DNA from: a virus
Direction: 5' to 3' (one strand)
Length of the DNA stretch: 41,472 bases
IMG/VR virus record: IMGVR_UViG_3300046010_008991
Location: 1-41,472 of that record
Within the stretch, counting starts at the first letter, position 1, and each line of letters begins with the position of its first letter. This document shows, piece after piece, positions 1 to 41,472 of the stretch. The translations under genes were made by a program, and so were the position numbers. Under the pieces are notes generated by a model. It was given only the letters and a program-made list of their open reading frames with translations. It did not search any database and was not told the DNA's origin.

Positions 1-40
1 AAGCGCTGTTGGTCTATAATATCTACACAAAAATACTAAT

Positions 41-1108
41 ATGCTATTTGATTTCGACGATATCCTAATTGAACCAGAGGTCCACACGAGTATAAGATCA
101 AGAAAAAATGTCGATGTTTTAGACGAAGGCAAGATGCTGCCTCTTTTTACTGCACCAATGGACACTGTAATAGACAACAATAATTCCAAGGTTTTTAATA
201 ATCATAAAATCTATGGAATAATTCCTAGACTTGCTATAGAATACCCACTAGATTATTTTTCAACAGATTATAAGGTTTGGTATTCTTATGGATTAGACGA
301 TTTTAAAAGAGTATTTATTGATAATAGAATATCCCTAAAAGGAAGAGAAGCAGCTTATGCACTTATAGATGTTGCAAACGGGCATATGGATATAGTTAAA
401 GAGCTAGTTGAAGATTCTAAAAAAATCTATGGACAATCTCTTATACTTATGGTCGGTAACTGTGCAAACCCATATACATTCTTATCACTATCTAGTGCAG
501 GTGCAGATTATGTTAGAATGGGAATAGGAAATGGTGCAGGATGTCTAACAACAGTACAAACAGGTATAGGATTCCCAATGGCATCACTAATACACGAAAC
601 TGCCAAGATTCAGACCGAAAGAAACATAAAAACAAAGATCGTTGCTGATGGGGGATTCAAAAAGTATTCAGATGTAATAAAAGCATTGGCCCTTGGAGCT
701 GATTACGTAATGCTTGGAAGTATCTTTAATAAAGCTTTAGAAAGTTGTGGTGAAACCTATGAAGAAAATAAAGACTTCGGATCTTGGAAAGAACCAGGGG
801 ATAAAGTTGATCAATATTCTATAGATGTTCTTTTACAATTTGAGGCAGGAAGAAAATTTTTTAAGAAATTTAGAGGAATGTCTACTAAAGAGGCACAGAA
901 AAGCTTAGGACGAAAAGAAATAAAAACATCTGAGGGAATATCTAAAATGCAACAGGTAGAATATACTTTAAGCGGATGGTGTGAGAATTTTCAAGATTAT
1001 CTTAAATCTGCAATGAGTTATACTGACTGTCTGACCCTTGGTGAATTTATTGGCAAAGTCCGGTTCAATAAAATATCTAAAAATTCTTTTGATAGGTTTC
1101 ATAAATAG
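41..1108 (+). CDS. IMP dehydrogenase / GMP reductase family enzyme
   Basis: A 355-residue TIM-barrel enzyme of the IMP dehydrogenase/GMP reductase family, which interconverts IMP and XMP or GMP and so adjusts the guanine nucleotide pool. The active-site loop GIGNGAGCLTT carries the expected catalytic cysteine (Cys168), followed by the phosphate-binding stretch VADGG and the ALGADYVMLGS strand. A later FRGMS resembles the conserved mobile-flap region. There is no CBS domain insertion, and the length is closer to GMP reductase (about 345 residues) than to host IMP dehydrogenase (about 490). The start follows an A-rich leader with no Shine-Dalgarno site. It precedes a thymidylate synthase-family gene by 44 bases, so the two form a nucleotide-metabolism pair. 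Which of the two reactions it performs cannot be settled by reading. Confidence 0.85.
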   Translation: MLFDFDDILIEPEVHTSIRSRKNVDVLDEGKMLPLFTAPMDTVIDNNNSKVFNNHKIYGIIPRLAIEYPLDYFSTDYKVWYSYGLDDFKRVFIDNRISLKGREAAYALIDVANGHMDIVKELVEDSKKIYGQSLILMVGNCANPYTFLSLSSAGADYVRMGIGNGAGCLTTVQTGIGFPMASLIHETAKIQTERNIKTKIVADGGFKKYSDVIKALALGADYVMLGSIFNKALESCGETYEENKDFGSWKEPGDKVDQYSIDVLLQFEAGRKFFKKFRGMSTKEAQKSLGRKEIKTSEGISKMQQVEYTLSGWCENFQDYLKSAMSYTDCLTLGEFIGKVRFNKISKNSFDRFHK

Positions 1109-1152
1109 GAAACCTTTAAAAAAACTACCATATAATAAAGAAATTGGCTTAA

Positions 1153-1956
1153 ATGAAAAAGTTTGGAAGGTTTAATGATGTGATCAGATGGACAGCTGAG
1201 CAGATGTACGATTACTCATATGTTGTTCACACAGAGAAGTGGCAAGGAAAGGAAATCAAACATGATCCTAGATATGCTATGATCGAAACATTAAATCTTT
1301 CTTTTTCGTGTCAAATGGATCCGGACATTAAAGTTATCGGAGACCAAATTAAGCCCAATTTTGAATGGGCAGACGAGCACTTTGAGGAAAGAGTTAGCGG
1401 ATATCCTCTTAATCCGCCTCCATCTCATGTTCGCTGGCCATATGCTCAGAAGAATAATTCAGAATTCGGTGGAGATGAAAAATTCTCCCACACATACCCT
1501 GAAAGGATCTGGGGAAAATATGGAGAGACTGAATCTCCAACCCGCACTACTGGATGTACATTAAAAGGAATCAGATACAATTATGGCGATTTTGCCGATG
1601 TTGTTAATCTTATGGTTAGAGAACCTTTTACTAGACAGGCATTTTTACCTATTTGGTATCCAGAGGACACCGGATCAGTTCACGGAGAAAGAGTACCTTG
1701 TACTATTGGATATCATTTTATCAGAAGAGGTAATTGGGTACATGTTGTTTACTATATAAGATCCTGCGATTTTTTCAGACATTTTAGAGACGACATTTAT
1801 CTTTGTGCTAGAAAGGTATTTTGGCTTATTGAGCAGTGCAATAAAAAAGATCCTGAAAACTGGGAGGATGTTAAACCGGGTATGCTTACTATGCACATTA
1901 CTTCTTTACATGCTTGGGCATCTGAAAAGCCTATGCTTAAGAATTTGATTCGATGA
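1153..1956 (+). CDS. Thymidylate synthase / dCMP hydroxymethylase family protein
   Basis: A 267-residue member of the ThyA fold, which transfers a one-carbon unit from methylenetetrahydrofolate to C5 of a pyrimidine nucleotide. The nucleophile is seen in VPCTIGYHF (Cys183), followed by the phosphate-binding RSCD (203-206) and a late MHITSLHAW segment matching the THLYSNH region of E. coli ThyA. Counting from RSCD, the residue equivalent to E. coli Asn177, which reads the uracil ring, is Asp214. In T4 dCMP hydroxymethylase the corresponding residue is also Asp, so this enzyme may act on dCMP rather than dUMP. The N-terminal half diverges from bacterial ThyA. A dCMP deaminase is encoded at 27043. 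Family assignment is firm; substrate is an inference. Confidence 0.82.
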   Translation: MKKFGRFNDVIRWTAEQMYDYSYVVHTEKWQGKEIKHDPRYAMIETLNLSFSCQMDPDIKVIGDQIKPNFEWADEHFEERVSGYPLNPPPSHVRWPYAQKNNSEFGGDEKFSHTYPERIWGKYGETESPTRTTGCTLKGIRYNYGDFADVVNLMVREPFTRQAFLPIWYPEDTGSVHGERVPCTIGYHFIRRGNWVHVVYYIRSCDFFRHFRDDIYLCARKVFWLIEQCNKKDPENWEDVKPGMLTMHITSLHAWASEKPMLKNLIR

Positions 1957-1962
1957 TATATA
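1955..1962 (+). promoter_or_regulatory. GATATATA motif before the transglycosylase gene
   Basis: This octamer recurs just before eight genes of the window. Here only 4 bases separate it from the ATG at 1967, so as a -10-like element it would give a leaderless transcript or one starting inside the annotated reading frame. Confidence 0.4.
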
Positions 1963-1966
1963 CTAG

Positions 1967-2809
1967 ATGTTGGTACATCTAAAAGACTTTAAAAGTTTCT
2001 CTTTATTCGAAAATATAAGGATCGAAAAAATGGATCCCTCATCTTACAAGAGAGAAACTGTTACAGAATTACCCTATATGGATATTATAGGAGAAAATCG
2101 TAACAATTTTCTTAAAAAGCTAATTAAAATATCTGAGAGTCTTAATATAGATCCTAAGTGGCTTTTACACACTATATTTCACGAAAGTAGATTCGATACA
2201 AAATACCAAGACAGCATGTCAAAAGCTGTAGGACTTTTAGGCTTTATGCCATCAGTCCTTAAGAATTTTGTAAATCCAGAAACAGGAAAAAGCTATACTC
2301 CGAATGATGTCTTACAGATGTCTAATATAGATCAATTAGATTTAGTTAACGCTTTTTATAAAGCATGGTTTTCTGAAATGAATCTAAAGGGTGAGATTTC
2401 TCCCGGCGATTTCGCATCTTTAACATTTTATCCAGAGACTATAAGAAAAGATTGGAAGTGGGAATTTCCTGCTTATGTTGTAGATAAAAATATCGAGACT
2501 TTTAAAAAATTCCCTTCCGGTGGGGGAAAAACGAAGAAGGATTATTATGAATATATCGATCAGATCTTCAATAGCGGCGAAGAACAGGACGATAACAATA
2601 ATTACATATTAGGTAATTTCACCGGAGCATTTGCAGATCCTAAATCCTATAGAGCTAAAAAGCCATTGGAATATTACAGAGGTATACTCGATGCAATAGA
2701 GGATCCATATTTAAATCAAGAAATACAGATGCAAGATATGGAGAACACCGAGAAGAATAAACAGGTTAACGCTAACACCGTTCCTTTAGGAGTAAATGCA
2801 GTAAAATGA
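1967..2809 (+). CDS. Lytic transglycosylase (SLT-like) with a capsid-targeting-like N-terminus
   Basis: A 280-residue protein with a soluble-lytic-transglycosylase core: FHESRFD supplies the catalytic glutamate (Glu73), followed by a QDSMSKAVGLLGFMPS segment typical of the GLxQxmP signature. It should cleave peptidoglycan. The first residues, MLVHLKDFKSFSLFEN, have no secretion signal; they resemble T4 capsid-targeting peptides and contain a prohead-protease-like site (LFE before Asn16). The next gene starts with almost the same octet. The C-terminus is polar and probably disordered. Its stop overlaps the following ATG (ATGA), suggesting coupled translation. Alternative roles are endolysin or tail-associated lysozyme. 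An internal ATG at 2030 would remove the signal. Confidence 0.72.
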   Translation: MLVHLKDFKSFSLFENIRIEKMDPSSYKRETVTELPYMDIIGENRNNFLKKLIKISESLNIDPKWLLHTIFHESRFDTKYQDSMSKAVGLLGFMPSVLKNFVNPETGKSYTPNDVLQMSNIDQLDLVNAFYKAWFSEMNLKGEISPGDFASLTFYPETIRKDWKWEFPAYVVDKNIETFKKFPSGGGKTKKDYYEYIDQIFNSGEEQDDNNNYILGNFTGAFADPKSYRAKKPLEYYRGILDAIEDPYLNQEIQMQDMENTEKNKQVNANTVPLGVNAVK

Positions 2810-3087
2810 TGTTAAAAAGAATAAAAGACTTCGGAATAAAAGAATCACTAGAATACAGTGGGGAGGACGTAACTAGAATGCCTGTTATAGGAAAAGTTAT
2901 TACTCATGCAATTGGACCATTTGACGAGGGAGAATATGAAGTGGTTGAAATAATAGAAGATCCTGAAGGGAAAGACATCTATGTATGTAATAAGTGGTAT
3001 AAAGAATATAAAAGAATACCTCAAATAATTCACCAAAATTTGGTTAAAGAATATATTCCCGTTGAAAAATTTGGGAACTTTTATTAA
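2806..3087 (+). CDS. Small protein with a capsid-targeting-like N-terminus
   Basis: A 93-residue protein of unrecognised family. Two adjacent ATGs (2806, 2809) are possible starts; the first overlaps the upstream stop. Read from the second, it begins MLKRIKDFGIKESLEYS, matching the neighbour's MLVHLKDF in six of eight positions if I/L are treated as equal, and offering cleavage sites of the T4 gp21 type (IKE before Ser, or SLE before Tyr). The remaining 75 residues look like a small beta-rich domain, with a strand-like run around GEYEVVEIIEDPEGKDIYV. If the leader is a packaging signal, this would be an internal capsid protein delivered with the DNA. Function otherwise unknown. Confidence 0.6.
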   Translation: MMLKRIKDFGIKESLEYSGEDVTRMPVIGKVITHAIGPFDEGEYEVVEIIEDPEGKDIYVCNKWYKEYKRIPQIIHQNLVKEYIPVEKFGNFY

Positions 3088-3107
3088 TAAGGTTATATAA
3101 TAATAGA

Positions 3108-3174
3108 ACTAGAGGTTTCTAGTCACTTCCGGGTCAACAAACCGTAGAGCTTTCAGAAATGGACGCGAAGGAAG
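3108..3174 (+). ncRNA. Candidate structured RNA or cis-regulatory leader with pseudoknot
   Basis: The 108-base gap before the 3196 gene is locally richer in G and C than its surroundings and folds neatly by eye. ACTAG (3108-3112) pairs with CTAGT (3119-3123). The GGTTT in that hairpin loop (3114-3118) can pair with AAACC (3139-3143), making a pseudoknot. CTTCC (3126-3130) pairs with GGAAG (3170-3174) and encloses the region. The GGACG...GGAAG block before the start codon loosely recalls the glutamine-binding glnA/Downstream-peptide RNAs of marine cyanobacteria and phages, but the conserved CGTTCA half is not visible, so no class is assigned. It most likely acts in cis on the gene starting 21 bases downstream. 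Confidence 0.5.
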
Positions 3175-3195
3175 GGGCCAAATAAAATAATCTTT

Positions 3196-4044
3196 ATGTA
3201 TTATTCAACGCCAAGCGTGACGTCGCAGTGTACTGCTAACATCACAAGAAACAGAAACAGAGCCAAAATTTATGGCGATTCCGTCTATCTAAAAGACGGA
3301 GAGAATTTCGAGATTGAGCTATTCAATCCAACCACAGCAAGGGTACTTGCAAAAATCACAATCAACGGTAAGGCAATTTCAGATTCGGGGATTGTATTAA
3401 AACCAGGAGAAAGAGTTTATCTTGAGAGATTTATTGATTCTAACAATAAATTTGTCTTTGAAACCTACGAGGTTGAAAAATCTAACGAGGCTTTAAATGC
3501 TATTGTAGATAATGGATTAATCAAGGTTGAGTTTTTTAACGAGATCACATTAAATTCGGGTTTTACCCTACAAGGATCAACAGGTTTTGGATCAACAATA
3601 TCTACACTCGGTAATAATTATCAGTATACTACACAAGGTCCTATTGGTATTGTTGGAGCTAGTGGTACAATAGGATTAAATAGTATAACTAACGATTCTT
3701 ATTTCAATAATTCAACACTTACTGCATCTTTTGGAGGAACAACAACGAATAATCTTTTCGTTACCACATCGATGATAAATGAATCTATCAAGGGATCTAA
3801 CGCAAGTAATTCCCAAGGTATTGAAACAGGAAGGATTGAAAAGGGGGAATCTAGTAATCAATCGTTCTCAACTACTAACGGAAATTTTAGTTACTTTCCA
3901 GCAACAACAATTTCTTATAGACTACTGCCAACATCACAAAAACCAATAGAGACCTCCGAAATTAGGAACTATTGCACTGGATGTGGCTCTAGAATAAAGA
4001 AAGCGGGATGGAAATTCTGTCCTTCTTGTGGTGAAAAAATCTAA
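3196..4044 (+). CDS. Virion-like protein with C-terminal zinc ribbon
   Basis: A 282-residue protein in three parts. Residues 1 to about 100 form a compact domain (RAKIYGDSVYLKDGENFEI, then ELFNPTTARVLAKI) with the character of a beta-sandwich; I recall similar domains in virion-associated proteins of T4-like marine phages. The middle is rich in Gly, Ser, Thr and Asn and looks flexible. The end carries CTGCGSRIKK followed by KFCPSCGEKI, a complete two-CxxC zinc ribbon. No catalytic motif is seen. It follows a possible structured RNA leader and ends at a strong bidirectional terminator. A structural or DNA/RNA-contacting role is possible. The zinc ribbon on a virion-like protein is unusual. Confidence 0.6.
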   Translation: MYYSTPSVTSQCTANITRNRNRAKIYGDSVYLKDGENFEIELFNPTTARVLAKITINGKAISDSGIVLKPGERVYLERFIDSNNKFVFETYEVEKSNEALNAIVDNGLIKVEFFNEITLNSGFTLQGSTGFGSTISTLGNNYQYTTQGPIGIVGASGTIGLNSITNDSYFNNSTLTASFGGTTTNNLFVTTSMINESIKGSNASNSQGIETGRIEKGESSNQSFSTTNGNFSYFPATTISYRLLPTSQKPIETSEIRNYCTGCGSRIKKAGWKFCPSCGEKI

Positions 4045-4059
4045 ATCCTACTACACAAA

Positions 4060-4092
4060 AAACCCAGGAGAGATCCTGGGTTTGTAGTTTTT
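4060..4092. terminator. Bidirectional rho-independent terminator
   Basis: AAACCCAGGA (4060-4069) and TCCTGGGTTT (4074-4083) form a perfect 10-bp stem with a GAGA loop. It lies between two convergent genes and has T-rich tracts on both sides (TTTTT at 4088-4092 on +, A-run 4057-4062 read as T on -), so it can stop transcription in both directions. Confidence 0.85.
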
Positions 4093-4891
4093 ATAGATAT
4101 CTTTCCCAGTCTTGTGCTGTTTCAGCCTGAGCTATTTCTGTATCTGTATAAGGTCTAATATTACTTAGAGGAGTTCCTTGGTAAGCCATATAAGCATCTT
4201 TAGGAACTGGAATTTGGTATTGGGGAGAAACGTTTGCAGTTCCTGTATTTCCAGTAGTTGCTGGTGTAGTTGCTATTACAGGTTTGTTCTGTGGCCCAAA
4301 CATCCAATCATACGATTTTTTTGCAAATTTAACCTCTTGGGTGATTCCTCTTAAAGATTTTATCTTAGCAGGATCTGCAGCCATTTTAGTTAATTTAGCA
4401 CCATTCTTAAAAACAAAGTTCTTAAGTGAAGTAATAATCTTACCAACAAAAGGACCTATGCCAGCGAATTTAGATAAAAATTTAGAGCTTTTTAGAAATC
4501 CTACAATTTTTGGGAAAAACTTAGCCACAGCATTTACTAATGGCTTTAAAATACTAGATCCTAGTGCTTTACCTTTCCCTAGAGCTTTTACCAATAAACT
4601 ACCTCCTGCTCCGATATACTGCCCAAATATAGGAATTAATCCTATTGCACAAAGACCTGCTAATAAATATTCACCTTGCTTAGCATAAGAGACAAGGTTT
4701 ATACCCTCTGCAACCGATCCTACACCTGGTATAAGAGCAGCAAAATCTAAAACTGTATTATACCATGCTTCCATTAAAGCTGGATCTTCTGAAGAAAGAT
4801 ATCTTAGTGATTCGTCTATTTGGTCTTGAGTAAAAAACATAGGTGAGCTACTTTCGAATAAGTAGTCTTCCATAGAAAGGATATTATCCAT
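4091..4891 (-). CDS. Polymorphic-toxin-like membrane-domain protein with capsid-targeting-like leader
   Basis: A 266-residue protein on the - strand, against the direction of nearly every other gene. Residues about 45-100 contain the pattern LDFAALIPGVGSVAEGIN, YAKQGEYLLAGL, then IPIFGQYIGAGG, which matches the hydrophobic Gly/Pro-rich region found ahead of toxin tips in polymorphic toxins. More hydrophobic and basic helices follow (about 100-190), then a Thr/Pro linker. There is no recognisable nuclease or enzymatic tip. The N-terminus MDNILSMEDYLFESSS fits a T4-type capsid-targeting peptide with a cleavage site after LFE. A GATATATA motif lies 13 bases before the ATG. I infer a membrane-interacting protein packaged in the head and delivered with the DNA; a transmembrane early protein is the alternative. 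Confidence 0.6.
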   Translation of the reverse strand: MDNILSMEDYLFESSSPMFFTQDQIDESLRYLSSEDPALMEAWYNTVLDFAALIPGVGSVAEGINLVSYAKQGEYLLAGLCAIGLIPIFGQYIGAGGSLLVKALGKGKALGSSILKPLVNAVAKFFPKIVGFLKSSKFLSKFAGIGPFVGKIITSLKNFVFKNGAKLTKMAADPAKIKSLRGITQEVKFAKKSYDWMFGPQNKPVIATTPATTGNTGTANVSPQYQIPVPKDAYMAYQGTPLSNIRPYTDTEIAQAETAQDWERYL

Positions 4892-4904
4892 ATTTTTTTT
4901 ATTT

Positions 4905-4912
4905 TATATATC
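4905..4912 (-). promoter_or_regulatory. GATATATA motif on the minus strand
   Basis: The + strand reads TATATATC, so the octamer points toward the - strand gene starting at 4891, 13 bases away. This is the only copy noticed on the - strand, and it serves one of the only two - strand genes. The 65-base divergent gap 4892-4956 presumably also holds the start signals of the SET-domain gene. Confidence 0.5.
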
Positions 4913-4956
4913 CAATTAAGGATGAAATCTTTTATATCAGTAATTATATAATTGTT

Positions 4957-5301
4957 ATGCTTTACAGATCTAGTAAGATTTATGTAGAAGATTCTACAGT
5001 ACATGGGAGAGGGGTATTTGCTTCTGATTCTATAAAGAAAGGAGAAATACTAGAAGAATGCCATTTTTTATTGGTACCGAAAGATGATCCTTATCCGCAG
5101 GTGCTCTATGAATATTTTTTTAGCTGGCCTAAAGGCGGAGACGAATTAGCTGTTTGTTTAGGATATGGAAGTATTTTTAACCATTCAGAAATTTATTTTA
5201 ACGCAGATTGGGAAACAGATACCACTAAGAAGAAGATTATTTTTTTCGCAGTAAGAGATATAAATTCGGGAGAGGAAATATTTACAAATTATCAAAGATA
5301 A
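4957..5301 (+). CDS. SET-domain protein (putative lysine methyltransferase)
   Basis: A 114-residue protein that is essentially a bare SET domain. HGRGVFASDSIKKGEIL near residue 17 is the N-terminal SET motif. GYGSIFNHSE (about 69-78) is the NH(S) cofactor-binding motif, followed by NADW. FFAVRDINSGEEIFTNY at the end is the C-terminal motif with the catalytic tyrosine. Such proteins methylate lysine using S-adenosylmethionine. The protein target is unknown; in a phage it could be a host ribosomal or nucleoid protein, or a virion protein. It is divergent from the toxin-like gene and begins the leftward end of a run of small + strand genes. There is no pre-SET or post-SET cysteine cluster. Confidence 0.85.
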   Translation: MLYRSSKIYVEDSTVHGRGVFASDSIKKGEILEECHFLLVPKDDPYPQVLYEYFFSWPKGGDELAVCLGYGSIFNHSEIYFNADWETDTTKKKIIFFAVRDINSGEEIFTNYQR

Positions 5302-5367
5302 TTTTAATAAATCCTTTTTTATAATTCGGACATTTCTCTACATTTGGATTATACAAAACAAAACAAT

Positions 5368-5652
5368 ATGGACCCAGAAGAAATAGAAAGATTACAAAAC
5401 TTTGAAAAAGAAATAGATCAGATGTACGATTCACAAACTAGAAAATTATACAACTATATGGCTATCGAGGGAGCGGAAGCTTTCAAGCCAGGAAAACCTC
5501 TAAACAAATTTTTAAGTAGCGATCTTTTTGAAAGAATGATTTCACATTTCGAGTCTACTGAGGAATATGAAAAGTGTGCATATGTTCTAGATCTTTCAGT
5601 AAAAGTTAAAAGAGAATATATCCAAGAATCTCTGAAGGAATTTAACGTCTAA
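5368..5652 (+). CDS. Small helical protein (paralogue of the next gene)
   Basis: A protein of about 94 residues, of no recognised family. An upstream in-frame TTG (5344) is possible, but the ATG at 5368 follows an A-rich stretch like the other starts and gives MDPEEIERLQNFEKEID. It is acidic and helical. The C-terminal half (MISHFESTEEYEKCAYVLDL) resembles the C-terminus of the next protein (LIKWNERNQDFESCSKLLEL), with a shared pattern of aromatic, Cys and Leu positions, so the two probably arose by duplication. Function unknown; the small size and position near other minor genes suggest an early accessory role. Confidence 0.6.
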   Translation: MDPEEIERLQNFEKEIDQMYDSQTRKLYNYMAIEGAEAFKPGKPLNKFLSSDLFERMISHFESTEEYEKCAYVLDLSVKVKREYIQESLKEFNV

Positions 5653-5690
5653 AAAAGAAACTTCCCAGAAATTCCCAGTATAAATAATAT

Positions 5691-5945
5691 ATGGGAAAAG
5701 GAAAGAGATATATTAAAAAATCTGCTAATGGCAGATTTTTTTTGTTTGTCGAGGAACAAGAGTATATCATTGACCATAGTAAAAAAACAAAGCTATGGCT
5801 TTCATCTCCATATCTTGTTCAAGAATCATTAAAGGATAATCCAGAAAAAACATCCCAGATAATAGAAGATCTCATAAAATGGAATGAGAGAAATCAGGAT
5901 TTTGAATCCTGTTCTAAGCTTTTAGAGCTTAAAAGAAGTCTATAA
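5691..5945 (+). CDS. Small protein with KLLEL-type helical C-terminus
   Basis: An 84-residue basic protein starting MGKGKRYIKKSANGRF, with a short beta-like segment (FFLFVEEQEYIID) then a helical end (NPEKTSQIIEDLIKWNERNQ). The final 25 residues resemble those of the upstream protein, as described there. No catalytic motif or membrane segment. The 77-base gap after it contains a weak hairpin (CAGTTTT/AAAACTG around 5960-5982) and may carry start signals for the next gene. Function unknown. Confidence 0.55.
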   Translation: MGKGKRYIKKSANGRFFLFVEEQEYIIDHSKKTKLWLSSPYLVQESLKDNPEKTSQIIEDLIKWNERNQDFESCSKLLELKRSL

Positions 5946-6022
5946 AATCCTATATAATCAGTTTTTTACGAATCAAAACTGTATTTCGTGTCTATAATAA
6001 TAGATTATAAAATTGTAGACAA

Positions 6023-6328
6023 ATGAGAGAAATTTTTATTAATGAAGGGTTAATTGAGGGAAGAATGGTATGTGGATCTAAATCTCTTTATAGAGATATG
6101 TTTCCGGATAACGAGGTTTATTTTAATGCTAATATTTTTGTTTTAGGTGAAGGAAAAATATGGTATGGTGATATAGATGTTACAAATGATATCGATGCTT
6201 TACAGAGCGTTGCTGATCAAATTGGAAAGGATCTATACATTCTTAGAGAGATGGACGGAAGATTCGGAAACGAAAATTTAAGCGATCCCGAAATCATTAC
6301 AAGATCAGTGTGTAAAATAATTAAATAA
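6023..6328 (+). CDS. Hypothetical protein upstream of uvsX
   Basis: A 101-residue protein with beta-rich character (VYFNANIFVLGEGKIWYGD, then IDVTNDIDALQSVADQIG) and a conserved-looking GKIWYGDIDVTND segment that I recall in proteins from several large phages, without known function. It lies 12 bases ahead of uvsX and may be cotranscribed with it. No metal site, nucleotide-binding loop or membrane segment is visible. A role in recombination is suggested only by location. Confidence 0.6.
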   Translation: MREIFINEGLIEGRMVCGSKSLYRDMFPDNEVYFNANIFVLGEGKIWYGDIDVTNDIDALQSVADQIGKDLYILREMDGRFGNENLSDPEIITRSVCKIIK

Positions 6329-6340
6329 TTTAAAATTAAT

Positions 6341-7519
6341 ATGGCTAAGAAAGAATTTTCATTTTCAGAACTTGACAAACAACTATCTAAAATAGATGGA
6401 TTTGAAACCGGATCAATATTAGAAAACAACGAATTTTCGGAAGTTTCTGAATGGATCCCTACTGGTAACTACCTCTTAAATGCTCAACTATCAGGAACAT
6501 TGTTCGGTGGTATAGCTAACAATAGATCTATGGGTATTGCCGGAGATCCTCAAACAGGAAAATCTTTCCTGTGTATGAATATCGTAAGAGAGGCACAGAG
6601 AAAAGATTACAACGTGATATATTGTGATACTGAAGGAGCTATCGATAAATCAGGAGCAAAAAAATTCGGTATCGATACAAATAAAGTTAGGTACCAACCT
6701 ATTAAAACTATCTCCGATTTTAAAGTATTTGTTGCTAATCTAGTTGACAAAGTTAAAGCTTACAGAAAAGACGGTGCAGAGCCTAAGATTGCTCTTATTC
6801 TGGATTCATTAGGGATGCTATCTACAGATAAAGAAACTGGAGATGCTTTAAAGGGTAAGAGTGCAATGGATATGGGTATTAGATCTAAGGAGCTAAGATC
6901 TCTATTTAGGGTTATCACATTAGATCTTACTGCTGTTAAGATTCCTTTGGTCTGTACAAACCACACTACTACAGGTAACATTGGTGGATTTATGCCAACG
7001 AAAGAAGCTGCTGGTGGTGACGGACCTATATTCTCGATGAGTAATGTTATTATGCTTTCTAAAGCTCAATTAAAAGAAGGGAGTGATAATACAAGAACAG
7101 GTATTGTTGTAACATCTACTCCAAAGAAAGCAAGATTCACTAGACCATATCCAGTTAAATTCCATATCTCGTTCATGAACGGTATGAATGCTTATGTTGG
7201 TTTACAGGATTTTGTATCTTGGGAAACGTGTGGGATACAAAGAGGTAAACTCGAAGTAGATAAGAAAACTGGAGAGATGGAATTTATTCCGAATGAATCA
7301 TCTCCTAGATGGGCAGTTAGACATTTAGGAAAAACTGTACCATCTACACAGATATTTACCCCAGAGGTATTTACTGATGAGGTTTTAAAAATGCTTGACG
7401 AGAAGGTTATTCAGCCACATTTTAAACTCCCTGATCTTTTTGACGAAAAAGAATTTGAAGATCTAGTTGACGGAGGACAAGAAGAAAATGTAGTTGAAGA
7501 TGGAGAAGAACAAGCTTAA
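6341..7519 (+). CDS. uvsX: UvsX RecA-like recombinase
   Basis: A 392-residue RecA-fold strand-exchange protein, the T4 UvsX counterpart, which forms filaments on single-stranded DNA and drives recombination-dependent replication and repair. The Walker A loop is GDPQTGKS (68-75). The Walker B strand is IALILDSLG. The segment NHTTTGNIGGFMPTKEAAGG corresponds to the DNA-binding loop 2 region. The acidic C-terminal tail (EENVVEDGEEQA) is typical of RecA-family proteins and single-strand-binding partners. The length matches T4 UvsX (391 residues). The next gene starts within its last 20 bases, and gp41 helicase follows, as in T4, where uvsX, 40 and 41 are adjacent. Confidence 0.95.
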   Translation: MAKKEFSFSELDKQLSKIDGFETGSILENNEFSEVSEWIPTGNYLLNAQLSGTLFGGIANNRSMGIAGDPQTGKSFLCMNIVREAQRKDYNVIYCDTEGAIDKSGAKKFGIDTNKVRYQPIKTISDFKVFVANLVDKVKAYRKDGAEPKIALILDSLGMLSTDKETGDALKGKSAMDMGIRSKELRSLFRVITLDLTAVKIPLVCTNHTTTGNIGGFMPTKEAAGGDGPIFSMSNVIMLSKAQLKEGSDNTRTGIVVTSTPKKARFTRPYPVKFHISFMNGMNAYVGLQDFVSWETCGIQRGKLEVDKKTGEMEFIPNESSPRWAVRHLGKTVPSTQIFTPEVFTDEVLKMLDEKVIQPHFKLPDLFDEKEFEDLVDGGQEENVVEDGEEQA

Positions 7520-7793
7520 ACTAAAATACCTTATGGGTGTTTGGAAAGATCTTCCCGAATATCCCACAAAAGAAGATGTCATTTACGAGCTTAATTCTTA
7601 TCTAATAAAAGATGGAAGACCTGATGGAGAATTCTCCGATCAGACATTTAATTCTTTTTTAGAATCGGGATGGAAGAAAACTTCCCATGGAAAAATAATA
7701 AAAGAACTGATAGACACTGGAGTTTTTGAAAAGACAGAAAGAAGTATAGGAAATAAAAATTGGTATAAAATAAAGGACAACCCACATTATTAA
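7500..7793 (+). CDS. Small protein between UvsX and gp41 (position of T4 gene 40)
   Basis: A 97-residue protein starting at the ATG inside the uvsX 3' end (7500); an in-frame TTG at 7494 is less likely. The C-terminal part (SHGKIIKELIDTGVFEKT followed by NKNWYKIK) reads like a winged helix, with a recognition-helix-like segment and a wing. T4 gene 40 occupies the same site but the sequence does not allow a homology call. Only 3 bases separate it from the helicase gene, so it is probably cotranslated. It may assist helicase or recombinase; that is inference from position. Confidence 0.55.
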   Translation: MEKNKLKLKYLMGVWKDLPEYPTKEDVIYELNSYLIKDGRPDGEFSDQTFNSFLESGWKKTSHGKIIKELIDTGVFEKTERSIGNKNWYKIKDNPHY

Positions 7794-7796
7794 AAA

Positions 7797-9098
7797 ATGC
7801 AGAATCAACACTTAGAAAATATTTGGTTTAGAGCGGTAATCGAAAACCCCGCTTATATAGATGCTACTGATATTAGTTTTTTTAAGAATACTAACTATCA
7901 GGAGGTGTTTAAAGTTGTTAAATCGTTTTGGAAAAAATACCAGCAGATCCCAAGTAAAATACAAGTGAGAGAGTCTGCAAAGCTTTTAAAAATAGAGGAC
8001 AAGATAACTGACACTTTGCTAGATTCTATGTGGTCCATTAATCTTGATGATTATGATCAGGACTGGTTACAACAGAATGTAGAATCTTGGGTTGAATGGA
8101 AGACTTTAGAAAAAAGCGCGGTTGATTCTATAAACTATATTAGAAGTACTGAGGTTACCCCTGATAATATCAAAGACGTTATAAACACTTATAAATCTAT
8201 AGTTGTTGATAGAAATAAGGTTGACTTCTCTTTCGATATGGGTCTTAACTTTAGAGATCCTGATTCGCATAAACAGCCTAGTAATCTCACATTCTCCAGT
8301 GGATACGATTATATAGATTTCTGTTTAGGTGGTGGATTTTCTGCTAAGGGACTTTATGTTTTTCTGGGTCAGCCTAAGGTTGGTAAAACATTATGGCTCG
8401 GTAACATAGCAACGCAAGCTATTAGAGCATCAAATAATGTTGCTATAATCACTCTGGAATTAAATGACAGGAAATATATGAAGAGACTAGGATCGAATCT
8501 TCTAGGTATAAGAATGTCAGAGTATAAAGATAGCGCAGAAAATGATGCACTAATAAAAAAGAAAGTAACTAACCTAGCTTTTGAAAATCTAAGAACTCCT
8601 GGTGAATTGGTTGTAAAAGAATTCCCAACTTCACAAGCTTCTGCTATTGACGTGGAAAATTGGCTAACTAAGGTAGAGCAAATCATGGGGATGAAATTTA
8701 AAATAGTCATCATTGATTATATCAACATTATGAAGAACTGGAGAAATCCAAACTCCGAAAATACATATATGAAGATTAAGCAGATAGCTGAAGATCTTAG
8801 AGCTGCAGCACAAAGAAACCAATGGGCTATAGTTACTGCTACTCAGACAAAACAAAGCGAATTTGACGCTACAGATTTAAGTATGAACTCAGCATCGGAA
8901 TCATCTGGTTTAGTCGCTACTGTCGATGGTATGTTTGGCATCATACAAGATCCTATGATGTATACAAATAATGAATATAAGCTAAAATTATTAGCAAATA
9001 GGGACGAGGGATATAAAAATTCCTACAAGAAATTTATAGTTGATTACAACTACATGAGAATATCTGAAGACCCTAATTCCCAAATAATGAATGATTAA
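7797..9098 (+). CDS. 41: gp41-like replicative DNA helicase (DnaB family)
   Basis: A 433-residue hexameric 5'-3' helicase of the DnaB/gp41 class that unwinds the phage replication fork. Residues 1-160 form a helical N-terminal domain. The RecA-like motor follows, with Walker A GQPKVGKT (191-198), Walker B IVIIDYINIM, and a downstream VTATQTKQSE that corresponds to the H3 sensor region. An arginine-finger-type stretch (LLANRDEGYKN) lies near the C-terminus. Length is near T4 gp41 (475). It overlaps the next gene by one base (TAATG) and sits between uvsX and gp47, as expected for a T4 replication block. No primase gene is seen in the window. Confidence 0.93.
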   Translation: MQNQHLENIWFRAVIENPAYIDATDISFFKNTNYQEVFKVVKSFWKKYQQIPSKIQVRESAKLLKIEDKITDTLLDSMWSINLDDYDQDWLQQNVESWVEWKTLEKSAVDSINYIRSTEVTPDNIKDVINTYKSIVVDRNKVDFSFDMGLNFRDPDSHKQPSNLTFSSGYDYIDFCLGGGFSAKGLYVFLGQPKVGKTLWLGNIATQAIRASNNVAIITLELNDRKYMKRLGSNLLGIRMSEYKDSAENDALIKKKVTNLAFENLRTPGELVVKEFPTSQASAIDVENWLTKVEQIMGMKFKIVIIDYINIMKNWRNPNSENTYMKIKQIAEDLRAAAQRNQWAIVTATQTKQSEFDATDLSMNSASESSGLVATVDGMFGIIQDPMMYTNNEYKLKLLANRDEGYKNSYKKFIVDYNYMRISEDPNSQIMND

Positions 9099-9574
9099 TG
9101 AAAAAACAAAAGAAACTAATCGAAGATGAGAAGGACGACTTAAACATAGATGCGGAGTTAGAGGCAGAAGATCCAAATAATAAAGAAGCCGACGAGGAGT
9201 TTGAAATCGACCCCAGTTTAGATTATAGAAGTATACAATCAATAGTTACTTATGAGGATGAGGACTACATATATGCTTGCAACTTAAACGATCGAATAAA
9301 TGAGATATTCCAAGCTTCTAGATGGACTATTATAAATCCAAGTAAAAAAATTCCGAAAGATCTAATACCATTAATCTTCCAAGATATACTAAAAGATCTG
9401 GAAGGAACTGAATTTTCTATGGTTGAAAAATTTGTTGCTATTTGTGACTATACAGCGATAAATTACCAGAAGGCTTATGAATCTATTCATATGAAATATA
9501 AAGAGCTTATAGTTCAAGAAATGGATGAAAAATATGGTATTTTAGGAAGGAAAGGAATCAAAAAAATATTCTAA
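9098..9574 (+). CDS. Acidic hypothetical protein between helicase and gp47
   Basis: A 158-residue protein tied to both neighbours by TAATG overlaps, implying translational coupling. The first 45 residues are strongly acidic (EAEDPNNKEADEEFEID) and probably disordered. The remainder is predominantly helical (IPLIFQDILKDLEG, MVEKFVAICDYTAINYQKAY). No known motif is seen. The acidic arm could contact a DNA-binding site on a replication protein, as the tails of single-strand-binding proteins do, but this is speculation. T4 has no obvious counterpart at this position. Confidence 0.6.
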   Translation: MKKQKKLIEDEKDDLNIDAELEAEDPNNKEADEEFEIDPSLDYRSIQSIVTYEDEDYIYACNLNDRINEIFQASRWTIINPSKKIPKDLIPLIFQDILKDLEGTEFSMVEKFVAICDYTAINYQKAYESIHMKYKELIVQEMDEKYGILGRKGIKKIF

Positions 9575-10686
9575 TGGAGAGATTCTCAAAAATAAAAAGA
9601 ATAATATTCATTACTGATACACATTTAGGGGTTAGAAACAATTCAAATGATTGGATAGAGATACACGAAAACTATTTTAGGAATTGGTTTATTCCTCTAT
9701 GTAAAAAGATATACAGACCTGGCGATTGTCTAGTTCACCTGGGCGATGTGTATGATAGCAGACAGTCATTAAATCTTAGAGTCCTTAATCTTGGTATAGA
9801 GATATTTGAGGATCTTTCTGATATTTTTAAAGATGGTATATTCATAATATGTGGTAATCACGACATATACGGGAAGAATTCAAACGATGTTAATTCACTT
9901 AAGTCCTTAAAATGGATTCCTGGAATAAAAATATACGAGGAGCCCGAGAGTATAATCATGGGAGACAAGAAGATATTTTTAATGCCTTGGAGAAGAGATC
10001 ATGATGCTGAAAGAGAAACATTAAGTAGTGTCAAAGAACAACACGATTATATGTTCTGTCATACGGATCTTAAGGGATTAATGTTTAATAAGTTCGTTAG
10101 GATAGATGCAGGACTTGAGTATTCAGATATAGACAAGTTTGACCGAGTTTACTCCGGACACATTCACTACTCACAAACTTTTGGTAAGATGAGAATGCTA
10201 GGATCGCCTTATCAATTAACTAGATCTGATACAGATAACCCTAAAGGAATAACCGTACTAGATCTTGAAACTGGATACGAGGACTATTACGATAACGATT
10301 ATTCGCCAAGATTTGTTAGAATGACATTTGAAAAAGTTCTAAATTCAACTCCAGATGAGCTTAATTTGGTGTTTAATAACAATTTTATAGATATCCTAGT
10401 TGATCCAGAATTAGCGGTTAAAGCACCTCTTGGGCTTTTAACTGAGTATGTTAATCCTCCGCTTAAAATATCATTCACACCCATTACCAATAACGAAGAA
10501 GAGCTAGTTGACGAAGGGTTCCACGATTTAGAGGGTAAGAGTTTTTCTATACTAGATCTTACAAAATTATACCTCGACAAGTGTAATTATGAGGACGACA
10601 AAAAAACTAAAATATACAAAGCAATAGAGAAATTACTTCACAAGGTTTCCGTACAAGTTAAAGAAGATGAAGATCAAGAAGATTGA
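9574..10686 (+). CDS. 47: gp47 recombination nuclease subunit (SbcD/Mre11-like)
   Basis: A 370-residue calcineurin-like phosphoesterase, the nuclease subunit of the gp46/gp47 complex that resects DNA ends for UvsX and helps degrade host DNA. All metal-ligand motifs are in order: ITDTHLG (Asp15, His17), LGDVYDSR, GNHDIYG, CHTDLKG and YSGHIHYSQ. The C-terminal third (about 245-370) matches the capping and partner-binding region in length. T4 gp47 is 339 residues. The gp46 gene starts within its last 20 bases, fitting a 1:1 complex made by coupled translation. Confidence 0.95.
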   Translation: MERFSKIKRIIFITDTHLGVRNNSNDWIEIHENYFRNWFIPLCKKIYRPGDCLVHLGDVYDSRQSLNLRVLNLGIEIFEDLSDIFKDGIFIICGNHDIYGKNSNDVNSLKSLKWIPGIKIYEEPESIIMGDKKIFLMPWRRDHDAERETLSSVKEQHDYMFCHTDLKGLMFNKFVRIDAGLEYSDIDKFDRVYSGHIHYSQTFGKMRMLGSPYQLTRSDTDNPKGITVLDLETGYEDYYDNDYSPRFVRMTFEKVLNSTPDELNLVFNNNFIDILVDPELAVKAPLGLLTEYVNPPLKISFTPITNNEEELVDEGFHDLEGKSFSILDLTKLYLDKCNYEDDKKTKIYKAIEKLLHKVSVQVKEDEDQED

Positions 10687-12334
10687 ATGGAGAAACGTTG
10701 CTTCATACGGTAACAAAATCCAAAAATTAGAACTCCCAGAAAAAGCCGGATTGATTCAGGTATTTGGTGAGAATGGGGTAGGAAAGTCAACTATATCCGA
10801 TGTTATAACATTTGGACTTTATGGTAAGTTAGAAGGGAAAAAGCTAAAAGATATTCCCAACAGATCTAATAAATCTGCTTGGATGAAGATAGAATTTGAA
10901 CAGGACGGAAAGGTTTACGAGGTCGAGAGAGGATTAGAGCCTGCAGTTTTTCAGCTATCTATAAATGGAGAGGTGTATGATCAAGCAGGAAAGAGTAATG
11001 TACAGGATTATTTGAGCGATGATATCTTAAAAATCCCATATTATGTTTTTAACAATACTATATCTCTCTCAATAAACGATTTTAAAAGTTTCTTGCGAAT
11101 GAGTACCGCTGATAAGAAACTTATAATTGATAAGATCTTTGGGTTCTATATCTTAAACGAGATGAGAGATATCCTGAAGGAGGAAAGTAAGAGCATAAAG
11201 TCATCGATTGACAGATTGTCTGGTGAAATATTTGCCACGGGTAGATCTATAGCAGCTTCTCAAAAAGAGCTGGAGGATTTACAAAAAAGAATAATCGAAA
11301 ATTCAGGAACTGAAATAGGAAAAACCGAGGATCAATTAGAAAATTACAAAGCATTACTAGAGATACACACTGATAAAATAAAAGAGTTTAGAACTAAAGA
11401 AAACGAAATAAATCGAGCAGTAACAGATTCGTATGAAAAATACAGTGATCTCGGAGCTAAGATAAAGACATTAGATTCTAAAATAAATCTATATAATGAT
11501 GATAAATGTCCAACGTGCTCTTCAGACCTTTCAACAGATTTTCATAAATCAATTTTTGATGATCTATGTAAGCTTAAAGAAAAATACGGGGAAGATCTTA
11601 AGGAGCTAAAGAAAAATTATGAATCTGCTAAGAAAGTCCAAAATAAAATAGCAGAAACTAAGAACGATCTTTTCTCTAAAGGCAGTAAAATTGAAAATGG
11701 TATAAAAACTCTAAAAGAGAAATTAAAGAGCCTTAAAACAGCTAAAAACAATGATGAGGCTAATTCTATAAGGAAGCTTCTAAGTCAAGCAAACGATGAT
11801 CTATCTGAATTTAACCAAGAGAAAGCAATATTTGAAGAAAAACAGGGTTGGATAAAAACTCTAGATGAAGTTCTTAGTGAGAAAGGAGTTAAACAACTTG
11901 CAATTAAATCCATACTTCCCTCATTAAACAACGAGATTCTTAATACACTCCTGTCTTTACACTTACCATATAAGGTTGTTTTCAATGAAGAATTTAACGC
12001 TCAGATATTCCATCTAGGAGAGGAAATATCTCCACAGACTCTTTCTACTGGAGAAATGAAAAAAGTAGATTTTGCAGTCTTAGTTGCAGTTATAAAGTTA
12101 ATGAAGATAAGATTCTCATCTGTTAACATTCTTTTCTTAGATGAGATATTTAGCTCGGTAGATCCAGATGGTGTGCATAGCATATTAACAACTCTTAGAA
12201 AACTCTCGGATGATCTAAGTATGAATATCTTTGTAATAAACCATGCTCCTATGCCAACTGAAATATTTGATTACAAGATCGAGATATCGAAGAAGAACAA
12301 CTTTTCAGATATTAGCTTTGATAAACTATCGTAG
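10667..12334 (+). CDS. 46: gp46 recombination ATPase subunit (SbcC/Rad50-like)
   Basis: A 555-residue SMC-like ATPase. Walker A is GENGVGKST (34-42). Two coiled-coil arms flank a zinc-hook CPTC (Cys281, Cys284). The ABC signature is LSTGEMKKVD and Walker B is NILFLDEIFSSVD, with a D-loop aspartate; a terminal NHAPMP gives the switch histidine. It partners gp47 to process double-strand ends. The length matches T4 gp46 (560). Its short arms place it with phage gp46 rather than host SbcC, which is about twice as long. The next gene begins 12 bases downstream after a GATATATA motif, marking the change to virion genes. Confidence 0.95.
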   Translation: MKIKKIEWRNVASYGNKIQKLELPEKAGLIQVFGENGVGKSTISDVITFGLYGKLEGKKLKDIPNRSNKSAWMKIEFEQDGKVYEVERGLEPAVFQLSINGEVYDQAGKSNVQDYLSDDILKIPYYVFNNTISLSINDFKSFLRMSTADKKLIIDKIFGFYILNEMRDILKEESKSIKSSIDRLSGEIFATGRSIAASQKELEDLQKRIIENSGTEIGKTEDQLENYKALLEIHTDKIKEFRTKENEINRAVTDSYEKYSDLGAKIKTLDSKINLYNDDKCPTCSSDLSTDFHKSIFDDLCKLKEKYGEDLKELKKNYESAKKVQNKIAETKNDLFSKGSKIENGIKTLKEKLKSLKTAKNNDEANSIRKLLSQANDDLSEFNQEKAIFEEKQGWIKTLDEVLSEKGVKQLAIKSILPSLNNEILNTLLSLHLPYKVVFNEEFNAQIFHLGEEISPQTLSTGEMKKVDFAVLVAVIKLMKIRFSSVNILFLDEIFSSVDPDGVHSILTTLRKLSDDLSMNIFVINHAPMPTEIFDYKIEISKKNNFSDISFDKLS

Positions 12335-12342
12335 GATATATA
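12335..12342 (+). promoter_or_regulatory. GATATATA motif before the 12347 gene
   Basis: It directly follows the gp46 stop codon and lies 4 bases before the ATG, the same tight spacing as at 1955. It marks the junction from replication genes to structural genes. Confidence 0.4.
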
Positions 12343-12346
12343 GATC

Positions 12347-12775
12347 ATGGCAGAAATATATCCAGCTGGAACAGAATCTATAAGAAATCTTACTCCCACG
12401 TTTATCTATTTTTTAGTAGTTAAAGGCGATCCACTATCTGTTGGTATACCGCAAAAAGAATATTTTGTTTACAGATACAAAGTTCCGGTTTCCAAGAGTG
12501 ATGGCATAGCACAATTAAGAAGCTATTTTTCATCTCTAGGAGATTCTACTATAATAGAATGCAGAGAGATTGAAGATATAGAATATGCAAATGGCCTTTT
12601 TACCCATCCTGAATATTCGGGGATTAATAGACAGCCATTAAAATTTAAAATGAGAGATATACCAATATATCTACAATCACAAATAAGGGTAATTGATCTA
12701 GAAAAGGATCCTTATCAATACGGAAGCAAACCTATAATAAGAGACAATACCGCAGTTATAATAGATAATCAATAA
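12347..12775 (+). CDS. Hypothetical protein at the start of the tail/neck block
   Basis: A 142-residue, mostly beta protein (PTFIYFLVVKGDPLSV, KEYFVYRYKVPVSKSDG) with a central helix (IAQLRSYFSSLG). No known motif. It directly precedes the gp15-like gene by two bases and follows a late-type motif, so a virion or virion-assembly role is likely. It might be a small neck or tail-terminator partner; the sequence does not decide. Confidence 0.55.
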   Translation: MAEIYPAGTESIRNLTPTFIYFLVVKGDPLSVGIPQKEYFVYRYKVPVSKSDGIAQLRSYFSSLGDSTIIECREIEDIEYANGLFTHPEYSGINRQPLKFKMRDIPIYLQSQIRVIDLEKDPYQYGSKPIIRDNTAVIIDNQ

Positions 12776-12777
12776 AT

Positions 12778-13614
12778 ATGAATTTTCTAGAGAAATATAA
12801 TACAGATGATGTCTTTTTTAGAGGGATTATAATAGGACTTTTAAGTAAGTTAAACGAAACTGTTACATACGAGCAAGTAGACAGCAATCAAGAGACCACT
12901 AAGATCTATATACCATTTTTCTATTCTATGGTAGGCGATGAGCCATTCCTCCAAGATTTTTATTTGTCATACGAAGACTGTGACGGTAACCCAGCTTTTG
13001 CTGAAGGCAATTATGATGTAGTACCGAGAGGAATACTAGAATTGGGTGCAACTAGAATAGACACAGGATCTGCTACAACTAAATTCGTTAGAGGATCTTA
13101 TACAAAAGAAATTGAAAAAGCAAGTGGTAGTGAGATGGTAACATATTCAGCTTACCTCTATCCAATCCCTCTAGGAATTTCAGTAAATGCTAAAATAAAA
13201 GCGGATACAACATTAGATGCTTTTAAAATACAGCAGAGTGTCCTTGAGATTCTATATAAGAGATTTGTTTATTACTTTTATTATAAAGGATTTAGAGTAC
13301 CAGTTCAGGTTAGCTTGGGTGACGCTCCGCCAGATAAACAGCCAAATAATTTCCAAATGTCCTATGGATCACAGAGGGGTGAAGCAATAACTCTTAGCTT
13401 TACTATGGAATTAGAGACATATCTTCCTGATCCTGACTTAACTACTGAGAGATTTAGAGGAAATCTTATGCAGGGTGGTATAAAATTAAACGTTGAGCTA
13501 GGAACAGCACCAGAAGATAATAGCAGTATAATAAGCGGTCTTGGTATCTATGACATCAAGAAAGATATTACAGGAGCTACTGGAGCTACTGGTGAAGCAC
13601 CTTCTAACCCTTAA
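12778..13614 (+). CDS. gp15-like tail completion / sheath terminator protein
   Basis: A 278-residue protein. T4 gp15 caps the tail tube and sheath and joins the tail to the neck. The layout agrees with gp15: an early strand that meets the tube (TKIYIPFFYSMVGDEPFLQ), a mid-protein VPRGILELGATRID matching gp15's PRM region, then VTYSAYLYPIPLGISVNAKI and a helix (DAFKIQQSVLEILYK), as in gp15's VPYNI...ILEQIL. T4 gp15 is 272 residues. The extreme C-terminus adds a short collagen-like GATGATGEA tail, shared with the portals. It converges with and overlaps a - strand gene by four bases. Assignment rests on pattern and length, not alignment. Confidence 0.5.
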   Translation: MNFLEKYNTDDVFFRGIIIGLLSKLNETVTYEQVDSNQETTKIYIPFFYSMVGDEPFLQDFYLSYEDCDGNPAFAEGNYDVVPRGILELGATRIDTGSATTKFVRGSYTKEIEKASGSEMVTYSAYLYPIPLGISVNAKIKADTTLDAFKIQQSVLEILYKRFVYYFYYKGFRVPVQVSLGDAPPDKQPNNFQMSYGSQRGEAITLSFTMELETYLPDPDLTTERFRGNLMQGGIKLNVELGTAPEDNSSIISGLGIYDIKKDITGATGATGEAPSNP

Positions 13615-13916
13615 GAATTTAAAGGAATATCCTTATCTTCATTTTTTTTCTCGTCATCTAAATTTTCTATACCAGAATCTTTAGATTTTCTGTATCCTAA
13701 TAGCGTAGCTCCTATAGAAACGAATATGATAGACTGAGTAAGTATATCTATACTCTCGTCTAGAAACATTTTATCAATACACCCAAGAAAAAAACATATC
13801 CCCCCTATAAAAACAATATACAATCCAGCAGTACCACTTCCTGAGGTTTTACCGTCTGAATTTGAAGTAAGTTGGCCGAAACTAAACTTCTCCATTTGAG
13901 CTCTAAATTTTTTCAT
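13611..13916 (-). CDS. Small two-helix membrane protein
   Basis: Starting at the ATG complementary to 13914-13916 gives about 101 residues. An upstream in-frame ATG (13970) would overlap the divergent neck gene and adds a second hydrophobic start, so it is less likely. Two membrane segments are seen: GLYIVFIGGICFFLGCI and ILTQSIIFVSIGATLLGY, followed by a charged tail (DDEKKNEDKD). The short N-terminus is basic. Its size and topology would fit a holin or antiholin, or a small inner-membrane protein of superinfection control. It is one of only two - strand genes and is wedged between two virion genes. Confidence 0.6.
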   Translation of the reverse strand: MKKFRAQMEKFSFGQLTSNSDGKTSGSGTAGLYIVFIGGICFFLGCIDKMFLDESIDILTQSIIFVSIGATLLGYRKSKDSGIENLDDEKKNEDKDIPLNS

Positions 13917-13928
13917 AGTGTTTTTTCT

Positions 13929-13936
13929 GATATATA
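13929..13936 (+). promoter_or_regulatory. GATATATA motif before the neck gene
   Basis: It lies 18 bases before the ATG at 13955, a spacing compatible with a -10-like element and a short leader. The 38-base gap also separates this gene from the divergent - strand membrane gene. Confidence 0.5.
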
Positions 13937-13954
13937 TTAAAAACATTAGCCAAA

Positions 13955-16144
13955 ATGGCAGAAAGCCCAATAGATTTTTCGGCTATAGGAAACTATAGAA
14001 TCGTATCCTGGTCAGAGCCCTTTAAAAATGTAGAATCATTTGATGGGTGGATTATAGACACAAGCGGAGAAGATCCTCCTCATATATATTTATATCTTGA
14101 ATATAGGTGGAGTATCAATGGCTCAAACTGGTCCTTATGGACTGAACTTACTCAAGCTTCTATATCCGCAATTCAGGTATCACCGGAAAATCCTTTCTGG
14201 GTAGAGATAAGATTGACTGCAGTTTCTGATGAAAACTCAAGTCCATATTATCCGCCAGGAACTCCGTTAAGTCCACCTATAGTTTTACTCGACTTTGAAT
14301 TGGATTTAAAATATCTTACTGTAGACCCAAGGAGCTTAATGACTAATCCTCCCGCTCCTCTTTGTAGTAAGGAGCTCACTAACTATCCTATAGTATTTTC
14401 TGATTGTAACTTTACGTTCAGACCTTATGACATCAACAGGTCTATAAATATGTACCAAGATTTAAGCAAAATAGTAAACAACGTATTCGGTCACGAGGTG
14501 GTTTATTATTCTGTTCAGCCACAAGGAAGAGGAAAAGACGTTGTTTTAAAGGAATACAATTTATTTGATGTAGTAGATGAGAAATGTGTTAAGGTTATGG
14601 TTCCAAACAACCAGTTTCCAGATGCTTCTTTAACTTTCGATTCATGGGGATTAAATTTTAACCAGCCTTTTGAAATACACATTGATAGAAAATACTTCGA
14701 AGGAATTTTTGGTAAGGGCTCACAACCAAGAAAAAGAGATATTATATACTTCCCAATAACTAATAGAATTTATCAGATAGATTCTATGTACGTCTTCAGG
14801 GATATAAATAACTATCCTGTTTATTTTAAAATCCAATTAACTAAATATGAGGTTAAGAAAAACACAACTTTTCTTAACCCAGAAGCTGAAACAGCTCTCC
14901 TAGATTACACAGTTAACACTAAGGATCTGTTCGGAGAAGAGGTAAAAAATGAGGAAATCGAATTAACTAAACCACAGCAATATGCGGTAACTTCACAGAG
15001 AAGATTAGAGGATCCGATAAGATCCTATATAAATAAGGATCTACCTATAATAGAATACGATTTAAACAATAACTGGACCATAGTATTTAACAATTATTAT
15101 GATCTGGATAAGATATTTACAGATGCTCAAGGACAGGTAGATCCGGTCTCTCCTGCACTTCTAGTAATTGAAAGAGATGCGGTGAGATGGAAAGCAGACC
15201 CGGTCTTAACAGCTAACGAGGAGAGATCTTTTATGTGCTGGTTTAGAGTTAGAAACTATCTCGACAGAAGCAAACTTGTCCCTAAACCCGCTCCAAAAGT
15301 ACCTATAACTATAGACAACATAGGAACGGGTGAAATAACATACAGCACTTATCCCATAGTTCATAAACTATCTATGGGAGAGAATCCGAATGGATTTGTT
15401 TCTATCCTAGCAGATGGATCTAGATCTGGAGGATTTGAACTATTGGAAGTTGTTGATGCTTACAGATTTAAGATAAAAGACGAGGGAGCACCAGCTCCAG
15501 CAAGTACTGCCGGATGGAAAATGCAAAAAGCACAGGCAAGAATACTATTTGATGGATATTACAACGGATCTGGTTTGTTGATAGATTTTATATGGAGCGG
15601 ATCTAATCAGGTTACTAGTCCTACAGATAACAACTATTTACAAACAGGAAGTTTCAGATTCAGGATAAATAACTTAGAAGTATCATCGCCATTTGGAGCA
15701 GGGATAACTAGCACCTTGGGCGAATTTATTCCTACTTCTGACGATTGGTATGGATTTGTATTTAATTTTTCTAACATATTCAGACAATATTCAATGAAGA
15801 TCTGGAGACTAACATACGATCCTGATAATCCAACAACACAAACATCAGATCTAAGCTTAGTTCACTCATTAGACGGGGTAACGACACAGGCTTATACATT
15901 TGATATACCCCCAGTAATAGAAGAGGATTACGATAGTCCTTTCTACGGAACAAATAATTATTCATATAAAACAAGATCTTGTCCACTATGGGCTACTAAC
16001 TATAGATTTTTTAAACAAATGGTAGAGGAAGAAAAGCAATCAACTATGTTAAATCAAAACATAGTAGGAGATGCTCAGCTGGGTATTATTATAGATAATG
16101 CTAAGCCAGTATTGAAACTTCCTAAAGTTGCCAGAAACAGATAA
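13955..16144 (+). CDS. Large gp14-like neck protein
   Basis: A 729-residue virion protein just before the terminase genes, where T4 has neck genes 13 and 14. Residues about 160-335 hold the part that resembles gp14: GKGSQPRKRDIIYFPITN, then a strand pair leading to FKIQLTKYEVKKNT, similar to the path of gp14 around its fold. T4 gp14 has only 256 residues. The N-terminal 130 residues look like a fibronectin-like beta domain (LYLEYRWSINGSNWSLW). The C-terminal 330 residues read as a concanavalin/laminin-G-like sandwich (RSFMCWFRVRNYLD; FDGYYNGSGLLIDF), which might decorate the neck. The gp14 call is tentative; virion location is well supported. Confidence 0.5.
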   Translation: MAESPIDFSAIGNYRIVSWSEPFKNVESFDGWIIDTSGEDPPHIYLYLEYRWSINGSNWSLWTELTQASISAIQVSPENPFWVEIRLTAVSDENSSPYYPPGTPLSPPIVLLDFELDLKYLTVDPRSLMTNPPAPLCSKELTNYPIVFSDCNFTFRPYDINRSINMYQDLSKIVNNVFGHEVVYYSVQPQGRGKDVVLKEYNLFDVVDEKCVKVMVPNNQFPDASLTFDSWGLNFNQPFEIHIDRKYFEGIFGKGSQPRKRDIIYFPITNRIYQIDSMYVFRDINNYPVYFKIQLTKYEVKKNTTFLNPEAETALLDYTVNTKDLFGEEVKNEEIELTKPQQYAVTSQRRLEDPIRSYINKDLPIIEYDLNNNWTIVFNNYYDLDKIFTDAQGQVDPVSPALLVIERDAVRWKADPVLTANEERSFMCWFRVRNYLDRSKLVPKPAPKVPITIDNIGTGEITYSTYPIVHKLSMGENPNGFVSILADGSRSGGFELLEVVDAYRFKIKDEGAPAPASTAGWKMQKAQARILFDGYYNGSGLLIDFIWSGSNQVTSPTDNNYLQTGSFRFRINNLEVSSPFGAGITSTLGEFIPTSDDWYGFVFNFSNIFRQYSMKIWRLTYDPDNPTTQTSDLSLVHSLDGVTTQAYTFDIPPVIEEDYDSPFYGTNNYSYKTRSCPLWATNYRFFKQMVEEEKQSTMLNQNIVGDAQLGIIIDNAKPVLKLPKVARNR

Positions 16145-16147
16145 TTT

Positions 16148-16921
16148 ATGCCAAGAAGAAAACCAAAAACCCCTAATTTATCCAAGGAGCAAGAACTTAA
16201 TCTCAAGGATAAACTTGATAGTATAATTTTAGCAGATGAAATGTTGTCTGGGTTAAACACCCCAGATATACCGCCTATAAAGCCACACAGAGAACTTAAA
16301 GTTGACGTTGTTAAAAGCGAAGTGGAAATGGAAGCTAGAGCTATACTTGATTCATTATCAAGGTTTTATAACGATGTTGAAAATATTTCAGAGGATTCAT
16401 ACATTAAACATAAACAAAAAATAGATGCCATGAGTATCTCTACTATGGCATTTCAAATAAGAACAGCACAGCACGCCATAGCTAAGCTTATTGAGGAAAT
16501 AGATTCAGGAAGGGTAGAACCTAGACTTTTTGAAGTTTTAGCTCAATTACAGAATCAGGTAATGCAAATGCCTAAAAATTTCTCCTCTTATATGACTCAG
16601 ATGGAGAAAAATTATAAGCAGCTCAAGAGTGAATCCGAAGAAATAAAGAATGGATCTGATATACAGTTTGATGAAAATGGAAATATAATACAGTCAAAAG
16701 AAAACGAGGATCTATTAAAAGCAAGAGGAACAAGGAGCTTAATGGAGAACCTACAGAATGCTATGAAAGGAGGAAGTTTAGTTAAGGATGCTGAAATAGT
16801 AAAAAACGATCCACCAGACGATAATCTAATAAACCCGAGAACAAAATTCGGGGGAACATCAGATCTTCTTGGCGGAGAAGATGATATAGATTTTGAAATA
16901 GAGGACGACATATTTGAATAA
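16148..16921 (+). CDS. 16: gp16-like small terminase subunit
   Basis: A 257-residue helical protein directly ahead of the large terminase (2-base gap). T4 gp16 forms rings that regulate gp17 ATPase and nuclease and recognises concatemer DNA. The central region has long helices (MAFQIRTAQHAIAKLIEEI and FEVLAQLQNQVMQMPKNF) of the kind that form the gp16 ring. The N-terminus is basic and the C-terminus very acidic (DDIDFEIEDDIFE). T4 gp16 is 164 residues, so this one has extra tails. The call depends on position and helical pattern. Confidence 0.68.
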   Translation: MPRRKPKTPNLSKEQELNLKDKLDSIILADEMLSGLNTPDIPPIKPHRELKVDVVKSEVEMEARAILDSLSRFYNDVENISEDSYIKHKQKIDAMSISTMAFQIRTAQHAIAKLIEEIDSGRVEPRLFEVLAQLQNQVMQMPKNFSSYMTQMEKNYKQLKSESEEIKNGSDIQFDENGNIIQSKENEDLLKARGTRSLMENLQNAMKGGSLVKDAEIVKNDPPDDNLINPRTKFGGTSDLLGGEDDIDFEIEDDIFE

Positions 16922-16923
16922 TT

Positions 16924-18729
16924 ATGAGTGTCAAAGAAGAAAGATCCAGTAATTTCTGGTCTACGGCTAAGGTCGACAAGTTAATATACGATGCGGAAGA
17001 AAATGGAATAGATTACAAGGATGTAGATAATCCATTCCATGAAAACGACCCAGAACTTAGAAAGGGAAATATACTTTTCGAATACACGGAATGGGAATTA
17101 GAGGAAATAAAGAAATGTGCAGAGGACGTTGTTTATTTCGCCAATACTTATTGTCATGTTATGACCGATGAGGGCATTAGACAGATATTACTTCGTGACT
17201 ATCAAATACAAATTCTGAACCAGTACCAACACCATCGAAAAAATGTGTTCGTATCACCTAGGCAATCCGGTAAAACCATTACCTCATCAATATTTCTTCT
17301 CTGGTATCTTCTTTTTAATTTTGAAAAAAATGCCATGATTATGGCGAATATCGGGGATACAGCTGCGGAGTTGATGGATAAGATAAAGGTTATTATGAAA
17401 GGATTACCTTTCTTTTTAAAGCCAGGATTGGTTGTTTATAACGTTATGACCATGAAATACGACAATGGTTGTAGGATAATGGCAAAAACAACAACTAAAA
17501 CATCTTCTATCGGTTATACGATTCACATGTTATACATGGATGAGTTTGCTCATATTAACCCTAACTTTATAAATCAATTCTTTAAATCAGTATATCCTAC
17601 CATATCATCATCACAAATAGCCCGTGTTATTATCACATCCACTCCTAACGGAATGAACAAATTTTGGGAAATATACAAGGGTGCGATCGAGGGAGAAAAC
17701 GAATTTAACCCAATTAGAGTTGAATGGTGGCAGGTACCAGGAAGAGACGAGGAATGGAAGAGAAAAGAAATAGCAGCACTAGGATCGGAGGAAGACTTTA
17801 ATCAAGAATACGGATGTCAGTTCCTATCTTCTTCCCGATTACTACTAGATTCAAACACATTAAAGAGATTAAAAAGTACGGAACAACAATTCGTTTTTCA
17901 CGAATTATGGCCATTTGAGAATAGTCCAATAGATTATTCAGGACTTTTATGGCATCCTAAGTTTGATCCGGCATCCATATTCGAAAAAGATGGTCAGAAG
18001 TTCTATATCTCTATAGATACTGCGAGTGGTGGAGGTGGAGACTATTCAGTTGCAAACATTTTTAAGGTTGCTCCTATGCCATCTAATGTTATAAAAAATA
18101 AAAGATTTTTTGAAGACGAAAGCGATTTCTTCTGTTTATTACAAATTGGTATATTTAGATCTAATGTTATCGAAATAGATGAATTTAAAGCTTTCTTAGA
18201 GATACTAATAACTGGTGTTCTTGGAGTAGATAATACTAGGATAGTGTTAGAGCTTGATCATAAAGGAGAAATGCTTATGGACAAGCTTTTGGATTGTGAC
18301 GATTTCTTTGATGAGATGTTTGTTTATACTAAACATTCAGAGGCAACAACTAAATTAAAACCAGGGGTTAAACTCACGGTTAAAAACAAGGAAAAATTTT
18401 GCTACGATCTAAAAATAAATGCGAGAGGGTACAAAATTATACCATCAAATAAAAACGGTATTCATGAATTAGCTAACTTCGGTATAAATCCGAATGGAAG
18501 TTTCTCTAGTCAAATAGGTAAAGACGACGAAGCAATGACTTTAGTTAATTTAAATTGTGTTTTTGACAATGGAGATTTCCAAGAGACAGTAATGGATCTC
18601 TATGATATAATACCAGAAAAGTTCAGAAAACTGATAGAAGAAAGGCTTTTAGAAAATGCAGAAGCTGCACAAAATAAAACTAGTGATCTATCAAACTATA
18701 CTTTCTTAAACGGACTCCTTGATTCTTGA
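16924..18729 (+). CDS. 17: gp17 large terminase (packaging ATPase and nuclease)
   Basis: A 601-residue headful-packaging motor. The N-terminal ATPase has the adenine-binding DYQIQIL, Walker A SPRQSGKT (111-118), Walker B LYMDEFAH (Asp206, Glu207) and a coupling motif TSTPNGMN. The C-terminal RNase H-like nuclease starts at ISIDTASGGGGDYS (Asp365) and continues with LELDHKG and an aspartate near GKDDEAMTLV. T4 gp17 is 610 residues, so this is full length. It docks on the portal and cuts and pumps concatemeric DNA. It is followed by a late-type motif and the tail sheath gene, the order 16-17-18 seen in T4. Confidence 0.96.
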   Translation: MSVKEERSSNFWSTAKVDKLIYDAEENGIDYKDVDNPFHENDPELRKGNILFEYTEWELEEIKKCAEDVVYFANTYCHVMTDEGIRQILLRDYQIQILNQYQHHRKNVFVSPRQSGKTITSSIFLLWYLLFNFEKNAMIMANIGDTAAELMDKIKVIMKGLPFFLKPGLVVYNVMTMKYDNGCRIMAKTTTKTSSIGYTIHMLYMDEFAHINPNFINQFFKSVYPTISSSQIARVIITSTPNGMNKFWEIYKGAIEGENEFNPIRVEWWQVPGRDEEWKRKEIAALGSEEDFNQEYGCQFLSSSRLLLDSNTLKRLKSTEQQFVFHELWPFENSPIDYSGLLWHPKFDPASIFEKDGQKFYISIDTASGGGGDYSVANIFKVAPMPSNVIKNKRFFEDESDFFCLLQIGIFRSNVIEIDEFKAFLEILITGVLGVDNTRIVLELDHKGEMLMDKLLDCDDFFDEMFVYTKHSEATTKLKPGVKLTVKNKEKFCYDLKINARGYKIIPSNKNGIHELANFGINPNGSFSSQIGKDDEAMTLVNLNCVFDNGDFQETVMDLYDIIPEKFRKLIEERLLENAEAAQNKTSDLSNYTFLNGLLDS

Positions 18730-18738
18730 AGGAAGAAT

Positions 18739-18746
18739 GATATATA
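18739..18746 (+). promoter_or_regulatory. GATATATA motif before the tail sheath gene
   Basis: It lies 52 bases upstream of the sheath ATG, in the 69-base gap after terminase. A leader with a hairpin (next entry) would follow. This is the most promoter-like of the copies. Confidence 0.5.
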
Positions 18747-18754
18747 GATAGAAA

Positions 18755-18777
18755 AAGAAGTAAGAGGTTAACTTCTT
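18755..18777 (+). promoter_or_regulatory. Hairpin in the sheath gene leader
   Basis: AAGAAGT (18755-18761) pairs with ACTTCTT (18771-18777) around a 9-base loop. It lies between the putative promoter and the A-rich start region, so it would stand near the 5' end of the mRNA, where such hairpins often stabilise abundant late transcripts. It has no T-run and is unlikely to be a terminator. Confidence 0.4.
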
Positions 18778-18798
18778 AAATATAAATAAAAATTAAAA

Positions 18799-21700
18799 AT
18801 GGCAAAACAAGTCAAACTTGATTTATCCCAATTTAAAGCATCTGGTGTTTATACTCTAGAATTTGATGCTAGTGAGAATATCATTATAAACCCATCAACG
18901 ATTAGATTAGTTGTTGGTTATTCCACTATCGGACCTTTCAATACGCCAGTTTATTGTCCGGATATAACGACTTTCCAATCAGTATTTGGAGATATAGACA
19001 AATCTATGGAGAAAAAAGGATCTTTCTTCCACAGATCTTCACTAGTTTGTTTACAAAGCGGACCTATATTTGCACTTAATTTAAGACTTTTAAATAATTC
19101 AGTAGACGAGAACGGTGATCCTGACTATGCGGCAGGTGCAGACGTTGCTAGATATAGAGCATTCTCTATGGATACTGAAGAGCAAAATGGTGCAAATGCA
19201 ACAGGAGCTTACTCTGATCCTCTTACTAAACAAGATAAATTATTATCCTCTTACTACAACAAAGAGAAGTTCTGGTTCCCAGATACTACATATTTACTAG
19301 CTACAGAGGACACATCTGGGTCACAACCTGACTCTAGAAAATTATTTAGTATAGTTAACCTAGGACAAAATCCGGTCAGTATTATAGTTAGAAAATCTCT
19401 TGACTCAAGATTCCCATTAAAAGGATTCGACATCACAGCAAGAGAATATTTCGGAGCTGATAACGTTCCTTCTTATATGAACCAGTATGATTATCTTTCT
19501 GATTGGTTTATAGACGTTATAGTTATAAGCGGAAATTGGACAGACTACCAAGCACTAGCAAACGATCCTATCTATAGTGCATACTTTACTTCCAAAGGAT
19601 TTATCAAATCACAAATAGATAATTTCTTAGCATTGGATGGTATTAATTTAGTACTTACAACTACTGGTACTGTAATCCCTAACTTCGTTGATCAAAATGG
19701 TACTCTAAGATACATTCAAACTTTAATTAACAACCAGACACCTACTACAGGTATCTTCTGTGCAGTTAATGAAGAAGCTTTAGATGATTTAGTAGATAAC
19801 TCATCAGTATTTGACTTAGTTGGACATCACTTAGTAGATGAAATAGGACCAGATGCAGATATAACAGCTGTACCAAAAAATCTTAATTTCTTATCTTATA
19901 GTCAAAATTTATTTGCTGACTACACATACTACAGAAACGTAGACGGAGCAACAGGTGGTACTGAAATACAAGACGACCTTTCTCCATCTAACCCAGGAAT
20001 GGATATACTTCCAGAAACTGGTACTCTTCTTTTAGATACGTTGTATAATGCAACTGGAGATGCTGGTATCCCTACAAGTTTATGGGATTCTTACAATTCT
20101 ACAGCTAGAGACGGAGGAGCTATTTATATCGATACTTTATTTACATCATCAACTCTTCACGACGATCAAATAACTACGTTGGATGAATTCGTATCTGTTT
20201 CTAATGATGCACCTGCGGATAGATGGGTATTAGGAAAAGTAACTTCCAACTTACCAACTCCTGGTTATCTAGGATTCTACGAGGGTGATTTAGTTAAATT
20301 AAGAATCGTTGAAGCTAAATTTATTACTAATTCAACTTTACCAACTGGTGTTAGACAACAGGTCAGACTAAGATTAAAACATCCTCTTGTTGGTTCTACA
20401 GCAGCTACAACATATGTTGAACCATACGATTTAACAAATAAGAGTAGCGCAGCAGCTTATCAAATTGGTACTCCGGATTATTTTGATAACGATGACGTTT
20501 ACTTCTCTCCTGATATCCCAGTAGGAACAGATTCTTACTTAGCATACGAAAACTCTTCTATGTATAGAGACTGGGTTACCGGTAATATCGGTGATGGCGA
20601 TACGGATTGGAAAGACGATTCAGGATCTTTATTACAGTATCTAAAATTTGAGGTTAATGTAGACCGAGATGGATACAACATCCTAGTTTGTAGAGCTTAT
20701 GGAGATGACACATTCACAACTCCTGAAGCTATAGCAACGTGGGATACAACTTACGTAAGCTCACTTCCGGTTGGAACTAATCTAACAACAGGAGAAAGCT
20801 TCAATATAGTATCTACTAAAGGTAATATAAGCGATTATGTTGATATTATAACTCAGTTACAGCCTAACATTATAGAAATAACAACTGCGGTTGCTAATTC
20901 TTCAGCAATAAAGGTTGGAGATCTACTAGTATCTACAGACACACAGATCTATGATAATCCATTAACTGAAAATCTTCAGTCAAGATTAACTAGAGTACTG
21001 GAAGTTAAAACTGTAGCTTCTGCGACATCTCCTGGGGTTTACACGGTACAGGTTAAAACTGAAAGACCGATTCAACTATACCCTGGAGTAACTACTAGAG
21101 TTTGGAAATTTAAAAATATCCAAGAGTTTGTTACTACGTTTAATTTCACTTATTTACCTGGTGCAGACATTAAGGCAGCTTCTATGCCTAATGGAACTGA
21201 CACAAGAATGAATGCTATCTTAAACGTACTTACTAACACAAACCTTGCTAGAACATTAGCGGACACAGACGTAATTACTTTCAGATACATTATCGATACA
21301 TTCGATGGAGGTATACAGCCTAACTGTAAATATCAGCTTACTAGACTTGCTAAAAACAGACAAAAATGTTTAGCAATATGTAACCTCCCTTCAATGAAGA
21401 AATTCTCAGAGTCAGTAGATCCTAGATTTACTTCGGCTCCTACTGCAACTGATCCAGCACCACTTTTACAAGCTAGATACATTGCAGACGGAGGTAACCT
21501 AAGTTTAAATCCTTCATTTACTTTCTCATTACCTGATGAGGATCTTGGAGCTAAATTCTCTGGTTTCTTTGCGCCTTTCTTAACTATTAGAGAGAACAAC
21601 AAGAACTTGAACGTTCCTCCAGCACCATACGTTTCGAATAACTTTATCCGTAAGTTTATTACAGGAGAACCTTATTCAATAGTGGCAGGTCTTAAGAGAG

Positions 21701-22200
21701 GTATTATATCAGCTGGTAACTTAGTAGGACTAGAGTATGATTTCGATCTACAAGACAGAGAATACTTAGAGCCATTTGGTATTAACCCAATCATCAGAAA
21801 AAGAGGGGTTGGTATTGTTATCTACGGTAACCAAACTAGCTACCAAAGAACAAACTCAGCATTCAACAACTTACACGTTAGAGACCTTCTAATTACTGTT
21901 GAAACTGCAATAGAGGATATCCTTTCTAACTACGTTTTCGATTTCAACGAAGATAACGTTAGACTTGAGATCAAGACTTTGGTAGACAACTACTTATCTG
22001 GAGTAAGATCTGTTGGAGGAGTTTACAACTACCTTACTATTATGGACTCTTCAAACAATACACCTGCAATCATCGATCAAAACATCGGTATAATCGACGT
22101 TATTATCGAGCCTGCAAGAGGTATTCACAAGTTCATCAATAGAATGACAGTTACTAGAACAGGAGGTATATCTTCTGGAGGATTTATACAATTCAGCTAA
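18799..22200 (+). CDS. 18: gp18-like contractile tail sheath protein
   Basis: An 1133-residue sheath subunit. The N-terminus (VKLDLSQFKASGVYTLEFD...) begins the typical sheath fold. The C-terminus is characteristic: NPIIRKRGVGIVIYGNQT, a central NNLHVRDLLITVE helix region, then a closing strand GIHKFINRMTVTRTGG that donates to the neighbouring subunit. Sheath rings stack around the gp19 tube and contract during injection. T4 gp18 has 659 residues, so there are roughly 470 extra residues, mostly in the middle (about 200-850), rich in Thr, Asp and Gly and probably forming outward beta domains. Two tube genes follow. Confidence 0.92.
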   Translation: MAKQVKLDLSQFKASGVYTLEFDASENIIINPSTIRLVVGYSTIGPFNTPVYCPDITTFQSVFGDIDKSMEKKGSFFHRSSLVCLQSGPIFALNLRLLNNSVDENGDPDYAAGADVARYRAFSMDTEEQNGANATGAYSDPLTKQDKLLSSYYNKEKFWFPDTTYLLATEDTSGSQPDSRKLFSIVNLGQNPVSIIVRKSLDSRFPLKGFDITAREYFGADNVPSYMNQYDYLSDWFIDVIVISGNWTDYQALANDPIYSAYFTSKGFIKSQIDNFLALDGINLVLTTTGTVIPNFVDQNGTLRYIQTLINNQTPTTGIFCAVNEEALDDLVDNSSVFDLVGHHLVDEIGPDADITAVPKNLNFLSYSQNLFADYTYYRNVDGATGGTEIQDDLSPSNPGMDILPETGTLLLDTLYNATGDAGIPTSLWDSYNSTARDGGAIYIDTLFTSSTLHDDQITTLDEFVSVSNDAPADRWVLGKVTSNLPTPGYLGFYEGDLVKLRIVEAKFITNSTLPTGVRQQVRLRLKHPLVGSTAATTYVEPYDLTNKSSAAAYQIGTPDYFDNDDVYFSPDIPVGTDSYLAYENSSMYRDWVTGNIGDGDTDWKDDSGSLLQYLKFEVNVDRDGYNILVCRAYGDDTFTTPEAIATWDTTYVSSLPVGTNLTTGESFNIVSTKGNISDYVDIITQLQPNIIEITTAVANSSAIKVGDLLVSTDTQIYDNPLTENLQSRLTRVLEVKTVASATSPGVYTVQVKTERPIQLYPGVTTRVWKFKNIQEFVTTFNFTYLPGADIKAASMPNGTDTRMNAILNVLTNTNLARTLADTDVITFRYIIDTFDGGIQPNCKYQLTRLAKNRQKCLAICNLPSMKKFSESVDPRFTSAPTATDPAPLLQARYIADGGNLSLNPSFTFSLPDEDLGAKFSGFFAPFLTIRENNKNLNVPPAPYVSNNFIRKFITGEPYSIVAGLKRGIISAGNLVGLEYDFDLQDREYLEPFGINPIIRKRGVGIVIYGNQTSYQRTNSAFNNLHVRDLLITVETAIEDILSNYVFDFNEDNVRLEIKTLVDNYLSGVRSVGGVYNYLTIMDSSNNTPAIIDQNIGIIDVIIEPARGIHKFINRMTVTRTGGISSGGFIQFS

Positions 22201-22245
22201 TGATTTTGAGTATAATTCTCTAATGTAAATATATAAAATAAAAAC

Positions 22246-22818
22246 ATGGCAGGATTACCACATTATACGAGTTCTAAGGCTTCGGTTAACAAATTCGAAC
22301 CGATTTTCCTCAACCAGTTTGAGGTTACCATTACTCCGCCAACGGCTATTCCAGTACAAGCTGGAAACCCTGGCGCAGCTAATATATTATTGGAACAAGT
22401 TACTAGAGTATCAGGTCTTCAAGTAGATCAAAATGCTGGAGAGATCACACAGCAATACAAATTTGCTAAAAGATACTACTCTGGTGCTGCTCCTCAAAGA
22501 ACTGGTTTAGATGTTGACATAGAATTTGAAATTAACCTTAACGAGAATAATTCGATGTATGTTTTTAAAACATTACGTCAATGGTCTGATTTAATTTACA
22601 ATCCTCTTACTGGGGCAATGGGACTTAAGAAAGACTATACAGGTAATATACTCGTTAACGTTTTCAACAAACAAGGAGATATCTTTAGAAAAATAAACCT
22701 AAGAGATTGTTTCCCAATGACTCCAATACCAGAAATGGCATTAAACTACACACAAACTTCAATCTACAAATTGAATTTAACTTGGGCAGTTGACTATTTC
22801 GACGACGTATTTATATAA
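22246..22818 (+). CDS. 19: gp19-like tail tube protein, copy 1
   Basis: A 190-residue tail tube subunit that makes the inner conduit for DNA. It starts MAGLPHYTSSKASVNKFEPI and shows the tube-fold features FLNQFEVTITPP, a loop with EQVTRVSGLQVDQ, the conserved LRQWSDLIYNPLTG and a final TWAVDYFDDVFI strand. T4 gp19 is 163 residues. It is 12 bases from a second copy about half identical by eye. The leader carries AATATATA and an A-rich start region. Confidence 0.93.
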   Translation: MAGLPHYTSSKASVNKFEPIFLNQFEVTITPPTAIPVQAGNPGAANILLEQVTRVSGLQVDQNAGEITQQYKFAKRYYSGAAPQRTGLDVDIEFEINLNENNSMYVFKTLRQWSDLIYNPLTGAMGLKKDYTGNILVNVFNKQGDIFRKINLRDCFPMTPIPEMALNYTQTSIYKLNLTWAVDYFDDVFI

Positions 22819-22829
22819 AAAAATAAAAA

Positions 22830-23408
22830 ATGGCAGGATTACCACATTTTACAGCATCAAAAGCAGCAGTACAATTATACGAACCGGTATATCTTAACCA
22901 GTTTGAGGTTATAATACAGCCTCCAGTTGGTGTTGCTTTAGAACAAGGGAACGGAGGAAGAACTCTTTTAGTAGAAAACGTGCTTTCAGTTTCTGGATTA
23001 GCAGTTGATAAAAACCCAGGTATAGCGGAGCAAAGATATAAATTCGCTAGAAGAAGATACGCTGCAGGTGCAGTTGATGATACTGGTGTTAAGGTTAGGA
23101 TTGAATTTGAAACAAACCTTAACGACAACAATAGCAACTATGTATTTAAGGCATTAAGACAGTGGTCAGATTTAATATACAACCCTCTAACAGGAGCAAC
23201 TGGTATTAAATCAACTTACGCAGGAGGAACTTATATACTAATTTCTATATTCAATAAACAAGGAGACGTTTTCAGAAGAATTAAATTAGTAAACTGCTTC
23301 CCCGTAGATCAGATTAAATCACTGGATTTGGATTATACTAACGGTACAACACCTTATAAGATCCCACTATCTTTTAGAGCGGATTATTTCGAAGACGTTT
23401 TTAATTAA
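22830..23408 (+). CDS. 19: gp19-like tail tube protein, copy 2
   Basis: A 192-residue paralogue of the preceding tube protein, beginning MAGLPHFTASKAAVQLYEPV and keeping every hallmark: YLNQFEVIIQPP, LRQWSDLIYNPLTGATG, FNKQGDVFRRI and RADYFEDVFN. Differences cluster in the loop after the first strands and before the last strand. Both copies look intact. One may form the shaft and the other a tip or terminal ring, or the tube may be mixed. A clear terminator follows. Confidence 0.92.
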   Translation: MAGLPHFTASKAAVQLYEPVYLNQFEVIIQPPVGVALEQGNGGRTLLVENVLSVSGLAVDKNPGIAEQRYKFARRRYAAGAVDDTGVKVRIEFETNLNDNNSNYVFKALRQWSDLIYNPLTGATGIKSTYAGGTYILISIFNKQGDVFRRIKLVNCFPVDQIKSLDLDYTNGTTPYKIPLSFRADYFEDVFN

Positions 23409-23428
23409 TTTTATCTTTACCAATATAT

Positions 23429-23459
23429 AAATGGAGGCTCAACAAAGTCTCCATTTTTT
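23429..23459 (+). terminator. Rho-independent terminator after tail tube genes
   Basis: AAATGGAG (23429-23436) pairs with CTCCATTT (23449-23456), an 8-bp stem with a 12-base loop, continuing into a T-run to 23459. It ends the sheath/tube unit. Confidence 0.8.
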
Positions 23460-23510
23460 GTTTTTGGTTAAAACTTAAAATGTTAAATTAAAATAACATG
23501 GACGACGATC

Positions 23511-23723
23511 GTGAACCAGAAAAGAAGAATAAGAATGGCTTCAGTGTGTTTAGTCTTAGCAACTTTCTTCAATCCCTTCGGATTCGATATCCTTTTTGCA
23601 GCAATAATGAGATGGACGAATTCCTACTGGCATACAGTAGCAATTTTTTACTTCCTTTCGGGTGTTTTCTTTGGGCTTTATTTCTTTTTGTCATCAAATA
23701 AGAAACTAAAATCAAAAGATTAG
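23511..23723 (+). CDS. Small two-helix membrane protein after the tail tube terminator
   Basis: A 70-residue protein beginning at GTG 23511 (ATG 23535 is an alternative) with a basic N-terminus (NQKRRIRM) and two membrane segments: ASVCLVLATFFNPFGFDI and VAIFYFLSGVFFGLYFFL, then a lysine-rich tail. A different frame opens at ATG 23498 (67 residues), but the 70-residue frame has the better membrane-protein pattern. It might be a holin or lysis accessory; no direct evidence. It follows the terminator and leads into the baseplate gene. Confidence 0.55.
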   Translation: MNQKRRIRMASVCLVLATFFNPFGFDILFAAIMRWTNSYWHTVAIFYFLSGVFFGLYFFLSSNKKLKSKD

Positions 23724-23746
23724 TAAAATGAGATATAAGAAAACCT

Positions 23747-24790
23747 ATGACAGATAATATAAATGACGAATTACTAGGTCAGCTTAGCCAAAGAGAAGCT
23801 GCTTCTAGATTTGAGTATGATCAAGATCCTGATGTTGCTGGATACGAAATACCAAATTGGATTCAGAATGAAACAATGCCAAAAAATCCAGCTACTCCTA
23901 ACCAGACTCAACCACAGTCTAATAACTTAGGTAAGGCTAATGTTTCTAGAACACCTCTAGGCATGGAATCAGAATGGAAGAATATACCCGCAGAAAATCT
24001 TCCTTCCAAAGGATTTGGATATCCGCCAGGATTCGAAATTGCCATAAAAGCTGCAGAGGTTAGAGAAATAAGACAATTCTCAACAGTTGATGAAAATGAT
24101 AGGATAGATCTTGACGACAAATTAAATTCTATACTTGCTAAGTGTATGAAGATAAGATGGAACGGCGGATTTCTAGAGTCTTTTGATCTTTGGTACGAGG
24201 ATAGATTTTACATAATAATGTCAATCCGAGACGTCACTTTTATCAGAGGCGAGAATAAAATATTATTACCAGTAACAAAAAATTGTAAGAGAGAAGACTG
24301 CGATGTTCCAGATATGATAGAGCTAAGATCTAATTTATTAGATAGCTTTGTTGTTGACCAAGAAATACTTAAAAGATATAGTACGGAATCTTACTCTTTT
24401 AAATTTATACCGAAAGACGGAACACCAGAACTGAACCTTTATATTCCTACAGTTGGAGTAACGACTATCTGTAGAAAAATCATAGCAGAAAAAAGAAGGA
24501 GAGGAAAAAAATTCGACGAGAGTTTTGCTAAGGTTGCTACATTTATAATTCCAGATTGGAGAGGATTGGACGAGTCTTTATATGACCAATACGAGAGAGC
24601 ATCACTTGATTGGACTCCAATACAATTTTCAATAGCAGATCAAATAACGGAGAAGATCAACTTCGCAACAAAATCTAGGATCTATAGTAAATGTGAAAGC
24701 TGTGAGGGGGAGGTCACAGCTGATATATCATTTCCCGGAGGGTACAGATCTCTTTTCGTTATTTCAGATATCTTTAGCCAATTACTTTAA
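23747..24790 (+). CDS. gp26-like baseplate hub protein
   Basis: A 347-residue protein resembling the T4 baseplate family of gp26. The N-terminal 90 residues are disordered (Asn/Pro-rich). Then come LPSKGFGYPPGFEIAIKAAE and VREIRQFSTVDENDRIDLDD, the usual opening of that family, followed by LWYEDRFYIIMSIRDVTF. The end has CKREDC and a later CESCEGEV, probably a zinc site. The frame ends in CTT TAA, just where an overlapping +1 frame without a start codon continues for 59 residues (next entry). It would act in hub assembly. The gp26 name is by pattern and gene context. Confidence 0.6.
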   Translation: MTDNINDELLGQLSQREAASRFEYDQDPDVAGYEIPNWIQNETMPKNPATPNQTQPQSNNLGKANVSRTPLGMESEWKNIPAENLPSKGFGYPPGFEIAIKAAEVREIRQFSTVDENDRIDLDDKLNSILAKCMKIRWNGGFLESFDLWYEDRFYIIMSIRDVTFIRGENKILLPVTKNCKREDCDVPDMIELRSNLLDSFVVDQEILKRYSTESYSFKFIPKDGTPELNLYIPTVGVTTICRKIIAEKRRRGKKFDESFAKVATFIIPDWRGLDESLYDQYERASLDWTPIQFSIADQITEKINFATKSRIYSKCESCEGEVTADISFPGGYRSLFVISDIFSQLL

Positions 24791-24968
24791 TATAAAGTTC
24801 AGGCTATGGGAGGAGTTCAAATTATCTATAGATCTTTTAGAATCAATGCCCTTTTATGAGTATCAGATATTTATAGACAAGTTAAACGAAAAAATAGAAA
24901 AAGAAAATAAGAGAATAGAACAAGGAAACTTAGTAGAAGCATTCTCGTTTAAAAACCCAAAAAGATAA
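24786..24968 (+). CDS. Startless +1-frame extension of the gp26-like gene (gp51-like)
   Basis: After the CTT TAA stop of the preceding gene, the +1 frame stays open and encodes 59 residues with coding character (NIKFRLWEEFKLSIDLLESM, then a helix with NEKIEKENKRIEQ), like small tail-assembly chaperones such as gp51. No ATG precedes it; the first ATG in the frame lies inside the conserved part. CTT TAA resembles the CTT TGA site of prfB, where the leucyl-tRNA slips forward by one base, so the product may be a fusion of about 406 residues. The alternatives are initiation at GTG 24693 within the upstream gene or an assembly indel. Confidence 0.45.
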   Translation, partial: FNIKFRLWEEFKLSIDLLESMPFYEYQIFIDKLNEKIEKENKRIEQGNLVEAFSFKNPKR

Positions 24969-24983
24969 CATTTTTGGGTTTTT
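24952..24983 (+). terminator. Rho-independent terminator after the baseplate gene
   Basis: AAAACCCAAAAA (24952-24963) pairs fully with TTTTTGGGTTTT (24971-24982) across a 7-base loop, with a further T. It overlaps the stop codon of the extension frame (TAA 24966-24968). Confidence 0.75.
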
Positions 24984-25005
24984 AGGTATATAAATAAAAA
25001 ATATT

Positions 25006-26742
25006 TTGGCAGGAGAAACAGGAACACAAGGAGCAGCAGGATCGGAATTTCCGGTTTTCAAATCATCCGAAGGAGCTTTCGATAGAGCAAAGTACGAGGA
25101 GCAAGATAAGGCAAGGATAGTATCAGATGGAATAACTGCGCGTTCTACTGGAAAAGAAATAGACGAGGATCTAGTAAAGAAAAAAAAATCAGCGGATCAA
25201 GTTATAAAAGAAGCTAATAAATTTTACGACGATTCATTTCAAAAAAACGTAAAAGGATTAGATCCTGCTTATGATCCAAGCCTTATCTATTATTCAGAAG
25301 CTTATTCAGATGGAGGATTAAATAAAAACAAAATACGAAGGAAATTAGAAAAAGGAGAAACTATAGACGGCAAGGAGATTTTTGAAATGTCTAAGCAAGC
25401 TGCCGAAAATAAAATAAGTAATGCCAAGGTTCTTAAAGATGGTAGAGTTACTGATATAGTAGAAAATTTAGGCTTAAAAGATGTAAAGCAATTAGATCTA
25501 TACGAGGATGTAAAAAGTGATTTTGATAGTAAGATAAAGGACGAAAAAATTAAATTTGAGCCACTTCTTGATAATTTTGCTAAGGTGCTACACTATTTTA
25601 GTGTTAAGGATTCATTTATGGCTAGTCAATATGCTCCTATTTTATATACTCCTGAAAATATGGCTATAATTTCTGCTTTAGGAAAAGTTCTAGAAGCTGA
25701 AGGATTTACCAATGAGAGTGTTACTAAAATGGCAAAAGCATATGATGATAACATAAAAAAGCTAATAGAAAAAAAAGAAGGAAAAAAAGCTGAGGATATA
25801 ATAAAAGAAGCTGGAGAAGAGGCAAAGAAAGAAGGAGAAGCTAAAGTAGAAGAGCAAAAATTAGATGAGAAAAGCACACCAGCTCCTACCGGTCCTACCG
25901 GAGAAGGTGCTAAGCCATTAGAGGGAACACAAGAGACTCAAACGGGGGTAACAGGAGCATCTACAACAGCATCCACTACTACTACAACAGAAACATTAAC
26001 AACTGTAACATCAACTACCGGTCCTACCGGTCCTACCGGGTCACAAGAGCCATCAAAAGTTGAAGGAGCAAAAACATCAACAACTGGTACAACTGGATCT
26101 AAACCGGTAACATCATCAGACGTTACAAAAAGACAAGAGGACCTATTATCATCTCTATTTGGTATAAAGTTCGCAGAATCTGGTACTGGTGCAACAGGAC
26201 CAACAGGGGGTACCGAAACTACACCGAAAAAAAAGAAAGAGGAAACTACTCTAGAAAAAAAGGTAGAGGAGAAAAAAACCGAAACGGCTCAAAACACGAC
26301 AACCACACCGACTACATCGACCACAGAGACCAAGCTGGAGGAGAAAATTTCATCAAATAATCAAACAGAAAATGAAACTTCCTCAGTAAATACTCCTATA
26401 AAAGAAACAGAACAACAAAACTTATCTAGTGTAATATCTCCAGAAAAAGAGAGCACTGATATGGATAAAAATAATACAGAGGGAAATAAGGGAACAACAA
26501 CTACAACAACAGAGACAAAAACAACAGAGACAAAAACTGAGGGAGGAGAAGGGGGTACATCATCCGCATCTAGTTTAGAAACAAATAAAACATCAGAGGA
26601 TAAAGCAGCAACGGAGGAAAAACAAAAGGCTGATAAGGAAATGGCAGACGACATAAAATCTATGGTAAATCTGCTTACTCAATTAAACAGCACTTTACAA
26701 AATCCTCTTATGGTTATTCCAAACGGAAAAAAATTCAACTAG
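25006..26742 (+). CDS. Thr-rich virion-like protein with collagen-like triplets
   Basis: A 578-residue protein whose start is TTG: its first codons TTG GCA GGA mirror the ATG GCA GGA of the tube and portal genes. Residues 1-290 are charged and helical, with a lysine-rich coiled-coil-like end. From about 290 on the chain is low complexity, Thr/Ser-rich, with GPTGPTG, GATGPTGG and TTGTTG triplets, and is probably flexible and extended. It starts 22 bases after a terminator, with TATATAAATA in the leader. It has no recognised domain and is not obviously a tape measure, which would be helical throughout. Position after the hub gene favours a virion or assembly role. Confidence 0.55.
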   Translation: MAGETGTQGAAGSEFPVFKSSEGAFDRAKYEEQDKARIVSDGITARSTGKEIDEDLVKKKKSADQVIKEANKFYDDSFQKNVKGLDPAYDPSLIYYSEAYSDGGLNKNKIRRKLEKGETIDGKEIFEMSKQAAENKISNAKVLKDGRVTDIVENLGLKDVKQLDLYEDVKSDFDSKIKDEKIKFEPLLDNFAKVLHYFSVKDSFMASQYAPILYTPENMAIISALGKVLEAEGFTNESVTKMAKAYDDNIKKLIEKKEGKKAEDIIKEAGEEAKKEGEAKVEEQKLDEKSTPAPTGPTGEGAKPLEGTQETQTGVTGASTTASTTTTTETLTTVTSTTGPTGPTGSQEPSKVEGAKTSTTGTTGSKPVTSSDVTKRQEDLLSSLFGIKFAESGTGATGPTGGTETTPKKKKEETTLEKKVEEKKTETAQNTTTTPTTSTTETKLEEKISSNNQTENETSSVNTPIKETEQQNLSSVISPEKESTDMDKNNTEGNKGTTTTTTETKTTETKTEGGEGGTSSASSLETNKTSEDKAATEEKQKADKEMADDIKSMVNLLTQLNSTLQNPLMVIPNGKKFN

Positions 26743-26804
26743 GGGGATTTACTTTTTAAAACCAATTTTATATATTTGTAATAAATAAACCTAAATAATA
26801 AATT

Positions 26805-27080
26805 ATGAGTAAAAACTATGAAATTACCAAGGAACTGAGAGAGACTTTAGTCAAGTTCATTAGTATGTATGGAGGCTACAAAGAATGTTTGGATCTTTTA
26901 GAAAATCAGGAAAAATCGGAATTTAACGAAGAAGAAGTAAACAAAATACTAAATCTCCTAGGAGTGTTTAGACTTATGGATACATTCCATATTGTAGAGC
27001 GCTTTAAAATCGAAGTCACACCACTAAAAAGCGCTGAATCTGATGAGCAATCAGAACCTACCGAAGAAAAAGCAGGATAA
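26805..27080 (+). CDS. Small helical hypothetical protein
   Basis: A 91-residue acidic protein that is nearly all helix (LRETLVKFISMYGGYKECLD, EEVNKILNLLGVFRLMDTF) with a disordered end (SDEQSEPTEEKAG). No family recognised. Its end overlaps the start of the dCMP deaminase gene by 38 bases in another frame. The leader contains TATATTTG (26771-26778), which resembles the Bacteroidota housekeeping -7 box but occurs often enough by chance to be weak evidence. Confidence 0.5.
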   Translation: MSKNYEITKELRETLVKFISMYGGYKECLDLLENQEKSEFNEEEVNKILNLLGVFRLMDTFHIVERFKIEVTPLKSAESDEQSEPTEEKAG

Positions 27081-27480
27081 GATAGATTCCCTATATTTGA
27101 GAATGGCCAAAGTTTGGTCGGAGAATTCACACTGCAATAGAAATAAGGTAGGTTGTTTAATAGTAAAAGATCGCCAAATAATATCTGACGGTTATAACGG
27201 AACCCCCTCTGGATTTTCCAATGAATGTGAGGACTGCGACAATAATACTTTTCCTATAGTATTACACGCAGAAGCTAATGCCATAACAAAAATAGCTAAG
27301 AGCACTAATAGTGCCGAAGGATCTACACTTTACGTGACACTATCCCCTTGTTTTGATTGTGCTAAATTAATCATACAAGCGGGAATAAAGAGAATTGTTT
27401 ATTCTGAAACTTACAGAAATACCGATTCTTTTAAACTTTTCGAAGAGGCAGGAATAGAAATAAGAAAATTGGAAATTTAA
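27043..27480 (+). CDS. dCMP deaminase
   Basis: A 145-residue zinc-dependent deoxycytidylate deaminase that converts dCMP to dUMP, feeding thymidylate synthesis. The zinc and proton-shuttle motif is HAEAN (His75, Glu77) and the second zinc motif is PCFDC (Cys103, Cys106). NGTPSGF is the usual nucleotide-side loop. T4 dCMP deaminase (gene cd) is 193 residues; this one is near the bacterial ComEB-like size. The ATG at 27043 overlaps the preceding gene. Paired with a ThyA-family enzyme that may prefer dCMP (1153), the two would compete for or partition dCMP. Confidence 0.9.
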   Translation: MSNQNLPKKKQDKIDSLYLRMAKVWSENSHCNRNKVGCLIVKDRQIISDGYNGTPSGFSNECEDCDNNTFPIVLHAEANAITKIAKSTNSAEGSTLYVTLSPCFDCAKLIIQAGIKRIVYSETYRNTDSFKLFEEAGIEIRKLEI

Positions 27481-27493
27481 AAAAGATATTAAA

Positions 27494-28117
27494 ATGGCAG
27501 TAAAAAACATACAAGAATTGGCAGAGAGTTTTATGAGGACATCATCGGAGAAAGACTTCGTTGAATTATATAAAAGAATTAAACCCGGACTATTAAATCA
27601 CTGTAAGTCCATACTAATAGAGCAAGAAGCTGCAGAGGATGCTGTTTCCAATACTATGGCTAAGATATGGACTAAGATATCACAGTATGATCCAACAAGA
27701 GGGAATTTCTCTACTTGGGTTTATAACATAGCAAGAAATGAATCCCTTGGTATAAAGAAAAACGAGGACCGGTATTTACCAATGATACATGAAGTGGTAA
27801 GGAATAACGACGAAAATGATGATAGCTCTTATCCAACTATAACATCGTCTCCAGTTACTCTAGAAGCAGAGTTTGACTACGTTAATGTTGATAATGACGA
27901 GATGGAGGACCTATACGATAACGTTGTAGAAAAAATGAAGGATCTTCCTGAGATCTACAAAGACATCCTTTTCGATCGTGAAATACTAGGAATGAGATAT
28001 CAGGAAATAGCTGATAAGTATGGTATGAAGAAAAGAGCTATTGCTACCAGAATTAGAAGAGCTAGACTAAAAGTTAGAGAGATGTTTCCTGGTGTTAATT
28101 TAACTTTTAACGATTGA
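27494..28117 (+). CDS. ECF-like sigma-70 family factor
   Basis: A 207-residue RNA polymerase sigma factor with regions 2 and 4 only. Region 2 is seen as AAEDAVSNTMAKIWTKIS, then YDPTRGNFSTWVYNIARN, the -10 contact and helix. Region 4 is the helix-turn-helix EILGMRYQEIADKYGMKKRA followed by ATRIRRARLKVR. It should direct host polymerase to a subset of phage promoters. Two-domain ECF-type factors are common in Bacteroidota, which could point to recruitment from the host. A second, shorter sigma-like gene at 35109 resembles T4 gp55. Confidence 0.88.
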   Translation: MAVKNIQELAESFMRTSSEKDFVELYKRIKPGLLNHCKSILIEQEAAEDAVSNTMAKIWTKISQYDPTRGNFSTWVYNIARNESLGIKKNEDRYLPMIHEVVRNNDENDDSSYPTITSSPVTLEAEFDYVNVDNDEMEDLYDNVVEKMKDLPEIYKDILFDREILGMRYQEIADKYGMKKRAIATRIRRARLKVREMFPGVNLTFND

Positions 28118-28151
28118 TGTAACTTTTTTCAATAGGTAAAATATAATTGAT

Positions 28152-28613
28152 ATGAATTATCCTTTTAAAAGAGTTATAAACGATATTAGGAACTATTTCT
28201 TTATAAGGAAAACAATAAAGAAAAATATTTCTAGCATAGATTGGGAGAAAAATAAGCTCCGCGTAGATTGGATTGGGAGAATATACACCGTTGTTAATCT
28301 CCCACCAGAAGTTATCTATTCACCAGATTCACCTGAGGAAATCAGACCAGCGTATGTTCTGGAGGAATCTAGACCGATAAATGAATATCTAACCAGTCTT
28401 AATCTACAAGAGGTAATAATGCCGGAGATAAGTCCGATACCAAATTCCATCTCTTATCTTATTATATACAGGCCTTATTTCCAAAGGCTATCAGTTAGGT
28501 GGTTAATCTATAGGATAATACTTATTCTTCTACTAATTTGGCTTCAATACAAATTCGGATTTATAAGCTGGATTTTTAGTGGTATTAAATACATGATTGA
28601 TGTTATCTTCTGA
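28152..28613 (+). CDS. Protein with C-terminal membrane helix
   Basis: A 153-residue protein with a basic N-terminus (KRVINDIRNYFFIRKTIKK), a polar middle containing VDWIGRIYTVVNLPPEV, and a strongly hydrophobic end (LIYRIILILLLIWLQYKFGF, then ISWIFSGIKYMIDVIF) which forms one or two membrane segments. I recognise no family. T4-like genomes often have a small membrane protein near sigma and nuclease genes with unknown roles. It overlaps the next gene by 14 bases. Confidence 0.55.
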   Translation: MNYPFKRVINDIRNYFFIRKTIKKNISSIDWEKNKLRVDWIGRIYTVVNLPPEVIYSPDSPEEIRPAYVLEESRPINEYLTSLNLQEVIMPEISPIPNSISYLIIYRPYFQRLSVRWLIYRIILILLLIWLQYKFGFISWIFSGIKYMIDVIF

Positions 28614-29355
28614 TATACAAATAAATCGACAAGCATTCCCTTGGGGAAGAGCTTATGTGGTAGAAGGAGCTGGTGAAGCTCCTTTAATTTTACCCTCAGT
28701 CACTACTATATTAAAATTAGTAAAGAACGAGAAGTACGAAAAATTAAAGGAGCAATTTGGAGAGGATCGATGGAATAAAATACTCTATGATGCAGCAGAA
28801 AGGGGAACAGTAATGCACAGAATGTTAGAACTGTTTCTTCTTGAGTGGGCTAAGGAAAAAGACGTAGATAGATCCTTAAAAAAAGCACAAATATTTGCTA
28901 TAGAAGAATCTAGAAGAGACGACGGAAAGTATGCTAAATACGTAAACAAAGGAAGAGATCTATTCTGGAATTTTTACCATACTAATTTTTGGGAAAGTAT
29001 AGAGGAAGTTGTAGACAACGAAGCTTTCTTATATACAACTTTCAAGGGAGGTTGGGCAGGAGCTTGTGATTTTGTTTATAGGGATAAGGCATACAACTTG
29101 ATAGTTGATGATTTTAAATCTTCAACATCTCTAAAAGATGAGGAAGACATATTAAGCTATAAATTACAAATCTCAGCATATATGTTTATGTGTGCTGAAA
29201 AATACGGTGAAGTCCCTAAGCAAGGAAGAATTAGGATAGCAAATGAACAAACATCAGATATACAAACATTTATTGTTCACGATTACGAACTGAAAGAATA
29301 TCTTGGTCAGTTTATAGAACTTGCTAAAAAATTCAGAGAAATTTACGGAATATAG
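28600..29355 (+). CDS. PD-(D/E)XK nuclease (RecB/Cas4-like fold)
   Basis: A protein of about 251 residues. The ATG at 28600 is preferred to an adjacent TTG. The conserved core is GTVMHRMLE (helix with metal-neighbouring His), AGACDFVYRD (first acidic residue), IVDDFKSS (D-x-K catalytic pair) and YKLQISAYMFMC (QxxxY helix). This is the layout of RecB- or Cas4-type exonucleases. It may process DNA ends or degrade host DNA; unlike Cas4 there is no iron-sulphur cysteine set. The gene overlaps the membrane protein upstream and precedes two small helical genes. Confidence 0.8.
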   Translation: MLSSDIQINRQAFPWGRAYVVEGAGEAPLILPSVTTILKLVKNEKYEKLKEQFGEDRWNKILYDAAERGTVMHRMLELFLLEWAKEKDVDRSLKKAQIFAIEESRRDDGKYAKYVNKGRDLFWNFYHTNFWESIEEVVDNEAFLYTTFKGGWAGACDFVYRDKAYNLIVDDFKSSTSLKDEEDILSYKLQISAYMFMCAEKYGEVPKQGRIRIANEQTSDIQTFIVHDYELKEYLGQFIELAKKFREIYGI

Positions 29356-29394
29356 GAAACTTAATTGATTCTATCTGTATAAAAAATAAAAAAA

Positions 29395-29619
29395 ATGAGT
29401 TCGCTAGGAATTAATTATAAAAAAGCTTTAATAAAAAAATACGAATTTCAGATGGAAGAAGCGAAAGCAAATCTTTCCCTTTATTTTTCTAGCACCAACT
29501 TAGCTGCTATAGGTGAACATTCGGATCTTTTAGCTGAGCATGACAGATGGGTAGAACAATATGCTAATGCTAAAGATAAGCTTGAAGCATTATTGGACTT
29601 ATACGAAAACGAAAACTAA
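29395..29619 (+). CDS. Small coiled-coil hypothetical protein
   Basis: A 74-residue protein starting MSSLGINYKKALIKKYEFQM after a leader with two A-runs, typical for this genome. It is predicted as two helices (EEAKANLSLYFSS; HDRWVEQYANAKDKLEALLD) that could form a hairpin. No recognised motif. It lies 16 bases before another helical gene and may be its partner. Confidence 0.5.
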   Translation: MSSLGINYKKALIKKYEFQMEEAKANLSLYFSSTNLAAIGEHSDLLAEHDRWVEQYANAKDKLEALLDLYENEN

Positions 29620-29635
29620 ATAAAAACAAATAAAA

Positions 29636-30133
29636 ATGGCAAACAAAAAACCAAAAGAATTAAACGAAGATCAAAACGAAGCGGTTCTTGAAAAATTTAT
29701 CAGCAACGTAGATCAAGAAAAAGTTGAGAGCATAAGAAAAGATCTAGAAGGTTACAAAAATAGTCTTAAAGACAAAGAATACGCCGTTTCTATGGATAAA
29801 GATCTATTAAGAAGATTTGAGCAATTCATGAGAGAAGATGTTGAATGGAGATCTAAAGAGGCATTAGGAGTAATGGAGATCTTAAAAAGAATCGACTCAA
29901 TAAAAAAAGAAGGCATTAAAGACGGAGTAGCTTATCTAACAAATCTAGAAGTTGAAGCTTCGCACTACTTCCTAATGAAATGGGCAGGAAAAGGGGAGTC
30001 GGAAATTAGTAATTTCATCTCACTTTGGAAAACATTCGAAGAAACCCTTACTCTTATTCAACAGGACAATATTGTTTTGAAAGATCTAGAGAAACAACTT
30101 GCAGCAGCAGAACAGGGAATTGAATTAGAATAA
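29636..30133 (+). CDS. Helical hypothetical protein
   Basis: A 165-residue, charged, almost fully helical protein. The central helix DKDLLRRFEQFMREDVEWRS and the segment SHYFLMKWAGKGESEISNFI stand out, followed by a long terminal coiled coil (DNIVLKDLEKQLAAAEQGIE). No known family; no signal or membrane segment. It is the last gene before a strong terminator, so the 26805-30133 unit ends here. Confidence 0.5.
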   Translation: MANKKPKELNEDQNEAVLEKFISNVDQEKVESIRKDLEGYKNSLKDKEYAVSMDKDLLRRFEQFMREDVEWRSKEALGVMEILKRIDSIKKEGIKDGVAYLTNLEVEASHYFLMKWAGKGESEISNFISLWKTFEETLTLIQQDNIVLKDLEKQLAAAEQGIELE

Positions 30134-30153
30134 TATTTCCATAAATATATAAT

Positions 30154-30185
30154 AAAAGACTGGCGCTAATGTGTCAGTCTTTTTT
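30154..30185 (+). terminator. Rho-independent terminator
   Basis: AAAAGACTGGCGC (30154-30166) and GTGTCAGTCTTTT (30171-30183) make a 13-bp stem with two G-U pairs and a TAAT loop, then a T-run to 30185. A GATATATA motif begins 6 bases later. Confidence 0.85.
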
Positions 30186-30190
30186 GTGGA

Positions 30191-30198
30191 GATATATA
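30191..30198 (+). promoter_or_regulatory. GATATATA motif before the membrane coiled-coil gene
   Basis: It comes immediately after a terminator and 7 bases before the ATG at 30206, so it marks a new transcription unit. The close spacing would give a very short or leaderless 5' end. Confidence 0.5.
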
Positions 30199-30205
30199 GC
30201 TAGAT

Positions 30206-31426
30206 ATGAAAAAGAAATTATTACCCTGGATAATCGCTTTATCTGCACTTACAGTTTCTGGATCTGCAGCTTTTTATTCTGTATCTGGACTAGGAAAAAT
30301 GTTTGCCGGTGCAGCATTACAAGTAATGATATTAGCAGGAAGCCTAGAATTTGCTAAATTAGTAACAGCTTCTTTACTCTACCAATATTGGAAAAAGCTT
30401 AATTTGGGATTAAAGCTTTATCTTTCAATAGCAACCTTAATACTGATAGTAATAACATCTGCAGGGATTTATGGATTTTTATCCTCAGCTTACCAAGAAA
30501 CATCGTTCAAGGTGCAAAACCAGGATAAGAATATCGAGATTCTAGATAAAAATATATCCATAATACAAGGAGAGATAAAGAATTTTGAATCTCAGGTAAA
30601 ACAAAAGAACGATAGGATAATACAGCTAACTTCTATAAGAACAAATCTTCAATCAACACAAGATGTATTGATAGAAAAATCAAAGTCTACTAATGCAGTT
30701 AGACAACAGATAAAGGATGTCGATTCGGAGATAAAAAGAATGGATTCGGAGGTTTCTGTATTAAATGATTCCATATCTTCAAAAAACACAAGAATATCTT
30801 CCATAGAGAAACAAAAACTAGATGTTTCCTCAGATTCAGATCTAGCTAGGGAAGTTGGCCCTTTAAAATATATTGCTGAGCTAACAGGAAAAGATATAGA
30901 CTCCGTGGTTAACTGGTACATAATCGTGCTGATGCTAGTTTTTGACCCTTTAGCCATTGCATTAGTAATAGCAGCAAATTTTGCTTTTGAAATAAATGAG
31001 CCAAAAAAAGAAGAAGAAATGGAAGAAAAAGAAAATAAAAAGCCTGGTAAAATTAAATCACTATGGAATAGAATAACTTTGTTTAATAAAAAAAAAGAAA
31101 CATTAAACAAAACAGAAGGAACATCCGTGTCACCTAACCAGGAAGTATCTATTTTGTTTAAGGAAAATCCAGAAACATTAAACAAAGAGGAAATACCAGC
31201 TGAATACGATCAATTGGTACAGGAAGAACCTAATAATAATATCGAAGAAAAAGAATCAAATCCAGAATCGAATAACAATAAAAAAGAGGATACATATAGT
31301 AAAGATACACCAACAAAATTTGATAAATCACAAAGGGAAAGATTTAGAGGAAATCCTGATTCAATGGAATCTCGAAAAAGCTTTAGAAATAACCCAGGAG
31401 ATGAGAATCCAATTAATTTAAGATGA
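30206..31426 (+). CDS. Multi-pass membrane protein with coiled coil
   Basis: A 406-residue protein. Three hydrophobic segments occupy residues about 7-95 (WIIALSALTVSGSAAFY; LQVMILAGSLEFAKLV; LSIATLILIVITSAGIYGFL). A long coiled coil (about 105-215; KNIEILDKNISIIQGEI) comes next, then a fourth membrane segment (WYIIVLMLVFDPLAIALVI) and a long charged, Asn/Glu-rich tail. I recall similar proteins in T4-like phages of marine bacteria, all without known function. Its place ahead of virion genes could mean an infection-stage membrane factor. It overlaps the next gene (ATGA). Confidence 0.65.
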   Translation: MKKKLLPWIIALSALTVSGSAAFYSVSGLGKMFAGAALQVMILAGSLEFAKLVTASLLYQYWKKLNLGLKLYLSIATLILIVITSAGIYGFLSSAYQETSFKVQNQDKNIEILDKNISIIQGEIKNFESQVKQKNDRIIQLTSIRTNLQSTQDVLIEKSKSTNAVRQQIKDVDSEIKRMDSEVSVLNDSISSKNTRISSIEKQKLDVSSDSDLAREVGPLKYIAELTGKDIDSVVNWYIIVLMLVFDPLAIALVIAANFAFEINEPKKEEEMEEKENKKPGKIKSLWNRITLFNKKKETLNKTEGTSVSPNQEVSILFKENPETLNKEEIPAEYDQLVQEEPNNNIEEKESNPESNNNKKEDTYSKDTPTKFDKSQRERFRGNPDSMESRKSFRNNPGDENPINLR

Positions 31427-32007
31427 TTAAACCAGTTTACACTACCAATCAGAAGTACATAGAGCATTTGGATTGTAATCCTGGCGTTTATCGTATGGTA
31501 TATTTTCAGAGCTGTAACCTAGATATCAAGGAGGGATCCAATATACTAGCAAGTGTTTCTTTGTGTGACTTTAAGCTTGAATCTCTTGGAAATTCCGAAC
31601 TAGGCGGATGCGGTGGGTCACTTAAAAGAAACATAACGTTATCCCCGTCTGCAACATACACTCTTACTGCACCAGAAGTGGGACAGGCACAAGGTGAGGT
31701 TCAGATGATAGTAGTTAAAGTTGTTTACGAAAAAGATTACCCAGAGGAGGAAAGATATCTTAATTGGGAGTATAAGGGAAATGTTTACCCAATACACACT
31801 CTTATGATATTAACAGGAAGAACCGAGCCAGATATACCTTGGCAGGGATGGGATCTTAACTATTATTCAAATAACCCGCCAACTCCTGAATTTAGCCCAC
31901 AGCCTTATCCAGTAATTGCATCACCTAATTTATCATTTGGAGGTATATTGTTCAGCAATCCTAGTGATACATATAGTGCTGAACTAGAAATATTTGTTTT
32001 TAACTAA
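31423..32007 (+). CDS. Beta-rich virion-like protein, tandem copy 1
   Basis: A 194-residue protein with an FQSCNLDIKEGSNILASVSL opening and a long run of short strands. It ends SFGGILFSNPSDTYSAELEI. The next gene encodes a shorter version: both share a CNL...SLCD pair of cysteine sites, a MILTG/TILTG strand followed by WDL, and the final GG(I/M)L(F/L)xNP strand. This suggests tandem duplication of a beta domain likely exposed on the virion (decoration or fibre). No enzymatic motif. It starts inside the stop of the membrane gene. Confidence 0.55.
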   Translation: MIKPVYTTNQKYIEHLDCNPGVYRMVYFQSCNLDIKEGSNILASVSLCDFKLESLGNSELGGCGGSLKRNITLSPSATYTLTAPEVGQAQGEVQMIVVKVVYEKDYPEEERYLNWEYKGNVYPIHTLMILTGRTEPDIPWQGWDLNYYSNNPPTPEFSPQPYPVIASPNLSFGGILFSNPSDTYSAELEIFVFN

Positions 32008-32495
32008 TGGCTACACCACCTCTAGTATGTAATACTATACAATTTGAAGGAGCAATATTCCAAAGATGTAATCTTCAAGTAATAAGCGGGACTACAGTTC
32101 TAAGAGAAATAAGTCTGTGCGACACTAATATAGTATTAAATAATTACTCAAGCTTTAGCGGATGTGTCTATGGTAATTCAAGTCTTATACTAAATTCTGA
32201 AGGATTAGGTGAATTATGTTTTATAATGATCAAAGCAACCTATCCCTCCGTTTTACCCGTTTCTAGTCGATTTATAAATATACTATACAACGGTGCATAT
32301 ATGCCAATGGCAAACCTAACTATTTTAACAGGTAATCCATCAGATATATCACCATATATGGATAATCGGGGATGGGATTTAGATCCTAATGGTAGCGATA
32401 TAGAATCTCCTTTCTTTTCTCAAGGAGGGATGTTATTATACAATCCTCACTCAGTTAGAGTAAACATCGATGTTATTTTAGGAGGTAACATCTAA
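32007..32495 (+). CDS. Beta-rich virion-like protein, tandem copy 2
   Basis: A 162-residue shorter paralogue of the preceding protein (see there for shared segments). Its start overlaps the preceding stop (TAATG), so the two are translated together. It keeps FQRCNLQVISG, EISLCDTNI, NLTILTGNP and GGMLLYNPHS. The insert with proline-rich sequence seen before the C-terminal strand in copy 1 is absent. Probably forms a complex with copy 1, though this is inference. Confidence 0.55.
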   Translation: MATPPLVCNTIQFEGAIFQRCNLQVISGTTVLREISLCDTNIVLNNYSSFSGCVYGNSSLILNSEGLGELCFIMIKATYPSVLPVSSRFINILYNGAYMPMANLTILTGNPSDISPYMDNRGWDLDPNGSDIESPFFSQGGMLLYNPHSVRVNIDVILGGNI

Positions 32496-32521
32496 CACGT
32501 ATAAAAACTTTAAGAAAGTAA

Positions 32522-32529
32522 GATATATA
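32522..32529 (+). promoter_or_regulatory. GATATATA motif before the 771-codon gene
   Basis: It lies 19 bases before the ATG at 32549 in the 53-base gap after the paralogue pair. The spacing suits a -10-like element with a short leader. Confidence 0.5.
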
Positions 32530-32548
32530 CTAAAAAAGCGAATAACAA

Positions 32549-34864
32549 ATGGAAAAAAATATTAATCCAGAGATCAACAGATTAAATATGGAGACTTCTA
32601 AGAATGCCGCAGACTCCTTAAGAGAATGGGCTGGACTAGGATCAGAAAAGAAACCTGTTGCTTCTTCTTTCCTAAACGGTTCTACCGCTCAAATGTTAAA
32701 AGAGTCACAAATGCCAGATTTATCTACTGGTGCAAAAAATGGTGTTTCTTTTAGTTTTGGACTTGTTAATACAGTATCTGCATTAAAAAATAGCTCAGTA
32801 GGAGAACTTCCTGCTGGTAGAATCCTATTAGATAAATACGAGCATTTATTACTAGGAAAAGGTATTTCTGAAGCATTTGTTCTTGAATCTTTTATAAACG
32901 ACCTTAGACCATTTTCTTGGGAAAATTCAGTAGTGCCCGTTTTAGAGACATTAAATAGAACTTTAGAAAACAGAAGAAGAGAGGTAGAAGTTCTTAAGGC
33001 TTACGAGACTATGAAGAACGCTCCAGGAAAAGAGCTTTTTTCTGATGCTACAGAACAAATGAAAAATTGGTTAGTATCTGAAACAAAATCATCAGATACA
33101 TTAATTCACGGTCTTAAAAGATTCGGATTTAACCCAATGGTAAGAAATTTAGTTAGCTTCCTTTCGATGTACGAAAACGAGAACAGTGGGAAATTCAATG
33201 TAGGTTTCGATAATAACGTATGTAAAATAGAGAATGTATATTCACCTATTTACGTTAACGAAAACGAGACTATGTTCTATTCATCCGGTAAATTCTTAAA
33301 GTTAAATCAGGATAACGGAATTATTCAAGAATGCAACATGGACGAAGTCCCTGCAGAACTACAAGATCAAGCTGCTATAGTTAGTGATAGAGACGTAAAA
33401 ATCGATAATAATAAAATATCATTAAACATCGGTAATAATAAGGTAGAGATCGTATTTACTAATGAATCTAAGGAGGTTTATATCGATGGTAAAAGAATAA
33501 ACGAAAGTGATTTACCAGTTGCTGTTAGTGTTACTACTAATAACCTTCTAGAAGGTTCTAATAATAGAGTAGCTAAAGCAGTTTTTGTTGCTAAGAACGC
33601 TGAAGAAATAGTAGATATCGATTTCGGTAAGAAAATAAGATCTAAAGTATACGAAAACGTAGAGGTTAACATCTTTAAAACTGATAATGCTATTTATGTA
33701 CAAACAGTTAATCCAGCAATGAGATTAAATAAGATGTATGAAGCAAATGCAACCCAAGCTATTTCGATAATTAAAGATTTTATTAAATACGATATTTCTG
33801 AGTCATTAACAGAATTCTTAGAAGGAGAACAAGCTTTCCTAAGTGTTATGAAAAATGACAAGAACGAGATCGTTAAAAACATCGAAATTCTAGAAGGAGA
33901 ATTAAGAAAACTAGACGTTGTTAAAGAAAGCAATCCTTTATTAGCTAATTCCCAAGAACTTATTGCTTTAGAGGAGAGCATCGAAAATGAAATCGATAAT
34001 CTTAAAGATAGATGGAACGAGATAAACGTTGAGATTTCAAGATTCGAAAATAGAGTTAAAGAAGTTCCTTCAGTAAATGAGGATCTAGGATATCCTATCG
34101 ATACTGAAGTAAGAATCAAAAGAAACGGAAACAAGGGAAGAGTAATAGGAGTTGATGGAAATTCTAAAACTTACACTATCCTTTTTAAAGAAGGTAAAAC
34201 TGGTGAATACTTTTTCTCTGACGTAGAAGATATCGATGATGAAGTTGACAGATACGACATTAAAGCTCCGGATCTTGATATAGAATACACAAACGAATCT
34301 AATCAGAACTTTGCAAATGCTCCTGGAAATAGAGGTGGTTCACATAGAGATCCTAGAATCGAAAGTTTATCTAAAAAACACATGGCACAAGCTCCTGATA
34401 AAAAAACAGGATCATCTGCTAAGTTTATAAACAACGAAAAAGGAACTATGGCAGGAACACCTAAGAGCGGTAAATCTGCACCTTTAACAGGAAGAGGAGT
34501 TAATGCTAAATCTGCTAATATGGCTGATCTTCATAGTAAAGGAAAAGGAGGATCTGGGAAAAAGTTTATTGACGGCTTAGATAATCTTGATTTAGCTAAA
34601 GCACCTAGTGCATCTATTAAAGGATCAGGCAAATTCATACAAGATCTTAAAAATATGAATCTGTCCCTGAAAGAGAGTCAAAAAAATTCTCACGTAGAAA
34701 AAGCACCTAAAGGAAAAACAGAAAAGCCTAAAAAATTTATCGAGGACGAAGACGATTTTAATCTAGCTGATGCTCACGGAAACAGCAAGAAAAACGGAAA
34801 AAGATTTGCAGAAAGCGACAAAGTAGCAAATCTATCTTCTGCTCCCAAGACAAAAAAAAAGTAA
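32549..34864 (+). CDS. Large virion-like protein with repeat tail, upstream part of a probable -1 frameshift
   Basis: A 771-residue protein. The N-terminal 470 residues form unknown folds, with helical and then beta character (NKVEIVFTNESKEVYIDGKR). A coiled-coil segment (about 430-500) leads to a small KOW/SH3-like domain (DTEVRIKRNGNKGRVIGVDG). The last 140 residues are low complexity, basic, with five copies of a (K/R)F(I/A)...NL...AP motif at about 34421, 34562, 34631, 34733 and 34801. The frame ends K-K-K-stop on A AAA AAG, a strong -1 slippery sequence, followed by a hairpin and a startless open frame (next entries). Position beside sigma gp55 and head genes suggests a late, virion or scaffold role. 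Confidence 0.6.
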   Translation: MEKNINPEINRLNMETSKNAADSLREWAGLGSEKKPVASSFLNGSTAQMLKESQMPDLSTGAKNGVSFSFGLVNTVSALKNSSVGELPAGRILLDKYEHLLLGKGISEAFVLESFINDLRPFSWENSVVPVLETLNRTLENRRREVEVLKAYETMKNAPGKELFSDATEQMKNWLVSETKSSDTLIHGLKRFGFNPMVRNLVSFLSMYENENSGKFNVGFDNNVCKIENVYSPIYVNENETMFYSSGKFLKLNQDNGIIQECNMDEVPAELQDQAAIVSDRDVKIDNNKISLNIGNNKVEIVFTNESKEVYIDGKRINESDLPVAVSVTTNNLLEGSNNRVAKAVFVAKNAEEIVDIDFGKKIRSKVYENVEVNIFKTDNAIYVQTVNPAMRLNKMYEANATQAISIIKDFIKYDISESLTEFLEGEQAFLSVMKNDKNEIVKNIEILEGELRKLDVVKESNPLLANSQELIALEESIENEIDNLKDRWNEINVEISRFENRVKEVPSVNEDLGYPIDTEVRIKRNGNKGRVIGVDGNSKTYTILFKEGKTGEYFFSDVEDIDDEVDRYDIKAPDLDIEYTNESNQNFANAPGNRGGSHRDPRIESLSKKHMAQAPDKKTGSSAKFINNEKGTMAGTPKSGKSAPLTGRGVNAKSANMADLHSKGKGGSGKKFIDGLDNLDLAKAPSASIKGSGKFIQDLKNMNLSLKESQKNSHVEKAPKGKTEKPKKFIEDEDDFNLADAHGNSKKNGKRFAESDKVANLSSAPKTKKK
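34855..34861 (+). promoter_or_regulatory. A AAA AAG slippery heptamer (candidate -1 frameshift site)
   Basis: The last codons before the TAA at 34862 lie in a run of nine A (34852-34860) followed by G. In the reading frame this is A AAA AAG, the same heptamer as the E. coli dnaX frameshift site. Slipping back one base avoids the stop and enters an open frame of 83 codons. Confidence 0.6.
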
Positions 34865-35112
34865 ATACTACATCATTAATTGAGTCTATCGCCAAAGACC
34901 CAGACGAGGGAATTGGCAATAGACTCAATTTTGTTTTAGACGATTTAAAAAATTGTTTAGAAAAAGTAAAAGAATTAGAAACTTCTAGCGTGGAAAACGG
35001 TAGAATAGGTATAGACATAATTAAGAATTCGAGGAAAAATTTGGAAGAATTAAGGGTAGATTTAGAAAAACAGATAGAGAAACTACAAAATAATATTCCA
35101 GACCAAGAATGA
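34861..35112 (+). CDS. Startless -1-frame extension (83 codons) reached by frameshift
   Basis: The frame starting at GTA 34861 is open to TGA 35110-35112 and reads as a real protein: TSLIESIAKDPDEG, then FVLDDLKNCLEKVKELETSS and a coiled coil (RKNLEELRVDLEKQIEKLQN). No ATG occurs in it before the end. Its TGA overlaps the ATG of the gp55-like gene as ATGA, the same coupling seen between true genes here. Slippage at 34855-34861 would fuse it to the preceding protein for a product of about 854 residues. Alternatives: transcription slippage on the A run, or an assembly indel. Confidence 0.65.
   Translation, partial: VNTTSLIESIAKDPDEGIGNRLNFVLDDLKNCLEKVKELETSSVENGRIGIDIIKNSRKNLEELRVDLEKQIEKLQNNIPDQE
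34878..34930 (+). promoter_or_regulatory. Long hairpin downstream of the slippery site
   Basis: AATTGAGTCTAT (34878-34889) pairs with ATAGACTCAATT (34919-34930); after one C/A mismatch, GCCAA (34891-34895) pairs with TTGGC (34913-34917). This gives 17 pairs and a 17-base loop, beginning 16 bases after the slippery heptamer. It could stimulate frameshifting. TTTTGTTTT follows it, so a terminator or attenuator is also possible. Confidence 0.7.
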
Positions 35113-35465
35113 TATATGTAAAAAACAAAGAGTTAAAAAGAGCTCTTCTCGAAAGCAAAGAAAAAGGACAACTTACAGACGAGACCGTAAAAATGTTTAC
35201 TCTAATAGTAAACGGTATGTCCAAAACACACTCCTATAGAGATAACGAAGATAGAGAAGATTGCATATCTTCCGGATTAGAAGATCTTGTAAAGTATTGG
35301 AACAGATATGATCCAGAAAAATCCGACAATCCGTTTGCATTCATATCTCAAATAGCACACAATGGGATGAAAAAGGGGTGGAAAAAAATACACCCACCTA
35401 AGTCACCTAAAACTATACCTTTCTCCAGAATAGTAAAAGAAGAGAATTCCAATTATAATGTATAG
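35109..35465 (+). CDS. 55: gp55-like late sigma factor
   Basis: A 118-residue protein whose core DREDCISSGLEDLVKYWNRY, then DPEKSDNPFAFISQIAHNG, matches sigma region 2 and T4 gp55. The T4 late factor uses this region to open TATAAATA-type promoters and depends on the sliding clamp. There is no region 4, as in gp55. T4 gp55 is 185 residues; this is shorter, mainly at the N-terminus. The ATG overlaps the stop of the frameshift extension. It is probably responsible for the GATATATA-type late promoters, an inference from analogy. Confidence 0.75.
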   Translation: MIYVKNKELKRALLESKEKGQLTDETVKMFTLIVNGMSKTHSYRDNEDREDCISSGLEDLVKYWNRYDPEKSDNPFAFISQIAHNGMKKGWKKIHPPKSPKTIPFSRIVKEENSNYNV

Positions 35466-35467
35466 TT

Positions 35468-35953
35468 GTGGATATAAAAAAGTTAAAGCCTAACGGTAAC
35501 TGGAAGTCTGGTAAATATATGCCAGTTAACCCCGAGAAATATATCGGTGACATACACAATATAATATACAGAAGCTCTTGGGAAAGAAAATTCTGTCAGT
35601 ATTGTGATATTAATCCTAATATAACTAAATGGAGTTCAGAACCTACAGGAATACCTTATTGGTCACCAATAGATAAAAAAGAACACAAATATTTCGTAGA
35701 TTACTATATACAGGTACAAAAAGCCGATGTCGTTGAAAACTGGTTAATTGAAATAAAACCAGAGGATCAATATGCTTTACACAAGAGACCAAAAGAACCA
35801 GTAGGTAACTTAACTGAAAAGAAGATAAGAACCTATAACGAAAAACTTAAAACGTGGATCACCAACAGAGCTAAATTTGAAGCAGCAACTAGATTTGCTG
35901 AATCCAGAGGATATAAATTTGGTGCTATTAATGAAAGCTTTATATTGAGATGA
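35468..35953 (+). CDS. 4: gp4-like head completion nuclease
   Basis: A 161-residue counterpart of T4 gp4 (gp50/65), which finishes filled heads before tails join. It follows the T4 protein in order: KYMPVNPEKYIGD, then IIYRSSWERKFCQYCD, IPYWSPIDKKEHKYFVDYYI and WLIEIKPEDQ, then a helical end with YNEKLKTWITNRAKFEAA. Glu39 and the VDYYI/EIKP strands form a TnsA-like nuclease core. The start is GTG 35468, three bases after the sigma stop. T4 gp4 is 150 residues. Confidence 0.88.
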   Translation: MDIKKLKPNGNWKSGKYMPVNPEKYIGDIHNIIYRSSWERKFCQYCDINPNITKWSSEPTGIPYWSPIDKKEHKYFVDYYIQVQKADVVENWLIEIKPEDQYALHKRPKEPVGNLTEKKIRTYNEKLKTWITNRAKFEAATRFAESRGYKFGAINESFILR

Positions 35954-36546
35954 TAGATCCATTTAAAAAAAGATTTGAAGAATATAAACTTTCTATATCC
36001 GGACTTTCCTCACCACAGGAAGAATCTTTCATGTTTTGGTTTAATAAATTCGTAAATAAAAACTCCCAATTCAATCCTCTAGATTTTTTATCAGGGAAAG
36101 TTTATTCGTTTGAATACAACGATAAACTAGAAGGAGGTAAGAAATTTATAAATAAAAGACCTGTCGTGTTTTTTACAGGATACGACAACTATGAGAGAAA
36201 AAATATATTTAGCGGATTAGATCTAATACTAATACCACCTATTTTCAGAATGTATTTTTTTGAAAGAGTACAAAGCGTTTTCCAAGATCAGATTGAAAGA
36301 AATATAAGAAAAGATGAAAATGGGGAGGGAAGAGATCAATCTCCTTTAAAAACTGATTATCAAATAATGGAGTCCATATTAAAAGGAATCCCATATAAGC
36401 ACTCATATAGATCTTGGGATTTAAAAAAAGTTAGGGGCGTTGTGGAAATTCCTTTTGAAGATTGGACTAGAATAGTATATCTTGATACTAGGTCAATTGA
36501 AGGGACCCAGCTTATTGAGATATATAATAAAAATTCACAAGTCTAA
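35950..36546 (+). CDS. Conserved phage protein between gp4 and portal
   Basis: A 198-residue protein joined to gp4 by an ATGA overlap and to the portal by TAATG. It contains GKVYSFEYNDKLEGGKKF, then PVVFFTGYDN and SGLDLILIPPIFRMYFFERV, a pattern I recall from unnamed proteins of T4-like phages, where it reads G(x)YxFxYxxK...GLNLxYLPP. The late region (WDLKKVRGVVEIPFEDW) looks like a strand-loop-strand. Likely a virion or assembly factor, but no role can be given. Confidence 0.55.
   Translation: MIDPFKKRFEEYKLSISGLSSPQEESFMFWFNKFVNKNSQFNPLDFLSGKVYSFEYNDKLEGGKKFINKRPVVFFTGYDNYERKNIFSGLDLILIPPIFRMYFFERVQSVFQDQIERNIRKDENGEGRDQSPLKTDYQIMESILKGIPYKHSYRSWDLKKVRGVVEIPFEDWTRIVYLDTRSIEGTQLIEIYNKNSQV
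36519..36526 (+). promoter_or_regulatory. GATATATA motif before the first portal gene
   Basis: It lies inside the last codons of the upstream gene, 19 bases before the portal ATG at 36546. The location inside a coding region makes a chance match possible, but the distance is typical of the other copies. Confidence 0.45.
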
Positions 36547-38165
36547 TGGCTGGATTGACCGACGAAAAAAAATCTTTTTTTAGCTCTATTATAGAGAACA
36601 TAAAGAAAGTGGGCAGTTTTGGAATGGCATACGAAGATCTTGTCGTGAAAAACTCCCAGGCAGTTGGTATTACTGAAGCACAATTTCTACAAAAAGGAGG
36701 CATAAAAGACGAAGCTTTCTTATTTGGATTAAGGAGAGCAGATACAACAACCAAGCAATACATAGCTTATTTTGATAAGGACTATAAAAACAAAAGACAT
36801 TATCTTCAAGGATTTGCACAAAATCCCGAAATAGAGTTTATCTTAGATACTATATGTGACGAAACAATAGTTTACGACGAAAAGAATTTCTGGGCTTATT
36901 TCTCATTCATGCAACACGATGATGTAGATGAGGCGGCATATGAGAAAGTACAGAAAAGATACAAAGAGGTCTATAACCTGTTCGGATTTAATCAGGATAT
37001 ATCAGCATGGCATTTATTCAGAAAATTCCTAGTTGATGGTAATATAGCTTTTGAAATTGTATTTGATAAGAAGGGTAAAAATATAGTAGGATTTAAGGAA
37101 TTAGATCCTTGGTCTTTAATTCCAACGGTAGAAGCACAACCAGATGGGTCATTTGCAGATATCTGGATACAGTATCCGGATAATCCTGCACTTACTAGAA
37201 AGCTTTACGATTCTCAGATTATCTATATAAGTTACGCTAAAGGAGGCGGTACTGCAGCTAGAGTTAGCTATTGCGAAAGAATGATAAGATCATTTAACCT
37301 TCTTAGGATTATGGAGCACACTCGTATTATATGGAACGTTATGAACTCCTCATACAGGATGGCAATGACAGTTCCAATAGGTACTAGATCCCCGCAAAAA
37401 GCAAAACAAACGCTGGGTGAACTTATGTCAATATACAAAGAAGATATAAGATTAGATACAGATAGTGGAGAATTAAGTGTAGACGGAAGACCTAAGATAC
37501 AATTCTTTAAAAACTATCTAATGCCATCATCCCCTAATGGTACACCAGATATACAACCTTTACCTGGTGGTGGTGATGCTACAGCATTCTCCGACACAAC
37601 AGTACTTAAGTATTTTGCTAATAAACTTAGAATGGACTCTAAGATACCTGCTACCAGATTCGGAAGAGAAGAATCCGGATCTGAGGGTACAATTACATTT
37701 ACTGCGGAGGGTCTAGACCAAGAGGAAATAAGATTTGCTAAATTTATAAACAGATTAAGATCAATATACCAGGAGATATTAATGAAGCCTCTTTGGGTTC
37801 AGTTCTGTTTAGATTTTCCACACCTTAAAAAAGATTATATTATTAAATCTGAATTTGGTCTCGATTATGTTAAGGAAAATATATTTAGAGAGGCTAAAGA
37901 GATGGAGGTAATGACTGCGAGAAAGGATCAGGTGATTAAAATATCTGCTCTTATGAATTCGGCAGGCAAAAAATACTTCAGTATGGATTTCTTAGTTGAT
38001 AGATTCCTAGGCATGAAAGGACAGGATCTAGTAGCTAATAAGAAAGCAAAAGAAAAAGCTGCAGAAGAGAAGAAGAAAGCAGAAGAGGCTGCTGGAGCTA
38101 CAGGAGAAGCAGGAGCTACAGGGGAAGAAGGCGGAGCAGCTGGTGGAGACATGGGAGAAATTTAA
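36546..38165 (+). CDS. 20: gp20-like portal protein, copy 1
   Basis: A 539-residue portal subunit; twelve make the ring through which DNA enters and leaves the head. The wing and stem region EILDTICDETIVYDEKNFW-type sequence (from residue about 97) and LVDGNIAFEIVFDKKGKN match gp20, as do RMIRSFNLLRIMEHTRIIWN and the helix PQKAKQTLGELMSIYKEDIR, then LYKED-type clip residues. T4 gp20 is 524 residues. The C-terminus ends with an alanine/lysine helix then GATGEAGATGEEGG, a collagen-like tail. A paralogue follows 6 bases later. Both are intact. Confidence 0.92.
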   Translation: MAGLTDEKKSFFSSIIENIKKVGSFGMAYEDLVVKNSQAVGITEAQFLQKGGIKDEAFLFGLRRADTTTKQYIAYFDKDYKNKRHYLQGFAQNPEIEFILDTICDETIVYDEKNFWAYFSFMQHDDVDEAAYEKVQKRYKEVYNLFGFNQDISAWHLFRKFLVDGNIAFEIVFDKKGKNIVGFKELDPWSLIPTVEAQPDGSFADIWIQYPDNPALTRKLYDSQIIYISYAKGGGTAARVSYCERMIRSFNLLRIMEHTRIIWNVMNSSYRMAMTVPIGTRSPQKAKQTLGELMSIYKEDIRLDTDSGELSVDGRPKIQFFKNYLMPSSPNGTPDIQPLPGGGDATAFSDTTVLKYFANKLRMDSKIPATRFGREESGSEGTITFTAEGLDQEEIRFAKFINRLRSIYQEILMKPLWVQFCLDFPHLKKDYIIKSEFGLDYVKENIFREAKEMEVMTARKDQVIKISALMNSAGKKYFSMDFLVDRFLGMKGQDLVANKKAKEKAAEEKKKAEEAAGATGEAGATGEEGGAAGGDMGEI

Positions 38166-38171
38166 TAGATA

Positions 38172-39824
38172 ATGGCAGGATTTTTAGATAACTTAGGAAA
38201 AATTAACCCAAATATCTCCAGGATATTAAAGACCATTAGTGGTCTAGGGTCATTTGGTATGGAATACAAAGATATGGTCATAGAAGATTCCATGGCTATA
38301 GGTGTTTCAGAAGCTAACATGAGAGAAAGATTCGGATTTACTGAATCTGATGAAGATTTTATCTATAGCATAGCCGCTCAGGATACTTCCAATAGAAAGT
38401 ACATAGCTTATTTTGATAAGGATTACCCGTTTAAAAGAGATTTTCTTAGAACATTTGCTTTAAACTCCGAGATAGAGTATATTTTAGATACTATATGCGA
38501 CGAGGCAGTAGTTTATGACGAGAAGAATTTCTTTTGTCATCCAGCTCTAATGAGCATGGATCTAAAGGACGATGTTGTAAAGTCAATGAGATCCAATTTT
38601 AGAAAATTATATGTTCTACACAACTTTGCAAACGGTCTTACTGCTTGGCAATATTTTAGACAATTAATTGTCGAAGGATTTTTAGCTTTCGAGATAATAT
38701 ACTCGAACGACGGTAAAGAGATCGTTGGATTCAAAGAACTTGATGCGGTAAGTTTAACTCCCGCAGTAGAGAGAAAGCCAGACGGTACAAGAGAAACTAT
38801 ATGGTGGCAATATTACGGAGAAACAACCAGACAAAGAAAACTTTTAGATGCACAGGTTATTTATATCTCTTACGCTAAAGCTAATGTTGTTTCAAGGGTT
38901 TCTTATACAGAAAGATTAATAAGATCATACAACTTATTAAAGATAATGGAGCATTCGAGAATAATATGGAATGTCATGAATGCCCAATATAGAATAAAAA
39001 TGACAGTTCCTATCGGAAGTAAAGCTCCACAAAAAGCCAAAGAGACTTTAGGAGAGCTAATGTCAGTATATAAGGAGGATATAAAATTAGATACCACATC
39101 AGGTGAGCTTTCTATAAACGGTAGACCCGATATACAATTTTATAAGAATTATCTTTTTCCTCAACAAGGAGGAGAATCAGTAAAGATAGAAACATTAAAT
39201 GCTCAAGGTCCTAACCTTAATATAATGGATTCTGTTGTTTATTTCTATAATAAACTAAGACAGGATTCAAAGATACCTTACAATAGATTCTCATCTCGAT
39301 TTGGTGTTGGATCTAATAACGTTTTTAAAACTGCTGCTGATGGAGCAGAAAGAGACGAAGTTAGATTTGCTAAGTTTATAACACGACTTAGATCTATATT
39401 CCAGGAAATAATAGTTAAGCCACTATGGATTCAGATGTGTCTAGAATTTCCCGAACTTAAAAATGACGCTGAATTTAGAAGCCAAATAGGAGTTAAATTC
39501 GAAAGTGATAATATGTTCGGTGAATCTAGAGAGATCGAACAGTTAATAAAGAAAATAGATTTCATAACAGCAATGGGAGAAATAAAAGAAACTGTAAAGG
39601 AGGAAGAGGTTCAATATTTCGATCAGGACTTTATGATAGAAAGATGGCTGGATTTAAATTATGAAGATATTCAGCTTAACAAATCCTATATTAGAAAAGC
39701 CGAGGAGGAAGGTAAATCCGGAGCAACAGGAGCAACAGGAGCAACAGGAGCAGAGGCCGGAGGAGCTGAAGCTGGAGCAGCAACAGGAGCTGAAGGCGAA
39801 GGAGCAACAGGAGCGGCAGTTTAG
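38172..39824 (+). CDS. 20: gp20-like portal protein, copy 2
   Basis: A 550-residue paralogue of copy 1 with the same landmarks: SGLGSFGMEYKDMVIEDS, YIAYFDKDYPFKRDFLRTFA, IVEGFLAFEIIYSNDGKEIV, RLIRSYNLLKIMEHSRIIWN, and PQKAKETLGELMSVYKEDIK. Differences lie in the N-terminus, in the clip-side loop about residues 320-370 (FPQQGGESVKIETLN) and in the C-terminal helix. It ends in four GATG triplets and then Ala/Gly/Glu. Nothing suggests a pseudogene. It may alternate with copy 1 in one ring or serve a second particle type; unknown. Confidence 0.9.
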   Translation: MAGFLDNLGKINPNISRILKTISGLGSFGMEYKDMVIEDSMAIGVSEANMRERFGFTESDEDFIYSIAAQDTSNRKYIAYFDKDYPFKRDFLRTFALNSEIEYILDTICDEAVVYDEKNFFCHPALMSMDLKDDVVKSMRSNFRKLYVLHNFANGLTAWQYFRQLIVEGFLAFEIIYSNDGKEIVGFKELDAVSLTPAVERKPDGTRETIWWQYYGETTRQRKLLDAQVIYISYAKANVVSRVSYTERLIRSYNLLKIMEHSRIIWNVMNAQYRIKMTVPIGSKAPQKAKETLGELMSVYKEDIKLDTTSGELSINGRPDIQFYKNYLFPQQGGESVKIETLNAQGPNLNIMDSVVYFYNKLRQDSKIPYNRFSSRFGVGSNNVFKTAADGAERDEVRFAKFITRLRSIFQEIIVKPLWIQMCLEFPELKNDAEFRSQIGVKFESDNMFGESREIEQLIKKIDFITAMGEIKETVKEEEVQYFDQDFMIERWLDLNYEDIQLNKSYIRKAEEEGKSGATGATGATGAEAGGAEAGAATGAEGEGATGAAV

Positions 39825-39921
39825 GAAGAAATTTCGAAAACTTATTATTTTTAGACGATATAACAATTAAATCCTTTTTGTTATTTAAAACGGATTTCTA
39901 TATTAGCTAAAAATATTTTTC

Positions 39922-41244
39922 ATGAAAAAAGAGCTGGGAATTCTCCTACAGATAGAAAATGCTACAGGAAACGGATCTCAAAAGATCAAACAAGATTTAA
40001 TAAAAGATAATTATTCCAGAGAATTAGAATATCTTCTTAAAGTAGCACTAGATCCCTTTCTGACAACCAAGCTTCACAAACTACCAGTATTAGAAGAATC
40101 TCCCTATGAATTAGATACTGATCTTTTTGAAAGATTCCAGGATCTAACAAAAAGATTGTTTGATGCACCAGCAGCAAATGATAAGCTTAGAGAGGAAGCT
40201 TTTGAAATAGTTAATTGCTACGCTATATCTTTCGAAGAAAGAAAGATGCTTGGCAAGGTGTTAACAAAGAGACTAAATATAGGCATCGGAGCTAAGCTAA
40301 TAAACAAAGCTTTTAACAAAGAGGTTATTCCAGACCCTAGTCTTATGTTAGCTCAGGACGACGAGGATGAGATTAAAAAATGGGAAACAATAGTCTGTGA
40401 AGAAAAGTACGATGGCGTTAGAGTTATTGCATACACGTCGGGTGAGGAGGTTAGATTTTATACCAGAGCATTCAACGAAATTCCTAATCATTACTTAGAG
40501 AAAATAGCGGAAGAGTGTATAATACTAATTAAAAACTCCGGGCTTAAAGGTGATTGGTTCTTCGATGGCGAGTTGACAGATCTAAATCGAAAAAGTGTAT
40601 CTGGTAAAGTAACGCAGATGTTAAAGGGAAAACCTATGAATTCCATAGGTGATGATCTTATTTATAATGTATTTGATCTTGAAGATGGGGAAACTCTAAA
40701 GAATGGTAAAGGGGTAATCCCTTTTGATGTTAGAAGAAGTACCTTAGAGGGTGTTTTTATGACGTATAACACATCTTCTCTCACTCTAGCAGATTCTTTC
40801 TTAACTTCAGAAAAAGAAGACATCTACGCTTATTATAATAAGATAGTTGCTAGAGGTGGCGAGGGTGTTATTCTTAAAAACCCGGATCACGTTTACGAAT
40901 GTAAAAGATCCAAAAATTGGATAAAACTAAAAGAAGTAAACGATTGCGATCTAATTATAACTGGGTGGTATCCAGGAGAAGGAAAAAGAGAAGGGTTAAT
41001 TGGGGGCTTTTATTGCGAGGATTCAAGCGGTAAAGTAAAAGTAAAGGTTGGAGCGGGGTTTACTGATAACGATCTTAAAGAACTTAGCCAAAATCTAGAT
41101 TCTCAGATAGGAAAAGTTTGTGCTATCCAATACAATGTTATTATAAACGACAAAAATGATAATTGGTCGTTGTTTTTACCAAGATTTATAGAGATAAGAA
41201 ACGATAAAGATACAGCAGATGATATGAGTCAATTTTGTAATTAA
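39922..41244 (+). CDS. 30: ATP-dependent DNA ligase (T4 gp30-like)
   Basis: A 440-residue ligase that seals nicks left by replication and recombination. The nucleotidyltransferase motifs are: I, EEKYDGVRVIAY with adenylated Lys162; Ia/III, FFDGELTD; IV, GGEGVILKNP; V, KRSKNWIKLKE; then the OB-fold domain with a GAGFTD turn and KVCAIQYNVI. The helical N-terminal domain (about 130 residues) matches T4 gp30 (487 residues). The 97-base gap before it holds only weak palindromes (ATAACA/TGTTAT at 39860-39884). It stands alone on the right flank of the portals. Confidence 0.95.
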   Translation: MKKELGILLQIENATGNGSQKIKQDLIKDNYSRELEYLLKVALDPFLTTKLHKLPVLEESPYELDTDLFERFQDLTKRLFDAPAANDKLREEAFEIVNCYAISFEERKMLGKVLTKRLNIGIGAKLINKAFNKEVIPDPSLMLAQDDEDEIKKWETIVCEEKYDGVRVIAYTSGEEVRFYTRAFNEIPNHYLEKIAEECIILIKNSGLKGDWFFDGELTDLNRKSVSGKVTQMLKGKPMNSIGDDLIYNVFDLEDGETLKNGKGVIPFDVRRSTLEGVFMTYNTSSLTLADSFLTSEKEDIYAYYNKIVARGGEGVILKNPDHVYECKRSKNWIKLKEVNDCDLIITGWYPGEGKREGLIGGFYCEDSSGKVKVKVGAGFTDNDLKELSQNLDSQIGKVCAIQYNVIINDKNDNWSLFLPRFIEIRNDKDTADDMSQFCN

Positions 41245-41253
41245 TTAGAATTT

Positions 41254-41472
41254 ATGGAGAGAGAAAATACAAAGTTTGTAAAGTGGGAATGCAAGGAACA
41301 CGGATTTACCGATTTCTATACGTACCGTAACGGAAAGAGATACAAGTGTGTCACTTGTGCAAGAAAACAGAGCAAAAAATGGAAGGGAGAAAACCCCGAG
41401 AGGGTGATCTATACATTAAATATATGGAACAAAAATAATCAAGAAGCACTAGAAGAATATCGAAAAAAAAAT
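41254..41472 (+). CDS. N-terminal part of a zinc-finger (HNH-endonuclease-like) protein, cut by the window end
   Basis: ATG 41254 opens a frame that stays open for 73 codons to the last base. It begins MERENTKFVKWECKEHG, with a CKEHGFTDFYTYRNGKRY stretch followed by KCVTCARKQSKKW. The C-H...C-x-x-C arrangement is seen at the start of several phage HNH homing nucleases, where it precedes the catalytic domain. That domain, if present, lies outside the window, so the family is uncertain. Confidence 0.55.
   Translation, partial: MERENTKFVKWECKEHGFTDFYTYRNGKRYKCVTCARKQSKKWKGENPERVIYTLNIWNKNNQEALEEYRKKN

Follow-up and report, generated by a model that had tools for sequence, protein, structure and literature searches.

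Candidate capsid-targeting leaders on a transglycosylase and other proteins of a large T4-related phage and its relatives

Introduction

Three nearby genes in a fragment of viral DNA begin with short N-terminal stretches resembling the capsid-targeting leaders of phage T4, and they raise the question of whether their products, a peptidoglycan-cutting enzyme among them, are carried in the phage head and delivered together with the DNA. In T4 itself, a handful of proteins are known to bear such a leader. The gp21 cleavage site at its end reads L/I-X-E, and the 10-residue leader of IPIII suffices for packaging (PMC9026906).

The window analysed here is the whole IMG/VR record IMGVR_UViG_3300046010_008991, a fragment of 41,472 bases. 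Genes read in its proteins include UvsX, gp41, gp46/47, gp17, gp18, two gp19, two portals, a sigma factor and DNA ligase, and the source is a large, uncultivated, T4-related phage. The two tail-tube-like genes lie side by side (22246-23408), as do the two portal-like genes (36546-39824). The terminase is 32% identical to that of the cultured phage PAU and 33% to that of Tenacibaculum phage PTm1. Genes for gp21 and gp23 are not in the window, which stops short of their locus, and the link to them therefore runs through relatives. As relatives, 80 loci were fetched whose terminases are 63-100% identical in the best segment; four large ones were used as full records (G001, 244,850 bases; G002, 219,355; G003, 174,942; G005, 153,314).

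Results

The first gene (1967-2809, plus strand) encodes a protein of 280 residues assigned as an SLT-type lytic transglycosylase. The protein matches PHROG families at E 1.1e-8, with baseplate hub as well as transglycosylase families among the nearest matches. As a single sequence it matches Pfam SLT at E 0.0022, under the cut-off; the family profile matches the solved lytic transglycosylase 9udh at E 4.2e-7. With the catalytic glutamate, residue 73, invariant in the homolog alignment, the earlier note's reading of the gene as one for a peptidoglycan-cutting enzyme is supported. The protein starts with the putative leader MLVHLKDFKSFSLFE (1967-2011, plus strand), for which a cut after residue 15 is predicted. 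Across 17 aligned homologs, E15 (P1) is invariant, P3 is L or M and P2 is free, as the L/I-X-E rule of gp21 predicts (PMC9026906). The leader ends found in 18 homologs are LFE↓N, LFE↓S, LFE↓G, LLE↓S, LNE↓S, LTE↓S, LSE↓S and MNE↓S (the arrow marks the predicted cut), and leader length shifts by one or two residues among them. IGE↓N at residues 41-43 was considered as a cut site and dropped, the P1 residue being Asp in several homologs.

Gene 2 (2806-3087, plus strand) encodes 93 residues, in which a leader precedes a predicted small beta-barrel domain; the AlphaFold model places strands at residues 29-85 and has low confidence for residues 1-17. A database search for relatives of the protein found none, and fold searches with the model returned only weak Tudor/SH3-like or unnamed matches, none of them at E <0.001. 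The leader MMLKRIKDFGIKE (2806-2844, plus strand) has its predicted cut after residue 13, or 12 when counted from the second Met. The start one codon ahead of that Met is possible; it reads MMLKRIKDFGIKE↓S and overlaps the SLT stop as ATGA. Homologs keep (I/V/L)KE↓N/S at this first site, with LNE↓N in L102 and a shortened LVE↓N in L093. Of the two cuts proposed earlier, after residue 12 or 15 from the second Met, the former is thus the conserved one; the LxE candidate at 15 was dropped, its Glu being replaced by Ser in several homologs.

The third gene (4091-4891, minus strand) encodes a membrane-domain protein of 266 residues. Its putative insertion in a membrane is suggested by two hydrophobic stretches (about residues 46-64 and 76-94). 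In an alignment of 22 sequences, a highly conserved core starts at residue 41. No match was found in PHROGs, NCBIfam or the phage collection, the only three Pfam matches were all far below cut-offs, and the fold model was too poor for a fold search (pLDDT 48.8). The leader, MDNILSMEDYLFE↓S (4853-4891, minus strand), has a predicted cut after residue 13. Most homologs carry (L/I)xE there with P2 free, as LFE, LLE, LNE, ISE, ITE or LIE before S/N/G/D/Q/T; the divergent homologs L112, L114 and L118 depart from the motif. The basic residues of a typical leader are missing from MDNILSMEDYLFE, and the strict pattern used below does not capture this protein.

The three N-termini quoted in the earlier note are correct, and comparative evidence argues for its reading of them as T4-type leaders of 13-15 residues with a gp21-type (L/I)xE↓S/N site, P3 and P1 being kept while P2 and length drift. 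The genes are nearby, as was said, but they are not contiguous: a zinc-ribbon gene (3196-4044, plus strand; the ribbon is C-terminal) lies between gene 2 and the membrane-protein gene. It has neither a leader nor the late element described below (0/23 homologs) and is taken to be a bystander. Adjoining the membrane-protein gene on its other side is a gene for a small protein that consists of a SET domain (4957-5301, plus strand; Pfam E 6.3e-15).

Between gene 2 and the zinc-ribbon gene, and outside the leader system, lies a conserved structured RNA (3090-3178, plus strand). The stretch around it has 82% mean column identity in 14 relatives, the flanking gene-2 and zinc-ribbon proteins being mostly 52-83% identical to those of the window. 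A four-helix structure, drawn from the same sequences on which it was scored, has 93.6% of cells paired, compared with 35-55% when slid, and five pairs have two-sided changes, the helices covarying in distant relatives. With a covariance model, the window copy reaches 106.6 bits, and G005, G003 and G002 each have a single clear match, which precedes the homolog of the zinc-ribbon gene; in T4, PAU, PTm1 and MaF61 it finds nothing up to E 1, and an Rfam search of the element gave no match. The simplest guess is that it would act in cis on the zinc-ribbon mRNA.

A search for enriched words upstream of leader genes returned GATATAT. Of the octamer GATATATA, one copy (1955-1962, plus strand) stands 12 nt ahead of the SLT start codon, and all 18 SLT homologs have it at -12 or -15; another (4905-4912, minus strand), belonging to the membrane-protein gene on that strand, stands 21 nt ahead of the start codon and is found in 21/23 homologs. 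Gene 2 homologs have none (0/14). Since gene 2 overlaps the SLT gene, it would ride on the SLT transcript. Each of the four genomes has 33-46 copies, and 22-31 genes per genome have a copy no more than 45 nt from the start codon. In 4/4 relatives the octamer precedes the genes for gp18 (sheath) and gp20a (portal) and those for proteins of 771 and 406 aa, and gp21 genes of relatives share it; a check of replication and metabolism genes in the four relatives found it at none of them. Its frequency is 30/71 upstream of leader genes, 78/809 upstream of others and 0.4% in random 45-mers. The association with leaders (Fisher 1.7e-11) also holds for strict leaders outside the head locus (2.4e-10). 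The element is likely the late promoter of this clade, judged from where it occurs; the T4 late element TATAAATA has no clear enrichment in the window. In one class of GATATATA copies the distance to the start codon is just 12-15 nt, and the mRNA would then be leaderless or nearly so.

In the relatives, the 13-residue leader class mostly reads M K x I/L x x F x x F L/I/V N/S E, with S/G/N after the cut. A strict pattern, shaped on these same genomes so that the resulting excess figures are descriptive, finds 14 leader genes in G005, 14 in G003, 12 in G001 and 15 in G002, against chance levels of 1.6-2.5 (shuffled N-termini) and 1.5-3.7 (internal windows). Support independent of the pattern's shaping comes from the association with GATATATA and from PAU and the two phages without a gp21 match, given below. 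In the window, only the SLT gene and gene 2 match (ATG ORFs of at least 60 aa), the membrane protein with its leader free of basic residues failing to do so. As a control, T4 has 8 matches against 2.3 expected, its three internal proteins among the 8. P-SSM2 has 6 against 1.5 and KVP40 6 against 2.5, a few of the matches in each being T4-like when read. PAU, which has gp21, has 12 strict matches, or about 17 when related forms are counted, with a consensus of its own. PTm1 has little excess despite its gp21 (6 against 2.4), so the presence of gp21 does not imply a large leader set. MaF61 (0 against 1.4) and phi14:2 (2 against 0.8) have no excess, and no match to gp21 (PF03420) was found in either. 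A loose (L/I)xE scan gives many background matches. A position matrix trained by expectation maximization was dropped: its motif was biased by homology and did not recover the internal proteins of T4.

The same kind of leader is found in relatives both genome-wide and next to gp21 and gp23, the two places where the earlier note would have looked for it. Among eight large relatives, gp21 (PF03420) is present in six and gp23 (PF07068) in seven, and the two are adjacent wherever both were found. Genes neighbouring them, scaffold-like and core genes included, start with MYNKRLEYNPLFE↓S, MKYFSNKFSSLLE↓N, MKKYSDFILDDSLNE↓G and the like. HSLNE↓S occurs in 6/7 gp23 frames; alignment could not place it against the gp23 cut of T4. 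The gp21 frames of G005 (L137, 17307-19391), G003 and G001 are 681-695 aa long, and in them the protease domain runs into a C-terminal region of tandem YSEYLAE(N/K)LD-like repeats (YSEYLAE↓NLD), each with an LxE; they are perhaps protease-scaffold fusions. In PAU, seven leader genes surround the genes for portal, protease and scaffold. The depositors annotated two PAU leader proteins, gp142 and gp154, as internal capsid protein, giving no basis for it. Another PAU protein (L206, 14544-15098) starts MKTLTLSDFLKE↓N and matches the GmrSD N-terminal domain (Pfam E 1.1e-13). The GmrSD restriction enzyme is the target inhibited by the injected IPI of T4.

Most leader proteins have no Pfam family match; those that do extend the range of candidate cargo. 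G001 and G002 have three more leader genes beyond a thymidylate-synthase-like gene, a few genes away from the one for the membrane protein. Their products are a DUF2201 metallopeptidase/vWA-type protein, a MoxR-like AAA ATPase and an uncharacterised protein of 271-273 residues (domains from the G001 copies). CHAP hydrolases with leaders occur in G002 and in G003 (frame 29236-30009), and a PAP2 protein with a leader in G002. All SLT and CHAP domains found in G001, G002, G003 and G005 (by Pfam; the G003 SLT homolog by BLAST) are on leader proteins; searches of the relatives for a gp5 of the T4 type or a phage lysozyme domain found neither. In more distant relatives the SLT/gene 2 pair is absent from the neighbourhood, where other leader genes (MoxR/vWA) are located. 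The suggestion of a self-contained kit is not supported by these results: leader genes are spread over the genome and the cassette is but one of their sites, a leaderless gene stands inside it, and the SLT/gene 2 pair is missing here in distant relatives.

Discussion

Based on the collective evidence, the leaders are probably capsid-targeting leaders of the T4 kind, from which gp21 would release proteins that exit together with the DNA when the phage infects. The evidence in the sequence is strong; docking, packaging and cleavage, like ejection and what the proteins do at entry, are inferred from it. In this scheme, separate GATATATA promoters would drive late transcription of the operon of SLT and gene 2 and of the gene for the membrane protein. 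The leader, typically M-K-x-I-x-x-F-x-x-F-(L/I/V)-x-E, would dock the protein on the prohead core, where the prohead protease gp21 would cut after (L/I)xE and free the mature protein inside the head. Once the proteins have left the head along with the DNA, the SLT protein would act on peptidoglycan during entry, much as T7 gp16 does, the membrane protein may aid crossing of the inner membrane, and the gene 2 product would be a small folded cargo.

Alternatively, the tagged proteins could enter the prohead core and be cut by gp21, yet serve head assembly or stay behind as core remnants rather than act as injected effectors. Scaffold-like and core genes adjoining gp21 bear the same leaders, and the MoxR-vWA pair has been proposed for virion assembly (PMC7824862). 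A transglycosylase or a CHAP hydrolase, however, is without evident use in assembling a head, and both bear leaders in the relatives; we consider this explanation unlikely. More improbable still is that the SLT protein is a tail, baseplate or lysis enzyme whose N-terminus is merely leader-like. Baseplate hub families are among its nearest PHROG matches, other enzymes of the gp5 or lysozyme type that could fill the role were not found, and a late promoter taken alone would fit equally well. Against it stand the leader conserved with a free P2 in 17-18 SLT homologs, the similar leader of the operon partner gene 2 and the leaders of the CHAP enzymes in relatives.

That the leader resemblance is due to chance would be easiest to argue from the (L/I)xE core, which is short and common and matches much background in the loose scan, and from the roughly two strict matches per genome that are expected anyway. 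We regard it as very improbable, given the excess over shuffles and internal windows, the conservation in homologs, the association with GATATATA, the PAU annotation and the lack of excess in the two phages without detected gp21.

The preferred reading, T4-kind leaders released by gp21, has analogies in known systems. In common with T4 IPI-IPIII and Alt there is a short N-terminal leader ending in L/I-X-E, with similar leaders heading unrelated mature proteins, and the phages concerned also encode gp23 and a protease of the gp21 family; hydrophobic or aromatic residues have an i, i+3 spacing, like that of IPIII positions 4 and 7. Unlike T4 with its handful, each genome of the relatives has 12-15 strict leader genes, with another consensus, and the predicted cargo adds SLT and CHAP hydrolases and the MoxR/vWA-metallopeptidase pair. 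In T7, the SLT-type peptidoglycan-cutting enzyme gp16 probably exits the head when the DNA does (PMC8954989). T7 gp16, however, belongs to a short-tailed phage, has 1318 aa, forms part of the stack of the internal core and bears no targeting leader that could be removed; the likeness is one of function only, by analogy. In phiKZ and SPN3US many head proteins are likewise cut after glutamate by a gp21 relative (PMC5694885, PMC9026906), but from propeptides that are mostly much longer and with S/A-X-E or A-X-E motifs. The MoxR-vWA pair of group 2.2 jumbo phages has the same domains, the vWA being fused to an N-terminal metallopeptidase (PMC7824862). Both partners bear a capsid-targeting-like leader here, of which the available part of that paper makes no mention. 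A literature search on capsid targeting in Bacteroidetes phages found nothing in the papers it covered.

The principle itself is known, a review of T4 head assembly having already stated that capsid-targeting sequences may give T4-like phages a means of loading a variety of proteins (PMC9026906); new here are therefore the bigger set, the new cargo and the lineage-specific tags. More broadly, and with slightly less than even confidence, the leader may be a general head-loading tag of lineage-specific spelling that places a dozen or more different proteins in each virion, including wall hydrolases and an AAA+/metallopeptidase pair, and the T4-related head would then be a broad protein-delivery particle. 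The predicted cut is exact to the residue. If the tag holds, host entry would involve head-borne wall hydrolases, and genes of unknown function in this clade and in PAU could be sorted as head-carried from their first 15 residues.
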